DNA of 58,087 nucleotides from Eubacterium sp. (GTDB taxonomy: Bacteria > Bacillota > Clostridia > Lachnospirales > Lachnospiraceae), in NCBI GenBank assembly GCA_017459345.1, contig JAFUDC010000007.1:1-58087 (forward strand), given 5' to 3'. The notes under the pieces were generated by a model. The model saw nothing but the letters and a program-made list of their open reading frames with translations. It did not search any database and was not told where the DNA came from. The translations under genes and the position numbers were made by a program. This document shows, in pieces, positions 1 through 58,087 of this stretch. Numbering within the stretch: the first letter of the stretch is position 1; the number at the start of each line of letters is the position of its first letter.

Positions 1-31
1 CAGATAATTAAGATCAAGTCAGGAGGTATAT

Positions 32-625
32 ATGGCTAAGGATAATAAAAAAGCCCCCAAAGAAGCAAAGGGAAGGAAGAATGGTGTCATGAAGGAGCTG
101 ATTGGAGATATCATCTACATTGCCGTCATCTGTCTGGTGGTATTCCTGATCTTGCATTATGTGGGACAGCGGACAGAGGTTAACGGGGATTCCATGGATA
201 CCACCCTGGCCGACGGTGAGAGTCTGATCATGGATAAGATATCCTACCGATTCCATGATCCGGAACGGTTTGACATCGTCATCTTCCCCGGACCGGAGGA
301 GGACGGGGAGAATCCCTACTTTATCAAGAGGGTCATCGGGCTTCCCGGGGAGACCGTCCAGATTATTGATGGTAAGGTATATATAGACGATGAGGAGCTA
401 ACCACGGATATCTATGGGATCACAGATTATATCGAGTTTGCCGGTATAGCAGAAAGTCCTCTTACACTGGGTGAGGATGAGTATTTCTGTCTGGGCGATA
501 ACCGGCCTGTAAGCTATGACAGCCGCTATGAGGAAGTGGGTCCGGTCAGCCGGTCGGAGTTTATCGGTAAGATCTGGATCCGGATCTGGCCGTTAAACCG
601 GTTAGGTAATGTGGATAAACGGTAG
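32..625 (+). CDS. lepB: Signal peptidase I (type I leader peptidase)
   Basis: This 197-residue protein would cleave signal peptides from exported proteins at the outer face of the membrane. A charged N-terminus (residues 1-22) is followed by one membrane anchor (about 24-44). The catalytic serine sits in NGDSM (Ser54) and the general-base lysine in FIKRVIGLPGE (Lys99), the S26A dyad. The late box reads LGDNRPVSYDSR, slightly different from the usual LGDNRxxSxDSR. The start is fixed by AGGAGGT eight bases upstream. It is the first gene seen of an operon that continues into rnhB; its promoter lies outside the window. Confidence 0.95.
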   Translation: MAKDNKKAPKEAKGRKNGVMKELIGDIIYIAVICLVVFLILHYVGQRTEVNGDSMDTTLADGESLIMDKISYRFHDPERFDIVIFPGPEEDGENPYFIKRVIGLPGETVQIIDGKVYIDDEELTTDIYGITDYIEFAGIAESPLTLGEDEYFCLGDNRPVSYDSRYEEVGPVSRSEFIGKIWIRIWPLNRLGNVDKR

Positions 626-670
626 CTTTTGGTAAAATTCGATCAGGCAGGCTGATAGGGGATAGGAATA

Positions 671-1435
671 TTGGATAAGAAAAAAAGTATCGCTGCAATA
701 CGTGAGGAGCTTCATCAGCTCACAAGTGATCAGCTGGAAGCATTCATGGCTGCTCACGGGACTGATGAGCGGGCAGGAGTTAAAAAGCTGGTGGCTTCTG
801 CAAAAAAGCAGCTGGAGAATTACAGAAAAGAGCTCAACCGCATCGAGGAAATCCGCTATTACGAGAATACATACGCCGGTTACGGTGCCATCTGCGGTAT
901 TGATGAGGTGGGAAGGGGTCCCCTGGCAGGACCCGTGGTTGCCGGCGCGGTGATTCTGCCGCCGGACTGCCGGATCCTTTATATCAATGATTCCAAGAAG
1001 CTTACCGCCGCAAAGAGGGAGGAACTCTATGATCTGATTATGGCGGAGGCGGTGGCAGTGGGTATCGGCCTGGTACCTCAGAATGTGATCGATGAGATCA
1101 ACATCCTGCAGGCAACCTATCAGGCCATGCGGCAGGCCATCGGCAATCTGTCTGTGCAGCCGGATCTTCTTCTGAACGATGCGGTGACCATACCCGGGGT
1201 GGACATTCCCCAGGTGCCGATTATCAAGGGGGATGCCAGGAGTATCTCCATCGGTGCAGCCAGCATAGTCGCCAAGGTCTACAGGGACCGGATGATGGTG
1301 GAGTATGACCGGATGTTTCCCGGCTACGGATTTGCCTCAAACAAGGGATATGGGTCCAGGGAACACATGGAGGCTTTAAAGCGCCTGGGACCCTGTCCCA
1401 TTCATAGAAGAAGTTTTATCAAGGGAATTGTATGA
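671..1435 (+). CDS. rnhB: Ribonuclease HII
   Basis: Ribonuclease HII removes ribonucleotides and RNA primers from RNA-DNA hybrids. The 254-residue protein has the N-terminal helical extension (about residues 1-70) typical of Firmicutes RnhB, then the catalytic core: CGIDEVGRGPLAG carries Asp78 and Glu79, and LLLNDAV and VAKVYRDR supply the later acidic residues. No ATG is available at the right place, so the start is a TTG at 671 behind a weak purine-rich stretch; the length matches the family (about 255). It lies between lepB and yraN, a common Clostridia order; the GTPase gene rbgA (ylqF), often found here in relatives, is absent. Confidence 0.94.
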   Translation: MDKKKSIAAIREELHQLTSDQLEAFMAAHGTDERAGVKKLVASAKKQLENYRKELNRIEEIRYYENTYAGYGAICGIDEVGRGPLAGPVVAGAVILPPDCRILYINDSKKLTAAKREELYDLIMAEAVAVGIGLVPQNVIDEINILQATYQAMRQAIGNLSVQPDLLLNDAVTIPGVDIPQVPIIKGDARSISIGAASIVAKVYRDRMMVEYDRMFPGYGFASNKGYGSREHMEALKRLGPCPIHRRSFIKGIV

Positions 1436-1484
1436 ATCGACAATTTAAATCAGAATATATTATTGTTTGAAGAGGAGTATCAGT

Positions 1485-1850
1485 ATGGATCAGCGCAGAT
1501 CACTGGGCACCAGGGGAGAGCTTGCTGCCGCTGCTTATCTGACAGAGCAGGGCGTCCATATACTGATGAGAAATTATCGATGCCGGATGGGGGAGATTGA
1601 CCTGATCGCAAGAGAGGGGGACTGCCTGCTGGTCATCGAGGTGAAGACACGTTATGCACATAGACAGGGGATTCCGGCAGAGGCTGTGGACTTAAGGAAG
1701 CAGAATAAGATCTGCCGGACCTTTGATTATTTCAGGATGAGGTATCATATCAATGATTCCACTCCGGTACGCTTTGATGTGATCGAGGTAGACCGGAAGC
1801 TGAATTGTCATTGGATAAGGAATGCCTTTGATTATCAGGGGATTATTTGA
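1485..1850 (+). CDS. yraN: YraN family (UPF0102) nuclease-fold protein
   Basis: This 121-residue protein belongs to the UPF0102 family, which has a restriction-endonuclease-like fold and no settled function. Visible signatures are RGELAAAAYL (Glu12), GEIDLIA (Asp39) and VIEVKTR (Glu52, Lys54), together the PD-(D/E)xK pattern. An upstream in-frame TTG at 1467 would add six residues, but the AAGAGGAG sequence at 1470-1477 is correctly spaced for the ATG at 1485, so that start is chosen. It follows rnhB by about 50 bases, the usual neighbour in Firmicutes. Confidence 0.9.
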   Translation: MDQRRSLGTRGELAAAAYLTEQGVHILMRNYRCRMGEIDLIAREGDCLLVIEVKTRYAHRQGIPAEAVDLRKQNKICRTFDYFRMRYHINDSTPVRFDVIEVDRKLNCHWIRNAFDYQGII

Positions 1851-1912
1851 AATTATAGCTTTAGTTTTTATATAAGGAAATAATTTATTTAGATTGAGAT
1901 AAGGGTAGATTA

Positions 1913-2758
1913 ATGGATTGGAAATATGCCGGCAATCATAAATCGACAATAGTAAATGAGAAGGACGGGGTGGTTTTCCTTACATTTCCCAAGCTGGAGG
2001 CGGCAGGAGTCCGGCACGGATTCTCCACCAGGATGGGAGGAGTCAGCAGCGGCCACCTGTCCACCATGAATCTGTCTTTTAACCGGGGGGATGACCCGGA
2101 TAAGGTCTATGAGAATTTCAGGCGGATTGGCCGGGCCATAGGATTTAATCAGGATGACCTGGTATTATCCGCCCAGGAACATCACACCAACATCCGTATC
2201 GTGACAGCTTCTGATAAGGGGGATGGGATCCTTCGTCCCACCATACCGGATGTGGATGGCCTGGCAACAGATGTTCCGGGGGTTCCCCTCTATACCTCCT
2301 ACGCGGACTGTGTTCCCCTGCTTTTTTATGACCCGGAAGGCAAGGTCATTGCCATGGCCCATTCCGGCTGGCGGGGGACGGTGAGCCGTATCGGCGCAAA
2401 GATGGTGGAGACGTTAAAGAGTCATTACGGCTGTCAGCCTTCTGATCTGATTGCCGCCATAGGCCCTTCGATCTGCCAGGCTTGCTATGAAGTCAGCCAG
2501 GACGTGGCTCAGGCATTCAAAGCAGAATTCAGACAAGAGGAGATACCGGAGATTCTTATCGACAAAGGAAATGGTAAGTACCAGCTTGACCTGTGGAAGG
2601 CCAATGAGCTCATATTAACCCAGGCAGGCATCCTTCCCGGGCATCTGGATGTGACGGACCTTTGTACCTGCTGCAACAGCAGCAAGCTCTTTTCCCACCG
2701 GGCCAGTCACGGAAAGAGGGGCAATATGGGCTGCTTTATGGTTCTTAATAAGGAATGA
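1913..2758 (+). CDS. pgeF: Peptidoglycan editing factor / multicopper-oxidase-like laccase-domain protein (YfiH)
   Basis: This 281-residue protein belongs to the YfiH/PgeF family. In Escherichia coli the family member corrects misincorporated amino acids in peptidoglycan precursors, and relatives have purine nucleoside activity. Family marks are RHGFSTRMGGVS (His35), a QEHHTN version of the usual QxH box, TSYADCVPLLFYDP (Cys133), MAHSGWRGT (His150) and IGPSICQACYEV, giving the Cys/His zinc site. It lies in the same operon as yraN and ends three bases before the radical-SAM gene, so translation is probably coupled. Confidence 0.9.
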   Translation: MDWKYAGNHKSTIVNEKDGVVFLTFPKLEAAGVRHGFSTRMGGVSSGHLSTMNLSFNRGDDPDKVYENFRRIGRAIGFNQDDLVLSAQEHHTNIRIVTASDKGDGILRPTIPDVDGLATDVPGVPLYTSYADCVPLLFYDPEGKVIAMAHSGWRGTVSRIGAKMVETLKSHYGCQPSDLIAAIGPSICQACYEVSQDVAQAFKAEFRQEEIPEILIDKGNGKYQLDLWKANELILTQAGILPGHLDVTDLCTCCNSSKLFSHRASHGKRGNMGCFMVLNKE

Positions 2759-2761
2759 CCT

Positions 2762-4099
2762 ATGAAAAAGCATATACACCGGATCGCCGTGGTCGAACCG
2801 GACAGCATCGCCTGGGAGTGCGGGCTGGAGCCGGGGGATGCCATTGTGGCAGTCAATGACCACGAGATCGAGGATATATTTGATTATCAATATTATATCG
2901 AGGAGGAATTCCTTAAGGTATTGGTGCTCACCAAAGACGGAGAAGAGTGCATCCTGGAGATCGAGAAGGATGAAGATGAGGACCTGGGCATATCCTTTGA
3001 GTCCTCTCTGATGGATGATTACCGGTCCTGCAGCAACCGCTGCGTCTTCTGCTTTATAGACCAGATGCCTCCGGGCATGCGGGAGACACTCTATTTTAAG
3101 GATGACGATTCGCGCCTGTCCTTTTTGCAGGGCAATTACATCACCCTGACCAACATGTCTTATAAGGACATAGACCGGATCATCCGCTACCATCTGGCTC
3201 CCATCAACATCTCCGTCCATACCACCAACCCTGACCTGCGCTGTCAGATGCTCCACAACCGCTTTGCCGGAGATATACTGGAGAAGATCCGCCGCTTCTA
3301 TGAGGCGGAGATCCCCATGAACTCTCAGATTGTCCTTTGTAAAGGAATCAATGACGGGGAGGAGCTTGACCGGACCATCCGCGACCTGGGGGAGATGCTT
3401 CCCTATATGGAAAGCCTGTCAGTGGTGCCGGTCGGCCTGACCCGTTTCAGGGAGGGACTTGCCCAGCTTGACCCATTCTCCAGGGAGGATGCCGGCCTGG
3501 TCCTGGACCAGATTCACCGCTGGCAGGACTATTTCCGGAAAATGTATGGAAGATCTTTTGTCCATGCAAGTGACGAATGGTTTATCCTGGCAGGCCGGGA
3601 TTTCCCACCGGAGGACTACTATGAAGGCTACGGCCAGCTGGAAAACGGGGTCGGCATGATGCGGCTGCTGATCGAGGAAGTAAGAGAGAGACTTGCTGAC
3701 CTGGCAGAGAGTCAGGGAACTGGTGAGCCTGTAGGAAAGGATAAGCGGATTGTCTCCATCGCCACAGGCAAGCTGGCCTATCCCACCATCTGCATGCTGA
3801 CCCGGGAGATTGAAGACCAGTTTGATCAGATAAGAGTTAAGGTCTACTGTATAGAGAATCATTTCTTTGGACCCATGATTACCGTGACCGGCCTGCTGAC
3901 CGGACAGGATATTATCTCCCAGCTTAAAGGCCGCAAGCTGGGGGAGGAGCTCCTCCTTCCCTGCAATGTACTTAAAGCAGATGAAGATCTTTTCCTGGAT
4001 GATGTCACCCTTGGGGAGATGGAGGAAGCTTTACAAGTTCCCGTAAATATTATACAATCAGAGGGAGCAGACCTTGTGAACCGGGTATTAGGTTTATAA
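2762..4099 (+). CDS. PDZ / radical SAM / DUF512 protein
   Basis: A 445-residue protein with a PDZ-like N-terminus (about 1-70; WECGLEPGDAIVAVND), a cysteine cluster CSNRCVFC (Cys90, Cys94, Cys97) of the radical-SAM type for a [4Fe-4S] cluster, and a C-terminal DUF512 region. The family is widespread in Clostridia and almost always sits next to der, as here (37 bases to the der reading frame), but its reaction is not known. The spacing of the three cysteines (CxxxCxxC) and the following FIDQMPPGMR are typical of the family. The neighbourhood suggests a role connected with ribosome assembly, but that is inference only. Confidence 0.9.
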   Translation: MKKHIHRIAVVEPDSIAWECGLEPGDAIVAVNDHEIEDIFDYQYYIEEEFLKVLVLTKDGEECILEIEKDEDEDLGISFESSLMDDYRSCSNRCVFCFIDQMPPGMRETLYFKDDDSRLSFLQGNYITLTNMSYKDIDRIIRYHLAPINISVHTTNPDLRCQMLHNRFAGDILEKIRRFYEAEIPMNSQIVLCKGINDGEELDRTIRDLGEMLPYMESLSVVPVGLTRFREGLAQLDPFSREDAGLVLDQIHRWQDYFRKMYGRSFVHASDEWFILAGRDFPPEDYYEGYGQLENGVGMMRLLIEEVRERLADLAESQGTGEPVGKDKRIVSIATGKLAYPTICMLTREIEDQFDQIRVKVYCIENHFFGPMITVTGLLTGQDIISQLKGRKLGEELLLPCNVLKADEDLFLDDVTLGEMEEALQVPVNIIQSEGADLVNRVLGL

Positions 4100-4148
4100 G
4101 CTGAGCGATTCTTGAATTAATCTATGAAATATTGATATGGAGGAAAAC

Positions 4149-5474
4149 ATGAGCAGACCAGTTGTTGCAGTAGTAGGACGGCCCAACGTTGGAAAGTCTA
4201 CATTATTTAATACTCTGGCCGGGAGCAGGATATCCATCGTGGAGGATACCCCGGGTGTAACCAGAGACCGGATCTACGCAGATGTGACATGGCTCAATTA
4301 TCAGTTTACTCTGGTGGATACCGGCGGAATTGAGCCGGATAGTGATGATATCATCCTGTCCCGCATGAGGGAACAGGCGGAAACCGCCATCACCACCGCC
4401 GATGTCATTCTCTTTCTTACCGATGTAAGGCAGGGACTGACTGATGCGGATTTTAAGGTGGCAGATATGCTCAGAAGGTCCAGAAGACCGGTCCTTCTGA
4501 TCGTCAATAAGGTGGATAATTTTGACAAGTTCATGCCCGATGTGTATGAGTTCTATAATCTGGGTCTGGGAGACCCCATTCCCATATCGGCAGCCGGCAA
4601 GCTGGGAATAGGAGATATGCTGGATCAGGTTGTGGACCAGTTTAACCCGGAAGACCTGGTGGAAGAGGAGGATGACCGGCCCAAGATTGCCGTGATCGGC
4701 AAGCCCAATGCAGGCAAGTCCTCTATCATCAACAAGCTTCTAGGCGAGGAGAGGGTAATCGTATCCCCCATCGCCGGAACCACCCGGGATGCCATCGATA
4801 CCACCGTAAAGAGAAACGGGCAGGAATATGTCTTTATCGATACAGCCGGACTCCGGCGCAAGAGCAAGGTCAAGGAGGAGCTGGAACGCTACAGCATTAT
4901 CCGGACCGTAACTGCGGTGGAACGCTGTGATGTGGCCGTTTTGATCATCGATGCCACAGAAGGGGTGACCGAGCAGGATGCCAAGATTGCCGGAATTGCC
5001 CATGAGAGAGGCAAGGGAGTGATCATTGCGGTGAATAAATGGGATCTGATTGAGAAGGATAACTCCACTGTCCAGGAGTTTACCAGAGATATCCGGTCGA
5101 AATTATCTTACATGCCCTATGCAGAGATGATCTTTCTGTCGGCAAAGACCGGGCAGAGACTGCCTAAGCTCTTTGATATGATTGATGCGGTGATCGAGAA
5201 CTGCGCCCTTCGGGTTCAGACCGGTGTATTGAATGAGATCCTCACCGAGGCCATGGCCATGAAGCAGCCGCCGTCGGATAAAGGGAAGCGCCTCAGGATA
5301 TACTATATCACCCAGGTGTCGGTGAAACCGCCCACCTTTGTCATGTTTATCAACGATAAGAAACTGACACATTTTTCCTATACGAGATATCTGGAGAATC
5401 AGATTCGAAGCACATTTGGCTTCCGGGGTACACCCATCCGGTTTATCTACCGGGAGAGAAAGGAGAATTCATGA
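4149..5474 (+). CDS. der: Ribosome-assembly GTPase Der (EngA)
   Basis: Der is an essential double GTPase in 50S subunit maturation. Two G domains are visible: the first with GRPNVGKS (residues 10-17) and DTGG, the second with GKPNAGKSS, DTAG and NKWD, followed by a KH-like C-terminal domain ending in IRFIYRERKENS. The reading frame is open from an ATG at 4137, but the GGAGG at 4139-4143 lies inside that extension and is properly spaced for the ATG at 4149, which also gives the usual length (441 residues). The stop codon overlaps the plsY start (ATGA), indicating coupled translation. Confidence 0.96.
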   Translation: MSRPVVAVVGRPNVGKSTLFNTLAGSRISIVEDTPGVTRDRIYADVTWLNYQFTLVDTGGIEPDSDDIILSRMREQAETAITTADVILFLTDVRQGLTDADFKVADMLRRSRRPVLLIVNKVDNFDKFMPDVYEFYNLGLGDPIPISAAGKLGIGDMLDQVVDQFNPEDLVEEEDDRPKIAVIGKPNAGKSSIINKLLGEERVIVSPIAGTTRDAIDTTVKRNGQEYVFIDTAGLRRKSKVKEELERYSIIRTVTAVERCDVAVLIIDATEGVTEQDAKIAGIAHERGKGVIIAVNKWDLIEKDNSTVQEFTRDIRSKLSYMPYAEMIFLSAKTGQRLPKLFDMIDAVIENCALRVQTGVLNEILTEAMAMKQPPSDKGKRLRIYYITQVSVKPPTFVMFINDKKLTHFSYTRYLENQIRSTFGFRGTPIRFIYRERKENS

Positions 5475-6115
5475 ATTCTTTAATTCCATTGATCATCATC
5501 CTTCTTATTGTCGGCTACCTTTGCGGATGCCTGGCCAGCGGCTATCTGGTGGGCAAGTCCCAGGGCATTGATATCCGGGACTACGGCAGCGGCAATGCCG
5601 GAACAACCAATGTTCTCAGAGTGCTGGGCAAGTCCAAGGCCCTGATCACTTTTCTGGGGGACGCCTTAAAGGGCTTCATCCCTGTACTTCTGATGAAATA
5701 TGTGATCGGCCCCAGACTGGGTCTGCCGGAAAACACGACCCAGCTTTTAAGCCTTCTTCTTGGCTTTGCCGTGGTGATGGGACATGATTATCCCTTCTAT
5801 CTCCACTTTAAGGGGGGAAAGGGCATCGCCACCACAGCGGCCATTATGACTGCCTTTGACTGGCGCTTCGGGCTGATTTCTTTTATCATCTTTGCAGTGA
5901 TCGTATCCATAACCAGATATGTATCCCTGGGATCCTGTCTCTTATCCGCTGCCCTGGTGATTGAATTCGCCATCTTCTATCCGGGCAGGTGGGACCTGAT
6001 CGGAATGGCAGCCCTGTACGCCTTCTTTGCCATCTACCGCCACAGGGCCAATATCAGGCGGCTGCTGAACGGAACGGAAAGCAAGCTGGGGCAGAAGGTG
6101 GATGTGAATAAATAA
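5471..6115 (+). CDS. plsY: Glycerol-3-phosphate acyltransferase PlsY
   Basis: PlsY transfers acyl groups from acyl-phosphate to glycerol-3-phosphate, the first step of phospholipid synthesis, in the membrane. The 214-residue protein is hydrophobic throughout with about five to six membrane segments and carries the family motifs GSGNAGTTNVLRVLG (about 37-51), GHDYPFYLHFKGGKGIATT and a late HRANIRRLLNG box. It overlaps der by four bases and is the last gene of the operon; a strong hairpin follows the stop directly. The glycerol-3-phosphate dehydrogenase gpsA that often follows plsY is not present here. Confidence 0.95.
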   Translation: MNSLIPLIIILLIVGYLCGCLASGYLVGKSQGIDIRDYGSGNAGTTNVLRVLGKSKALITFLGDALKGFIPVLLMKYVIGPRLGLPENTTQLLSLLLGFAVVMGHDYPFYLHFKGGKGIATTAAIMTAFDWRFGLISFIIFAVIVSITRYVSLGSCLLSAALVIEFAIFYPGRWDLIGMAALYAFFAIYRHRANIRRLLNGTESKLGQKVDVNK

Positions 6116-6141
6116 AAAAAGGACCGGAAGGTCCTTTTTTT
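6114..6141. terminator. Bidirectional terminator between plsY and the ABC-F gene
   Basis: GGACC (6121-6125), loop GGAA, GGTCC (6130-6134), flanked by A7 on the left and T7 on the right, so it works as an intrinsic terminator for both converging genes. Confidence 0.92.
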
Positions 6142-8062
6142 ATTCAGCCAGCTCTTCCCATTTCTCATAGAGAGGGAGGAGAGCAGCTTCATTTTCTTCA
6201 TATTTCTGCGAGAGTTCCATCAGCCTTTCCGGGTCGGATGCCACTTCCGGCTGGTTCATCAGTTCCCTGATTTCTTCGTTCTCTTCTTCCAGGCGGGAGA
6301 TTTCATGCTCCGTCTTCTTTAAGTCATTCGCCCGCTTGCGCTCCTTTGCCGCTTCTTCCCGGGCCTTTTTCCAGTCTTCTTTTGAGGCGGTTTTCTGGGC
6401 TGCCTGCTCGATTACGGACCTGTCGGCCACGGAGTCGCTGTCTGCTGTGACATTGCCAGCTTCCTTCTGCTCCAGATAATAGTTATAGTTTCCTTTGTAG
6501 TTGACGATCCCCTCAGGGGAGAGGTCCAGGATCCGGGTGGCAGTCTGGTTGATGAAATAGCGGTCATGGGAGACATAGAGGACAGTGCCCTCGTAGTCAT
6601 TGATGGCATCCTCCAGGATCTCTCTGGACAGGATGTCCAGGTGGTTGGTGGGCTCATCGAGAATGAGGAAGTTGGCATTACTTAGCATGAGCTTGGCCAG
6701 GGAGACCCGGCCTTTTTCTCCACCGCTTAAGTGACCAATCTTCTCAAAGACCCGGTCTCCGGTAAAGAGGAAGGCGGCCAGCACATTGCGGATCCGGGTG
6801 TTTGTCAGCCTCGGATAGGCATCGGAGATCTCGTCAAAGATGGTGTTTTCATCATTAAGTACATGCTGTTCCTGATCATAGTAGCCGATGGAGACCTTGG
6901 CTCCGTACTGAATTCTGCCGCTGTCCCCCCGGAGGTAGCGGTTGATGATCTTTAACAGGGTGGTCTTGCCGGTACCGTTGGCCCCCACCAAACCGACCAC
7001 CTCGCCCCGGCGGATCTGGAGATTCAGATTGCGGAAGAGGTGCTTGTCGCCGAAGGATTTGGACAGGCCTTCTATGGTCAGGACATCATTGCCGCTGATG
7101 ATTTCCGGCTCTAAGGCAATACGCATCCGGCTGTTCAGTTCTACCGGCTTTTCCACCAGCTTGATCTTGTCCAGCATCTTTTCCCGGCTCTCCGCCCTCT
7201 TGATGGACTTCTCCCGGTTGAAGGACTTGAGCTTGGCGATGACCTCCTGCTGGTGGGCAATCTCCTGCTGCTGATTTAAGTACTGTTTCAGCTGAGCATC
7301 GCGCTGGGCCTTTTTCTTCTGAGCAAACTGGCTGTAGTTCCCGGTATAAACCTGGCTGTCCCCATTCTCAATCTCGATCACCTTGGAAACCACACGGTCG
7401 AGGAAGTAGCGGTCATGGGATACAATAAGGACAGCTCCCCTGTAGCCGGACAGGAATCCTTCCAGCCAGCGGATAGCCTCCACATCCAGGTGGTTAGTGG
7501 GCTCATCCAGCAGGATGATATCGGGCTGGGTTAGGAGGATCCGGCTTAAGGCGACCCTGGTCTTCTGACCGCCGGAGAGGGTATGGATAGGAATACTGTA
7601 CTCCGCATCGGTAAAGCCCAGCCCTTTGAGGACGCCGTTAATCTGGCTGCGCCAGGCATAGCCATCCCTCTTTTCGAATTCTTCGGTGAGCCGGGAGTAC
7701 TCGCTCATGGCCTGGGTCAGCCTTTCCCCGGTCAGCCGGCTGATTTCCTTCTCCAGGCGGCGGATATCCTCCTCCATCTGGATGGTAGTCTTCATAGCAT
7801 CGACCATCTCCTCGTAGATGGTTCTTCTGGACTGGACGTCAATTACCTGGGACAGGTAACCCAGGCTGGTTCCCTTGCCGAAAACAACCTCCCCGCTGTC
7901 CGCCTCATATTCGCCGGTGATGATCCTTAACAGGGTGGTCTTGCCGGCACCGTTAATCCCGATCAGGGCAGCTTTTTCATGTTCGTTTATTAAAAAATTA
8001 ACATTATGTAAAATATTATCGCTTCCGAAAGATTTTGATACTTTCTGACAGGCTAAAATCAT
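6140..8062 (-). CDS. ABC-F family ATPase (YdiF/Uup-like)
   Basis: A soluble 640-residue protein with two ATP-binding cassettes and no membrane segment, the ABC-F layout. Cassette 1 has GINGAGKTT (35-43), LSGGQKTRVALSRILL and LLDEPTNHLD; cassette 2 has GANGTGKTT, LSGGEKGRVSLAKLML and LILDEPTNHLD. A linker rich in Lys/Arg lies between them, and the C-terminus is a charged coiled coil. ABC-F proteins act on the ribosome in translation or antibiotic protection; the layout here resembles Bacillus YdiF, and nothing visible marks it as a resistance factor. The frame opens at 8095, but the ATG at 8062 has a GGAG about nine bases upstream and begins with the typical MILACQKVSKSF. Confidence 0.9.
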   Translation of the reverse strand: MILACQKVSKSFGSDNILHNVNFLINEHEKAALIGINGAGKTTLLRIITGEYEADSGEVVFGKGTSLGYLSQVIDVQSRRTIYEEMVDAMKTTIQMEEDIRRLEKEISRLTGERLTQAMSEYSRLTEEFEKRDGYAWRSQINGVLKGLGFTDAEYSIPIHTLSGGQKTRVALSRILLTQPDIILLDEPTNHLDVEAIRWLEGFLSGYRGAVLIVSHDRYFLDRVVSKVIEIENGDSQVYTGNYSQFAQKKKAQRDAQLKQYLNQQQEIAHQQEVIAKLKSFNREKSIKRAESREKMLDKIKLVEKPVELNSRMRIALEPEIISGNDVLTIEGLSKSFGDKHLFRNLNLQIRRGEVVGLVGANGTGKTTLLKIINRYLRGDSGRIQYGAKVSIGYYDQEQHVLNDENTIFDEISDAYPRLTNTRIRNVLAAFLFTGDRVFEKIGHLSGGEKGRVSLAKLMLSNANFLILDEPTNHLDILSREILEDAINDYEGTVLYVSHDRYFINQTATRILDLSPEGIVNYKGNYNYYLEQKEAGNVTADSDSVADRSVIEQAAQKTASKEDWKKAREEAAKERKRANDLKKTEHEISRLEEENEEIRELMNQPEVASDPERLMELSQKYEENEAALLPLYEKWEELAE

Positions 8063-8144
8063 AATAAAGCTCCATTTCTGTTGACATTTCGGCAACGGCT
8101 GTATTTTACCATGAAAGGGAACACAAGTAAATATAAAATGTCAT

Positions 8145-8162
8145 TTGACAATTTATTAACCT
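8145..8162. promoter_or_regulatory. Rex-like operator overlapping the rex promoter
   Basis: The 18 bases TTGACAATTTATTAACCT fit the clostridial Rex box TTGTTAA-N4-TTAACAA at 10 of 14 fixed positions and cover the -35 hexamer and half of the spacer. This is where an autorepressor would block RNA polymerase. The call is by eye. Confidence 0.6.
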
Positions 8163-8173
8163 TTGTATATAAT
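8145..8173 (+). promoter_or_regulatory. rex promoter, sigma-A consensus
   Basis: TTGACA (8145-8150), 17-base spacer, TATAAT (8168-8173): a perfect match to both hexamers. It directs transcription into rex with a leader of about 50 bases. Confidence 0.9.
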
Positions 8174-8229
8174 TAATAATAATATACATTTGATTTGTTT
8201 GTATATTTTTTTTGTTAAGGGAGGTTTAT

Positions 8230-8895
8230 ATGGCAGACTTGAATGGAAAAGAAAAGATGGTGAATGAAAAAGTGATTTCTCCAGCTGTGATTAAGAGGCT
8301 GCCCAGGTATTATAGATATCTTGGAGATTTACTTAGGAATGATGTTGTGCGTATCTCTTCCAAGGAACTGAGTGAGAAGATGAATGTGACCGCATCCCAG
8401 ATCCGTCAGGATCTGAATAATTTCGGCGGCTTCGGCCAGCAGGGATATGGATATAATGTGGAGTATCTCTATAACGAGATGGGCAAGATACTGGGACTGA
8501 ACAAGCAGAATAATATCATCATTCTCGGCGCCGGTAATCTTGGTCAGGCTATTGCCAATAATTCGGATTTTGACCATAACGGGTTCCATATTATCGGGCT
8601 CTTTGATGTGAATCCCAAGCTGATCGGCATGACGGTCAAGGGAGTGGAGGTTTATGATATCGACATGCTGGCTGACTTTATAGCAAGCCATGATGTGAAG
8701 ATAGCCGCCCTGACGCTGCCTAAGAGCAAGGCACCTAAGGTAGCCAAGGATCTGGCTGACCTTGGAGTCAAGGCCATCTGGAACTTCGCTCCGGTGGATT
8801 TGAGTCTTCCCGATGACGTGATCATTGAGAATGTCCATCTGTCAGAGAGTATCATGACCTTATCCTACAGGATCCACAGCAGAGAGCAGGAATAA
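8230..8895 (+). CDS. rex: Redox-sensing transcriptional repressor Rex
   Basis: Rex represses fermentation and respiration genes when the NADH/NAD+ ratio is low. The 221-residue protein has an N-terminal winged helix (about 15-80; SSKELSEKMNVTASQIRQDL, FGGFGQQGYGY) and a Rossmann NADH domain with ILGAGNLGQAI (about 98-108). An in-frame TTG at 8212 would add six residues, but AAGGGAGGT at 8217-8225 is spaced for the ATG at 8230. The gene is alone in its unit, behind a consensus promoter with a putative Rex box, and is followed by a long hairpin. Confidence 0.95.
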   Translation: MADLNGKEKMVNEKVISPAVIKRLPRYYRYLGDLLRNDVVRISSKELSEKMNVTASQIRQDLNNFGGFGQQGYGYNVEYLYNEMGKILGLNKQNNIIILGAGNLGQAIANNSDFDHNGFHIIGLFDVNPKLIGMTVKGVEVYDIDMLADFIASHDVKIAALTLPKSKAPKVAKDLADLGVKAIWNFAPVDLSLPDDVIIENVHLSESIMTLSYRIHSREQE

Positions 8896-8990
8896 TTCCC
8901 GGCTGACCCCAGGTAATTATTTATGCTGTATGAGAGTGCATCCGGATTAGTAAGAGAAATATATCACAACAAAAAGTACGAAACAGACCG

Positions 8991-9036
8991 GGAGCTCAAC
9001 CAGAGGAACATCAGGTACGGAGGTTGAGCTCCTTTT
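8991..9036 (+). terminator. Terminator after rex
   Basis: An 11-bp perfect stem, GGAGCTCAACC (8991-9001) with GGTTGAGCTCC (9022-9032), a 20-base loop and TTTT after the stem. The loop is large and the T-run short, so termination may be partial. Confidence 0.65.
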
Positions 9037-9064
9037 ACGATGGTATAAAGAGGTGTAGAAGTAT

Positions 9065-10561
9065 ATGCAATACATTTGCTCAGCTGATGAGATGCAGGCC
9101 ATCGATGCCTACAGCATACAGGAGATCGGCATTCCCGGAATTGTACTGATGGAGAAGGCCTCCCTGGCTCTTGAAGATGAGATTATCCGGCGTTTTCCTG
9201 ACCCTGTACCGGTTCTCATTATCACAGAGAAGGGCAACAACGGCGGGGATGGCCTGGCCCTGGGCCGTCTGCTGATGGCCAGGGGATATCCGGTGAACTT
9301 CTATGAGATTGGTGCAGTGAAGAGAGCTACGGAGTCCTATATGATCCAGAGGAATATCCTGGACCAGCTGGGGGGACATTTTGTGGATGAGCTCCCTTCT
9401 GAGGGGGCTGATATCATTGTGGATGCCATCTTCGGCGTGGGGCTTAAAAGAGAGGTTGGGGGGATTCACAGGGAAATTATCGAGAGGGTTAACAAGATGG
9501 ATGCCTTCCGGGTGGCCGTGGATGTCCCAAGCGGTGTAGATGCCTCAAGCGGTCGGATTCTGGGATGCAGTTTTAAGGCTGACCTTACGGTCACCTTCGG
9601 CTTCAATAAGCTGGGTCTGATCCTCTATCCGGGAGCAGACCAGGCCGGCCAGGTCCTGGTGAGGGATATCGGCTTTCCTCTGGAATCGGTTCTTCATGTC
9701 CTTCCCCGCACCCTGACCTATAGCCCGGAAGACCTGACCCTTCTTCCCGGGAGAAGATCCTGGTCCAATAAGGGAAGCTATGGAAAGGTTCTGCTGATCG
9801 CGGGTTCCTGTAATATGGCGGGGGCTGCTTATCTGTCAGCTCTGGCTGCATACAGGACAGGCTGCGGTCTGGTGAGGATTTTTACCTGTGAGCAGAATCG
9901 GGTCATCCTTCAGAGTCTGATTCCTGAGGCCATCATGACGACCTGGACCAGTCATCAGGATATGGAAAGACTCCTTCCTGAAGCAATTTCCTGGGCGGAT
10001 GTCATAGGGATTGGTCCCGGTATCGGCCAGGGGGAGATGGCCGGACAGCTTCTTCACACAGTTCTTTCCTGCGGGAAGGTTCCTCTGGTGATCGATGCGG
10101 ATGGCATCAACAGTCTGGCAAAGATGGATGTCCTTTCCCATGCAGGACTTTATCAGGAGTATTCCGGAGGCATGATTCTCACCCCCCACCTGAAGGAAAT
10201 GGAGCGCTTAAGCCATATTCCGGTAAAGGATATACAGGAGAGCCTGCCTGAGACAGCCGGACGATTTGCCGATCCCGGCCATGTCTTTGTTTTAAAAGAT
10301 GCCAGGACCCTTGTGTCCGACGGGACGGAACCCACATATATTAATCAGAGCGGTAATCACGGGATGGCTGTGGGAGGCAGCGGAGATGTGCTCACCGGGA
10401 TCATCTGCGGCCTGCTGGCTCAGGGACTGTCCCTGCTTGAAGCCGCCAGACTTGGAGTGTACTGCCATGGGCTTGCCGGGGATGCGGCTGCCGCCGAAAA
10501 AGGCTGCTACAGCATGAGCGCCCGTGATATAGCGGAGAGCATCTGTCAGGTAATCCGCTGA
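9065..10561 (+). CDS. nnr: Bifunctional NAD(P)HX epimerase / ADP-dependent NAD(P)HX dehydratase
   Basis: This enzyme repairs hydrated, inactive NADH and NADPH. The 498-residue protein fuses an N-terminal YjeF_N epimerase domain (about 1-210; GNNGGDGLALGRLL, DAIFGVGLKR, DVPSGVDASSG) to a C-terminal ribokinase-like dehydratase (about 225-495; NKGSYGKVLLIAGS, GPGIGQG, NQSGNHGMAVGGSGDVLTGIICGLLAQG). The length is that of the fused bacterial family. In many Firmicutes nnr is near acpS, alr and mazEF; here mazF follows 128 bases downstream, while acpS and alr are missing. Confidence 0.94.
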   Translation: MQYICSADEMQAIDAYSIQEIGIPGIVLMEKASLALEDEIIRRFPDPVPVLIITEKGNNGGDGLALGRLLMARGYPVNFYEIGAVKRATESYMIQRNILDQLGGHFVDELPSEGADIIVDAIFGVGLKREVGGIHREIIERVNKMDAFRVAVDVPSGVDASSGRILGCSFKADLTVTFGFNKLGLILYPGADQAGQVLVRDIGFPLESVLHVLPRTLTYSPEDLTLLPGRRSWSNKGSYGKVLLIAGSCNMAGAAYLSALAAYRTGCGLVRIFTCEQNRVILQSLIPEAIMTTWTSHQDMERLLPEAISWADVIGIGPGIGQGEMAGQLLHTVLSCGKVPLVIDADGINSLAKMDVLSHAGLYQEYSGGMILTPHLKEMERLSHIPVKDIQESLPETAGRFADPGHVFVLKDARTLVSDGTEPTYINQSGNHGMAVGGSGDVLTGIICGLLAQGLSLLEAARLGVYCHGLAGDAAAAEKGCYSMSARDIAESICQVIR

Positions 10562-10628
10562 GATATTGTGACTGACTGCTCCTCACCTGATGATTTTCAG
10601 TTTTGAAATCTTCTTTGCAAATATAAGA

Positions 10629-10687
10629 ATACTCACGATTTTTTTGGAAATACTCATGGTATAAAAACATTAGTATGGAGTGAGTAT
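10629..10687. repeat. Three copies of an ATACTCAc/t octamer before mazF
   Basis: ATACTCAC at 10629-10636 and ATACTCAT at 10650-10657 are direct copies 21 bases apart (two helical turns). GTGAGTAT at 10680-10687 is an exact inverted copy of the first and lies just before the mazF start, overlapping its GGAG ribosome-binding site. The array could be an operator, or its outer copies could pair in the mRNA and hide the ribosome-binding site. Confidence 0.55.
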
Positions 10688-10689
10688 CT

Positions 10690-11037
10690 ATGATCATAAA
10701 ACGGGGAGATATCTATTATGCCGACCTGCGTCCGGTGGTGGGATCGGAGCAGGGAGGAGTCAGGCCTGTCCTGATCATCCAGAATGATTCAGGCAACCGC
10801 CACAGCCCGACGGTGATCTGCGCCGCAATCACCAGCCGGATGAATAAGGCAAAGCTGCCCACCCATGTGGCTTTGTCCACCAGAGAGTGCCAGATCAGCA
10901 GGGATTCCGTGATCCTGCTGGAACAGATCCGCACCATAGATAAGAAGCGATTAAAAGAGAGAGTATGCAGACTGGATGCCGAGTCTTTGCGGAGAGTGGA
11001 CCGGGCGTTAAAGGTCAGTCTGGAGCTGATTACATAG
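10690..11037 (+). CDS. mazF: MazF/EndoA-type mRNA endoribonuclease toxin
   Basis: A 115-residue protein that is very close in sequence to Bacillus subtilis EndoA/Maz[31 protein letters not shown] with the catalytic Arg25, and AAITSR with Thr48. The family cuts single-stranded mRNA at short sites and is normally held inactive by a MazE antitoxin encoded just upstream. The 128 bases upstream contain no reading frame for an antitoxin and the gene before it is nnr, so no partner is encoded next to it. GGAG at 10677-10680 is the likely ribosome-binding site. CBS-domain and yebC genes follow. Confidence 0.93.
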
Positions 11038-11069
11038 GGATTAGTCCTATGCATTTGGAGGTGTGATGT

Positions 11070-11999
11070 ATGAGTGTCTCGTCTTTTACAGTGCTTATGG
11101 CCGTCATGATGGCAGTGTTTCTGCTGATGATGGCTGTTGTGCTGGTCAAAGTACTTCGATTGACGGATACCATGAAAAAAGTAGATTTTTCAAAATTCAG
11201 GGAAGAAGAGGAGAATGAATACGAGGAGGAGATCCGCAACATTGCCAATGAAGGCCATGAGCAGGGTGTGATCCTGGCGGATGAGGCCAAGATGATCTCC
11301 AACATATTTGAATTTGGCGATATGGATGCCAAGGATGTCATGCAGTTTCGACAGAAGATTGTGGGTCTGGAGAGCCGGATCTCCCTGGAGGAGGCCATCC
11401 GCTTTATGGTAAACCAGCATTATTCCAGGTATCCGGTTTATGAGGAGGACCTGGATCACATCCTGGGCATCTTACATTTCAGAGATGCGGTTAAGTGCTG
11501 GCTGGAGACTCCGGACAAGACCATCGCCGAGATTGTCCGGAAACCGTTTTATGTGCATGAGGCCATGGATATCAATGAGCTCCTGTCCACCATGAGGAGC
11601 AATAAGAGCCATCTGGCGGTGGTCCTGGACGAGTTCGGCCAGACAGCCGGTCTGGTGGCCCTGGAGGATATCCTGGAGACCATCGTCGGGGATATCCTGG
11701 ATGAGTATGATGTGGAGGAGAAGGAGATTGTCCGTCTTTCGGAAGATACCTTCGTCGCCTCCGGCATGATCCGGCTGGATGATCTGGAGGATGTTCTGGA
11801 AATCACATTTGACACGGAAGAGTTTGAGACCCTGAACGGCTTCCTGATCAATGAGATCGGCCACCTTCCGGAACCTGGCGAGGAGGTGGAAGTACATTTT
11901 AAGGGATATTGCTTTACCAGCTCCGAGCAGGTCAACAATGTGCTCCGCCAGATCCACATCAGGAAAGAGGAAGAGGGGGAGGCCGGCCAGGGAGAATAG
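11070..11999 (+). CDS. CBS-pair / CorC-HlyC domain protein with a single membrane anchor
   Basis: A 309-residue protein with one N-terminal membrane segment (about 8-28), an acidic helix, a CBS pair (about 90-215; RYPVYEEDLDHILGILHFRDAV, LAVVLDEFGQTAGLVALEDILETIVGDI) and a C-terminal CorC_HlyC domain (about 225-300; LNGFLINEIGHLPEPGEEV). Full-length relatives of the CNNM/HlyC group carry a four-helix DUF21 membrane domain before the CBS pair; here one helix replaces it, so the protein is probably a nucleotide-sensing accessory rather than a transporter. GGAGGTG at 11056-11062 sets the start. It follows mazF by 32 bases and may be cotranscribed. Confidence 0.85.
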   Translation: MSVSSFTVLMAVMMAVFLLMMAVVLVKVLRLTDTMKKVDFSKFREEEENEYEEEIRNIANEGHEQGVILADEAKMISNIFEFGDMDAKDVMQFRQKIVGLESRISLEEAIRFMVNQHYSRYPVYEEDLDHILGILHFRDAVKCWLETPDKTIAEIVRKPFYVHEAMDINELLSTMRSNKSHLAVVLDEFGQTAGLVALEDILETIVGDILDEYDVEEKEIVRLSEDTFVASGMIRLDDLEDVLEITFDTEEFETLNGFLINEIGHLPEPGEEVEVHFKGYCFTSSEQVNNVLRQIHIRKEEEGEAGQGE

Positions 12000-12031
12000 G
12001 ACCGGTCAGGCTGCGGCTGCGCTTTACGTTC

Positions 12032-12060
12032 TTGACGGATAAGTTAAATAATGATAGTAT
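12032..12060 (+). promoter_or_regulatory. Promoter of yebC
   Basis: TTGACG (12032-12037), 17-base spacer, TAGTAT (12055-12060), about 50 bases before the yebC start. Confidence 0.65.
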
Positions 12061-12111
12061 CTTTAAGAATGAGATAAATACATAAACAATGATAAAGAGA
12101 GGGATAAAGAG

Positions 12112-12849
12112 ATGTCTGGACATTCCAAATTTGAGAATATCAAGCATAAAAAAGAAAAGAATGATGCTGCAAAGGGTAAGATTTTTACTGTAATCGGCCG
12201 CGAGATTGCTGTGGCGGTGAAGGAAGGCGGAGCGGACCCTGCCAACAACAGCAAGCTTCGTGATGTCATTGCCAAGGCCAAGGCCAACAACATGCCCAAT
12301 GATACCATCGAGCGCGGCATCAAGAAGGCAGCCGGAGATGCCGAATCTGTCAATTACGTGCAGAATACATATGAAGGCTATGGCCCAAGCGGTATCGCCA
12401 TCATCGTTGAAACCCTGACGGACAACAAGAACCGCACTGCGGCCAATGTCCGTGCGGCTTTTTCCAAGGGCAAGGGCAATATCGGCACCACAGGCTGTGT
12501 GTCCTTCATGTTCCAGAAGAAGGGGCAGATCATCGTATCCAAGGAAGAGTATGAGACGGATGCGGATGATTTCATGATGCTGGCCTTAGATGCCGGTGCG
12601 GAAGATTTCGTGGAGGAGGATGACAGCTATGAGATCCTCACAGATCCCGACAGCTTCGGCGAGGTACGTGAAGCCCTGGAAAAAGAGGGAGTACCCATGG
12701 CATCTGCTGAGGTTACCATGATTCCGGATACCTATGTGAAGCTCACTGACCCGGATGACATCAAGAACCTGAACCGTACTCTTGATATGCTGGACGAGGA
12801 TGATGATGTCCAGGCTGTCTATCATAACTGGGAAGAGGATGACGAGTAG
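12112..12849 (+). CDS. yebC: YebC/PmpR family protein (TACO1-like)
   Basis: This 245-residue protein belongs to the YebC/TACO1 family, long listed as transcription regulators and more recently connected to ribosomes stalled in translation. It begins with the family hallmark [25 protein letters not shown] and contains [18 protein letters not shown] and [23 protein letters not shown]. It has its own promoter and is closed by a compact terminator whose stem starts at the last base of the stop codon. A typical full-length member with no oddities seen. Confidence 0.95.
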
Positions 12850-12872
12850 GCTGCATTATTTGCAGCCTTTTT
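12849..12872 (+). terminator. Terminator of yebC
   Basis: GGCTGCA (12849-12855), loop TTATT, TGCAGCC (12861-12867), then TTTTT. Confidence 0.92.
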
Positions 12873-12874
12873 AC

Positions 12875-12903
12875 TTGCATTTCCCATGATTCTATAATAT
12901 AAT
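12875..12903 (+). promoter_or_regulatory. Promoter of the amino acid ABC importer
   Basis: TTGCAT (12875-12880), 17-base spacer, TATAAT (12898-12903). Transcription would start near 12910, leaving a leader of about 113 bases that contains a folded element. Confidence 0.75.
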
Positions 12904-12917
12904 ACTTTAGTGTGATA

Positions 12918-12990
12918 GATTGCTGAAACGACAGAGCTCTGAAGAGATGATATTATGCTTTTGAGCTGTGACATTGGTTTCGCAATTAGC
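12918..12990 (+). ncRNA. 5' leader RNA structure, copy 1 (before the amino acid ABC importer)
   Basis: The outer stem pairs ATTGC-t-GAAAC (12919-12929) with GTTTCGCAAT (12977-12986), ten pairs with one bulged base. An inner stem pairs CAgAGCTC (12932-12939) with GAGCTgTG (12963-12970). The 3' strand plus adjacent loop, GACATTGGTTTCGCAATT, recurs almost unchanged at 34484-34501 in front of an unrelated gene, where the opposing strand differs but still pairs. No known riboswitch is recognised. Confidence 0.5.
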
Positions 12991-13022
12991 TGATTAATAT
13001 ATTATAGGAAAAGGAGAAAGTT

Positions 13023-13910
13023 ATGAAAAAGTTATTGACAGCACTACTTGCAGGTGTAATGTGCGTATCCTTACTTACCGGATGCGGCGGTTCAGGAAGT
13101 TCTGCTCCGGCAGCAGAGGGAACAACCCAGGCAGGAGAAGCGGCAGCGTCTGCAGATTCCGACTGGGCATACATCCAGGATAAGGGAGCCATGACCATCG
13201 GTATGACCCTCTTTGCCCCCATGAATTATTATGATGATAATAATGAATTTGTAGGCTTTGATACTGAGCTTGCCAATGCCGTTGGTGAGAAGCTCGGCAT
13301 TCAGATTGATTTTGAAGAGATCAACTGGGATTCCAAGGAAGTGGAGCTTAATTCCAAGAACATCGACTGTATCTGGAACGGCATGTGCATCACCGAGGAG
13401 AGAAAGCAGAACATGAGTATCACAGATCCTTATCTGATGAACACTCAGGCTATGGTTATGAAGGCTGACAGAGAGGAAGAGATCATGGCTGATGTATCCG
13501 GCCTTACCGTTACTGCAGAGCAGGGCTCCACCGGTGAGGGCAAGCTGGACGGCTCCATCGAAGATGATGAGACTGTTGAGGTTTCCGCACATGAGTACTT
13601 TGCAAACTCCAATTACGTACCTTCCGATTCCATGGCTAAGGCCCTCCTTGAGGTTAAGTCCGGCACAGCTGATCTGGCACTGGTTGACAGTGTTTGTGCT
13701 CTGGCTATGGTAGGCCCTGACACAGATTACTCTGATATGGTTGTCAACATGGACAATAAGTTCGGTGACCAGGAGTATGGTATTGCATTCCGCAAGGGAA
13801 GCGACACAGCCGATGTTGTGAGCGGTGCCATCGCAGAGCTTTATGCTGACGGAACTGTGGAAGAGATCGCAGCCAAGTATGGCCTTTCCGATGCTCTGAT
13901 CAAGAAATAA
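13023..13910 (+). CDS. Polar amino acid ABC transporter, substrate-binding lipoprotein
   Basis: A family 3 extracellular solute-binding protein of 295 residues. A signal peptide ends in the lipobox LLTGC (Cys21), so the mature protein would be a membrane-anchored lipoprotein. A Ser/Ala/Gly-rich linker (22-45) precedes the two-lobed domain with GMTLFAPMNYYDDNNEFVGFDTELANAVGEKLG, WNGMCITEERKQNMSITDPYL and VVSGAIAELYADGTVEEIAAKYG. The permease and ATPase follow, completing one importer, probably for a polar amino acid; the sequence does not show which. A palindromic hairpin separates it from the permease gene. Confidence 0.93.
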   Translation: MKKLLTALLAGVMCVSLLTGCGGSGSSAPAAEGTTQAGEAAASADSDWAYIQDKGAMTIGMTLFAPMNYYDDNNEFVGFDTELANAVGEKLGIQIDFEEINWDSKEVELNSKNIDCIWNGMCITEERKQNMSITDPYLMNTQAMVMKADREEEIMADVSGLTVTAEQGSTGEGKLDGSIEDDETVEVSAHEYFANSNYVPSDSMAKALLEVKSGTADLALVDSVCALAMVGPDTDYSDMVVNMDNKFGDQEYGIAFRKGSDTADVVSGAIAELYADGTVEEIAAKYGLSDALIKK

Positions 13911-13930
13911 TTAGTATAGTATAATACACG

Positions 13931-13962
13931 AGCAATAAAGGACCATATGGTCCTTTATTGCT
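13931..13962 (+). terminator. Palindromic attenuator between binding protein and permease
   Basis: A 32-base perfect palindrome: AGCAATAAAGGACCAT (13931-13946) followed by its exact complement (13947-13962), with a T-rich right arm. Such a hairpin would end most transcripts, keeping the binding protein more abundant than the membrane parts. Confidence 0.75.
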
Positions 13963-13995
13963 CTGTTATCTGTTTATGAAAGAAGGAATCAAGAT

Positions 13996-14640
13996 ATGTT
14001 AGGTGCCAGCCCTCTTGAATCATTGACCTCCGGGTTTATATTTAACATAGAGCTATTTGTGATCACGCTGGTTCTGGCCTTGCCGCTGGGCCTTGTGATT
14101 ACTTTTTTGTCAACATCAAAGTTTAAACCATTAAAATATGTCATGAAGGTTTATATCTGGGTAATCCGGGGAACGCCTCTCATGCTTCAGCTCTTTGTCA
14201 TTCTCTATGCGCCGGGACTGCTCTTCGGCATTCCCATGTCCTCGCGCTTTACGGCGGCAATTGCGGCCTTTGTTATCAACTACTCGGCCTATTTTTCTGA
14301 GATATACCGGGCCGGTATAGAGAGTATCTCAAGGGGGCAGTATGAGGCCGGTCAGGTTTTAGGTATGACCCGGTCGCAGATTTTCTTTAAGGTTATCCTG
14401 CTTCAGGTGATCAAGCGTATTGTTCCGCCTATGGGCAATGAAGTTATCACCCTGACAAAGGATACCTCACTGGCCAGGGTTATCGGTGTGGCTGAAATTA
14501 TCATGAGCGCAGAGCGCTTTACCAAGCAGGGCCTGATCTGGCCGCTGTTTTCCACAGGACTTTTCTTCCTGGTATTTAACGGAGTTCTCTCCCTCCTTCT
14601 TGGATGGATTGAGAAAAAGATGGATTATTTCAGAGTCTGA
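13996..14640 (+). CDS. Polar amino acid ABC transporter, permease
   Basis: A 214-residue HisM/GlnP-type membrane protein with about five membrane segments. The cytoplasmic coupling loop (EAA loop) is visible as YEAGQVLGMTRSQIFFKVILLQVIKRIVPP (about 113-142), and RGTPLMLQL is the usual early motif. It forms the channel for the importer encoded by the adjacent genes and probably works as a homodimer because no second permease is present. The ATPase gene begins 19 bases downstream. Confidence 0.93.
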   Translation: MLGASPLESLTSGFIFNIELFVITLVLALPLGLVITFLSTSKFKPLKYVMKVYIWVIRGTPLMLQLFVILYAPGLLFGIPMSSRFTAAIAAFVINYSAYFSEIYRAGIESISRGQYEAGQVLGMTRSQIFFKVILLQVIKRIVPPMGNEVITLTKDTSLARVIGVAEIIMSAERFTKQGLIWPLFSTGLFFLVFNGVLSLLLGWIEKKMDYFRV

Positions 14641-14659
14641 ATGAATAGGAGGATGAGAG

Positions 14660-15445
14660 ATGGCTATATTGGAGGTTAAGAACCTGAAGAAAAGTTTCGG
14701 CACTCTTGAAGTATTAAAGGGGATTAATTTCTCCCTGGAAAAGGGGGAGGCCCTGTCCATGATCGGGGCTTCCGGAAGTGGAAAGACCACTTTGCTTCGG
14801 TGTCTCAATTTCCTGGAGAAACCCACAGAGGGGCAGATTATCGTCAAGGGCAGTACCATCTATGACTCCGGCAACCCCAAGTCAGCCACGGAGGCAGAGA
14901 TAAGGAAGAACCGGCTGCATTTCGGCATGGTATTCCAGTCCTTTAACCTCTTTCCCCAGTACACGGCACTTGGCAACTGCACCCTGGCCAAGGAGCTGGC
15001 TGCCAAGGAGAGACCTGACTTCAAGGAGCGCAGGAAAGATATCCTGGAAGAGATCCGGGAGGAGGGAATCGCCATCCTGACCAGTGTTGGATTGCAGGAC
15101 AAGGTGGATTTCTATCCCCACCAGCTCTCCGGAGGACAGCAGCAGCGTGTGGCCATTGCCAGAGCCCTGATGCTGCAGCCCGATATTCTCTGTTTTGATG
15201 AACCTACCTCTGCCCTGGATCCGGAGCTTACCGGGGAGGTGCTGAAGGTTATTCGCAGCCTGGCAGACCGGCATACCACCATGGTTATCGTAACCCACGA
15301 GATGCAGTTTGCAAGAGATGTCTCTGACAAGGTGCTCTTTCTTGATAAGGGTATGGTTGCAGAATATGGCACCCCCCAGCAGGTATTTGAGAATCCCCGG
15401 GAGGAGCGTACCAGACAGTTCCTCTTAAGATATTTTGAGAACTGA
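14660..15445 (+). CDS. Polar amino acid ABC transporter, ATPase
   Basis: A 261-residue ATPase of the GlnQ/HisP group that would power the importer. Walker A is GASGSGKTT (36-44), the Q-loop is in FGMVFQSFNLFPQYTALGN, the signature is LSGGQQQRVAIARAL, Walker B is ILCFDEPTSALDPE and the switch histidine is in VIVTHEMQFA. A stretch between the Q-loop and signature (RPDFKERRKDILEEIREEG) is longer than in most family members. A putative dehydrogenase gene follows 25 bases downstream. Confidence 0.95.
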   Translation: MAILEVKNLKKSFGTLEVLKGINFSLEKGEALSMIGASGSGKTTLLRCLNFLEKPTEGQIIVKGSTIYDSGNPKSATEAEIRKNRLHFGMVFQSFNLFPQYTALGNCTLAKELAAKERPDFKERRKDILEEIREEGIAILTSVGLQDKVDFYPHQLSGGQQQRVAIARALMLQPDILCFDEPTSALDPELTGEVLKVIRSLADRHTTMVIVTHEMQFARDVSDKVLFLDKGMVAEYGTPQQVFENPREERTRQFLLRYFEN

Positions 15446-15470
15446 GCGGGCTTGTATGGAAGGAGCAGAC

Positions 15471-16547
15471 ATGGAGAATTATACAATCTATGCACCCCCT
15501 TACACAGTAGGGCCGGAGGCTTATGGTAAGATTTCGGAGTATACCCGTCTATATGGGACCAGGGCTGTGGTGATCGGCGGAACCAGAGCCATGGCAGCGG
15601 CAAAGGAGAAACTGATCCGCGCTGCCGCCGGGACTGACCTTGAGATTATTGATTTTATCCTGTTCGGGAGGGAATGTACCTTTGAGACTGCCGGGAAGCT
15701 TGCCACGCTGCCTGCGGTAAGAGAAGCGGATATGATCTTTGCGGTCGGCGGAGGCAAGGCCATCGATACCTGCAAGCTGGTCAGCATGGAGCTTAAAAAG
15801 CCCTATTTTGCCTTTCCCACCATCGCTTCCAACTGTGCAGCGGCATCTTCTTTATCCATCGTCTATCATGAGGATGGATCTTTCTGTGACTTTGTCCATT
15901 TTCTTGATTCGGCAAGACATGTCTTTATCGACACACAGATTATCGCCGAGGCGCCCCGGGAGTACCTGTGGGCAGGCATCGGGGATACCTATGCCAAGTA
16001 CTATGAGGTGAGCATTTCCGCAAGGGATGAGGATCTATCCCACTATATCGCCCTGGGTGTCAATATGAGCCGGATGTGCATGGAGACCCTGATCAGGCAT
16101 GGGGAGCAGGCATTAAAGGATAATATCAATAAGCAGCCCTCCTGCGACCTGGAGCAGGCAGCCCTGGCTATCATCATCACCACAGGGTGGGTATCCATGC
16201 TGGTGGCCAGAGATCACAGCATGGATTATAACGGGGGAGTTGCCCACGCCTTCTTCTACGGCCTCTGCAATCTCCCCGGATTTGACGAGAATCACCTCCA
16301 TGGAGTGGTGGTCGGATTCGGTGTCTTGCTGCTTCTCATGATGGATGGCAGAGAAGAGGAATGCCGGAAGCTGATGGAATTCAATAAAAAGGTGGGACTG
16401 CCTGTGAGATTGTCGGATATTGATGTGACCCTGGACCAGGTGGCCTCCTGTGCCGAAGGCATGACCAAGGATGAAGATCTGGACCATTACCCCTACAGGG
16501 TTACGGCTCAGATGATCATTGATGCAGCTGCAAAACTGGATTATTGA
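15471..16547 (+). CDS. Iron-containing alcohol dehydrogenase family protein (glycerol dehydrogenase-like)
   Basis: A 358-residue member of the GldA-like branch of metal-dependent alcohol dehydrogenases. The NAD-binding FAVGGGKAIDTCK box is clear, and likely metal ligands lie in GIGDTYAKYYE, GGVAHAFFYGL and ENHLHGVVVGFG. The substrate loop reads ASNCAAASSLSIVY where true glycerol dehydrogenases have a form of AS(T)DAPTSALSVIY, so the substrate is probably not glycerol. The frame opens at 15435, inside the ATPase gene, but AAGGAG at 15460-15465 is spaced for the ATG at 15471. Confidence 0.85.
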   Translation: MENYTIYAPPYTVGPEAYGKISEYTRLYGTRAVVIGGTRAMAAAKEKLIRAAAGTDLEIIDFILFGRECTFETAGKLATLPAVREADMIFAVGGGKAIDTCKLVSMELKKPYFAFPTIASNCAAASSLSIVYHEDGSFCDFVHFLDSARHVFIDTQIIAEAPREYLWAGIGDTYAKYYEVSISARDEDLSHYIALGVNMSRMCMETLIRHGEQALKDNINKQPSCDLEQAALAIIITTGWVSMLVARDHSMDYNGGVAHAFFYGLCNLPGFDENHLHGVVVGFGVLLLLMMDGREEECRKLMEFNKKVGLPVRLSDIDVTLDQVASCAEGMTKDEDLDHYPYRVTAQMIIDAAAKLDY

Positions 16548-16616
16548 TTCAGGCAGTGTATTTTAATTAGATACATGATGGTCACAGTTTTAACACATAT
16601 TATTCTTATAATCTGT

Positions 16617-16655
16617 AACTACTCGGAGACCACATCAGATGTGTTCTGAGTAGTT
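16617..16655. repeat. Inverted repeat upstream of the zinc protease gene
   Basis: AACTACTC (16617-16624) pairs with GAGTAGTT (16648-16655), and an inner CACAT/ATGTG hairpin lies at 16631-16643. No T-run follows on either strand, so it is not a standard terminator; it ends 33 bases before the protease start. Confidence 0.5.
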
Positions 16656-16687
16656 AAAAAACTGATCTTTCTTAAGGAGGCGATTAT

Positions 16688-17398
16688 ATGGGTTATTACG
16701 GATATGGATATGGAATGTATTTTGACTGGACCTATATCCTGGTGATCATTGGTGTGATCATCACAATGATAGCATCCTCCAGGGTGAATTCCACCTATGC
16801 AAAGTTCCAGAAGGTCCGGAGTCATTCCGGCATTACGGCTGCAGAGGCTGCCGAACGGATCCTTCACGGAGCAGGAATCTATGATGTCAGGATTGAGCAT
16901 ATCTCGGGTAATCTGACGGATAATTATGATCCCAGAAGCAAGGTGCTCCACCTGTCTGATGCCACCTATCAGTCAACTTCCGTGGCGGCCATCGGCGTGG
17001 CGGCCCATGAGTGCGGGCATGCCATACAGGATGCCCGGGGCTATGCGCCTCTCCAGGTTCGGGGGGCTATCGTGCCGGTTGTGAATATCAGTTCCAATCT
17101 GGCCTGGCCCATTATCCTTGTCGGGGTTTTACTGAGCTTTAATCATACACTGATTACTCTGGGCATTGTCCTTTTCTCCCTTACGGTCCTTTTCCACCTG
17201 ATTACCCTGCCGGTGGAGTTTGATGCTTCGGGAAGGGCACTGAAGATACTTAGCAGTTCTCATATGCTTTATGAGGATGAGGTGGCCGGGGCCAGGAAGG
17301 TTCTGACAGCTGCGGCCATGACATACGTTGCCTCGGCAGCGGCCTCCATCCTGCAGCTTCTGCGTCTTCTCCTTCTTTTCGGAAGGAGAAGGGACTGA
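16688..17398 (+). CDS. Membrane zinc metallopeptidase (Zn_peptidase_2 family)
   Basis: A 236-residue protein of the neutral zinc metallopeptidase 2 family (Bacillus YugP type). It has an N-terminal membrane segment (about 14-32), the zinc site HECGH (107-111) with a likely third ligand Glu177 in LPVEFDASGRA, two further hydrophobic segments (about 128-170) and a C-terminal one. The start has an AAGGAGG ribosome-binding site. The stop overlaps the rlmH start by one base (TGATG), so the two are translationally coupled. Its substrates are unknown. Confidence 0.9.
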   Translation: MGYYGYGYGMYFDWTYILVIIGVIITMIASSRVNSTYAKFQKVRSHSGITAAEAAERILHGAGIYDVRIEHISGNLTDNYDPRSKVLHLSDATYQSTSVAAIGVAAHECGHAIQDARGYAPLQVRGAIVPVVNISSNLAWPIILVGVLLSFNHTLITLGIVLFSLTVLFHLITLPVEFDASGRALKILSSSHMLYEDEVAGARKVLTAAAMTYVASAAASILQLLRLLLLFGRRRD

Positions 17399-17865
17399 TG
17401 AAGGATATCCGGATTCTGTGTGTGGGCAAGGTCAGAGAGAAGTTTTTCGCAGATGGGATTGATGAGGCTTTAAAGTCCATCAGGAATTCCTGTCCGGTTT
17501 CCATCCTGGAGTGTCCGGATGAAGCCACGCCGGATAATGCATCTCCTGCACAGGAGAGGCTGATCAGGGAGAAGGAGGGTGCAAGGATTCTCTCCCATAT
17601 CAGGGAGGGGGACTATGTCATCGCTCTTAGCATAGACGGCAGACATTATGATACGGATCAATTGCATAGACATCTATCCAAGATAAGGGAACGGATATCC
17701 GGCTCCCTTATCTTTGTCATAGGAGGGTCGCTGGGCTTATCTGATCAGGTGATAAAGAGGGCAGATGAAAAACTGAGCTTTTCTGCCTTGACATTTCCCC
17801 ATCAGCTGATGAGACTGATGCTTGCTGACCAGATTGCGTCATGGACCAGCCTGCGCCGGCTATAA
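17398..17865 (+). CDS. rlmH: RlmH-family 23S rRNA methyltransferase lacking the C-terminal tail
   Basis: RlmH methylates N3 of pseudouridine 1915 in helix 69 of 23S rRNA. The 155-residue protein keeps the SPOUT AdoMet-binding knot: FVIGGSLGLSD (Gly109, Gly110) and LTFPHQLMRL (133-139). The family normally ends with QxYRAFxIxxxxxYHK, the tail that meets the rRNA; here the protein ends ...LADQIASWTSLRRL with none of the YR or PYHK residues, and no other frame at the 3' end restores them. The N-terminal helix also differs from the usual EYxKRLxRY. A second RlmH-like protein at 20521-20961 has exactly the missing parts. Confidence 0.88.
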   Translation: MKDIRILCVGKVREKFFADGIDEALKSIRNSCPVSILECPDEATPDNASPAQERLIREKEGARILSHIREGDYVIALSIDGRHYDTDQLHRHLSKIRERISGSLIFVIGGSLGLSDQVIKRADEKLSFSALTFPHQLMRLMLADQIASWTSLRRL

Positions 17866-17870
17866 GTCTC

Positions 17871-19478
17871 TCAAGGTTCCGACTGTGCAGAGAGATACTG
17901 TATGCCCAACTGGGTTACGGTGAAAAAAAGGGCATAAGATATCCCGCACAGGGCAAGCAGGACCAGAGGGTGGATCGTCATGACATTTCCCAGGCAGGCA
18001 TATAGCTTCTGGGACAGCCATCCTCCTCCCAATGAAAGTGCTGCAGGCAGCAGGATTGTTTTTTCTACGGAAAAAGAAAATGTGGTAATCTTAAGCAGGG
18101 TAATGAGGTCGAGGATGAGCTGGAGGACATATCCGGCAAGCATTCCGATCAGGTATCCCTGAATACCGTAGAGGGGGATTAGTGTCAGTATGCAGGCAAT
18201 CCGCACTGCAACACATAGCAGGCTGTGGTACATGGTCTTTTTGGTAAGCCCGAAACCATTTAATATGCTCATGATGGTGGAGGCAGCGTACATAAAAGGA
18301 CAGAGAACAGCGAAGGAGTAAATGTACTGTCCGGCCTTTATGCTATGGAAAACCGTCTCCCCCAGAAGGTTCCCGTAAAAGCGGAAGGCAAAGGTGGAGA
18401 AGATTCCGATTACAATACAATAATGAAGACTCTGTGAGATGGTATAGCGTATCTGTGCCATCTTTTTTTGTTTGTAGGAGGCAGAGATAGCCGGCAGGAG
18501 CATGACAGACAGAGAGTTGGTGATTGCGGCAGGAAAATAGAGAAAGGGCAGAGCCATTCCTGTCAGTCTGCCGAAGGCGGCAAGGGCCAGGTCCTGATCT
18601 CCAAAATGCTGCATAAGGACATAGGGAATCAGGATGGACTCAAGGCTGCTTACCATTGTCAGACAAAAATGATTGACGGTCAGGGGGATGCTGAAAGAGA
18701 AGAAGTCCCTGAGGAGGGCGCGAGTCTGAGTCCGCTTTGTCTCAGTGCATTCATGAAAACTGCTGCATGTTTTTCCCGGACCAATTCCTTTATGACTGTT
18801 ATGGGGGATTGTTCTGGTAGATTTCCTTTCCATCAGATAAGGTCGGAGAAGGATCGTGTAGAGATAGGCGAAAATTGTGTAGACAGCAGATACAGCCTCT
18901 CCGCAGACCATACCCCAGACTGCCAGGCGGACATCAGCAGAGGCAGCATAGAGAGTGATGGACAAAAGATAGATGGAAACCACCCTGGCAGATTGTTCAA
19001 TAAGCTGGCTGAAGGCGGAGACACCGGATTTGCCCCTGCCGATATAATAGCCATGAATGCAGGCTTTGACTGCAACGAAGGGAAGAGCCAGGGATGCAAT
19101 GCGCAGAGGCTCCTGGCAGGAAGGGTTTTTTAGCAGGTATTTACTCAAATAACATGAAGTTTTATACAGAAATATGGTTAATAGTAAGGAACTGACCAGG
19201 TTGATCAGGCAGGTAAGATGGACAAGCCTCCTGGCCTGATTCCCCTGTCTTCCCGCATAAAGGCGGGAGGTCATATTGGAGATGCCTGTCTCAAATCCAT
19301 GACAGACCAGGGTGAAACAGAGAGCATATGCAGGGAAGATGAGAGAGTATATACCCAGCTCCTTAGCGCCAATAAGATCTGCAAGGAATATTCTGTTATA
19401 GAAGCCCAGAATCCTTGACAGTATTCCGGAGATAGTCAGCAGCAAGGTTCCCGTCAGGATTGTTTTTTTGTAGGACAT
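17871..19478 (-). CDS. MATE-like lipid flippase (SpoVB / oligosaccharide flippase group)
   Basis: A 535-residue, highly hydrophobic protein with about 14 membrane segments, of the polysaccharide-transport/SpoVB branch of the MVF superfamily. The N-terminus (TLLLTISGILSRILGFYNRIFLADLIGAKELGIYSL) is typical. A basic, non-hydrophobic insert (about residues 215-250, with KGIGPGKTCSSFHECTETKR) sits in the middle, between the two six-helix bundles. The family moves lipid-linked precursors for cell wall or spore cortex across the membrane; whether this organism sporulates cannot be judged here. It faces rlmH tail to tail only five bases away. Confidence 0.85.
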   Translation of the reverse strand: MSYKKTILTGTLLLTISGILSRILGFYNRIFLADLIGAKELGIYSLIFPAYALCFTLVCHGFETGISNMTSRLYAGRQGNQARRLVHLTCLINLVSSLLLTIFLYKTSCYLSKYLLKNPSCQEPLRIASLALPFVAVKACIHGYYIGRGKSGVSAFSQLIEQSARVVSIYLLSITLYAASADVRLAVWGMVCGEAVSAVYTIFAYLYTILLRPYLMERKSTRTIPHNSHKGIGPGKTCSSFHECTETKRTQTRALLRDFFSFSIPLTVNHFCLTMVSSLESILIPYVLMQHFGDQDLALAAFGRLTGMALPFLYFPAAITNSLSVMLLPAISASYKQKKMAQIRYTISQSLHYCIVIGIFSTFAFRFYGNLLGETVFHSIKAGQYIYSFAVLCPFMYAASTIMSILNGFGLTKKTMYHSLLCVAVRIACILTLIPLYGIQGYLIGMLAGYVLQLILDLITLLKITTFSFSVEKTILLPAALSLGGGWLSQKLYACLGNVMTIHPLVLLALCGISYALFFTVTQLGIQYLSAQSEP

Positions 19479-19612
19479 AGATAAGATTCCGTCGGAGTGG
19501 TTTATAAAGGATATGTATTATATAAGGAAAATATGAGCAGCGATAAAGTAATGGGTAAAGTTCATTCGGATTTGGATTTCCATTCTCGTATAATTCTCGG
19601 TAAACTTTCATC

Positions 19613-19641
19613 TTGCAAATATCCCGGAGCTGTAGTATAAT
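19613..19641 (+). promoter_or_regulatory. Promoter of tRNA-Arg
   Basis: TTGCAA (19613-19618), 17-base spacer, TATAAT (19636-19641), 28 bases before the tRNA. Confidence 0.85.
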
Positions 19642-19668
19642 AGCTGTCGGAAAGTTTGGCTTTCCAGT

Positions 19669-19742
19669 GGTCCAGTAGCTCAGTTGGATAGAGCAACGGT
19701 TTCCGGAGCCGTGTGTCGGGAGTTCGAGTCTCTTCTGGATCG
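19669..19742 (+). tRNA. tRNA-Arg, anticodon CCG
   Basis: A complete cloverleaf can be folded: acceptor GGTCCAG (19669-19675) with CTGGATC, a D arm GCTC/GAGC, an anticodon stem ACGGT/GCCGT around the loop TTCCGGA, a five-base variable loop and a T arm GGGAG-TTCGAGT-CTCTT with two G-U pairs. The anticodon CCG reads the arginine codon CGG. The discriminator base is G and no CCA end is encoded. It stands alone with its own promoter and terminator. Confidence 0.93.
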
Positions 19743-19745
19743 TTT

Positions 19746-19788
19746 GAAAGAGGAGTGCAGAGATTAAGAACTGTGCTCCTCTTTCGAT
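19746..19788 (+). terminator. Terminator of tRNA-Arg
   Basis: A 15-bp stem: GAAAGAGGAGTGCAG (19746-19760) with CTGTGCTCCTCTTTC (19771-19785), with two G-U pairs and a ten-base loop. The T-rich tail is short. Confidence 0.85.
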
Positions 19789-19837
19789 TAATAGAGTATT
19801 TCGATCTTATACTTTGAGAGAATGATATCTGATGTGT

Positions 19838-19908
19838 AGTTCCTTCCCTTGCAGAAGGGACTGGTTCAGCATTTTCTAATGATGGAAACAGATATTCCAA
19901 TATTGGAA
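19838..19908. promoter_or_regulatory. Hairpin and operator-like palindrome before the DUF1858 gene
   Basis: AGTTCCTTC (19838-19846) pairs with GAAGGGACT (19854-19862), nine pairs with one G-U. Then TTCCAATATTGGAA (19895-19908) is a perfect 14-base palindrome of operator type, 36 bases before the start codon. No convincing -35/-10 pair was found nearby. Confidence 0.45.
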
Positions 19909-19943
19909 GCAGATTATATGATAATATGAGGAGGATATATATT

Positions 19944-20144
19944 ATGAGAAGATTAACAAAGGATACAACCATCGGTGAACTGCTTAACATGGACCCGGAG
20001 ATCGGAGGAGTCCTGACCAGTATAGGTATGCACTGTCTCGGATGTCCCTCAGCCCAGAGGGAAACCCTGGAACAGGCAGCAGATGTACATGGCCTTGATG
20101 TAGATGACCTGATCGAGGATCTCAAGGGGTTTATGGCATACTGA
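19944..20144 (+). CDS. DUF1858 small redox-disulfide protein
   Basis: A 66-residue protein made only of a DUF1858 domain, the type found alone or fused to hybrid-cluster and redox proteins. MHCLGCPSA carries the CxxC pair (Cys31, Cys34), followed by ETLEQAADVHGLDVDDLIEDL. An upstream in-frame ATG at 19926 contains the GAGGAGG ribosome-binding site (19928-19934) that belongs to the ATG at 19944. A probable partner gene begins 27 bases downstream. A thiol or metal-binding role is likely from the family; the actual partner is unknown. Confidence 0.85.
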   Translation: MRRLTKDTTIGELLNMDPEIGGVLTSIGMHCLGCPSAQRETLEQAADVHGLDVDDLIEDLKGFMAY

Positions 20145-20171
20145 TTGTTGTCCCTTAGAGGAGGTATGGCT

Positions 20172-20402
20172 ATGGCAACACTGGTTCAACATGAGATTGA
20201 CGGAACAGATACATTTATCCAGGCAAAGCTGGCAGATGATTATTTTATTATGCTGGATCCGAATGCGAAAGACAGATGTCTTGCGAAAGATATTCATCTA
20301 TTTAAGGGTGAGGATGGGACTTATTATCTGGCAGACAAGGACTGTGTCGTGCTTGCCGTAGGGATGACAACGATCCGGACCTATATCAATTATCTGCTGT
20401 AA
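20172..20402 (+). CDS. Small protein of unknown function
   Basis: I do not recognise this 76-residue protein. It is acidic, without membrane segments, with a beta-rich look: DDYFIMLDPNAKDRCLAKDIHLFKGEDGTYYLADKDCVVLAVG. Two cysteines lie in its middle and last third. Of two close in-frame ATGs (20166 and 20172), the second is seven bases from AGGAGG (20159-20164) and is chosen. It directly follows the DUF1858 gene and is closed by a terminator, so the two form a small unit. Confidence 0.7.
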   Translation: MATLVQHEIDGTDTFIQAKLADDYFIMLDPNAKDRCLAKDIHLFKGEDGTYYLADKDCVVLAVGMTTIRTYINYLL

Positions 20403-20457
20403 AGTGGGATGTTCTGCGATGATGGAGATTGATAAACTCCTGTTGGAATAGTGAATC

Positions 20458-20489
20458 AGCCATGTGATTGTAAGATCCATGGCTTTTTT
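20458..20489 (+). terminator. Terminator of the DUF1858 unit
   Basis: AGCCATG (20458-20464) pairs with CATGGCT (20478-20484), followed by a run of six T. Confidence 0.85.
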
Positions 20490-20520
20490 CGTGTTTTCCA
20501 TGATGCCGACGGAGATTTCT

Positions 20521-20961
20521 ATGAAGTACGAATTATATCTTTTTGGAAAAAAAAATAGTAAGTCATATCATAAAAAAGCCATTGATGAATATATGAAGAG
20601 GCTGTCCAGATACTGTAAGATAAGCTGTACTATTATTGGAAAGCAGAAAGAATGGGAGAAAGCCTGGGCTGAGCATGATCAAAAAGTGCTGGTATTACCC
20701 GGTAAGGAATCTGTATCATCTGAAGAATTCAGCAGGATGCTTGGCTCCTTCGAGATGAGTGGAAACAGCAAGCTGGCATATTTTATTCCTGATATCATTA
20801 CGCAGAAGGATTGGTGTGAGATCGTCATACGGGATAAGAAAGATATTCACATACTAAATCTTTCCGATCTGTCCATGGGCACAGGTTTGTGCGGTGTGGT
20901 GCTGGCAGAGCAGATTTACAGAGGGTATCGGATCCTAAATAATCATCCTTATCATAAGTAG
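20521..20961 (+). CDS. RlmH-like protein with a degenerate AdoMet site
   Basis: A 146-residue homologue of RlmH. The N-terminus (KKAIDEYMKRLSRYCKI, 18-34) and C-terminus (AEQIYRGYRILNNHPYHK, 129-146) are textbook RlmH, and PGKESVSSEEFSRML (60-74) matches the family's GKxLSSExFAxxL. But the AdoMet loop, normally FVIGGSxGL, reads YFIPDIIT, and the FPHQMMR motif is replaced by SMGTGLCG. About 20 residues after the first strand are also missing. It should not bind AdoMet in the normal way. The ATG at 20521 with GGAG at 20511-20514 is preferred to the upstream in-frame ATG at 20464. Confidence 0.82.
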   Translation: MKYELYLFGKKNSKSYHKKAIDEYMKRLSRYCKISCTIIGKQKEWEKAWAEHDQKVLVLPGKESVSSEEFSRMLGSFEMSGNSKLAYFIPDIITQKDWCEIVIRDKKDIHILNLSDLSMGTGLCGVVLAEQIYRGYRILNNHPYHK

Positions 20962-20988
20962 GGGTGGACTTTAAACAAAACATTACAA

Positions 20989-21018
20989 AAAGAACCCGGG
21001 CACAAACCTGGGTTCTTT
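20989..21018. terminator. Bidirectional terminator between the RlmH-like gene and gdhA
   Basis: AAAGAACCCGGG (20989-21000) pairs with CCTGGGTTCTTT (21007-21018), 12 pairs with one G-U and a six-base loop, with an A-run on the left and T-rich sequence on the right. Confidence 0.85.
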
Positions 21019-21081
21019 AATGTTCTTTTCAAATATTCCTGTCAATCGAATCCAGCGGCAAAACTTGCGAGCATGTCTTTA

Positions 21082-22542
<1,461 letters not shown>

Positions 22543-22549
22543 TCATGGA

Positions 22550-22567
22550 TTGTTAAGTTTACATCAA
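22550..22567. promoter_or_regulatory. Weak Rex-box-like sequence at the gdhA transcription start
   Basis: TTGTTAAGTTTACATCAA fits the Rex box at 11 of 14 fixed positions; the left half is perfect. It covers roughly +2 to +20 of the predicted gdhA transcript. Weak evidence. Confidence 0.3.
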
Positions 22568-22575
22568 CGAACCCT

Positions 22576-22604
22576 ATTATACATTATCTTGGTGGCATAA
22601 TCAA
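22576..22604 (-). promoter_or_regulatory. Promoter of gdhA
   Basis: On the minus strand: TTGATT (22604-22599), 17-base spacer, TATAAT (22581-22576). Confidence 0.8.
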
Positions 22605-22612
22605 TATAAAAA

Positions 22613-22648
22613 TTGAAAAAACTGCATTTTCAACTTGAAAAATTTCAA
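22613..22648. promoter_or_regulatory. Two tandem inverted repeats upstream of the gdhA -35
   Basis: TTGAAAA (22613-22619) with TTTTCAA (22627-22633), then TTGAAA (22635-22640) with TTTCAA (22643-22648). They lie directly upstream of the -35 hexamer, where an activator would bind. The rest of the 382-base gap up to 22798 is AT-rich and shows nothing else. Confidence 0.5.
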
Positions 22649-22798
22649 AATCACTTAACGAATCATCTGGATATGCGGTTTTGTGTTCAAAAAATGATTT
22701 TTTTACCTATCGAAACTTCATTTAGTTTAGCTGTTTAAACTGTTTTACCAAACCAGCAGACGCCTAAGTTGTTTTGTACCGGTAGATTGGCTAGAAAA

Positions 22799-23614
22799 TC
22801 ATAACATGACGAGAATCGGTTTCTGCTTTTTATAATACTCATAATGATCGAACCCGGCTTCCTTCAGGATATCAGGCAGTTTGTGAAAATCATAAGCCAT
22901 GTGTTCCGGCCTGTGGGCGTCGCTGCCAAGGGTGATCCTTCTGCCGCCAAGCTCATGGTATCTTTTCAGAATCTCCATATGAGGATTGGGCCAGTCAAGT
23001 CCGGCCTTAAGTCCTGAAGTATTGACCTCCAGGGCCTTATCACGGCTGATAATGTGGGTGAGTATGGCATCCAGCAGGTCTCCGTAGTCCCGGTAGGAGA
23101 ATTCCGGGCAGGGTTTTGACATATATCTTGCCGCATAGTCCAGATGGCCGGCAGACTGGTAATGATCAAAAACCTTCAGATTCTCGTAGGTTTCCTCAAA
23201 GTACCGCCCAAGCCCTTCTTTGGCCCCGTAGCTGTCAAAATATTTTCTCTCGTAGGGATCCAGACGGTCAACCAGATGGGTGGAATGAATGATGTAGTCG
23301 TAGCGGCCGCCATAGTTTTCATAGAAGGCATCAAGCTCCGGACCCAGATGGGGCTGGACACCCAGCTCTATGCCGTGAAGAACTTCGATCCGGTCCCTGT
23401 ATTTTTCACTCAGTTCCTTCCATTTACAATAGTAGGCATCAAAATCAAGAGAGAAGTCCAGACCGCTTTCTATCTCAGGGAAATCAGCATCATAATGTTC
23501 CGTAAAACAGATAGTTTTAAGACCCAGATGTATGGCTTCTTTTATCATATCTTCCATGGGTGCCTGGGAATCGGATGAAAAGGATGTGTGAAGATGTGTA
23601 TCGCAGATGATCAT
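22799..23614 (-). CDS. hisJ: PHP-domain histidinol-phosphatase
   Basis: A 271-residue PHP phosphatase of the HisJ/HisK type, which removes phosphate from histidinol phosphate in histidine synthesis. Metal-site motifs are CDTHLHTSFSSD (1st and 2nd His), FTEHYD, HGIELG, IHSTHLVD, SAGHLDYAARY and LGSDAHRPEHMA. The ribosome-binding site AGGAGG lies close to the ATG. No other his gene is in the window, so a different phosphoester substrate is possible. It is transcribed away from gap. Confidence 0.85.
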   Translation of the reverse strand: MIICDTHLHTSFSSDSQAPMEDMIKEAIHLGLKTICFTEHYDADFPEIESGLDFSLDFDAYYCKWKELSEKYRDRIEVLHGIELGVQPHLGPELDAFYENYGGRYDYIIHSTHLVDRLDPYERKYFDSYGAKEGLGRYFEETYENLKVFDHYQSAGHLDYAARYMSKPCPEFSYRDYGDLLDAILTHIISRDKALEVNTSGLKAGLDWPNPHMEILKRYHELGGRRITLGSDAHRPEHMAYDFHKLPDILKEAGFDHYEYYKKQKPILVML

Positions 23615-23693
23615 GTTATATGTCCTCCTGGTTAATTTTTAGAACTCTTTTCATACTATAGCATAATTATTTCAATTTTTGTGGAAAATACTC

Positions 23694-23722
23694 TTGCATT
23701 CTATTAAGAAAAAAGGTAGAAT
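23694..23722 (+). promoter_or_regulatory. Promoter of the glycolytic cluster
   Basis: TTGCAT (23694-23699), 17-base spacer, TAGAAT (23717-23722), about 90 bases before gap. Confidence 0.75.
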
Positions 23723-23733
23723 AGTTAAAGATT

Positions 23734-23772
23734 TGGCAAGCAATGCCAGACCCATGCGGTTTAAAGCCGCAT
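23734..23772 (+). promoter_or_regulatory. Two small hairpins in the gap leader
   Basis: TGGCA-agcaa-TGCCA (23734-23748) and ATGCGG-tttaaag-CCGCAT (23754-23772) stand side by side near the predicted 5' end of the gap mRNA. They may protect the mRNA from decay; no T-run, so not terminators. Confidence 0.5.
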
Positions 23773-23813
23773 AAACCTTTAATCAATTATTCTAAACTTA
23801 GGAGGAATTCAAC

Positions 23814-24830
23814 ATGGCAGTAAAAGTTGCGATCAACGGATTTGGACGTATTGGACGTTTAGCATTCAGACAGATGTTCGGCGCTGAGGGTTACGAAGTT
23901 GTAGCAATCAACGATCTGACAAGCCCTGAGATGCTTGCTCATTTATTAAAGTACGATTCTTCCCAGGGAACCTATGCACTGGCAAGCACAGTTTCCGCAG
24001 GCGAAGATTCCATCACCGTAGACGGCAAAGAAATCAAGATCTATGCATTCCCGGATGCTAACAACTGTCCCTGGGGCGAGATCGGTGTTGACGTTGTATT
24101 AGAGTGCTCCGGTTTCTACACCAGCAAGGCAAAAGCTCAGGCTCATATCAATGCAGGCGCTAAGAAGGTTGTTATTTCCGCTCCGGCAGGAAATGATCTT
24201 CCTACAGTTGTTTACAACACAAATCATGACATTCTGAAAGCTGAAGATACCATCATTTCCGCAGCTTCCTGTACCACAAACTGTCTTGCACCTATGGCAG
24301 ACGCTCTTAACAAGTATGCTCCGATCCAGGCTGGTATCATGTGTACAATCCACGCTTACACAGGCGACCAGATGACACTTGACGGACCGCAGAGAAAGGG
24401 CGACAAGAGACGTTCCCGTGCAGCAGCTGTTAACATCGTTCCCAACAGCACAGGCGCAGCCAAGGCTATCGGCCTTGTAATCCCTGAACTGAACGGCAAG
24501 CTCATCGGCGCTGCTCAGCGTGTTCCTACACCTACAGGATCCACCACTATCCTTACCGCAGTTGTTAAGGGTGCTGATATCACTGTTGACGGCATCAACG
24601 CAGCAATGAAGGCAGCAGCTAACGAGTCCTTCGGATACAATGAGGACGAGATCGTTTCCTCCGATATCGTAGGTATGAGATTCGGTTCCTTATTCGATTC
24701 TACTCAGACCATGGTTAACAAGGTATCTGATGATCTTTATGAGGTTCAGGTAGTTTCCTGGTATGACAATGAGAACAGCTACACATCTCAGATGGTTCGT
24801 ACAATCAAATATTTCGCTGAATTAGCATAA
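23814..24830 (+). CDS. gap: Glyceraldehyde-3-phosphate dehydrogenase
   Basis: A 338-residue phosphorylating GAPDH, producing 1,3-bisphosphoglycerate and NADH in glycolysis. The NAD-binding [14 protein letters not shown] (7-20) with Asp34, the catalytic [12 protein letters not shown] (Cys153) and [13 protein letters not shown] near the C-terminus are all present. Codon choice (for example frequent GCA, GTT, CCT, TCC) is more biased than in neighbours, as expected for a highly expressed gene. It heads the cluster gap-pgk-tpiA-gpmI. Confidence 0.97.
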
Positions 24831-24853
24831 TCTGATTCATTCGATCCAAACTT

Positions 24854-24884
24854 GGGTCCGGTCTTTTGGACCGGACCCTTTTTA
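24854..24884 (+). terminator. Terminator between gap and pgk
   Basis: GGGTCCGGTC (24854-24863), loop TTTTG, GACCGGACCC (24869-24878), then five T. Read-through would let pgk be transcribed at a lower level than gap. Confidence 0.9.
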
Positions 24885-24916
24885 ATCATTTTATATTTTT
24901 TGAAAGGAGTCCAATC

Positions 24917-26125
24917 ATGTCTTTGAATAAAAAGTCTGTTGACGATATCAATGTAAAAGGCCTGCGCGTCCTCTGCAGATGCGATTTCAATGTTCCTTTA
25001 AAGGATGGAAAGATCACAGATGAGAACCGTCTCGTGGCAGCTCTCCCGACCATTAAGAAGCTGATCGCCGACGGCGGCAAGGTAATTCTTTGCTCCCACC
25101 TGGGCAAGCCAAAGGGAGAGCCCAAGCCGGAATTATCTTTAGCTCCTGTAGCTGCCCGTCTTTCCGAGCTTTTAGGCCAGGAAGTGAAGTTTGCGGCAGA
25201 TGACAATGTGGTCGGCGAAAATGCCAGGGCAGCAGTTGCCGCTATGGCTGACGGCGATGTTGTTTTATTACAGAATACCCGCTATCGTAAGGAAGAGACC
25301 AAGAACGGCGAGGAATTCTCCAAGGATCTTGCCTCCCTTGCAGACGTGTTTGTTAATGACGCATTCGGTACCGCTCACAGAGCACACTGCTCCAATGTCG
25401 GCGTGACAGAGTATGTGGATACAGCAGTTGTCGGATATCTGATGCAGAAGGAGATTGATTTCCTGGGCAATGCCGTTGAGAATCCGGTTCGTCCTTTCGT
25501 GGCCATCCTGGGCGGCGCAAAGGTAGCTGACAAGCTCAATGTTATCTCCAACCTTCTTGAAAAATGTGACACTCTGATCATCGGCGGCGGTATGGCCTAC
25601 ACCTTCCTTAAGGCTAAGGGCTATGAGATTGGCACATCCTTACTGGATGAGACCAAGATCGATTACTGCAAGGAAATGATCGAAAAGGCGGAAAAGCTTG
25701 GAAAGCAGCTTCTTCTTCCTATCGATACAGTGACTACGGCAGAGTTCCCCAACCCGATTGATGCGGAGATTGCCACGGAGGTTGTTTCCTCTGATGCCAT
25801 CCCTGCAGACAAGATGGGTATGGATATCGGGCCTAAGACCATCGAGGCCTACTCCAATGCCGTTAAGACAGCAAAAACTGTTGTCTGGAACGGACCCATG
25901 GGCGTGTTCGAGAATCCGATTCTTGCAGCAGGAACCAAGGCAGTGGCAGCAGCCCTTGCTGAGACAGATGCCACCACTATCATCGGCGGCGGCGATTCCG
26001 CAGCAGCAGTAAACCAGCTGGGCTATGGCGACAAGATGAGCCATATCTCCACTGGCGGCGGAGCATCCCTTGAATTCCTTGAGGGCAAGGAACTTCCTGG
26101 CGTTGCAGCAGCCAATGACAAATAA
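24917..26125 (+). CDS. pgk: Phosphoglycerate kinase
   Basis: A 402-residue phosphoglycerate kinase that makes ATP from 1,3-bisphosphoglycerate. Motifs are [61 protein letters not shown] and [11 protein letters not shown]. The open frame begins at a TTG at 24866 inside the preceding terminator, but AAAGGAG just before 24917 fixes the ATG used here. Family length about 400. Confidence 0.97.
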
Positions 26126-26144
26126 GAATTCTCATATTTCAGGG

Positions 26145-26262
26145 TTTTGATGGACGCAAACGGTCAAAGCAGCGTGATGTGTCCATCAAAAACTCCAAAA
26201 AAAGAGTAAAACTCTGAGAGAGTGATGGACGCAAACAGCTAATACAGATAGATGCGTCCATT
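26145..26262 (+). repeat. Tandem related hairpins between pgk and tpiA
   Basis: Hairpin 1 pairs TTTTGATGGAC (26145-26155) with GTCCATCAAAA (26181-26191), 11 perfect pairs. Hairpin 2 pairs ATGGACGCA (26225-26233) with TGCGTCCAT (26253-26261). Both begin with TGATGGACGCAAAC, so they are diverged copies of one unit about 79 bases apart, with a small AGAGTaaaACTCT hairpin between. No T-run follows, so they are more likely RNA-processing or stabilising elements than terminators. Confidence 0.75.
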
Positions 26263-26313
26263 GATAACTCAGATTAGAATGATTAATGACTATATAGAAA
26301 AGAGGAATAGAAC

Positions 26314-27063
26314 ATGCGTAGGAAAATTGTTGCCGGTAACTGGAAAATGAACAAAACTCCGAGTGAGGCTGTTGAGCTTGTCAATATGTTAAAGCCCCTG
26401 GTGGCCAATGATGATGTGGACGTTGTCTTCTGTGTACCTGCCATCGATATCATTCCTGCAATCGAGGCAGCCAAGGGTTCCAATATCAGCATTGGTGCCG
26501 AGAATATGTACTATGAGGAGAGCGGTGCTTACACAGGAGAGATCTCCCCGGCTATGCTTACCGATGTTGGAGTGAAGTATGTTGTCATCGGACATTCCGA
26601 GAGAAGAGAGTACTTTGCTGAGACAGACCAGACCGTAAACAAGAAGGTATTAAAGGCATTAGAGCATGGCATCACCCCGATCATGTGCTGCGGCGAGACT
26701 CTGGAGCAGAGAGAGCAGAGCGTGACAGTTGATTTTATCCGTCAGCAGGTTAAGATCGGCCTTCTTGGTGTGACAGCAGACCAGGCTAAGACCATCGTGA
26801 TCGCCTATGAACCAATCTGGGCTATCGGAACCGGTAAGACCGCCACAACTGAGCAGGCTCAGGAAGTATGCGGCAAGATCCGTGAGTGCATCGCCGAGAT
26901 CTATGATCAGGCAACGGCAGATGCCATCCGCATTCAGTACGGCGGAAGCGTAAACGCCAAGACAGCTCCTGACCTCTTCGCACAGCCGGATATCGACGGC
27001 GGTCTGGTAGGCGGAGCCAGCCTGAAAGCTGATTTTGGAGCTATCGTTAACTATAATAAGTAA
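26314..27063 (+). CDS. tpiA: Triosephosphate isomerase
   Basis: A 249-residue TIM-barrel enzyme interconverting the triose phosphates. Active-site residues are visible: GNWKMN (Lys11), GHSERREYF (His) and [13 protein letters not shown] (Glu), plus the phosphate loop YGGSVNAKT. It is in the glycolytic cluster, separated from pgk by 188 bases of structured spacer and from gpmI by 22 bases. Confidence 0.97.
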
Positions 27064-27085
27064 TCAAATATCAGGAGATTACACT

Positions 27086-28630
27086 ATGAGCAAAAAACCA
27101 ACCGTATTGATGATATTAGACGGTTTTGGACTTAATGACAACCCGGAGGGTAATGCCATTGCCCAGGCCAATACTCCGGTCATTGATAAGCTGATGGCAG
27201 AGTGTCCTTTTGTCGCCGGCAATGCCAGCGGCATGGCTGTCGGACTTCCCGATGGTCAGATGGGTAACTCTGAGGTGGGTCATCTCAATATGGGTGCCGG
27301 CCGCATTGTCTATCAGGAGCTTACCAGGGTGACCAAGTCCATCCAGGATGGTGATTTTTTCCGGATTCCGGAGCTGCTTGCCGCAGTGGATAATTGTAAG
27401 AAGAACAATTCCACCCTGCATATGTACGGGCTTCTTTCCGACGGGGGCGTGCACAGCCACAATACCCATCTGTATGGCCTTCTTAAACTGGCAAAGCAGA
27501 ATGGACTTACTGATGTTGTGGTACACTGTTTCCTGGATGGCAGGGATACACCCCCGGCATCCGGCAAGGATTACATTGCCCAGCTTATGGATAAGATGGA
27601 GGAGATCGGTGTGGGAAGCATCGCCACCATCGAGGGCCGCTACTATGCTATGGACCGGGATACCAACTGGGACCGCGTGGAGAAGGCTTATGCCGCTTTA
27701 GTTTACGGCGAGGGTATCAAGGGAACAGACCCCATCAAGGTGATGGAAGATTCCTATGCAGCAGGGGTGACCGATGAGTTTGTGATCCCCACGGTGATTG
27801 AGAAGGATGGAAAACCGGTGGGTCAGATTAAGCCCCATGATTCCATCATCTTCTATAACTTCCGTCCGGACCGGGCCAGGGAGATAACCCGTTCCCTCTG
27901 TGACTCCGACTTTACCGGTTTTGAGAGAAGAAACGGCTTCTTCCCCCTGACCTATGTATGCTTTACCGACTATGACCCCACCATTCCCAATAAGCTGATT
28001 GCCTTCCATAAGGAAGAAGTCACCAACACATTCGGAGAGTTCCTTGCGGCCAATGGCCTCAAGCAGCTTCGGACCGCTGAGACAGAGAAGTATGCCCATG
28101 TCACCTTCTTCTTTAACGGCGGTGTGGAAGTGCCCAATGAAGGAGAGGAACGGCTCCTGGTTAAGTCCCCGGCCGTGGCAACCTATGACCTGCAGCCGGA
28201 GATGAGCGCTCCTGAGGTCTGCGATAACCTGGTAAATGCAATCCATTCCGGAAAGTATGATGTGATTGTGATCAACTTTGCCAACCCGGATATGGTTGGA
28301 CACACCGGTGTCATGGAAGCAGCCATCAAGGCCGTGGAAACGGTCGATACCTGTGTCGGCAGGGCAGTGAGAGCCATCAAAGAGGTAGGCGGTCAGATGT
28401 TCCTCTGCGCAGATCATGGAAACTGCGAGAAGATGATCGATTACGAGACCGGTGCACCTCATACCGCACATACCACCAACCCCGTGCCTTTCATCCTGAT
28501 CAACTATGACCGGGATTACACCTTAAGAGAAGGCGGATGCCTGGCAGATATCGCACCGACCCTGATCGAGATGATGGGGATGGAGCAGCCTGAAGAAATG
28601 ACAGGCAAATCCCTTCTTATCAGAAAATAG
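27086..28630 (+). CDS. gpmI: 2,3-bisphosphoglycerate-independent phosphoglycerate mutase
   Basis: A 514-residue cofactor-independent mutase converting 3- to 2-phosphoglycerate, with two metal ions. Metal and active-site motifs include LMILDGFGLN, GNSEVGHLNMGAGR with the phosphorylated Ser62, CFLDGRDTPP, GRYYAMDRDTNWDR, NFANPDMVGHTG and CADHGNCEKM. The frame opens at 27035 within tpiA, but AGGAG before the ATG at 27086 sets the start. Last gene of the cluster; enolase is not in this window. Confidence 0.97.
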   Translation: MSKKPTVLMILDGFGLNDNPEGNAIAQANTPVIDKLMAECPFVAGNASGMAVGLPDGQMGNSEVGHLNMGAGRIVYQELTRVTKSIQDGDFFRIPELLAAVDNCKKNNSTLHMYGLLSDGGVHSHNTHLYGLLKLAKQNGLTDVVVHCFLDGRDTPPASGKDYIAQLMDKMEEIGVGSIATIEGRYYAMDRDTNWDRVEKAYAALVYGEGIKGTDPIKVMEDSYAAGVTDEFVIPTVIEKDGKPVGQIKPHDSIIFYNFRPDRAREITRSLCDSDFTGFERRNGFFPLTYVCFTDYDPTIPNKLIAFHKEEVTNTFGEFLAANGLKQLRTAETEKYAHVTFFFNGGVEVPNEGEERLLVKSPAVATYDLQPEMSAPEVCDNLVNAIHSGKYDVIVINFANPDMVGHTGVMEAAIKAVETVDTCVGRAVRAIKEVGGQMFLCADHGNCEKMIDYETGAPHTAHTTNPVPFILINYDRDYTLREGGCLADIAPTLIEMMGMEQPEEMTGKSLLIRK

Positions 28631-28723
28631 GCAGTATGATTATTGTAACAGGTCAGTACCTCCTATGATTACTCATGGATGTTTATCATCGAAATATCAT
28701 CATCAGCTGCAATCATAAATGTA

Positions 28724-28752
28724 TTGCACCAGGAGAATTATTGCGTTATAAT
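28724..28752 (+). promoter_or_regulatory. Promoter of map
   Basis: TTGCAC (28724-28729), 17-base spacer, TATAAT (28747-28752). The transcript would start near 28759. Confidence 0.75.
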
Positions 28753-28773
28753 TCATATAAGGGAAGCCATATA

Positions 28774-28799
28774 AAGGGAGTTCCGACAGGGACTCCCTT
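28774..28799 (+). promoter_or_regulatory. Hairpin near the 5' end of the map mRNA
   Basis: AAGGGAGTTCC (28774-28784), loop GACA, GGGACTCCCTT (28789-28799), 11 pairs with one G-U. It begins about 15 bases after the predicted transcription start and lacks a T-run. It may stabilise the mRNA or end read-through from gpmI. Confidence 0.55.
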
Positions 28800-28835
28800 C
28801 GATTATGTGGAAAGTTTTTCTAAGGAGACATCAAG

Positions 28836-29705
28836 ATGAAAATAGGCAGAAATGACAAGTGCTGGTGTGGCAGCGGGAGAAAATATAAGACATGTCATAT
28901 GTCCTTTGACAACAGGATAAAGGATTACCAGAACAGGGGCTATGAGGTCCCTGACCATTCCATGATCAAAACGCCGGAGCAGATTGCCGGAATTCGGGAA
29001 GCGGGCAGGATGAATACCATGGTTCTGGATTACATTACTCCTTTTGTCAGGGAGGGGGTGACGACAGAGGAGCTTGACCGCAGGATAGAGGCCTACACCA
29101 GAGAGCTTGGCTGTATTCCCGCCTGCCTGGGTTATCAGGGCTATCCCAAGAGTGTCTGCATCTCCGTGGATGATGTGGTCTGCCATGGAATCCCGAATGA
29201 AAACCAGGTCTTAAAAAACGGGGATATCGTCAATGTTGACTGTACCACAATCTATAACGGATACTTTGGAGATGCCTCCCGCATGTTCTGCATAGGGGAT
29301 GTGCCGGAGGAAAAGAGGAAGCTTGTGGAGGTAACCAAGGAGTGTCTTGACCTTGCCCTTGCGGCAACAAAACCCTGGGGAACCATGGGAGATATGGGTT
29401 ACGCCTGCAATAAGCATGCCACAGAGAATGGCTATACCATCGTCCGGGAAATCGGCGGCCACGGCTGCGGTGTACATTTCCACGAGGACCCCTGGGTGAA
29501 CCACATCGGTACTCCTGATACGGGACTTCTCTTTGTGCCCGGGATGACCCTGACCATCGAGCCCATGGTCAATATGGGCAGGCCCGATGTCTATCAGGAT
29601 GCGGATGATGGATGGACCATCTACACAGAAGATGGGATGCCCTCCGCCCAGTGGGAATACACGATTCTGATCACGGAGGATGGGACGGAAATACTGTCTT
29701 ATTAA
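28836..29705 (+). CDS. map: Methionine aminopeptidase with N-terminal SEC-C zinc motif
   Basis: A 289-residue type I methionine aminopeptidase that trims the initiator methionine from new proteins. Residues 1-30 are a SEC-C zinc motif (NDKCWCGSGRKYKTCH), the form also seen at the end of SecA. The catalytic pita-bread fold follows: VNVDCTTIYNGYFGDASRMF (Asp pair), GHGCGVHFHEDP (His), TIEPM (Glu) and SAQWEYTIL (Glu). The SEC-C extension occurs in several Clostridia and may help ribosome binding. The gene is monocistronic or leads into the exonuclease gene. Confidence 0.95.
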   Translation: MKIGRNDKCWCGSGRKYKTCHMSFDNRIKDYQNRGYEVPDHSMIKTPEQIAGIREAGRMNTMVLDYITPFVREGVTTEELDRRIEAYTRELGCIPACLGYQGYPKSVCISVDDVVCHGIPNENQVLKNGDIVNVDCTTIYNGYFGDASRMFCIGDVPEEKRKLVEVTKECLDLALAATKPWGTMGDMGYACNKHATENGYTIVREIGGHGCGVHFHEDPWVNHIGTPDTGLLFVPGMTLTIEPMVNMGRPDVYQDADDGWTIYTEDGMPSAQWEYTILITEDGTEILSY

Positions 29706-29735
29706 TAATATTTATAATAGGCGAAAGGAGGTTCT

Positions 29736-30644
29736 ATGGGAGAGACGCAGAGCAAAGCAGCACATTCCTCCCGCAGCTCCCACCGGGGAAGACGGCGCGG
29801 ACGCAGCCGGGAAAAAGATAAGTATCTGGCTTTTTTTGATGCGGAGTACACCTGCTATATGGATTCTGACAGAGGTTTCGACCGCAGACACAGCAGCGAG
29901 GTAATATCCGTGGGACTGGTGATCACGGACCGGCACTTTAATGTGGCGGCAACCTACTATTCACCGATTCGCCCTCATTATAATCCCAGGCTTACCGGTT
30001 ATTGCAAGTCGCTCACCGGCCTTACCCAGAGGGAAATCGATGAGGCGCCGGATTACGAACAGGTTTTTACCAGGATGACAGAGATATTTCAGGATTACCC
30101 GGTTCGGGAGATCCTGGTCTGGGGGAACGACCACAAGACCCTTGAGGACGATGCCATGAGGAATCATCGGTCCATCTCAAAGAGGCACAGGAAGATCATC
30201 AATCAGGTAAGCGATCTGACAAGGCGGCTGACGAGCAGGGTTTTCGGGACGGGAACCACAGTCAGCCTGGCGGATATGAAGTATATCTGTGATATGGATC
30301 ACTATACCGCCCATAATGCTTTCGAGGATGCCATGGATCTTTACCAGGTGACCAAGTGCTGCATGCAGGACACCTATAATAAGGAGAAGGCAAAAAAGCT
30401 CTTCGATTACATTCATGACCGGAATACATACCATCAGTACCGCCGGTTTAAGTATCCGGATAAGAAGATTGACATCATATCCGATAAAAAACTAAAAAAA
30501 ATCAGCCAGGATTATATTGGGATACTCAAAGCCACTTATGGCGGCAGTGATCAGAAGGTTCCCCCGGAGATACTTGCCATATGTGATGATGTGAGAAGTC
30601 TGGCGGCCATGGGAAGTGTGGACCTTCCCAAGCTGGACGAGTGA
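29736..30644 (+). CDS. DEDDh 3'-5' exonuclease with basic N-terminus
   Basis: A 302-residue protein with an RNase T/DnaQ-type exonuclease domain (about 28-205). The acidic residues of ExoI lie in FFDAEYTC, those of ExoII in ILVWGNDHKTLEDD, and ExoIII in YTAHNAFEDAMDLYQV, giving the DEDDh set with its histidine. The first 25 residues are rich in Arg, Lys and Ser (SHRGRRRGRSREK), a likely nucleic-acid clamp. The C-terminal 95 residues are basic and not recognised. It resembles sporulation-linked KapD-like and ERI1-like nucleases in layout; substrate unknown. Confidence 0.8.
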   Translation: MGETQSKAAHSSRSSHRGRRRGRSREKDKYLAFFDAEYTCYMDSDRGFDRRHSSEVISVGLVITDRHFNVAATYYSPIRPHYNPRLTGYCKSLTGLTQREIDEAPDYEQVFTRMTEIFQDYPVREILVWGNDHKTLEDDAMRNHRSISKRHRKIINQVSDLTRRLTSRVFGTGTTVSLADMKYICDMDHYTAHNAFEDAMDLYQVTKCCMQDTYNKEKAKKLFDYIHDRNTYHQYRRFKYPDKKIDIISDKKLKKISQDYIGILKATYGGSDQKVPPEILAICDDVRSLAAMGSVDLPKLDE

Positions 30645-30719
30645 CCGGTAAGATTTATTTCGGTATAGCTGGCTTATAGCAGGCGCCGGGAATGCATGAT
30701 GGTGCTCTTGATGCCAAGC

Positions 30720-30775
30720 AGGAAGGGCTCATAATGCTGTCTGTCTGACGGGAGACAGCATTATGAGCCCTTCCT
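30720..30775. repeat. 23-bp perfect inverted repeat after the exonuclease gene
   Basis: AGGAAGGGCTCATAATGCTG plus TCT (30720-30742) is exactly complementary to 30753-30775, with a ten-base loop. There is no T-run on either side. It could be a factor-independent terminator of an unusual kind, an RNase III site, or the remnant of a small mobile element. Confidence 0.75.
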
Positions 30776-30814
30776 GATATCATGACGATTTTATATAAAG
30801 GGAAAGGATATCCT

Positions 30815-32191
30815 ATGTTTTCTCAATATGATCAGATCATCTTTCACATCGATGTAAACTCTGCCTTCTTAAGCTGGTCTGCCATCCGTGAGCTTAAGCA
30901 GGGATCTGACAGGGATCTGCGGACCATTCCCTCAATTGTGGGCGGTGACATAAAGACCCGGCACGGGGTGGTTCTGGCAAAATCCATTCAGGCAAAGAAG
31001 TATGGGATAAAAACCGGAGAACCGGTCATGACGGCTCTTAAGAAGTGCCCGACCCTGGTCTCCGTACCGCCGGACCATCATTACTACCGGGAGATGAGCC
31101 GGCAGCTGATGGAGTTTCTTACGGGGATCTGCCCTGTGATCGAGCAGGTCAGCGTGGATGAGTGCTATCTGGATTACACCCCGATCCGGACCAGGTATCC
31201 TTCTCCTGAGGAGGCTGCACGAATCATAAGAGAAGGCGTATATAAACAGTTTGGCTATACCGTCAATGTGGGGATCTCCGACAGGAAGGTTCTGGCCAAG
31301 ATGGCCTCCGATTTTGAGAAGCCTGATAAGACCCATACCCTTTACCAGCATGAGATTCAGGAGAAAATGTGGCCTCTGCCGGTGGGAGAACTCTATATGT
31401 GCGGGCGGAGCGCGGCTAAGAAGCTTAATGCCATGGGGATTGATACCATCGGTGACCTGGCTCTGGCAGATTCCACACTGATTGAAGCTCATCTGAAAAA
31501 GCACGGCATGCTCCTGCAAAGATATGCCAGAGGGGAAGACCGGTCCAAGGTTAAGCCCCAGCGGGACAGGGCCAAGGGAATCGGTCACTCCACCACCCTG
31601 TCTTCTGATGTCAGGAACCGGGAGGAGGCTTACCAGGTCCTTAAGAAGCTGGCGGGCAAGGTGGCAGACCGGCTGAAAAAACAGCATTTCAAAGCGGGAA
31701 ATGTCTGTACAGAGATTAAATATGCCTCCTTCCAGTCAGTGTCCCACCAGTGCATGCTGGATTCCGAGACTGCTTCCGCAGACAGGATTCTCCAGACAGC
31801 CATGAAGCTTTTTGATGAGCTCTGGAGCGGAGAACCGGTCCGCCTCCTGGGCATTAGGGCCACCAGGCTTATTGAGGACAGCCAGCCCACTCAGATGTCC
31901 TTTGCAGATTATGAGCAGATCATGCCGGAAATCCGCAAAACACTGGAAGAGAAGAGGGAGAGAGAAAAACAGGAGAAAGAGGAAAAAGAGAAGAGGGAGA
32001 GAGAAAAACAGGAGAAAGAGGAAAAAGAGAAGAGGGAGAGAGAACGGCAGGAGAAAGAGAGAAAAAAACCGGAGAGAGAAAAGCAGGATAAAGAGAATCG
32101 AAAGAAAAAACTGGAAGCTGCCATGAACTCCATAAACAGTAAATATGGGGATGGGGCGATTAGAAAAGGATTGTCCGAAAAACTTTCATGA
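30815..32191 (+). CDS. dinB: DNA polymerase IV (Y family) with repetitive charged tail
   Basis: A 458-residue translesion polymerase. Palm motifs are FHIDVNSAFLSW (first Asp), VSVDECYLDYT (catalytic Asp-Glu) and a helix-hairpin-helix MCGRSAAKKLNAMGIDTIGDLA; the little finger ends near residue 375. The C-terminal part (about 378-432) is almost only Glu, Lys, Arg and Gln, made by a 39-base tandem repeat, and the protein ends MNSINSKYGDGAIRKGLSEK. AAAGGA before 30815 sets the start rather than the ATG at 30782. Confidence 0.92.
   Translation: MFSQYDQIIFHIDVNSAFLSWSAIRELKQGSDRDLRTIPSIVGGDIKTRHGVVLAKSIQAKKYGIKTGEPVMTALKKCPTLVSVPPDHHYYREMSRQLMEFLTGICPVIEQVSVDECYLDYTPIRTRYPSPEEAARIIREGVYKQFGYTVNVGISDRKVLAKMASDFEKPDKTHTLYQHEIQEKMWPLPVGELYMCGRSAAKKLNAMGIDTIGDLALADSTLIEAHLKKHGMLLQRYARGEDRSKVKPQRDRAKGIGHSTTLSSDVRNREEAYQVLKKLAGKVADRLKKQHFKAGNVCTEIKYASFQSVSHQCMLDSETASADRILQTAMKLFDELWSGEPVRLLGIRATRLIEDSQPTQMSFADYEQIMPEIRKTLEEKREREKQEKEEKEKREREKQEKEEKEKRERERQEKERKKPEREKQDKENRKKKLEAAMNSINSKYGDGAIRKGLSEKLS
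31949..32065 (+). repeat. 39-bp tandem repeat inside dinB
   Basis: Two identical 39-base units (31949-31987 and 31988-32026) and a third diverged unit (from 32027). Each encodes EKREREKQEKEEK, so the frame is preserved. Copy number could vary between strains. Confidence 0.9.
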
Positions 32192-32226
32192 AACAAACGA
32201 ATACCTTTCAATAACAAGAAATAACA

Positions 32227-32255
32227 TTTACAAATGAAAGAGTTAACAGGATAAT
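32227..32255 (+). promoter_or_regulatory. Promoter of hppA
   Basis: TTTACA (32227-32232), 17-base spacer, GATAAT (32250-32255), leaving a leader of about 160 bases. Confidence 0.6.
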
Positions 32256-32294
32256 ATTGCTATGTCAGTAAAAGGGGAAGTGCAGTCTGCGCAT

Positions 32295-32365
32295 CTTATG
32301 CCTTTTGCATTTTAGTCGGAATCTGAATATGGAGCCCGTAATTCCTGCATATACTGGCGCATAAG
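32295..32365 (+). promoter_or_regulatory. Folded leader of hppA
   Basis: CTTATGC (32295-32301) pairs with GCATAAG (32359-32365), and inside it GGAAT (32318-32322) pairs with ATTCC (32341-32345). No known riboswitch recognised. Confidence 0.35.
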
Positions 32366-32421
32366 AGGGCAGATTATGATAAACATGCCCCTACATTACA
32401 TTTTATAAGGAGGACACTGTT

Positions 32422-34419
32422 ATGGGAGTGAACTTAGGTAATCTGGCATATGTTGCACCGGTCCTTGGCGTGTGTGCACTTTTATTTGCCTTTTATCTGA
32501 TTCAGAAAGTTTCAAAACAAGATGCAGGAACAGACAGGATGAAGGAGATCGCTGCATTTATTCATGAGGGTGCCAAGGCATTCCTTATGGCCGAGTACAG
32601 GATTCTTATCTTTTTCGTTATCATTCTGTTTGTTCTGATTGGAGTAGGTATCAGCTGGGTGACAGCCGTATGCTTCCTGGTAGGAGCTGCATTCTCCACG
32701 GCTGCCGGCTATATCGGTATGAATATTGCCACCAAGGCTAATGTCCGCACGGCAGCTGCTGCCAAGGATGGCGGTATGAACAAGGCTTTGTCCGTTGCTT
32801 TCTCCGGCGGAGCTGTTATGGGTATGTGTGTTGTTGGTTTCGGTCTTTTTGGAGCCAGCGTGATCTACATCGTAACCGGCAATCCGGATGTACTGTCCGG
32901 ATTCTCACTGGGTGCATCATCCATCGCTTTATTTGCCCGTGTGGGCGGCGGTATCTACACCAAGGCTGCTGACGTGGGTGCTGACCTGGTTGGTAAGGTT
33001 GAGGCCGGTATCCCTGAGGATGACCCGCGTAACCCGGCGGTTATCGCAGATAACGTAGGTGATAACGTGGGTGACGTTGCCGGTATGGGCGCTGACCTTT
33101 TCGAGTCCTATGTGGGTTCCATCGTTTCCGCCATCACCTTAGGTGTGGTCAGTTATCAGGTAAATGGAGCAGTATTTCCTCTGCTGATCGCAGCCCTGGG
33201 AATCCTGGCCAGCATCATCGGTACCTTCTTCGTTAAGGGTGATGAGAATTCCAGCCCCCATAAGGCATTGAATTTCGGTAACTATTCCGCCAGTGTGATT
33301 GTTGTTGTCGGCGTTCTCATCTTAAGTAAGGTATTCTTCGGCCGCTTCAACGAGGCCATTGCCATCATCTTTGGTCTGGCGGTTGGTCTGATCATCGGTT
33401 TCATCACCGAGGTTTACACATCCGGAGATTACCGTTTTGTTCAGAAGATTGCCCAGCAGTCTGAGACCGGTCCGGCTACCACCGTTATTTCCGGTATCGC
33501 AGTTGGTTTCCAGTCCACAGCTATCCCGATCGTACTGATTGCCATCGGCATCATCGGTGCATTCAAGTTTGCAGGCCTCTACGGAATCGCCCTGGCAGCT
33601 GTCGGCATGCTTTCCACCACAGGTATCACCGTAGCCGTTGATGCCTACGGCCCCATCGCTGATAATGCAGGTGGTATCGCAGAGATGGCCCACCTTCCCA
33701 AGGGAGTTCGTAAGATCACGGATAAGCTGGACGCTGTTGGTAATACCACAGCAGCCATGGGTAAGGGATTTGCCATTGGTTCCGCAGCCCTCACCGCTCT
33801 GGCACTTTTCGTTTCCTATGCTCAGGCAGTCGGGCTCTTTGAGAGCGGCATCGACCTGCTTGACTATAAGGTAATCGTCGGTCTCTTTATCGGCGGTATG
33901 CTTCCCTTCCTCTTCTCAGCATTTACCATGGATTCCGTATCCAAGGCTGCTTACAAGATGATCGAGGAAGTCCGCAGACAGTTCAGAACCATCCCCGGAA
34001 TCCTGGAAGGAACAGGCAAGCCGGATTATACATCCTGTGTAGCTATCTCTACTCAGGCTGCTTTAAGAGAGATGATGGTACCCGGTGTTATGGCAGTTAT
34101 CGCCCCGCTCTTAATCGGTCTTCTCTTAGGACCGGATGCTCTGGGCGGACTTCTGGCCGGTGCCCTGGTTACCGGTGTTATGCTGGCAATCTTTATGTCC
34201 AACTCCGGTGGTGCATGGGATAACGCCAAGAAGTCCATCGAGGATGGAAACCATGGCGGCACGGGCTCTGAGGCCCATCACGCAGCCGTAGTCGGTGATA
34301 CTGTAGGTGACCCCTTCAAGGATACTTCAGGACCATCCATCAACATCCTGATCAAGCTGATGACAGTTGTGGCACTGGTATTTGCTCCGTTGTTCTTAAA
34401 GTTTGGCGGATTGATTTAA
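32422..34419 (+). CDS. hppA: Membrane-bound ion-pumping pyrophosphatase
   Basis: A 665-residue, 15-16-helix pump that couples hydrolysis of pyrophosphate to export of H+ or Na+. The catalytic loops are [47 protein letters not shown] and the late [30 protein letters not shown] has Ala where K+-independent enzymes have Lys, so the enzyme should be K+-dependent. Whether it pumps H+ or Na+ cannot be decided by eye. It saves energy from pyrophosphate made in biosynthesis. Confidence 0.96.
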
Positions 34420-34439
34420 ACGATAGAATCTGATATTAT
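34411..34439 (+). promoter_or_regulatory. Promoter of ptb
   Basis: TTGATT (34411-34416), 17-base spacer, TATTAT (34434-34439). The -35 element lies in the last codons of hppA. The transcript would start near 34446, at the beginning of the leader stem. Confidence 0.7.
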
Positions 34440-34441
34440 AT

Positions 34442-34502
34442 GAATTGCGGACCCTGGCCCGGACTTAAGGAAGACGATCCTGGGACAGTGGTTTCGCAAT
34501 TC
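34442..34502 (+). ncRNA. 5' leader RNA structure, copy 2 (before ptb)
   Basis: The outer stem pairs GAATTGCGGACC (34442-34453) with GGTTTCGCAATTC (34490-34502) with one bulged T; the inner stem pairs CCCGGA (34458-34463) with TCC-T-GGG (34478-34484). The segment GACAGTGGTTTCGCAATTCGCT matches copy 1 at 12970-12991 at 20 of 22 positions, whereas the opposing strand differs and still pairs. The predicted transcript begins at or within the first bases of the stem. Confidence 0.5.
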
Positions 34503-34542
34503 GCTATACTGATATTCTAATTATGAGGGGAGTATTATTATT

Positions 34543-35478
34543 ATGACTGAACAATTTCCTACCGATTTTAATATGATCGTAGATAAGGCCAGGGAGCTTA
34601 AGAAACCCATTCGTGTGGTTATTGCCGGCGCTGAGTGTGAGAATATCCTTTTAGGGGCATTCGATGCCCAGGAATCCGGTTTTGTCTATCCTATCCTTGT
34701 CGGAAACCATAAGAGGATCTGGGATATCCTTGAGCAGTATGGTCTTAAGGACAGAGAGTTTGATTTCCATCCGATTTCCAGGGATACTAACTCAGTACAG
34801 TATGCCATCGATATGATCCAGGCCGGCGAGGCTGATGTTCTCATGAGGGGTAATACCCAGACCAGAGACTTCCTCCTCCCTGTTCTTAATAAGTCCAACC
34901 GTCTTCTTGACGGCGAAGGTCTCATGACCCACGTCGTTCTGGTAAAGATTCCGGACTGTGAGAAGATTCTGGCCATTTCCGATCCTACCATCCTGGTACG
35001 TCCGTCTATCGAACAGAGAAAAGAAGTTATCAAGAACATGGTCCGGGCATTAAAACTGATCGGAGTGGAGAAGCCCAATATCGCAATCCTCTCCCTGGTA
35101 GAGAAGCCCAGTTTCCATATGAAGGACACTGTTGAGGCGCAGACCCTGGTTCTTCACCAGCAGGAAGAGCATTTTGCAGACTGCAACCTGGTTGGACCCA
35201 TTCCTTATGACCTGATTGTCAGCAAGGAAGCAGCAAGATTGAAGAAGTATGACTGCGAGTACTGCGGTGAGTTCGATGGTATCGTGGCTCCCGACCTGAT
35301 GAGCGGCAACCTCATGATCAAGATTCTTGAGATGAACTCCAGAGCAAACAGCTGTGGTGTTATCGTAGGTGCCAAGATTCCGATTGCCATCACTTCAAGA
35401 AGTGATTCCAAGGAACAGGCTTATCTGTCCCTGGCAGCTTGTGCTGTTATGGCTCAGATGGATCGCTATAAAAAATAA
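34543..35478 (+). CDS. ptb: Phosphate butyryltransferase-type acyltransferase
   Basis: A 311-residue protein of the phosphate acetyl/butyryltransferase fold. Family features are PIRVVIAGAECENILLGAFDAQE, DVLMRGNTQTRDFLLPVLNK, GLMTHVVLVKIP, AEAQTL-type VEAQTLVLHQ, DGIVAPDLMSGNLMIKIL and a C-terminal PIAITSRSDSKEQAYLSLA. In butyrate formers it moves the acyl group of butyryl-CoA to phosphate, and a butyrate kinase gene usually follows; none is present here, so the substrate may be another acyl-CoA. It is a single-gene unit between its own promoter and a strong terminator. Confidence 0.85.
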   Translation: MTEQFPTDFNMIVDKARELKKPIRVVIAGAECENILLGAFDAQESGFVYPILVGNHKRIWDILEQYGLKDREFDFHPISRDTNSVQYAIDMIQAGEADVLMRGNTQTRDFLLPVLNKSNRLLDGEGLMTHVVLVKIPDCEKILAISDPTILVRPSIEQRKEVIKNMVRALKLIGVEKPNIAILSLVEKPSFHMKDTVEAQTLVLHQQEEHFADCNLVGPIPYDLIVSKEAARLKKYDCEYCGEFDGIVAPDLMSGNLMIKILEMNSRANSCGVIVGAKIPIAITSRSDSKEQAYLSLAACAVMAQMDRYKK

Positions 35479-35491
35479 TTAAGTCATAGCC

Positions 35492-35535
35492 GGGGCGGGC
35501 AGGATCTAAAGCAGATCCTGCCCGCCCCTTCTTTT
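35492..35535 (+). terminator. Terminator of ptb
   Basis: A 16-bp perfect stem, GGGGCGGGCAGGATCT (35492-35507) with AGATCCTGCCCGCCCC (35513-35528), loop AAAGC, then TTCTTTT. Confidence 0.95.
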
Positions 35536-35693
35536 ATTTATTAGAATCTTCATCTGCATAAATGTCGATATGTTATAATGATTTTCGACGGGAAGAGATC
35601 CTATATGACACAGGGATACATATAATGATTGACAAAAAGAGTTTTGCTCTGTTACCATAAATGATAAGATATTCATCAGAAGGGAGATTGCGT

Positions 35694-36221
35694 ATGCGTA
35701 AGATTATGTTTATCGGCCGCAGTGAGGCCGGCAAGACAACGCTGACCCAGGCTATGAAGGGGAATACGATCACATATCATAAGACGCAGTACGTCAATCA
35801 CTTTGACGCCATTATCGATACGCCCGGAGAGTACCTGCAGTCAAAGAATCTGATCTCTGCCCTGGCTGTCTTTACCGCGGAGGCAGATGTCATAGGATTG
35901 CTGATGGATTCCACGGAGCCCTATTCCCTCTACTCCCCTAATCTGACACCGGTATGCAACCGGGAGGTGGTGGGAGTAGTCACCAAAATTGACCATTGGG
36001 CTGCCGATCCAGCCCAGGCTGCCGCCTGGCTTGAGCTTGCCGGCTGCAGGAAGATTTTCTACACCAGCGCTTTTACCGGAGAGGGGATTGCCGATATCCT
36101 GTCTTACCTTAAGGAGGAGAGAGATGTGCTTCCCTGGGAGGAGGTAAAAGCTCAGTATGATGAGCTTGGATTTGGTGCGGGAGAGCAGGATAAGGATGAT
36201 AAGAGGTTTCACAACATATGA
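35694..36221 (+). CDS. EutP/PduV-like small GTPase, orphan
   Basis: A 175-residue P-loop protein of the EutP/PduV family. It has FIGRSEAGKTTLTQAM (Walker A, about 6-16), IDTPGEYLQ (switch II region), TKIDHW in place of NKxD, and FYTSAFTGEGIADILSYL. Family members normally belong to ethanolamine or propanediol microcompartment operons; no such gene is in the window. An isolated copy may have another role in signalling or membrane association. AAGGGAG before 35694 decides the start over an upstream in-frame codon at 35661. Confidence 0.82.
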   Translation: MRKIMFIGRSEAGKTTLTQAMKGNTITYHKTQYVNHFDAIIDTPGEYLQSKNLISALAVFTAEADVIGLLMDSTEPYSLYSPNLTPVCNREVVGVVTKIDHWAADPAQAAAWLELAGCRKIFYTSAFTGEGIADILSYLKEERDVLPWEEVKAQYDELGFGAGEQDKDDKRFHNI

Positions 36222-36333
36222 TTCCGGGGTCCAAAAAGTCTATGTCACGATATGCATAATTCCAGAGAACAATCCGTGGCCGGATAAGAAGAATAAATAT
36301 AAGATAACTATGGAAAAACATGTGAACTTGGTA

Positions 36334-36339
36334 TATAAT
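36334..36339 (+). promoter_or_regulatory. Probable -10 of the small-protein gene
   Basis: TATAAT at 36334-36339 with a weak TGGAAA -35 at 36311-36316 and a 17-base spacer. Confidence 0.45.
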
Positions 36340-36375
36340 AAAGATAAGTTCTGAGTTTTTAGAGGAGGTATTTTC

Positions 36376-36555
36376 ATGAGAGGCTATGAAGCAGCTAAGA
36401 TTTTGAAGGATCAGGGCATCACTCTTGACGAAGTTAATGAGGAGATCGCTTACAGAAAAGAAACCAATGCGTTCAGCAATCAGCCTAAGAATGAGGCATT
36501 TATGAACATGACGCTGAATGAAGTACTGCGCATCAAGGAAATGTGGGATGTCTGA
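36376..36555 (+). CDS. Small 59-residue protein of unknown function
   Basis: A short gene encoding MRGYEAAKILKDQGI... with a strong AGAGGAGGT ribosome-binding site, its own likely promoter and a strong terminator after the stop. The protein is soluble, helical, charge-balanced, without cysteine, and ends LNEVLRIKEMWDV. I do not recognise it. The full set of expression signals around a frame of this size argues that it is real. Confidence 0.8.
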   Translation: MRGYEAAKILKDQGITLDEVNEEIAYRKETNAFSNQPKNEAFMNMTLNEVLRIKEMWDV

Positions 36556-36580
36556 TGTGGACTTCAATCGAATCTGAAGC

Positions 36581-36619
36581 AAGTATGGGCTGCCTGATTA
36601 AGTGGCAGCCTGTATTTTT
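36581..36619 (+). terminator. Terminator of the small-protein gene
   Basis: AAGTATGGGCTGCC (36581-36594) pairs with GGCAGCCTGTATTT (36604-36617), 14 pairs with three G-U, then a T-run. Confidence 0.85.
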
Positions 36620-36739
36620 GAACATCTGCTTCGATTGTGACTCCCTCTTTTACAAGGGGGGGGAGAAGGCGATTACGATTGAATTTCCTGTTTACAGAGG
36701 AGCAGGTATTAGTCAGGAGTTTTTAGGAGGATAGGATAC

Positions 36740-37441
36740 ATGAATCTGCGTTCATCTGATATAAAGGCGATTGCCAGGGATTCGCTCAGAGGACATTGGT
36801 TTTCCTCGATTATTGCAGCTATATTGGCGGCTGTTTTCGGTGTTTTTTTTATGTCTTTCATTGTCTGGGCCCGCTACGGCCTCCTTATGGCAGCTGCAGT
36901 TCGATATCTGGAGGATATTCCGAATTACTTTTTTCTGATACCTCTTGTTATGGCAGTCATTGTTCTCTTCCAGTTTTTTTTCGGAGGAGCTGTTCATCTG
37001 GGTTACATAAAGTATAATCTCTCTCTTCTTGACAGAGAGAAGGCCAGGCTGTCCTCCCTGTTTTCCTGCTTTGGCTCTTTCTGGAAAGCCGTTGCTATGA
37101 GAGTCGGCCTGTTTTTTATCGTGTTTTGCTGTTCCCTGCTTCTGATTGTGCCGGGGATCATCGTGTACTTCATCTACCCCATGACCCCTTATGTTCTTGA
37201 GGAGAGGCCTGCATTTCCGGTGATTGAAGCCATGAGGTCATCCAGAAAGATGATGAGGGGCAATAAGTGGAAGCTCTTCTGTCTGCGTTTCAGTTTTATC
37301 GGCTGGGACCTGCTCTGTCTGCTGACTCTTGGGCTGGCAGCTATCTATGTGGTTCCCTTGAAGCAGACAGCGGAAGCTGTATTTTATAACGAGATATCCG
37401 GAAGGGCAGATGTCTATTATGGCAGACCATCCCATGATTAG
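36740..37441 (+). CDS. DUF975 family membrane protein
   Basis: A 233-residue integral membrane protein of DUF975, a family of unknown function common in Firmicutes. About five to six hydrophobic segments are seen (around 20-42, 63-83, 117-145, 178-203). The family signature is SSRKMMRGNKWKLFCLRFSFIGW (166-188), with VPLKQTAEAVFYNEI near the end. A similar signature occurs in the unrelated GC-rich block (53753-55561), where DUF975 is fused to a second domain. It stands alone between the small protein gene and another unknown gene. Confidence 0.85.
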   Translation: MNLRSSDIKAIARDSLRGHWFSSIIAAILAAVFGVFFMSFIVWARYGLLMAAAVRYLEDIPNYFFLIPLVMAVIVLFQFFFGGAVHLGYIKYNLSLLDREKARLSSLFSCFGSFWKAVAMRVGLFFIVFCCSLLLIVPGIIVYFIYPMTPYVLEERPAFPVIEAMRSSRKMMRGNKWKLFCLRFSFIGWDLLCLLTLGLAAIYVVPLKQTAEAVFYNEISGRADVYYGRPSHD

Positions 37442-37455
37442 GGCAAAAATGTATC

Positions 37456-37484
37456 TTGAATTACAGATATTATTTTGCTAGACT
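37456..37484 (+). promoter_or_regulatory. Promoter of the 236-residue unknown protein
   Basis: TTGAAT (37456-37461), 17-base spacer, TAGACT (37479-37484). Confidence 0.5.
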
Positions 37485-37567
37485 GACCATACCGGAGTCG
37501 TGAGGATTGACCTTATGACCCGATATAACAGGAAGTTGATACTGTAGATAAGGGAGTTTGTTCAGTT

Positions 37568-38278
37568 ATGGAGATATTAGGAAAGCAGTTAAGTGATAAG
37601 GCAGAAGCAGTATACCGCAGGTTTGAGAAAGAGCTGGTATATCCGGTGACCTTTTTAAAGCAGGATCCCGATAATCAGGAGGATATCAGCCGGCCGGTAG
37701 CCATGGATACGGGAAAGAAGGAATTTATCGTAAAGCTGGATAACGGCTTGTCGGATGAGTTATTCGAGAATGCCCTGATTCGTGATATGATCTACTGTCA
37801 GCAGATGAGCAGGAAAGCTCCGGTGCTCACCCCGGTCAGGGAGGATGATCTTGATGCCTATCAGGTTGCCATGATGATCAGCTCCGTGATTATGGATATC
37901 GATGTGGAGAATAAGCTCAGAGCCTACGATATGCACATCGATGATATTGATACCATGAGGCTGAGTGACCTGTTTGCCTTCTTAAAATCCGGCATGTCGG
38001 ATATGAACCGGGCTCTCTACCATGTATTTACCGCTCTTCAGATCACCTTGCTTACCTTCACCGCAACCAATGAGAAGAATATCCAGGATATCGTGCAGAC
38101 CTTCCAGCTGTCAGACCCGGAGGCCATGGATATCATTGATAAATTTGTCAGCATCATTGAGAGATACGGAACAGATGATAACCGGTCCATGATGAGGTGC
38201 ATGAGAAAGATCGGACTGGCCTGCAATATGAAGGGCCGTCTTAATCTGGAGTATGAAGGTAAGGTTTCGACCATATAA
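37568..38278 (+). CDS. Conserved-looking protein of unknown function
   Basis: I do not recognise this 236-residue protein. It is soluble, acidic and mostly helical, without obvious motifs for catalysis, nucleotide binding or metal binding. Segments that look structured are LYHVFTALQITLLTFTATNEKNIQDIVQTF and DPEAMDIIDKFVSIIERYG. It has its own promoter and a terminator and lies between the DUF975 gene and metH. Base composition is like its neighbours, so it is not obviously foreign. Confidence 0.75.
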   Translation: MEILGKQLSDKAEAVYRRFEKELVYPVTFLKQDPDNQEDISRPVAMDTGKKEFIVKLDNGLSDELFENALIRDMIYCQQMSRKAPVLTPVREDDLDAYQVAMMISSVIMDIDVENKLRAYDMHIDDIDTMRLSDLFAFLKSGMSDMNRALYHVFTALQITLLTFTATNEKNIQDIVQTFQLSDPEAMDIIDKFVSIIERYGTDDNRSMMRCMRKIGLACNMKGRLNLEYEGKVSTI

Positions 38279-38290
38279 TAGAGATAGTGA

Positions 38291-38320
38291 AAGGCAGCAA
38301 TTTTATTTGCTGTCTTATTA
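38291..38320 (+). terminator. Terminator before metH
   Basis: AAGGCAGCAA (38291-38300), loop TTTTAT, TTGCTGTCTT (38307-38316), followed by ATTATTTT. Confidence 0.75.
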
Positions 38321-38322
38321 TT

Positions 38323-38351
38323 TTGACAGTATAGGGTCTGTGTGATATAAT
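38323..38351 (+). promoter_or_regulatory. Promoter of metH, perfect consensus
   Basis: TTGACA (38323-38328), 17-base spacer, TATAAT (38346-38351). Only about 55 bases of leader remain, too short for an S-box or cobalamin riboswitch, and none is seen. Confidence 0.9.
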
Positions 38352-38411
38352 AACCGATAATATTGATAGGTTTAGTTATATAAAGTGTTGAATTTTTCGA
38401 GGTAGCATCCC

Positions 38412-40865
38412 ATGACAAGAGAAGAATTATATGAGAGATTGGAAGAAGGACCCCTGATCCTGGATGGAGCGACCGGATCCAATCTGCAGAAGGCGGGCAT
38501 GCCCACCGGGGTATGTCCGGAATTATGGATCCTGGAGCATGAGGATGTTCTGATCGATCTGCAAAGGAGATTTGTGGATGCAGGATCAGATATTCTTTAT
38601 GCTCCCACATTTTCCGGCAACCGGGTTAAGCTTGCCGAGTATGGCCTGGCTGACCGGACAGAGGAAATCAACAAGCGTCTGGTGGCAATCTGCAGGAGGG
38701 CTGCCGGAGGCCGGGCTTTGGTGGCCGGTGATCTGACCATGACCGGAACTGCCCTTGAACCGGTAGGTCCCATGAAGCTTGAGGATCTGGTAGATATCTA
38801 TAAGGAGCAGGCCGCCTACCTGCTGGAGGCAGGGGTGGATCTTTTTGTGGTGGAAACCATGATGAGCCTTGCGGAGACCAGAGCCGCAGTGATTGCCATT
38901 AAGGAGATCTGCGATCTGCCGGTAATTGCCTCCATGACTTATCAGGAGGATGGCAGGACTCTCTACGGGACTGACCCGGTGACTGCCATGGTGGTGCTGC
39001 AAAGTCTGGGAGCCGATGTTGTGGGAGTTAACTGTTCCACAGGACCGGGGGAGATGGTTCCCTTTGTCCGTCAGATGAAAGAATATGCCAGCGTGCCTAT
39101 CCTGGTAAAGCCCAATGCCGGTCTGCCCCTGCTTCAGGATGGGGAGACGGTATATCCCATGGGGCCTGAGGAGTTTGCGGCCTTCGGGCCGGCCTTTATC
39201 GAGGCCGGTGCAGCCCTGCTGGGCGGCTGCTGCGGGACCACACCGGACCATATCCGCCTGCTGGCCAAAGGAGTTGCCGGACTTTCCGTACAAAAACCCC
39301 ATAATATCCACCCGGCCATGCTGGCTTCCGAGAGAAAGAGCCAGGAGATCCTCCTGGATGGTCCCTTCCTGGTCATCGGTGAGCGGATCAACCCCACCGG
39401 GAAGAAGAAGCTTCAGGCGGAGCTTCGGGAGGGTAAGCTTGATATCGTGGAGGAGATGGCTGAGCAGCAGCAGGAGATGGGTGCCCACATCCTGGATATC
39501 AATATGGGAACCAACGGTATCGACGAGAAGGTCATGATGCTGTCTGCCATCCAGAGAGTGACCATGGTGACAGACCTGCCCCTATGCATCGACACAAGTT
39601 ATGTTGACGTGATGGAGGCAGCCTTGAGAGCATATCCTGGACGGGCCCTGATCAATTCCATTTCCATGGAAAAGGAGAAGGTGGAAAAGCTCCTTCCCCT
39701 TGCAAGAAAATATGGAGCCATGTTTATCCTTCTGCCCCTTTCCGATGCCGGACTGCCGGAAAGCCTCCAGGAGAAGATCGGCTATATCCATGCCATACTT
39801 GATAAAGCGCAGAAATTGGGAATCAGCAGGGACAGCATCATCGTCGATGGACTGGTCACCACAGTGGGGGCCAATAAGAAGGCAGCCCTGGAAACCCTGG
39901 AGACCATCCGCTACTGCAAGGAGGAGCTGAAGCTTCCCACTGCCATGGGACTCTCCAATATTTCCTTCGGATTGCCGGAACGACCCTATGTGAACGGTGC
40001 ATTTGCTGCAATGGCTATTCAGACCGGACTGACCATGGCTATCGCCAACCCGTCTAACCAGCTGCTGATGGGAATCTCTTTTGCCTCTGACCTCCTTAAG
40101 AACAAGGAGGGGGCAGATATTGCCTATATCGACCAGGTGAGCAGGATGGGTCCCCTTACCCTGGCACCCAGGGGAGAGACAGCAGGAAAAAAAGGGTCAG
40201 CCCCTGACAGGAGCCGGGAAGAAGGGGCTGCAAATAAGATAAGCCCGGTATTTGAAGCCGTCCTCAAGGGAAACCGGAAGGGTATTGTGCCCCTGGTCAT
40301 GGAGACTCTTGACCAGGGCCATAAGGCTAAGGAGATCCTTGATGATATGCTGATTCCGGCCATCAATGAAGTCGGACGGCTCTTTGATATACAAAAATAC
40401 TTTCTCCCTCAGCTGATTTCCAGCGCCAACGCCATGAAGGAGGCCATCAGCTATCTGGAGCCTATGCTGGCGGAAGGGGGCGGACAGGAGGAAAGACCTG
40501 TCATCGTGATCGCCACTGTGGAGGGAGATATCCATGATATCGGCAAGAATCTGGTAGCTTTAATGTTGAAAAACTATGGTTATCAGGTGTATGATCTGGG
40601 TAAGGATGTTCCGGCGGACAAGATCATAGCAGCAGCTAAGGAGCATCATGCTGCCGTGATCGCCCTGTCGGCTCTGATGACTACAACCATGATGAAGATG
40701 AAGGACACCATTCTCCTGCGGAATGAGCAGGGAATGAATACCAAAGTGATCATTGGCGGTGCAGTGACGACCCAGAGCTTTGCCGACGAGATCGGTGCTG
40801 ACGGCTGGTCCAGAGATGCGTCTGATGCCGTAAAGCTTGTACAGGAGTTATTAAATGAAAATTGA
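38412..40865 (+). CDS. metH: Cobalamin-dependent methionine synthase, short form
   Basis: An 817-residue MetH transferring a methyl group from methyl-tetrahydrofolate to homocysteine. Domains in order: homocysteine-binding barrel (about 1-290; VVGVNCSTGP, LGGCCGTTPDHIR with the zinc cysteines), pterin-binding barrel (about 315-575; GERINPTGKKK, HILDINMG), a B12 cap helix bundle (about 615-690) and the B12 Rossmann domain with GDIHDIGKNL (axial ligand His708). The C-terminal AdoMet reactivation domain of 1,200-residue MetH is missing, as in many Firmicutes, where a separate protein supplies it; none is in the window. Its end overlaps the glycosyltransferase start. Confidence 0.94.
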   Translation: MTREELYERLEEGPLILDGATGSNLQKAGMPTGVCPELWILEHEDVLIDLQRRFVDAGSDILYAPTFSGNRVKLAEYGLADRTEEINKRLVAICRRAAGGRALVAGDLTMTGTALEPVGPMKLEDLVDIYKEQAAYLLEAGVDLFVVETMMSLAETRAAVIAIKEICDLPVIASMTYQEDGRTLYGTDPVTAMVVLQSLGADVVGVNCSTGPGEMVPFVRQMKEYASVPILVKPNAGLPLLQDGETVYPMGPEEFAAFGPAFIEAGAALLGGCCGTTPDHIRLLAKGVAGLSVQKPHNIHPAMLASERKSQEILLDGPFLVIGERINPTGKKKLQAELREGKLDIVEEMAEQQQEMGAHILDINMGTNGIDEKVMMLSAIQRVTMVTDLPLCIDTSYVDVMEAALRAYPGRALINSISMEKEKVEKLLPLARKYGAMFILLPLSDAGLPESLQEKIGYIHAILDKAQKLGISRDSIIVDGLVTTVGANKKAALETLETIRYCKEELKLPTAMGLSNISFGLPERPYVNGAFAAMAIQTGLTMAIANPSNQLLMGISFASDLLKNKEGADIAYIDQVSRMGPLTLAPRGETAGKKGSAPDRSREEGAANKISPVFEAVLKGNRKGIVPLVMETLDQGHKAKEILDDMLIPAINEVGRLFDIQKYFLPQLISSANAMKEAISYLEPMLAEGGGQEERPVIVIATVEGDIHDIGKNLVALMLKNYGYQVYDLGKDVPADKIIAAAKEHHAAVIALSALMTTTMMKMKDTILLRNEQGMNTKVIIGGAVTTQSFADEIGADGWSRDASDAVKLVQELLNEN

Positions 40866-41775
40866 TGTGATCATACCAACCTATAAACCGGATGATAAGC
40901 TGGAGAAAAACCTTCGAATGCTGAGAAGACAGACCCTTCGTCCCGACAGGATCCTGCTGGTCAATACGGAAGAGGATTATTTTCACAGCAAGGAGTTTTA
41001 TAAGCTCCCACAGGGAGAGATTATACACATTAAAAAGAAAGACTTTGACCATGGGGGAACCAGGAATATGGCGGCAGCCAGATGTGACGGGGATATTATC
41101 CTCCTTCTGACTCAGGATGCCATCCCGGCAGACCGGTATATGATTGAGAATCTGGTCAGGCCCTTCACGGAGGATGAGGATATCTGCGCTGCCTATGGGC
41201 GGCAGATGGCAGACTACAAGGATAACCCTGTGGAAGCCTACACCAGGATTTTTAATTACCCGAAAACGAGCAGGATCAAATCACGGGAAGATCTGCCCAC
41301 TCTTGGGATAAAGACCTTCTTTTGTTCCAATGTCTGCGCAGCCTACCGAAAGTCGGTCTATGATGAACTGGGAGGATTCCCCCTTCACACCATTTTTAAC
41401 GAGGATATGATCTATGCCTCCAGGCTGATTGAGGCCGGAAAGAAAATCGCCTATGTGGCTGATGCCCGGGTATGGCACTGGCATAATTATACTGCCTGGC
41501 AGCAGCTGACCCGGAACTTTGATCTGGCAGTTTCCCAGGTGGATGCCGGCGGTCTTTTCCTCAAGGTCCGGTCCGAATCTGAGGGGATCCGTATGGTGAA
41601 GCAGACCCTCCTCTACTTTATCCGCAAAGGAAAGTGGGGCTATCTGCCCCATATCATCCTTCAGAATGCGGCCAAGTATATCGGTTATAAGCTGGGACTG
41701 AATTACAGGAAGCTCCCCCGGCCGTTGATTCTTAAGATATCATTAAATCCCGGATACTGGGACCGGTCCCCGTGA
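40855..41775 (+). CDS. Family 2 glycosyltransferase (rhamnosyltransferase-like)
   Basis: A 306-residue GT-A fold glycosyltransferase. It begins MKIDVIIPTYKPDDKLEKNL, with FDHGGTRNMAAARCDGDIILLLTQDAIPA containing the acidic metal region, then CSNVCAAYRKSVYDELGGFP and FNEDMIYASRLIEAGKKIAYV with the ED catalytic pair. Such enzymes add sugars such as rhamnose to cell-surface polymers. The start overlaps the last eleven bases of metH, an odd pairing of functions, so cotranscription may be only mechanical. Confidence 0.87.
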   Translation: MKIDVIIPTYKPDDKLEKNLRMLRRQTLRPDRILLVNTEEDYFHSKEFYKLPQGEIIHIKKKDFDHGGTRNMAAARCDGDIILLLTQDAIPADRYMIENLVRPFTEDEDICAAYGRQMADYKDNPVEAYTRIFNYPKTSRIKSREDLPTLGIKTFFCSNVCAAYRKSVYDELGGFPLHTIFNEDMIYASRLIEAGKKIAYVADARVWHWHNYTAWQQLTRNFDLAVSQVDAGGLFLKVRSESEGIRMVKQTLLYFIRKGKWGYLPHIILQNAAKYIGYKLGLNYRKLPRPLILKISLNPGYWDRSP

Positions 41776-41783
41776 TCCGAATT

Positions 41784-41820
41784 GACCTTTTTTATAGCAT
41801 AGACAATACCGAAAAAAGGG
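41784..41820 (+). terminator. Weak hairpin after the glycosyltransferase gene
   Basis: CCTTTTTT pairs with AAAAAAGG across an 18-base loop. The 172-base gap up to 41947 otherwise shows AT-rich sequence with only poor promoter matches (TTGCAT at 41872 with TATAAG 15 bases on). Confidence 0.35.
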
Positions 41821-41947
41821 AAAATGTGTCAAAAGTATCATGAAATATGACGAATTGTAATAATTTTTATCTTGCATATATCAGCAAATTAGTATAAGGT
41901 ATCATATAGAAGATATAGAATATCATTTTTTCCAGGGGGAATAAGAC

Positions 41948-43051
41948 TTGAATGACGATAAGAAAAAGGTAAAAGGAAAACGAACGAGGAAAAAAGGCCG
42001 GAAGCGCCGCTTTCTGGCACAGCTTCTGCTATGCCTTGTACTGATAGTATTGTTTGTGGCTTCCGCAGCAGGAGGAGCGGCGGCCGCCTATTATCGGGCT
42101 GCCACCCAGACCATCAAGACGGATACGGTTACTGCCCTGCGCAATGCTGATGTGGTGGAGGCTGACCTGGTCTATGATCAGGATGTGGTCAACATCCTCC
42201 TGATCGGCTGTGATAAGAGGGCTGATGAGACCGAACCCGGCCGGTCTGATACCACCATGATCGCTACGGTGGATTTGAAAAACGGCAAGCTTAAGCTGAC
42301 CTCGCTGATGAGAGATATGTACATTGACATTCCGGGTTATGGCATGCATAAGTTCAATGCGGCCTATTCCTACGGGGGCGTCCAGCTGGAATATGCCACC
42401 ATCGCCCAGAATTTCGGCATCCGACTGGATGGCTATGTGGAGGTGGATATGGCTGCCTTCCGTGAAGTGGTGGATCTGATCGGCGGTGTACCCATGGACC
42501 TCACTGAGGCTGAAGCATATTTCCTGCAGACAGCCTATGTGAATTCCAAGCATGGGGAGAAGAATGTCACAGCCGGGGCCAATGTGCTGACCCCCTACCA
42601 GGCTCTGGCCTACTGCCGGATCCGGCAGGATGTGATGGGAGAGTTCGGACGGACCGACCGCCAGAGGAAGATCCTGATTTCCGTCTTTAATGAGCTTAAG
42701 AGTCAGGATATCATGACCATCACCAATATCTGCATGAAGTCTCTGAAATATGTGACCACTGACCTTACCGAAGCTCAGATCCGCAGTCTGATGACATCGG
42801 TCATTACTATGGGAACCACGGAGATCGAGCAGCTTCGTATCCCCTTTGAGGGCTCCTACTCAGCCGGCAGGCTGAACGGGTCCGGCGCCTGGGTGATGCA
42901 GGTAGATTACGAGCGGAATCAGCAGGCACTCCAGTACTTTATCTTCGGCACCGGGGAAGATCCCCAGATTGAAGATGAGTATGGTGTGGGCAATGACCGC
43001 TTTATCCAGGGATATTATCCGGAAAAGACAGAGGGTATATCTACTTATTAG
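41948..43051 (+). CDS. LytR-CpsA-Psr (LCP) family cell-wall polymer ligase
   Basis: A 367-residue protein. A very basic cytoplasmic N-terminus (KKVKGKRTRKKGRKRR) precedes one membrane segment (about 22-48) and an extracellular LCP domain (about 75-310): NILLIGCDKRADETEPGRSDTTMI, LTSLMRDMYIDIPGYGMHKFNAAYSYGG, and AYCRIRQDVMGEFGRTDRQR. LCP enzymes attach teichoic acids or polysaccharides to peptidoglycan. The start is a TTG preceded by AGGGGGA; no in-frame ATG lies nearby. Confidence 0.9.
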   Translation: MNDDKKKVKGKRTRKKGRKRRFLAQLLLCLVLIVLFVASAAGGAAAAYYRAATQTIKTDTVTALRNADVVEADLVYDQDVVNILLIGCDKRADETEPGRSDTTMIATVDLKNGKLKLTSLMRDMYIDIPGYGMHKFNAAYSYGGVQLEYATIAQNFGIRLDGYVEVDMAAFREVVDLIGGVPMDLTEAEAYFLQTAYVNSKHGEKNVTAGANVLTPYQALAYCRIRQDVMGEFGRTDRQRKILISVFNELKSQDIMTITNICMKSLKYVTTDLTEAQIRSLMTSVITMGTTEIEQLRIPFEGSYSAGRLNGSGAWVMQVDYERNQQALQYFIFGTGEDPQIEDEYGVGNDRFIQGYYPEKTEGISTY

Positions 43052-43145
43052 ATTTTTACAGATTTGGATTCCGCAGATGTATGGAATCAGGAATCCGGCT
43101 GTTTTTTCGACCATAAACTTTCATAGAATAGAGGAGATTATTAAC

Positions 43146-43634
43146 ATGAAACAGATCGTTCTTTCCCTGCTGGTGGATAATAATCCCGGCGTGCTGGCCA
43201 GAGTGGCTTCTCTGTTCAGCCGGAGAGGATATAATATTGATACGATCACAGCAGGTGCAACCAGCGACCCCAGATATACAAGAATCACCGTGACGGTCAG
43301 CGGAGATGACCGCATTCTCGAACAGATCCGCAACCAGATTGCCAAGCTGGAGGATGTGCGCCGAATCATAGAGCTGTATGATAAGGAGTCTGTCTGCCGT
43401 GAGCTGGTTCTGGTCAAGGTCATGGCTGACCGGACAGAGAAGCAGGACATCATAGCAATTGCAGATGTATTCCGTGCCAAGATTGTGGATGTTTCCGTTA
43501 ATTCCCTGATCATTGAGCTTACCGGCAACCAGAACAAGCTGGATGCCTTCCTCAATCTGATGAAGGATTTCGAGATTCTGGAACTTGTTCGTACCGGCAT
43601 CACCGGACTGGCAAGAGGTATGGATACCCTTTGA
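43146..43634 (+). CDS. ilvN: Acetolactate synthase small (regulatory) subunit
   Basis: A 162-residue regulatory subunit of acetohydroxyacid synthase, with an N-terminal ACT domain (about 1-75; LSLLVDNNPGVLARVASLFSRRGYNIDTITAG) that binds the feedback inhibitor valine, and a second ACT-like domain. The frame is open far upstream, but GAGGAG and the family start point to the ATG at 43146. The catalytic subunit ilvB/ilvI is not adjacent; ilvC follows after a structured spacer. Confidence 0.95.
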   Translation: MKQIVLSLLVDNNPGVLARVASLFSRRGYNIDTITAGATSDPRYTRITVTVSGDDRILEQIRNQIAKLEDVRRIIELYDKESVCRELVLVKVMADRTEKQDIIAIADVFRAKIVDVSVNSLIIELTGNQNKLDAFLNLMKDFEILELVRTGITGLARGMDTL

Positions 43635-43706
43635 TATCCAGATATTCATTCTTGGTGGTGATGAAGGATTGAAGGATAAATATTTCATTTTTTAGAATAA
43701 ATATGA

Positions 43707-43729
43707 CAGGAACCCTTGATTTGTTCCTG
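43707..43729 (+). terminator. Small hairpin after ilvN
   Basis: CAGGAAC (43707-43713), loop CCTTGATTT, GTTCCTG (43723-43729). No T-run. Confidence 0.45.
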
Positions 43730-43761
43730 AAAATGGAGTATGATACACTTTGAGTCTATCG

Positions 43762-43806
43762 GATAAGTCCGGGAGCACAAGAGAGAATTTGTGCACAGGA
43801 CTTATC
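43762..43806 (+). promoter_or_regulatory. Nested hairpin in the ilvC leader
   Basis: GATAAGTCC (43762-43770) pairs with GGACTTATC (43798-43806), and inside it GCACAA (43775-43780) pairs with TTGTGC (43789-43794). A possible promoter (TTGTTC 43721-43726, TACACT 43744-43749, spacer 17) would place it at the 5' end of the ilvC mRNA. No leader peptide or T-box motif is seen. Confidence 0.5.
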
Positions 43807-43820
43807 TTAATGTGTAGTGA

Positions 43821-44867
<1,047 letters not shown>

Positions 44868-44901
44868 TAAGAGGTTGTTGAGCTAAAACAGCCTTCCCCA
44901 T

Positions 44902-44950
44902 ACTGTCAGGTTTTCATATTTAAGTAATATGGAAGCCTGACAGTTTTTTT
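44902..44950 (+). terminator. Terminator of ilvC
   Basis: A 19-bp stem (44902-44920 with 44926-44944), two G-U pairs, loop of five bases, then a run of seven T. Confidence 0.95.
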
Positions 44951-45021
44951 GTTCAGGAGGTCTGCTTTAGTGCGGCAGTCCCTAATGACAAAAGTTTCCC
45001 AATGTTGTCTCTGATGTTTCC

Positions 45022-45050
45022 TTGACGGAACTTGTCCTTTTTGCTATTAT
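45022..45050 (+). promoter_or_regulatory. Promoter of the M16C protease gene
   Basis: TTGACG (45022-45027), 17-base spacer, TATTAT (45045-45050). Confidence 0.65.
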
Positions 45051-45119
45051 TTTATAAACTGGGCAGACTATTGGGTTTTGCCCTATTGAATAATCGAAAA
45101 AAGGCCAGGAGGATGATTT

Positions 45120-48044
45120 ATGCTTAACATAGAAGCATTAAAAGAATATATGCTGCTGCAGCACAGAAAGATTGAGGAGCTTAACGGTGACGGATACCTT
45201 TTTCGCCATATCGTTTCAGGCGCCCGGGTGCTGCTTATCGATAACGACGACAAGAACAAGGTGTTCTCCATTGCCTTCAGAACACCGCCGGCCGATGATA
45301 CCGGCGTAGCTCATATCCTGGAGCACTCGGTTCTGTGCGGGTCTGAGAAGTTTCCCTCCAAGGATCCCTTTGTGGAGCTGGCCAAGGGCTCTCTTAACAC
45401 ATTTCTTAATGCCATGACCTATCCGGATAAAACCGTTTACCCCATTGCCAGCTGCAATGACAAGGATTATCACAATCTTATGCATGTCTATCTGGATGCG
45501 GTTTTCCATCCCAATATCTACAGGAAGGAAGAGATCATGCAGCAGGAGGGCTGGCATTATGAGATGAATGACAAGGACGATGAGCTTAAGTTCAACGGGG
45601 TGGTTTACAACGAGATGAAGGGAGTCTTCTCCTCACCGGATGATGTGCTTGCAAGAAGGATCCAGTCCTCCCTGCTTAAGGATACCCCCTATGCCTTCGA
45701 ATCCGGCGGAGATCCCGATGCCATCCCGGAGCTTACCAGGGAGGGCTTCCTGAGCTTCCACAGCAGATATTATCATCCTTCCAACAGCTACATTTACCTC
45801 TATGGCGATGTGGACTTTGAGAAGGAACTGACATTTATCCATGAAGAGTACTTAAAAGATTATAAGGCAGAGGAGATTGACTCCCGTATTCCCCTTCAGT
45901 CAGCCTACTCCGCTCCGGTGAAGGTGGAGGATACCTACTCGGTATCTGAGGATGAGGGTGACAAGGACGGCATCTTCCTAAGCTATAACGTAGTCTGCGG
46001 CAGGAGCTGCGACGCTGAGCTTATGCTGGGACTTCAGCTTCTGGACTATGTGCTGCTTTCCATGCCGGGGGCACCTGTTAAGCAGGCCCTGATCGATGCC
46101 GGCATCGGCAAGGAGGTGGAGAGCAGCTTTGATCCGGGGATCCAGCAGCCGGTTTACTCCATCATTGTGAAGAATGTCGGGAAGGGCAGAGAGCAGGATT
46201 TCATCCGGATACTGGAGACAGAGCTTAAGAAGCTGGCGGCAGAGGGCATCGACCGCCGGGCTATCCGGTCTGCCATCAACAGTTTTGAGTTTAAGTACAG
46301 AGAGGCCAATTTCGGGCGGAATCCCAAGGGCCTGATCTACGGCCTGAACTTCCTCAATACCTGGCTCTACGACGACGCCAGGGCTATGGACCTTTCCGAT
46401 ACTCTCACTCCGCTTAATTCCCTGAAGGCCAAGGTGGATGCAGGATATTTTGAGGGATTAGTCACTACTTATCTGCTGGAGAATACCCATAAGGCCTACG
46501 TCAACCTCTACCCGGAAGCAGGGAAGAATGAGAAGATGGAGGAGACCCTTAAGCAGCAGCTTGCCCGGGTCAAGGCCTCCCTTAACAAGAAGCAGATATA
46601 TTACCTTACCGAAGAGACCAGGAAGCTGAGAGAGTTCCAGGAGACTCCCTCCACCCAGGAGGAGCTTGAGAAGATCCCCATGCTGTCCATCTCGGATATC
46701 CCAAGAGAGGTTTCTCCCTACCGGAATGAGGAGAAGACCATAGGGGGAGTATCTGCGGTTATTCATGATTACCATACCAATGGGATCGTCTACATGGATT
46801 ACAGCTTCGACTACAGCGACCTGCCCTATGAGCTGATTCCCTATGCCACCATGCTTGTGGAGCTCCTGCGGTATGTGGATACCTCCGAGCACAGCTATAA
46901 TGAGCTTGCCACGGAGATTAATTTGAAGATCGGCGGAATCTCTTTCTCCACCGGTATCTACCCCCTCTTCTGGAAGAGGGACGGCTTCCGCCCCAGCTTC
47001 AGCATCCGGATGAAATGTATGGAAGACCAGATAGAGGATGGCATGAGTATCATGAAAGAGATCCTCTTTTCTTCCAGACTGAACGATTATAAGAGGATCC
47101 GGGAAATCGTATCAGAGCTCCGGTCCAAGATGGATGCCCGTATCCCGGCAGCAGGTCATGTCTATGCAGCCAACAGGGTTCTGTCCTACGCAGACCCCCT
47201 TATGCGCTACAAGGACCTGGCAGAGGGACTGGATTTCTATGATTTTATCAAGGATTTTGATGATCATTTTGATGAGAAGAAGGTGGAATTCTCCAACCAG
47301 ATGATGAGGGCTTCCCAGTGCATTTTCCGCAAGGAGAATCTGACCCTGGGACTGACCGGTGCTTTTGACTTTGAACGGCTGCTGGGAGAGGAGCTTGCAT
47401 CCTTTGCAGCTATGCTATACGATACACCCTGTGTTAAGGCGGTTCCCCAGCTGCAGCCGGTCAAGCTTAATGAGGGCTTCAGGACCTCCAGCAAGGTCCA
47501 GTATGTGGCAGCGGGCGGACGGTTTGAGTCCGATGACTGTCCCTACACCGGGGCACTTAGGGTACTTCGCACCATCCTGTCCTATGATTATCTCTGGGTC
47601 AATGTCCGGGTGACCGGCGGAGCCTACGGCAGCATGTGCGGCTTTTCCAGAAACGGCTACGGTTATTTTACTTCCTACCGGGATCCCAACCTGACAGAAA
47701 CGCTGGATATCTATCAGAAGGCAGCGGACTACGTGAGGAACTTTGAGGCAAGCGACCGGGATATGACCAAGTATATCATCGGTACCGTAAGCGGCATGGA
47801 TCAGCCTTTAGAGCCTGTGGCATTGGGCGACCGGTCATTTGCCGCCTACCAGTCCGGGATGACCGTGGATATTGTGCAGAAGGAGAGAGACCAGGTTCTT
47901 ACTACCGACCAGGAGACTATTCGTCATCTTGCCCCATATATAGAGAACATGATCGGGGGAGGGGCTATCTGCGCCATCGGTAATGAGAAAAAGGTGAGTG
48001 AGGCGGAGGAAGTTTTCGGACAGCTTCGAAGCCTGACACAGTAA
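45120..48044 (+). CDS. M16C-type metallopeptidase (presequence-protease/falcilysin-like)
   Basis: A 974-residue single-chain, four-lobed zinc peptidase. The inverted zinc motif HILEH (65-69) and a downstream glutamate in YNEMKGVFSSPDD mark the active N-terminal lobe; the second half has lost the motif, as usual, and includes the M16C-associated region with GGAYGSMCGFSRNGYGYF. Relatives degrade peptides of about 10-65 residues inside a closed chamber. There is no signal peptide, so it works in the cytoplasm. AGGAGG lies close to the ATG. Confidence 0.93.
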   Translation: MLNIEALKEYMLLQHRKIEELNGDGYLFRHIVSGARVLLIDNDDKNKVFSIAFRTPPADDTGVAHILEHSVLCGSEKFPSKDPFVELAKGSLNTFLNAMTYPDKTVYPIASCNDKDYHNLMHVYLDAVFHPNIYRKEEIMQQEGWHYEMNDKDDELKFNGVVYNEMKGVFSSPDDVLARRIQSSLLKDTPYAFESGGDPDAIPELTREGFLSFHSRYYHPSNSYIYLYGDVDFEKELTFIHEEYLKDYKAEEIDSRIPLQSAYSAPVKVEDTYSVSEDEGDKDGIFLSYNVVCGRSCDAELMLGLQLLDYVLLSMPGAPVKQALIDAGIGKEVESSFDPGIQQPVYSIIVKNVGKGREQDFIRILETELKKLAAEGIDRRAIRSAINSFEFKYREANFGRNPKGLIYGLNFLNTWLYDDARAMDLSDTLTPLNSLKAKVDAGYFEGLVTTYLLENTHKAYVNLYPEAGKNEKMEETLKQQLARVKASLNKKQIYYLTEETRKLREFQETPSTQEELEKIPMLSISDIPREVSPYRNEEKTIGGVSAVIHDYHTNGIVYMDYSFDYSDLPYELIPYATMLVELLRYVDTSEHSYNELATEINLKIGGISFSTGIYPLFWKRDGFRPSFSIRMKCMEDQIEDGMSIMKEILFSSRLNDYKRIREIVSELRSKMDARIPAAGHVYAANRVLSYADPLMRYKDLAEGLDFYDFIKDFDDHFDEKKVEFSNQMMRASQCIFRKENLTLGLTGAFDFERLLGEELASFAAMLYDTPCVKAVPQLQPVKLNEGFRTSSKVQYVAAGGRFESDDCPYTGALRVLRTILSYDYLWVNVRVTGGAYGSMCGFSRNGYGYFTSYRDPNLTETLDIYQKAADYVRNFEASDRDMTKYIIGTVSGMDQPLEPVALGDRSFAAYQSGMTVDIVQKERDQVLTTDQETIRHLAPYIENMIGGGAICAIGNEKKVSEAEEVFGQLRSLTQ

Positions 48045-48053
48045 TTAGAACAT

Positions 48054-48316
48054 GTTAAAACTTCCGATAATCATTGCTTTGATATATACTGACAGAACAT
48101 ATTATCAGAAGATTACAGACCTCAAAAACTGACAATTTCTAAAGCTCGCAAATCTAATTACCTATTAACGGTCTGCTCCGCTGAAACCACGCTCCACAGA
48201 CCGAGTAAAAGATTTGCTCGCTTTGAAATTCCAGCAGTTTTTTCAAACAGTAATCTTCTTGATAATATGTTCGATATCAGCATATATACAAAATTAATTA
48301 TATCGGAAGTTTCAAC
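48054..48316. repeat. 263-bp imperfect palindrome (MITE-like element or long hairpin RNA)
   Basis: The ends are near-exact inverted repeats: GTTAAAACTTCCGATA (48054-48069) against TATCGGAAGTTTCAAC (48301-48316), one mismatch. Inward, 48096-48116 pairs with 48250-48271 (one bulge), AAAAACTG (48124) with CAGTTTTT (48235), AATTTC with GAAATT, AAAGC with GCTTT, GCAAATCT (48148) with AGATTTGC (48210), and CGGTCTG (48169) with CAGACCG (48197). It fills the gene-free gap before era and encodes no credible protein. No clear target-site duplication is seen. Confidence 0.8.
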
Positions 48317-48339
48317 AATAAAGATTTACAGGAACGAAT

Positions 48340-49245
48340 ATGAAAAACAATTTCAAATCAGGATTTGTGACGATAATAGGAAGACCCAATGTGGGCAAGT
48401 CCACATTGATGAACCGGCTCATCGGCCAGAAGATTGCCATCACCTCCAGCAAGGCCCAGACCACTCGGAACCGGATTCAGACGGTCTATACCAATGAAGA
48501 GGGACAGATTGTATTTCTGGATACGCCGGGTATCAACCAGGCTAAGAATAAGCTGGGGGATTATATGCTGATGGCGGCGGAGCGCACTCTGAATGAGGTG
48601 GACCTGGTGCTCTGGCTGGTGGAACCGACCACCTACATCGGTGCCGGGGAGAAATACATCATCGAAAAGCTTGCCAATGTAAAGACGCCCGTCTTTCTGG
48701 TGATCAACAAGACGGATAAGGCCTCCGAGGAGGAGGTCCTGCAGTCCATCGTGGCCTACAAGGACCAGGTGAATTTTGCCGAGATCATCCCGGTGAGTGC
48801 CTTAAAGGGGGATAATACGGATGATCTGGTGAAGACCATTTTCGCCTATCTGCCCCAGGGTCCCATGTACTATGATGAGGATACCATCACGGACCAGCCT
48901 GAGAGGCAGATTGTGGCCGAGCTCATAAGGGAGAAGGCCCTGCGCAACTTAAATCAGGAGATTCCTCATGGGATTGCCGTGGTCATTGACCGGATGAAGA
49001 ACCGGAAGAAGGGGGATATCGTCGATATCGAGGCAACCATCGTCTGTGAGAGGGATTCCCACAAGGGGATCATTATCGGAAAGAAGGGAGCCATGTTGAA
49101 GGAAATCGGAAGCCAGGCCCGGGTGGAGATGGAGAACCTGCTGGATACCAGGGTCAACTTAAAGCTCTGGGTTAAGGTGAAGAAGGACTGGCGTGACAGT
49201 GATATGCTTCTTAAAAACTATGGCTTTGATAAACGGGATCTGTAA
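48340..49245 (+). CDS. era: Ribosome-assembly GTPase Era
   Basis: A 301-residue Era GTPase that binds the 3' end of 16S rRNA during 30S maturation. G domain motifs are IIGRPNVGKSTLMN (13-26), FLDTPGINQAKNKLG, and VINKTDKA; the KH domain has CERDSHKGIIIGKKGAMLKEIGSQAR, and the protein ends LLKNYGFDKRDL. AGGAA precedes the start. The gene begins 23 bases after the palindromic element, so its promoter probably lies within that element (TTGATA 48259-48264 with TATATA 18 bases on). Confidence 0.96.
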   Translation: MKNNFKSGFVTIIGRPNVGKSTLMNRLIGQKIAITSSKAQTTRNRIQTVYTNEEGQIVFLDTPGINQAKNKLGDYMLMAAERTLNEVDLVLWLVEPTTYIGAGEKYIIEKLANVKTPVFLVINKTDKASEEEVLQSIVAYKDQVNFAEIIPVSALKGDNTDDLVKTIFAYLPQGPMYYDEDTITDQPERQIVAELIREKALRNLNQEIPHGIAVVIDRMKNRKKGDIVDIEATIVCERDSHKGIIIGKKGAMLKEIGSQARVEMENLLDTRVNLKLWVKVKKDWRDSDMLLKNYGFDKRDL

Positions 49246-49991
49246 TGATGAGAGACCAGGTACCCCTTACCGGGATCGTGCTTTCCGTCTTTCCCATCGG
49301 GGAGAATGACCGGAGGCTCACGATCCTGTCCAAAGAGAGGGGAAAGATACAGGTATTTGCCAGAGGCTGCCGCAAGCCCAATCATCCGCTGTTTGGGGCC
49401 ACGCAGCCTCTGATATATTGTGAGTTCATGATCAGCGAGGGCAGGTCAGTCAATTATCTGAATTCCGCAGAGATCAGAGATACCTTTCCATGGCTGAAGG
49501 AGGATTATGATTCCATCTGCTACAGCTCTTATTTCAGTGAGCTGGCAGAGTATTTTACCGTGGAGGGGATGGATGAGCGTAATATCCTGAATCTGCTCTT
49601 TGTCACCTTCAAGGCCATGGAGAAGCGGCAGATTTCCCTGCCCCTGATCCGGCGGATCTATGAATACAGGATCCTTGCCTTCTACGGGATCGGACTGGAG
49701 GTCTTCTCCTGCCTGTCCTGCGGAAGAGAGGAAGACCTGAATACCCTATCCATCGGTCAGGGAGGGGTTTTCTGTGATAATTGCAGGGATAAGATAGGGG
49801 ATACGCGCCTGCATCCTGCTGCCCTCACACCGGCCCTCCTCTATGCCCTTCAGTATGTGGCAGCAGCCCCCCTGAATAAGCTGTATGCATTTAATCTTAC
49901 CGAGGAGGTTTTCGCGGAATTCGCCTGGATCGTCAGGCATTTTATGAGATTGCATGTGGATCATGCTTTTCGTTCGGAAAAAATGTTGTAA
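49245..49991 (+). CDS. recO: DNA repair protein RecO
   Basis: A 248-residue RecO, which helps load RecA on gapped DNA. The N-terminal OB fold begins VPLTGIVLSVFPIGENDRRLTILSKERGKIQVFARGCRKPN; the zinc-finger cysteines are CLSCG and CDNC (about 157-180). The start overlaps the era stop (TAATGATG), with two adjacent ATGs to choose from (49245 or 49248). era-recO pairing is typical of Firmicutes. Confidence 0.94.
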   Translation: MMRDQVPLTGIVLSVFPIGENDRRLTILSKERGKIQVFARGCRKPNHPLFGATQPLIYCEFMISEGRSVNYLNSAEIRDTFPWLKEDYDSICYSSYFSELAEYFTVEGMDERNILNLLFVTFKAMEKRQISLPLIRRIYEYRILAFYGIGLEVFSCLSCGREEDLNTLSIGQGGVFCDNCRDKIGDTRLHPAALTPALLYALQYVAAAPLNKLYAFNLTEEVFAEFAWIVRHFMRLHVDHAFRSEKML

Positions 49992-49997
49992 AAAACC

Positions 49998-50026
49998 TTG
50001 AAATGTCATCAATGACAAGGTAGAAT
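49998..50026 (+). promoter_or_regulatory. Promoter of glyS with palindromic spacer
   Basis: TTGAAA (49998-50003), 17-base spacer, TAGAAT (50021-50026). The spacer contains TGTCATcaATGACA (50004-50017), a palindrome placed where a repressor could sit. No T-box leader is present. Confidence 0.7.
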
Positions 50027-50069
50027 AAAGAACAGTTTATAAATATTCAAGAAAATGAGGTATAAAAGC

Positions 50070-51458
50070 ATGGAAAAAACTATGGATAAGATCATCGCAC
50101 TGGCCAAAGCACGCGGATTTGTTTATCAGGGCTCTGAGATTTACGGCGGTCTGGCCAACACATGGGATTACGGTAATCTCGGCGTGGAGCTGAAGAACAA
50201 TGTAAAGCGTGCCTGGTGGAAGAAGTTCATCCAGGAGAGCCCATACAATGTTGGCGTAGATTGTGCCATCCTGATGAATCCCCAGACCTGGCTGGCTTCC
50301 GGACATCTCGGCGGTTTCTCTGATCCTCTTATGGACTGCAAGGAGTGTAAGGAGCGCTTCCGGGCAGACCAGCTGATCGAAGACTATGCCAAGACCAACG
50401 GCATCACCATCGAGGGTTCTATCGATGGCTGGAGCCAGGAGCAGATGAAGGCCTTTGTGGATGACAACCAGATTCCATGTCCGAGCTGCGGCAAGCACAA
50501 CTTCACGGATATCCGTCAGTTCAACCTGATGTTCAAGACCTTCCAGGGTGTAACCGAGGATGCAAAGTCTACTGTATACCTGCGTCCCGAGACCGCCCAG
50601 GGTATCTTTGTCAACTTTAAGAATGTTCAGAGGACTTCCAGAAAGAAGATCCCCTTTGGTATCGGCCAGATCGGCAAGTCCTTCCGAAACGAGATCACAC
50701 CCGGCAACTTTACCTTCCGTACCAGAGAGTTCGAGCAGATGGAGCTGGAGTTCTTCTGCAAGCCGGATACAGACCTTGAGTGGTTTGCCTACTGGAAGGA
50801 TTACTGCGTAAACTGGTTAAAGAACCTGGGTCTTAAGGATGAGGAGATGCGGATCCGCGATCATGAGAAGGAAGAGCTGTCCCATTATTCCAAGGCAACC
50901 TCCGACATCGAGTTCCTCTTCCCCTTCGGCTGGGGCGAGCTCTGGGGTATCGCTGACCGTACAGACTTTGACCTGACCCAGCATCAGGAGTACTCCAAGG
51001 TGGATATGTCCTACTTCGACGATGAGGAGAAGAGAAAGTATATCCCCTATGTCATCGAGCCTTCCCTGGGCGCAGACCGTGTGACCCTGGCCTTCCTGTG
51101 TGCAGCCTACGATGAGGAGGAGATCAAGGAGGGTGATGTGAGAACTGTTCTTCACTTCCATCCGGCCCTGGCTCCGGTTAAGATCGGTGTCCTGCCTCTT
51201 TCCAAGAAGCTCAACGAAGGCGCAGAGAAGATCTATCAGGAACTGATCAAGACCTGGAACTGCGAGTACGATGATCGCGGCAATATCGGCAAGAGATATC
51301 GTCGTCAGGATGAGATCGGCACTCCCTACTGCATTACCTATGACTTCGATTCCCAGGAAGATGGAGCAGTGACAGTCCGCGATCGTGACACCATGGAGCA
51401 GGAGCGCGTAAAGATCGAAGATCTGCAGGCATATTTTGAAGAAAAACTGGCATTTTAA
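50070..51458 (+). CDS. glyS: Glycyl-tRNA synthetase, dimeric class II type
   Basis: A 462-residue alpha2-type glycyl-tRNA synthetase. It has the N-terminal [25 protein letters not shown], catalytic motif 2 around [33 protein letters not shown], motif 3 in [12 protein letters not shown], and an anticodon-binding domain from about residue 360 ([23 protein letters not shown]). The frame begins at 50055, but GAGG at 50057-50060 and the family start favour 50070. Confidence 0.95.
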
Positions 51459-51479
51459 TTATAAAGAGTAATTATTGGC

Positions 51480-51522
51480 AGGGCGCGCACCGGTTTTTCA
51501 CGGTGTACGCCCTACTTTTGTT
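51480..51522 (+). terminator. Terminator of glyS
   Basis: AGGGCGCGCACCG (51480-51492) pairs with CGGTGTACGCCCT (51501-51513) with one mismatch and one G-U, then CTACTTTTG. Confidence 0.7.
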
Positions 51523-51553
51523 ATCCATTACCACAAGGAAAGGAATCATATAG

Positions 51554-53647
51554 ATGAAGACAGATGTTAAGGCAATTTTCGGGGAAAATGTATTCAATGA
51601 TGCGGTGATGAAGGAGCGTCTTCCCAAGGCTGCTTACAAGAAGATGAAGGCAACCATTGAGGCCGGCGCGGACTTAGATCCCGAGGTGGCGGATATTGTC
51701 GCCCATGAGATGAAGGAGTGGGCCCTGGAAAAGGGGGCCACACATTTTACCCACTGGTTTCAGCCTCTGACCGGTATCACGGCGGAAAAACATGATGCCT
51801 TCATCGACCCCCAGGACGATGGGAGGACCCTGCTGCGCTTCTCCGGCAAGGAGCTGATCCGGGGAGAGGCCGATGCTTCCTCCTTTCCTTCCGGGGGACT
51901 GCGGGCTACCTTTGAGGCCAGAGGTTATACCGCCTGGGACTGCACCTCACCCGCCTTCATCAAAGAGACGCCTCACTCCACGATTCTGTGTATTCCCACG
52001 GCCTTCTGTTCCTATAAGGGTGAGGCTATGGATAAGAAGACGCCTCTCCTTCGGTCCATGCAGGCTATCGATATACAGGCCATGCGGATCGTCCGCCTCT
52101 TCGGCAATACCACAGCAAAGCATGTTATGGTGTCTGTGGGGGCAGAGCAGGAGTATTTTCTGGTAGATAAAGAGCTTTTCTTAAAGAGAAAGGATCTGAT
52201 ATTTACCGGCAGAACCCTCTTTGGGGCCATGCCCCCCAAGGGACAGGAGATGGATGACCACTATTTCGGTGCCATTCCGGAACGGATTCTGGGCTTTATG
52301 AGTGATTTTAACAAGGAGATGTGGAAGCTGGGCATTGCAGCAAAGACCCAGCATAATGAGGTGGCGCCCGCCCAGCATGAGATAGCACCGATCTATAGTC
52401 AGAATAACATTGCAACAGACCACAACCAGCTGATGATGGAGACTGCCCAGAGGGTTGCCGAGGAGCATGGCCTTAAGTGTCTTCTCCATGAGAAGCCCTT
52501 CGCAGGAATCAACGGGTCCGGCAAGCATAATAACTGGTCCCTCTGCACCGATGAGGGAGAGAATCTTCTGGATCCGGGCAAGACCCCCCATGAAAATATC
52601 AAGTTTCTTCTCTTTATTGCCGCCATGATGCGGGCAGTGGATGATTACGCAGACCTTCTCAGGGTTTCCGCCTCCACACCGGGCAATGACCACCGTCTGG
52701 GGGCCAACGAGGCACCGCCGGCCATCATCTCCATGTTTTTGGGAGAGCAGCTGGATGATGTGATCGAACAGTTTGAGTCCTCCGGGGAAGCCACCAGCTC
52801 CCTGGTGGGAGAAGAGTATGTGTCAGGTGTGCACTCCCTGCCTCATTTCAGGAAGGATGCCACTGACCGTAACCGGACCTCTCCCTTTGCCTTCACCGGC
52901 AATAAGTTTGAGTTCCGTATGGTGGGTTCCACCCAGTCCATCGCAGACCCCAACATCGTCCTTAACACCGCGGTGGCAGATGTTTTGTGCGATATGGCCG
53001 ACCAGCTGGAGGAGGCTGCGAAAAGGGATGAGTTCGGCATCGCCTGCCATAATCTGATCAAGGAGACCATGTCCGCCCACCAGAGGATCATTTTCGGAGG
53101 GAACGGCTACTCCGAAGAATGGATCAGGGAGGCAGAAAAAAGGGGACTGCCCAACATTACCTGCATGGTGGATGCCATTCCGGCCCTGCTGACCCCCAAG
53201 TCCATTGAGCTTTTTGAAAAGCATGGTGTATTCACTGAGGCGGAGCTTAGCTCCCGGGCAGAGATTCTCTATGAGAATTATTCCAAGACCATACATATTG
53301 AGGCCCTGGCTATGATCGATATGGCAAAGAAGCAGATTCTTCCGGCCTCCATCAAGTATCAGACCAGCCTCGGGTCCTCCATCAACACCTTACGGACGGC
53401 AACACCCGACCTGGATACCTCGGTTCAGGTAGCCCTCATGAATGACATCAATGAGAATGTAAAGAAAATGTATGCGGCCATTGCTGATCTTGAGAAGAAG
53501 ACCCGGGCTGCCGAGCATATGGAAGAGGGAGAGGTCCAGGCCTGCTACTATCATGATGTGGTGTGTGAGGCCATGGAGACACTCAGGGCTCCGGCGGATA
53601 AGCTGGAGATGCTGGTGGCCAAGGAAGACTGGCCGATTCCAAGCTAT
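51554..53647 (+). CDS. glnN: Type III glutamine synthetase, last residues lost at a sequence junction
   Basis: GSIII makes glutamine from glutamate, ammonia and ATP and is much larger than GSI. Residues 1-698 match the family: [89 protein letters not shown], and a late DWPIPSY. Family members normally go on for only a few residues (of the type GDLLFEV). Here, right after Tyr698, the frame runs into GC-rich DNA and stays open to 55957 without any meaning. The true stop codon is therefore missing; with the foreign tail the frame is a false 1,467-residue fusion. Confidence 0.9.
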
Positions 53648-53648
53648 C
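53641..53648. other. Breakpoint between two genomic backgrounds
   Basis: The shared bases AAGCTAT lie where two coding frames meet: upstream the GSIII frame, downstream a different frame that ends a GC-rich gene. Base composition and codon use change at once. No transposase, integrase, tRNA or long repeat is at the join. Confidence 0.85.
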
Positions 53649-53705
53649 GACCTGAAGGACGCCGTGGGCCTGGTGGGCAAGCTGAAGGGCCTGTTCGGGA
53701 AATAA
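53643..53705 (+). CDS. 3' end of an unknown gene from the GC-rich background
   Basis: Only the last 20 codons are present, ending [20 protein letters not shown] and TAA. The segment is an amphipathic helix rich in Leu, Gly and Lys and is too short to identify. It is followed by a strong terminator, as expected for a true gene end. Confidence 0.6.
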
Positions 53706-53716
53706 TGACCCCCATG

Positions 53717-53751
53717 GAAAGCGGCCGGCGCAGAGCGCGTCGGCCGCTTTC
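53717..53751. terminator. Terminator in the GC-rich block
   Basis: GAAAGCGGCCG (53717-53727) pairs with CGGCCGCTTTC (53741-53751), with an inner GCGC/GCGC stem; it lies between two converging genes and probably serves both. Confidence 0.8.
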
Positions 53752-53752
53752 T

Positions 53753-55561
53753 CTATGGGCCCGCCTCGACGGGGGCCTCGGTGACGCCTGCGCCGACGTT
53801 GGGCACGAACTGGGAGTAGACGAAGTCCACCCCGAAGCACGTGAGCAGCAGCAGGCACGCGGGGACGAGTATCCTGGGCTTGACCCGTATCACCATCGCG
53901 TCGATGACGGGGATGAGCAGGTACACCGCCGCCATGCCGCCCACGGCGAACACCGCCAGCCCCTCGCCGCAGATGCGGCCGTTGAGGTTCAAAAAGTACC
54001 CGGTGTAGTCCCACCAGCGCATGCCCCGGGACAGCTCCAGGAAGTAGGAGGTCATGTACTCCACAAAGCCGCACAGCGCCACGATGGCGACGGCCTCGAG
54101 GATGGGCTTTTGCCTGACCCTGTACAGCAGCACCGCGATCAGCACCACGCCGCCACCGTAGATGGGCAGCCACGGGCCGTGGAGCGCGCCGCGGTTGGCG
54201 AACTCGCCGTCGGTGATGAAGTGCAGCGCCACCTCCCACACCCAGCCCACGACGCAGAACGCGAAGAACACCACGATCAGCGTCCAGACGGTGCAGGGGG
54301 CCAGGTAGTTGACCCGGCCGGTCAGCGCCGCGGCCTCCCGGTCCCAAAGCGGGTTCATGCGCTGGGGATAGGCCTCGCCGTTCATCTCCTGCATGCCCAC
54401 CCGGGCCTGGTGCCGCAGGCCCTCCTGTCGGCTGTACACCCGCTTCTCCATCAGCGTGCCCAGCCACAGGCCGAAGTTCCGGGCAAAGAACCGCTGGCGG
54501 GGCGTGAGCATGACGATGTCCTCGTCGATCAGGTCCTGGCGGCGGGCGATGTCCGCGTAGCGCTGCCGAAGCGTCCCGGGGTCGGCGCGCTCGAACAGGC
54601 AGGCGTCGTTCAACAGCGCCGCGCCCTCGATGCCCCGTTCGATGGCCTCTTGCCTGCGCAGGGCGTAGAACTCGGTCAGCGCGGCCAAGCGATAGGGCAG
54701 CCCCCACAGCGCCTCCGCCGCGCCGAAGGTCACGAAGCCCAGCGCCCGCCACCCGGCGAAGGACAGCTCCAGCAGGAAGCACTCCCACTTGTGGCCGTCC
54801 ATCATGCGCCGGGACAGGGCGATGGCGTCCTTCGGGCGGATGTCCGGGTTTTCGGCGGCGATGAAGGGCACCAGCCGGTAGGAGAAGGACTTGACGACGC
54901 CGCCCACGATTGTCATCCACCAGAGCGTCTCGTACACGGACTTCAGCAGCAGCGTCATGGACACCCGTGTCCACCGGCGCACGGCCTTGAAGTGGAGCAG
55001 GTGGCCCAGCGGCACCGCCTTGTAGGTCCGGGCCTCCAGCATCACCCGGCGCACCACGGCGGCGAGCACGTTCTTGAAGAACACCCACACCGCGGCGTAG
55101 ACTACCAGGCTGCCTATTATCAGCAGCGCCGCCGAGAGGGTGCCCGAGTGGGACACGGAGAACAGCGCCGCGCCGACCATGGCGGTCAGCCGCCCGGAGT
55201 TGACGTCGTTGATGAGCGCGGCCAGCACGCCGCGCTGATGGCCCAGCATGGCGTTGGGGTCGCTCTCGTCCACGATGGCCTGGAGCCGCGCGTCGGCCTG
55301 TTGTCGGCCCGCGTCGGCGTCGCCGTTCAGCAGGGCGTCCAGCACCGCGCCGGTGGCGGTGGCGTCGCCGTCGTGCAGGCCTTCGGCGTCGGGCTGGATC
55401 TCCTGGCCGGTCAGCGCGTCGTACCAGGTCTGGGCCTGGGAGATCAGGCCGGAGAACTCCGTGCCGACCAGTATCGCCACCGCGCACACCGCCACCAGCA
55501 GCACGTAATGCCGCTTGACGGTGCGCCGCGCCCGGCGCTTGATGTCCTTGAATTCATTCAT
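53753..55561 (-). CDS. DUF975 / putative ABC-transporter type IV (CmpB) fusion membrane protein
   Basis: A 602-residue membrane protein with two unrelated parts. The N-terminal part (to about 290) is DUF975-like: [20 protein letters not shown], one early membrane segment, a polar extracytoplasmic stretch (about 45-125), further helices and the signature [22 protein letters not shown]. The C-terminal part (about 410-580) has five membrane segments and the CmpB-type motifs [29 protein letters not shown] and [20 protein letters not shown]. Function is unknown. Its SD (CAGGAG) lies in the end of the upstream phosphoesterase gene, so the pair is coupled. Codon use is strongly GC3. Confidence 0.8.
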
Positions 55562-55564
55562 GGA

Positions 55565-56749
55565 TCAATTCTCCTGATGTTTTCCCGTGCAGCGGACGGT
55601 CACCACCGACACCTCGCTGTCGGTGCCCACCCGCATGGGCGGGCCGTAGTAGCCCACCCCCGCGGTGACCACGGTGTCCAGCCCGCCGATCTCGGCATAG
55701 CCCCAGGCGTTCTCATTGAACAGCGGGACGATTTTGTCGCCGGGAAAGAGCTGGCCGTTGTGGGTGTGGCCGCAGAACGCCGCGTCCGCGCCCGCCGCCT
55801 TCAATTCCGCGAAGCCCTTGGGCTCGTGCTCCAGCACCAGCACCGGCTTTTCGGGGTCGATGTCAGCGAGCAATTCCGCCGCCGTCATGCGGTCGGTGGT
55901 GCCGTCCCCGGCCTTCTCGCCGTCGAGACGCCCGGCCAATTGATACCCGTGGGGTAGCGTCACCACCTCCTCCGTCAGCGTGACGAAGCCGCAGGCGTCG
56001 AAGAACGCCTCCATCTCCGCGGTGCGGAAGGCCTCGCTGATGGGCGATATGGGAAAGCCGCCGAACAGCGTCTCCTCCACGTCGTGGTTGCCGTAGACGG
56101 CGTAGACGCCGTACTTGGCCTTCATCCCCCGCAGGGCCTCGGCGTAGCGGTCGGGCTCGCGCAGGCCCGCGTAGCTGCTGGTGAAGATGTCGCCCGCGAC
56201 GACGACGAGGTCGGGCGCCTCGGCGTTGACCAGCTCGACCATCTTTTCCGTCGTGGCCAGCCGGGAGTTCACGCTCAAATGCAAATCGGCGATGAGCACG
56301 ACCTTCATGTCCTCGCCGTCCTTCTCGATGGGCACGTCATAGCGGCGCACCACCGTATGCTGGGCGTGGACAAGGCCATAGACGCCCGTGACCAACGCGA
56401 CGGTCGCCGCGAGGCACAGGATCGGCCCGTGCCAGCGCCCGACCCGGCCCCGGGTGCACAGCCGAATGAGCCGCGCGATGACCAGCAGCATCAGCAGCGT
56501 CCCGCCGTAATAGAGGAAGAAGCCCAGCCACACGTTGCCCGCCGCCTGGAGGGCGAACTTCACCGGGCTGTCCGGCAGGAACGCGCCCGCCAGCGGCAGC
56601 AGCGACAGCACGCCCTAGGGGAGCTTCCAGCGCGCGCGGCGCCGGGCGCTGTTCGCCGTGCGGGGCCACTTGCGCAGGCACAGGTCCGTCATCCACCCGG
56701 CCAGCGCCGAGAGGAGGATATAGATCGGTATGGAAATCAGCGGAGACAT
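55565..56749 (-). pseudogene. Membrane-anchored metallophosphoesterase interrupted by an amber codon
   Basis: The intact reading frame would be 394 codons starting at the ATG at 56749 behind GGAGG, but codon 45 is TAG (56617-56615), within RRARWKLP-stop-GVLSLLPLAG. Downstream, two membrane segments precede a calcineurin-like phosphoesterase domain: LIADLHLS, VVAGDIFT, YGNHDVE, LEHEP and CGHTHNGQ, all metal ligands intact. A GTG at 56611 could restart a 348-residue product without the first membrane segment. A single base change (TGG to TAG or CAG to TAG), a sequencing error, or amber recoding are all possible. Confidence 0.75.
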
Positions 56750-56909
56750 ATATCCCTCCGAAAAAACAGTCGGGTGATATTATACCATAACCATCCGCAC
56801 GATACCGCTAAGCGGATGGGTTTCATCAAAAAATAACATGTGTGTGACGGTTCTGTGACCATTCCCGTGATACAATACAGCCATGATGAAGCGAAAGGAG
56901 CGATACATC

Positions 56910-58087
56910 ATGAAGAAACTGATATGCATCCTGCTGGCGGTGCTGATGGCCCTCGGCCCCTGCGCCCTGGCGGAGACTTCGACAACGGCCGCGGCGAAGG
57001 CGTCGCCGGTATACTACGAGCACGACGGGCGGGTGACCTTCATCGACGGCGACGTGGCCGGCGGGAGGATCGCCTCCGCGGAGGACGCCGCGAGGGTGGT
57101 GGATTCCGTGCTGGACCGGCTGGGCGGCGACGCCCGCACCCAGCTCGACCCCTGGCGCGCGCTCACCGACGCCAACGGCAACCGCTACTACGTGTTCCAG
57201 CAGATGTACGCGGACACCACGGTGCTGGGCGGCGCGGTGAAGGTGGTCGCGGACGCGGACGGGAACATGCTGGGCCTGACCAGCAGCCTGGTGTCCGAGC
57301 TGCCCGACGACGCGGTCGGCGAGAGCATCGACGCCGCGGCGGCGGAGAAGCTGGTGGTGGACTACGCCGCCGAAAATGAGCAGCGGACGCTGACCGTGGT
57401 CGAGGGCCAGACCCGGAAGATGATCCTGCCCATGCTGGTGGGCGACCTGGACATGTACACCGAGGACGACAGCCGCAGCCGCTACGTCTGGGTGGTGTAC
57501 ACCGACAGCCCCGCCACCGGCGCGGCCAACGCCTCGGACCTCCCCTACCTGGCCCATTACGTGGGGCTCGACGGCACGTACCTGTACAGCCTGCCCACGC
57601 TGATCCCCGGCGACGCCGCGGGCGCGTCCGGCTTCGACTCGGCCTACGTGTTCGAGTTCATGGAGCCCGCGGACTACACCGGCTACGTCACCCTGTCCGA
57701 CGGCACCGAGAAGGAGCTGACCGTCACCGTCATGCGGGACAAGCGCACGGGCATGTACTACCTGGGCAACCTGGAGCGCCGCATCGTGGTGGCCGACTGC
57801 TACGAGTTCATCGCCAACGGCAACCGCGTGGTGCTGGAGTCCAGCTCGGACAACCGGGAATGGGACGCCGTGGGGCTTCTGTCCCTGTACAACTACTGCA
57901 AGGCCTGGGATTACTACAAGGCCATCGGCTGGTCCGGCGGCGACGGGCTGGACACGCCGATACTGGTGCTCAACGACTTCTGCGACATGGACGGCCACCC
58001 CGTGGACAACGCCTGCTACGTGGGCGGCTACCTGGGCTGGCAGATCTTCGCGGCCAGCTCGGCCAACGACTACTCCCAGTCGCTGGA
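56910..58087 (+). CDS. M4 (thermolysin-like) secreted metalloprotease, truncated by the window end
   Basis: The first 392 codons of a secreted protein. A signal peptide (MKKLICILLAVLMALGPCALA) is followed by a fungalysin/thermolysin propeptide domain (about 65-125; NRYYVFQQMYADTTVLGGAVKVVADADGNMLGLTSSL), a PepSY-like domain and the start of an M4 catalytic domain (LSLYNYCKAWDYYKAIGWSGGDGLDTPILVLNDF...). The zinc motif HExxH, normally a few residues further on, falls beyond the end of the window, so catalytic competence cannot be confirmed. AAAGGAG precedes the ATG. The frame in the opposite direction (56826-57998) is a GC-rich shadow. Confidence 0.75.
   Translation, partial: MKKLICILLAVLMALGPCALAETSTTAAAKASPVYYEHDGRVTFIDGDVAGGRIASAEDAARVVDSVLDRLGGDARTQLDPWRALTDANGNRYYVFQQMYADTTVLGGAVKVVADADGNMLGLTSSLVSELPDDAVGESIDAAAAEKLVVDYAAENEQRTLTVVEGQTRKMILPMLVGDLDMYTEDDSRSRYVWVVYTDSPATGAANASDLPYLAHYVGLDGTYLYSLPTLIPGDAAGASGFDSAYVFEFMEPADYTGYVTLSDGTEKELTVTVMRDKRTGMYYLGNLERRIVVADCYEFIANGNRVVLESSSDNREWDAVGLLSLYNYCKAWDYYKAIGWSGGDGLDTPILVLNDFCDMDGHPVDNACYVGGYLGWQIFAASSANDYSQSL

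Follow-up and report, generated by a model that had tools for sequence, protein, structure and literature searches.

A pair of incomplete RlmH homologues

The window analysed here, a stretch of 58,087 nucleotides from a Eubacterium sp. of the Lachnospiraceae, raises the question of whether two homologues of the rRNA methyltransferase RlmH, each of them incomplete, could together make one working enzyme, and how such a pair could have come about. The two ORFs, hereafter A and B, are on one strand, 2.7 kb from each other, where a preliminary description had placed them (Table 1). That description proposed that the proteins have lost opposite halves of the active site and that they arose from a duplicated homodimer; the complementary loss is borne out by the conserved residues, while the duplication is contradicted by phylogeny. 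As characterised in the cited account, RlmH (YbeA/OrfX), the SPOUT methyltransferase of 23S rRNA pseudouridine 1915, is like A and B in its family, its fold and its asymmetric composite site (PMC5430550). Known RlmH is a homodimer made from one complete gene, whereas here there are two genes with one side each, neither of them complete.

Protein A, of 155 residues, ends in ..FPHQLMRLMLADQIASWTSLRRL and contains the AdoMet-side motifs VGKxxE, GGSLG and FPHQ. It matches Pfam PF02590 at 137.9 bits (profile positions 3-141 of 154; cut-off 27) and falls below the NCBIfam equivalog cut-offs for RlmH (166.9 vs 172 for NF000985, 127.3 vs 149.7 for TIGR00246), as it does for seven further RlmH models. 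Its single-chain structure prediction has a pLDDT of 94.9. Since the YR..PYHK tail is absent from all three frames of the window DNA downstream of A, this is not a simple frameshift; similar ends of A across the genus also rule out a sequencing error. Protein B, of 146 residues, retains EYMKRLSRY and the tail segment EQIYRGYRILNNHPYHK and has neither GGSxG nor FPHQ, as had been noted from the window sequence. It matches PF02590 over profile positions 1-154 with 73.4 bits, against the same cut-off of 27, and its best NCBIfam equivalog score is 66.1 vs 172. The RlmH fold is retained in B according to structure alignment with VIA-align, and the predicted folds of A and B, as single chains, are both of high confidence.

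Table 1. Features of the A/B locus in the window
Feature	Position	Strand	Basis or remark
A, resident rlmH lacking the C-terminal catalytic tail	17398..17865	+	ORF read, PF02590, residue table, single-chain model
Glycine loop of the AdoMet knot in A, FVIGGSLGLSDQV	17713..17751	+	Retained in A and lost from B
Polysaccharide/MatE-type transporter gene, between A and B, outside the pair	17871..19478	-	PF01943/PF01554
tRNA-Arg(CCG), between A and B, outside the pair	19668..19743	+	
B, tail-donor RlmH homologue lacking the AdoMet pocket, with EYxKRLSRY helix and EQIYR..PYHK tail	20521..20961	+	
Catalytic tail segment of B, EQIYRGYRILNNHPYHK (E138, R142, Y152, H153, R/K154)	20908..20958	+	Genus alignment, residue table

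Division of the conserved residues

The same losses are seen in larger sets of sequences (residue numbers are those of E. coli). H129 is present in 48 of 48 A proteins, and Y152, H153 and R/K154 are missing from all 21 A proteins of the genus. G107 and H129 occur in none of 46 B proteins, in whose tails E138 is found 45 times and R142, Y152, H153 and R/K154 all 46 times, the B set having been chosen partly by its YHK ending. Across the genus alignments both A and B have invariant residues, which in B include the tail segment.

We took the 48 columns whose conservation reaches 90% or more among 56 complete RlmH sequences and scored them in 42 A and 40 B proteins from outside islands. Of these columns 34 are split between the two. 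On the A side are 22 columns (V8, G9, K12, E13, E37, D40, E56, L72, G76, G103, G104, S105, G107, S121, F122, T126, F127, P128, H129, Q130, M132 and R133), kept by 93-100% of these A proteins and by 0-38% of the B proteins. The B side has 12 (E22, R26, L27, Y30, S81, G95, Y141, R142, I146, Y152, H153 and K154), present in 95-100% of the B proteins and in 0-45% of the A proteins. Ten columns divide partly and three are common to A and B. The preliminary description thus understated the split, as conserved positions outside the knot and the tail also divide. The published RlmH structure places the SAM pocket of one subunit opposite the tail of its partner, and the E. coli mutants E138A/Q, Y152F, H153F and R154A had undetectable activity (PMC5430550). 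The partition of residues between A and B fits this published asymmetric site.

Most likely, then, A and B would form a heterodimer in which both contribute to one composite active site. AdoMet would be bound in the knot of A, B would supply both the RNA-facing helix, with K25 and R26, and the catalytic set E138-R142-Y152-H153-K154, and the pair would methylate pseudouridine 1915 of 23S rRNA. Homodimers of A or of B should fail, because A has no tail and B no AdoMet pocket. We put at a little over three in four the probability that the RlmH of this organism consists of A and B, in a heterodimer with one composite site whose B subunit came from an island and which was later fixed as a pair; formation of the heterodimer, its activity and the dependence of the host on it are what we infer, and the losses, their distribution, the tree topology and the island ends with their displaced tails are what was observed.

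The folds of METTL3-METTL14 and DNMT3A-DNMT3L differ from that of RlmH. These eukaryotic complexes likewise join an active methyltransferase to a catalytically inactive relative (PMC10908127). There the role of the inactive member is to bind and to activate or regulate, whereas B would contribute the catalytic tail to a split site. Among the matches listed from the open-access literature, none was seen to describe a two-gene RlmH or an island-borne B.

Distribution in the genome, genus and family

In the window genome (2.96 Mb, 97.4% complete) A and B are the only two PF02590 matches, so that no third, complete rlmH, which would have spoken against the pair, is present among them. Both genes are found in 19 of 24 genus genomes, the window's included, with the same losses in each, so these losses are not due to chance or sequencing error. 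Within the genus the two genes are nearly always found together. B was found and A was not in G007 (96% complete), A and not B in G019 (70% complete) and G021 (75% complete), and neither in G011 and G014. A complete RlmH was found in none of the 24. In G894 B alone was found.

The wider family was sampled with one genome per genus (299 genomes), most rlmH genes being judged by score. As far as inspected, a tail-less rlmH is present in 10 of the 274 genomes with an RlmH match, and B accompanies it in all 10; A and B are adjacent in several other genera. RlmH is evidently dispensable, since a match is missing from 25 of the 299 genomes, including 10 of the 246 best assemblies. What looked like a second RlmH in G118 and in G278, and a fragment in G086, proved to be contig-edge pieces of complete genes, and in four further suspected genomes (G290, G092, G102 and G160) rlmH is complete.

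Islands in the 3' end of rlmH

Elsewhere, B is part of large-serine-recombinase islands that have integrated in the rlmH 3' end. These were located with B as bait, so the count is one of B-bearing islands. In the seven islands with both ends, the rlmH tail is changed or lost and B lies between rlmH and the displaced tail, which is 11-22 kb away. The Lutispora island measures 15.9 kb, that of Paenibacillus sanguinis 22.0 kb, and those of G1178, G1184, G1210, G1230 and G1165 11-18 kb. Rejoining the flanks gave a complete ..GEPYHK end in both islands tested, those of Lutispora and P. sanguinis. The Pfam recombinase domains PF00239, PF07508 and PF13408 are found together in the P. sanguinis, C. 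gottheilii and Lutispora regions; the recombinase in G1178, G1184, G1230 and G1165 is recognised by its N-terminal motif only, and none is evident in the G1210 island.

The rlmH frame at the islands is not kept intact, with tails such as YRR, YRL, YRF, GER and YHTKP. The last of these is the altered tail of B. mediterraneensis, C. gottheilii and B. massiliensis, in which Y152 and H153 are still present, and going by these residues the rlmH of the three may work alone. A pattern search did not find the displaced tail within 60 kb in B. mediterraneensis or 40 kb in B. massiliensis; in C. gottheilii there are three candidate stubs, at approximately 23, 27.5 and 31 kb.

In the reports cited, SCCmec, the Enterococcus cassette chromosome and other rlmH islands also use large serine recombinases and also insert at the 3' end of rlmH, and they likewise have variable cargo, terminal inverted repeats and composites with several rlmH-end repeats (PMC6222049, PMC10061031). 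As described, the end repeats of SCC-type islands hold the last rlmH codons, and integrative elements that insert at the ends of genes leave their target undisrupted (PMC10061031, PMC5704250). Unlike SCC-type islands as so described, those with B do not rebuild the last rlmH codons, the tail being changed or lost, and they carry B.

Intact B has a partner rlmH in 57 cases, and in 53 of them the rlmH tail is altered or missing. Eight genomes of the P. sanguinis family have B no more than 15 kb from rlmH, and in six of these the tail is broken; of the other two, G1260 is a remnant without an evident recombinase and in G1331 B is a pseudogene. Four genomes of this family (G1260, G1328, G1402 and G1430), the exceptions among the 57, have an intact B plus an intact rlmH. 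In G1260 B adjoins the intact rlmH, so a broken tail is not a strict condition for B, and the idea that the pair never occurs with a complete RlmH stands for the 24 genus genomes and fails here. These four genomes are consistent with a different role for B, as a SAM-dead regulator or ribosome-binding factor that might dampen RlmH or shield the decoding centre, with A working alone by an altered mechanism or inactive. So too are the RNA-side residues K25/R26 and the tail kept in B, and the Y152 and H153 retained in the rlmH of three island genomes. We nevertheless consider such a role unlikely: A is without residues at which one mutation is enough to abolish the activity of E. coli RlmH (PMC5430550), most of the residues that A has lost are ones that B has kept, in the tail and outside it, and the broken tail accompanies a nearby B in six of the eight genomes above, the others being a remnant and a pseudogene.

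Ancestry of B and origin of the pair

The usual explanation for an obligate heterodimer is that a homodimer was duplicated and its copies then drifted, and a duplicated homodimer was also the origin first suggested for A and B. Their proximity in the window and their adjacency in other genera would suit a local duplication of rlmH in this lineage with subsequent complementary loss. However, B proteins from Bacilli and from Clostridia group in a single clade (support 100/99, and 100/100 after more Bacilli were added). Long-branch attraction could have contributed to this grouping, yet the clade survives, at 98/98, when the pocket and tail columns are left out. The A proteins, in contrast to this single clade, are the hosts' own rlmH, scattered among complete RlmH sequences; the A label needs 10 changes on the tree, at least nine of them forced by well-supported branches. 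AU tests reject a clade of A plus B, with p 0.0003 in the window's genus and p 0.004 in the 16 Lachnospiraceae pairs that were sampled, and B is carried on islands elsewhere. By these trees B is not a local duplicate of the host rlmH, and a local duplication is very improbable.

B instead appears to be descended from mobile islands that damage the 3' end of rlmH. Searches with tblastn matched 23 plasmid and 22 phage records, over approximately 370-480 bases at 24-37% identity, all judged by length to be ordinary RlmH, and none of 164 pattern matches on viral contigs was confirmed as B. Around A and B in the window lie genes for an alcohol dehydrogenase, a zinc peptidase, the transporter, tRNA-Arg, a DUF1858 protein and glutamate dehydrogenase, and neither a recombinase nor a displaced tail was found among these nearby genes. 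The pair in the window would have descended from an island and become fixed, and is not an island itself.

The order of events that we infer is as follows. Integration of an island in the rlmH 3' end would remove or alter the tail, and island-borne B would supply it in trans. In several lineages, the window's Lachnospiraceae clade included, the island would then have been lost, with B and the truncated rlmH remaining and diverging in step and the host left dependent on two genes. We think it fairly probable that such islands break the catalytic tail of an ancient ribosome-modifying host enzyme, bring in a pseudo-enzyme subunit with the missing half of the active site and so tie a host function to themselves, and that after their decay an obligate pair is left, a homodimer having become a heterodimer by capture from a mobile element and not by duplication in the host. 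Candidate intermediates can be found among present-day genomes: some have an intact rlmH, in some an island carrying B has broken rlmH, in others a truncated rlmH lies next to B and no island is evident, and yet others have long-fixed, co-diverging pairs. How heterodimers originate, a textbook question, thus becomes open to test with an enzyme of 150 residues for which an assay is known. A mobile element could both pay for and exploit the damage at its own integration site, at the very hot spot of SCCmec, and, if this is true, several lineages, including relatives of the gut Anaerobutyricum and Anaerostipes, would have an obligate two-gene enzyme.

Selection and co-divergence

Both A and B are under purifying selection. 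Among the 14 closest genus pairs dN/dS is 0.06-0.16 for A in 11 and 0.05-0.14 for B in 10, the remaining pairs being saturated, and these values rule out A and B as pseudogenes. Distances of A and B correlate in the Lachnospiraceae (r 0.85, n=22; r 0.77, n=16; 0 of 5000 shuffles in each case); in the P. sanguinis family the correlation is absent (r -0.18, n=10). Only 6 of 19 splits are common to the A and B trees of Lachnospiraceae.

The loss of essential residues from A and of the pocket from B might otherwise be taken to mean that both are decaying remnants in an organism that no longer makes m3Psi1915, all the more so as only one of the two genes was found in G019, G021 and G007 and neither in G011 and G014, and some Lachnospiraceae have no RlmH at all. 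This is scarcely credible given dN/dS values of 0.05-0.16, correlated distances, residues invariant throughout the genus in both proteins and two confidently predicted folds. It is just as hard to credit that A and B are separate homodimers acting on different RNAs, with H129 and G107 of the AdoMet pocket absent from 46 of 46 B proteins and the tail absent from A. The window genome also encodes two RluA-family pseudouridine synthases scoring over cut-off.

Complementary losses in two RlmH-family proteins

The window encodes two proteins of the RlmH family: A, with the AdoMet knot and lacking the C-terminal catalytic tail, and B, with the tail side and lacking the AdoMet pocket. The complementary losses noted in the preliminary description are real. 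Aligned to the PF02590 profile, A ends at position 141 of 154, and B spans positions 1 to 154 in a weak match. Both miss the NCBIfam RlmH equivalog cut-offs, and the catalytic tail is absent from the other reading frames 3' of A. A third rlmH was sought with PF02590 across the whole window genome, which yielded nothing besides A and B. Immediately 5' of B lies an 85-residue ORF (20145-20402) without a Pfam match.

RlmH-family genes of the window
Gene	Position	Strand	Product
A	17398-17865	same as B	ORF, 155 aa
B	20521-20961	same as A	ORF, 146 aa

To assess how the residues divide, 48 A, 46 B and 56 complete RlmH sequences were aligned with E. coli RlmH, whose numbering is used. Conservation reaches 90% or more among complete proteins in 48 columns, in the tail by choice because these proteins were picked for having one. 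With the start methionine left out of the division, 22 of the 48 follow A (N-terminal VG.KE, E37, D40, E56 and positions of the AdoMet side), whereas another 12 follow B (E22, R26, L27, Y30, S81, G95, Y141, R142, I146, Y152, H153 and K154). S123, L136 and Q139 are retained in both, and ten columns are partly divided (K10, Y23, K25, E41, one insert column, F100, I102, M125, E138 and E150). R26 is found in 56/56 complete RlmH and 46/46 B but in 0/21 A of the window's genus. This split matches the division between RlmH monomers in Koh et al. (PMC5430550), where one monomer provides the AdoMet pocket and the other R25, R26, R142, R154 and the catalytic tail; activity is given there as undetectable for E138A/Q, Y152F, H153F and R154A. 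We infer that A and B form an active heterodimer. In A of the genus, position 138 has drifted (E in 14, Q in 4, D in 3), as if released from its role after B took that side. The Q and D variants, at a residue essential in E. coli RlmH, occur for example among loci L022, L091, L101 and L020.

Distribution in the genus and family

Among 24 genomes of the genus, including the window's, A is present in 21 and B in 20, and a complete RlmH was found in none. The expectation that the pair always occurs together is borne out in 19 of the 24, including 10 of the 11 with completeness of 90% or more and contamination no higher than 5%. The eleventh, G007, has B only (a profile search of it found no A), and only A is seen in G019 and G021 (70% and 75% complete). 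Neither gene is seen in G011 and G014 (84% and 76% complete), and in G012 B is split into two pieces, both at contig ends.

A Lachnospiraceae sample of 299 genomes, one per genus, gave an RlmH match in 274; of the 25 without, 10 are among the 246 best assemblies. All genomes whose best match was worse than 1e-52, three near that value and the 30 best (30/30 complete) were read, and the others were judged by score, so that a high-scoring tail-less rlmH could escape the count of ten tail-less genomes, made up of the window's own and one from each of nine further genera (G063, G093, G129, G154, G185, G206, G211, G266 and G282). B accompanies all ten. In another member, G290 (99% complete), the sole RlmH match (L067, 1501-1974) is very divergent (IAGSLGPG, FTHLMTR) and keeps its tail.

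B and the state of its partner

Where an intact B and its partner rlmH could be examined, the rlmH tail is altered or missing in 53 of 57, a frequency of damaged tails given B, not of B given an island, because most genomes were found through B. The 57 exclude G1331, and also G007 and G894, in which no partner was found. Tail-less partners make up 19/19 cases in the genus, 9/9 in the nine other Lachnospiraceae genera, 5/5 in further records of the family (L125 and L144, searched over the locus alone, and G330, G331 and G332) and 11/11 in other Clostridia. In Bacilli the tail is altered in 9/13, three of the nine (Bacillus mediterraneensis, Cytobacillus gottheilii and B. massiliensis) ending in YHTKP.

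The claim that the pair never accompanies a complete RlmH is borne out in the genus genomes, but exceptions occur in the family of Paenibacillus sanguinis: G1260, G1328, G1402 and G1430 have an intact GEPYHK tail and an intact B. These four leave room for a regulatory role of B. Trans-complementation of a broken rlmH tail by B is the simplest account, and the exceptions can be fitted to it, a functional-looking B persisting beside intact rlmH where the island lies outside rlmH or has seemingly decayed. In G1260 B is 1.5 kb from rlmH on a remnant with a stub (a displaced rlmH end) and no evident recombinase; in G1328 it is 2.6 Mb away, and in G1402 and G1430 on a different contig. In G1331 (L355), B (about 549-947) has three stops and rlmH (9920-10399) is intact, the pattern predicted if only a broken tail creates a need for B.

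Islands inserted in rlmH

In Paenibacillus sanguinis and Lutispora, large serine recombinases of 608 and 704 residues abut rlmH, which ends in EPYRR and GER, respectively. The displaced rlmH end (..GEPYHK, stop) is found 22.0 kb away in the former and 15.9 kb away in the latter, with B between, and joining the flanks in silico gives a complete RlmH reading in both. The Lutispora island has TTACCGAATACATGAC at one end and its reverse complement at the other. The plan recurs in five further P. sanguinis-family genomes (G1165, G1178, G1184, G1210 and G1230), with an rlmH tail of EPYRL or EPYRF, B inside and a GEPYHK stub 11.3-17.9 kb away; judged by the N-terminal motif, four have a recombinase, none being evident in the G1210 island. 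G809, whose B shares 92% DNA identity with that of Lutispora over 460 bases, is probably a decayed island: its rlmH stops at NNEP, directly before YHK, and no recombinase was recognised in the 36.5 kb read. In rlmH of the Clostridium MAG G325 a stop directly precedes a relic DAYHT, and in G871, G797 and G1092 B lies 3' of A in the same orientation, no more than about 160 bases away.

Insertion of an island would break the rlmH tail while supplying, in trans, a partner with a working one; the resulting A/B heterodimer would have one active site per dimer, and the pair would be retained after island decay. In six island-borne cases rlmH retains nearly everything except the tail and B already lacks the pocket, which suggests the order of loss. 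In PMC10061031, PMC6222049 and PMC5704250, SCC, ECC and integrative elements generally are described as keeping the target gene end. The open-access literature searched yielded no description of a two-gene RlmH or of a rescue subunit on rlmH islands.

Further observations concern the surroundings of B and rlmH, and other records with RlmH-length matches. Between B and rlmH in B. mediterraneensis (L131, 10439-13036) are PF20277 (ABC-three-component), an HNH endonuclease and DUF2326, a defence-like cargo. The Lutispora island (L222, 10987-17013) has what appears, from reading translations, to be a type I restriction-modification operon and, in addition to the serine recombinase, a tyrosine integrase-like gene (PF00589, 10987-11616). 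Three separate stubs in C. gottheilii (L133, L217 and L218; GEPYHK, GEPYHK and DEPYHK) about 23, 27.5 and 31 kb past rlmH suggest stacked islands. RlmH-length matches on plasmid records NZ_CP140268.1 and NZ_CP149720.1 and phage-labelled MT835478.1 may be real cargo or mislabelled chromosomal sequence.

Spread and ancestry of B

When titled genomes were searched using the B profile of the genus, keeping the best 80 of the 569 stretches confirmed, follow-up of the matches showed that B extends to Bacilli and to Clostridia outside the family. Eubacterium sp. An11 and Candidatus Anaerobutyricum stercoripullorum are among the named relatives seen in titled genomes. Clear B types occur in 2/398 genomes in the class of C. 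gottheilii (27 of the next 28 loci were read, all complete RlmH), in eight outside Lachnospiraceae, plus the window's, among 391 Clostridia (30 best loci read), and in 11/394 of the P. sanguinis family, one a pseudogene.

A 107-protein tree recovers B as a single clade (100/100). On it the A label changes 10 times, by gain or by loss, and at least 9 of these changes are forced by well-supported branches; the bootstrap was not quite settled. A first tree of 88 proteins gave 100/99 for B with 9 changes, at least 8 forced; without pocket and tail columns the values are 98/98 and 11, at least 6 forced. The origin by duplication of a homodimer proposed in the preliminary description is not supported: this single clade spans Bacilli and Clostridia, and some of its members are carried on rlmH-inserted islands. 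Within the P. sanguinis family B distances do not track host rlmH distances (r -0.18, 10 genomes): between P. sanguinis and G1165 the distance is 0.04 for rlmH and 0.78 for B. In Lachnospiraceae A and B distances correlate (r 0.77 over 16; 0 of 5000 shuffles), as they do in a larger set (r 0.85 over 22; 0 of 5000), with 6/19 splits shared.
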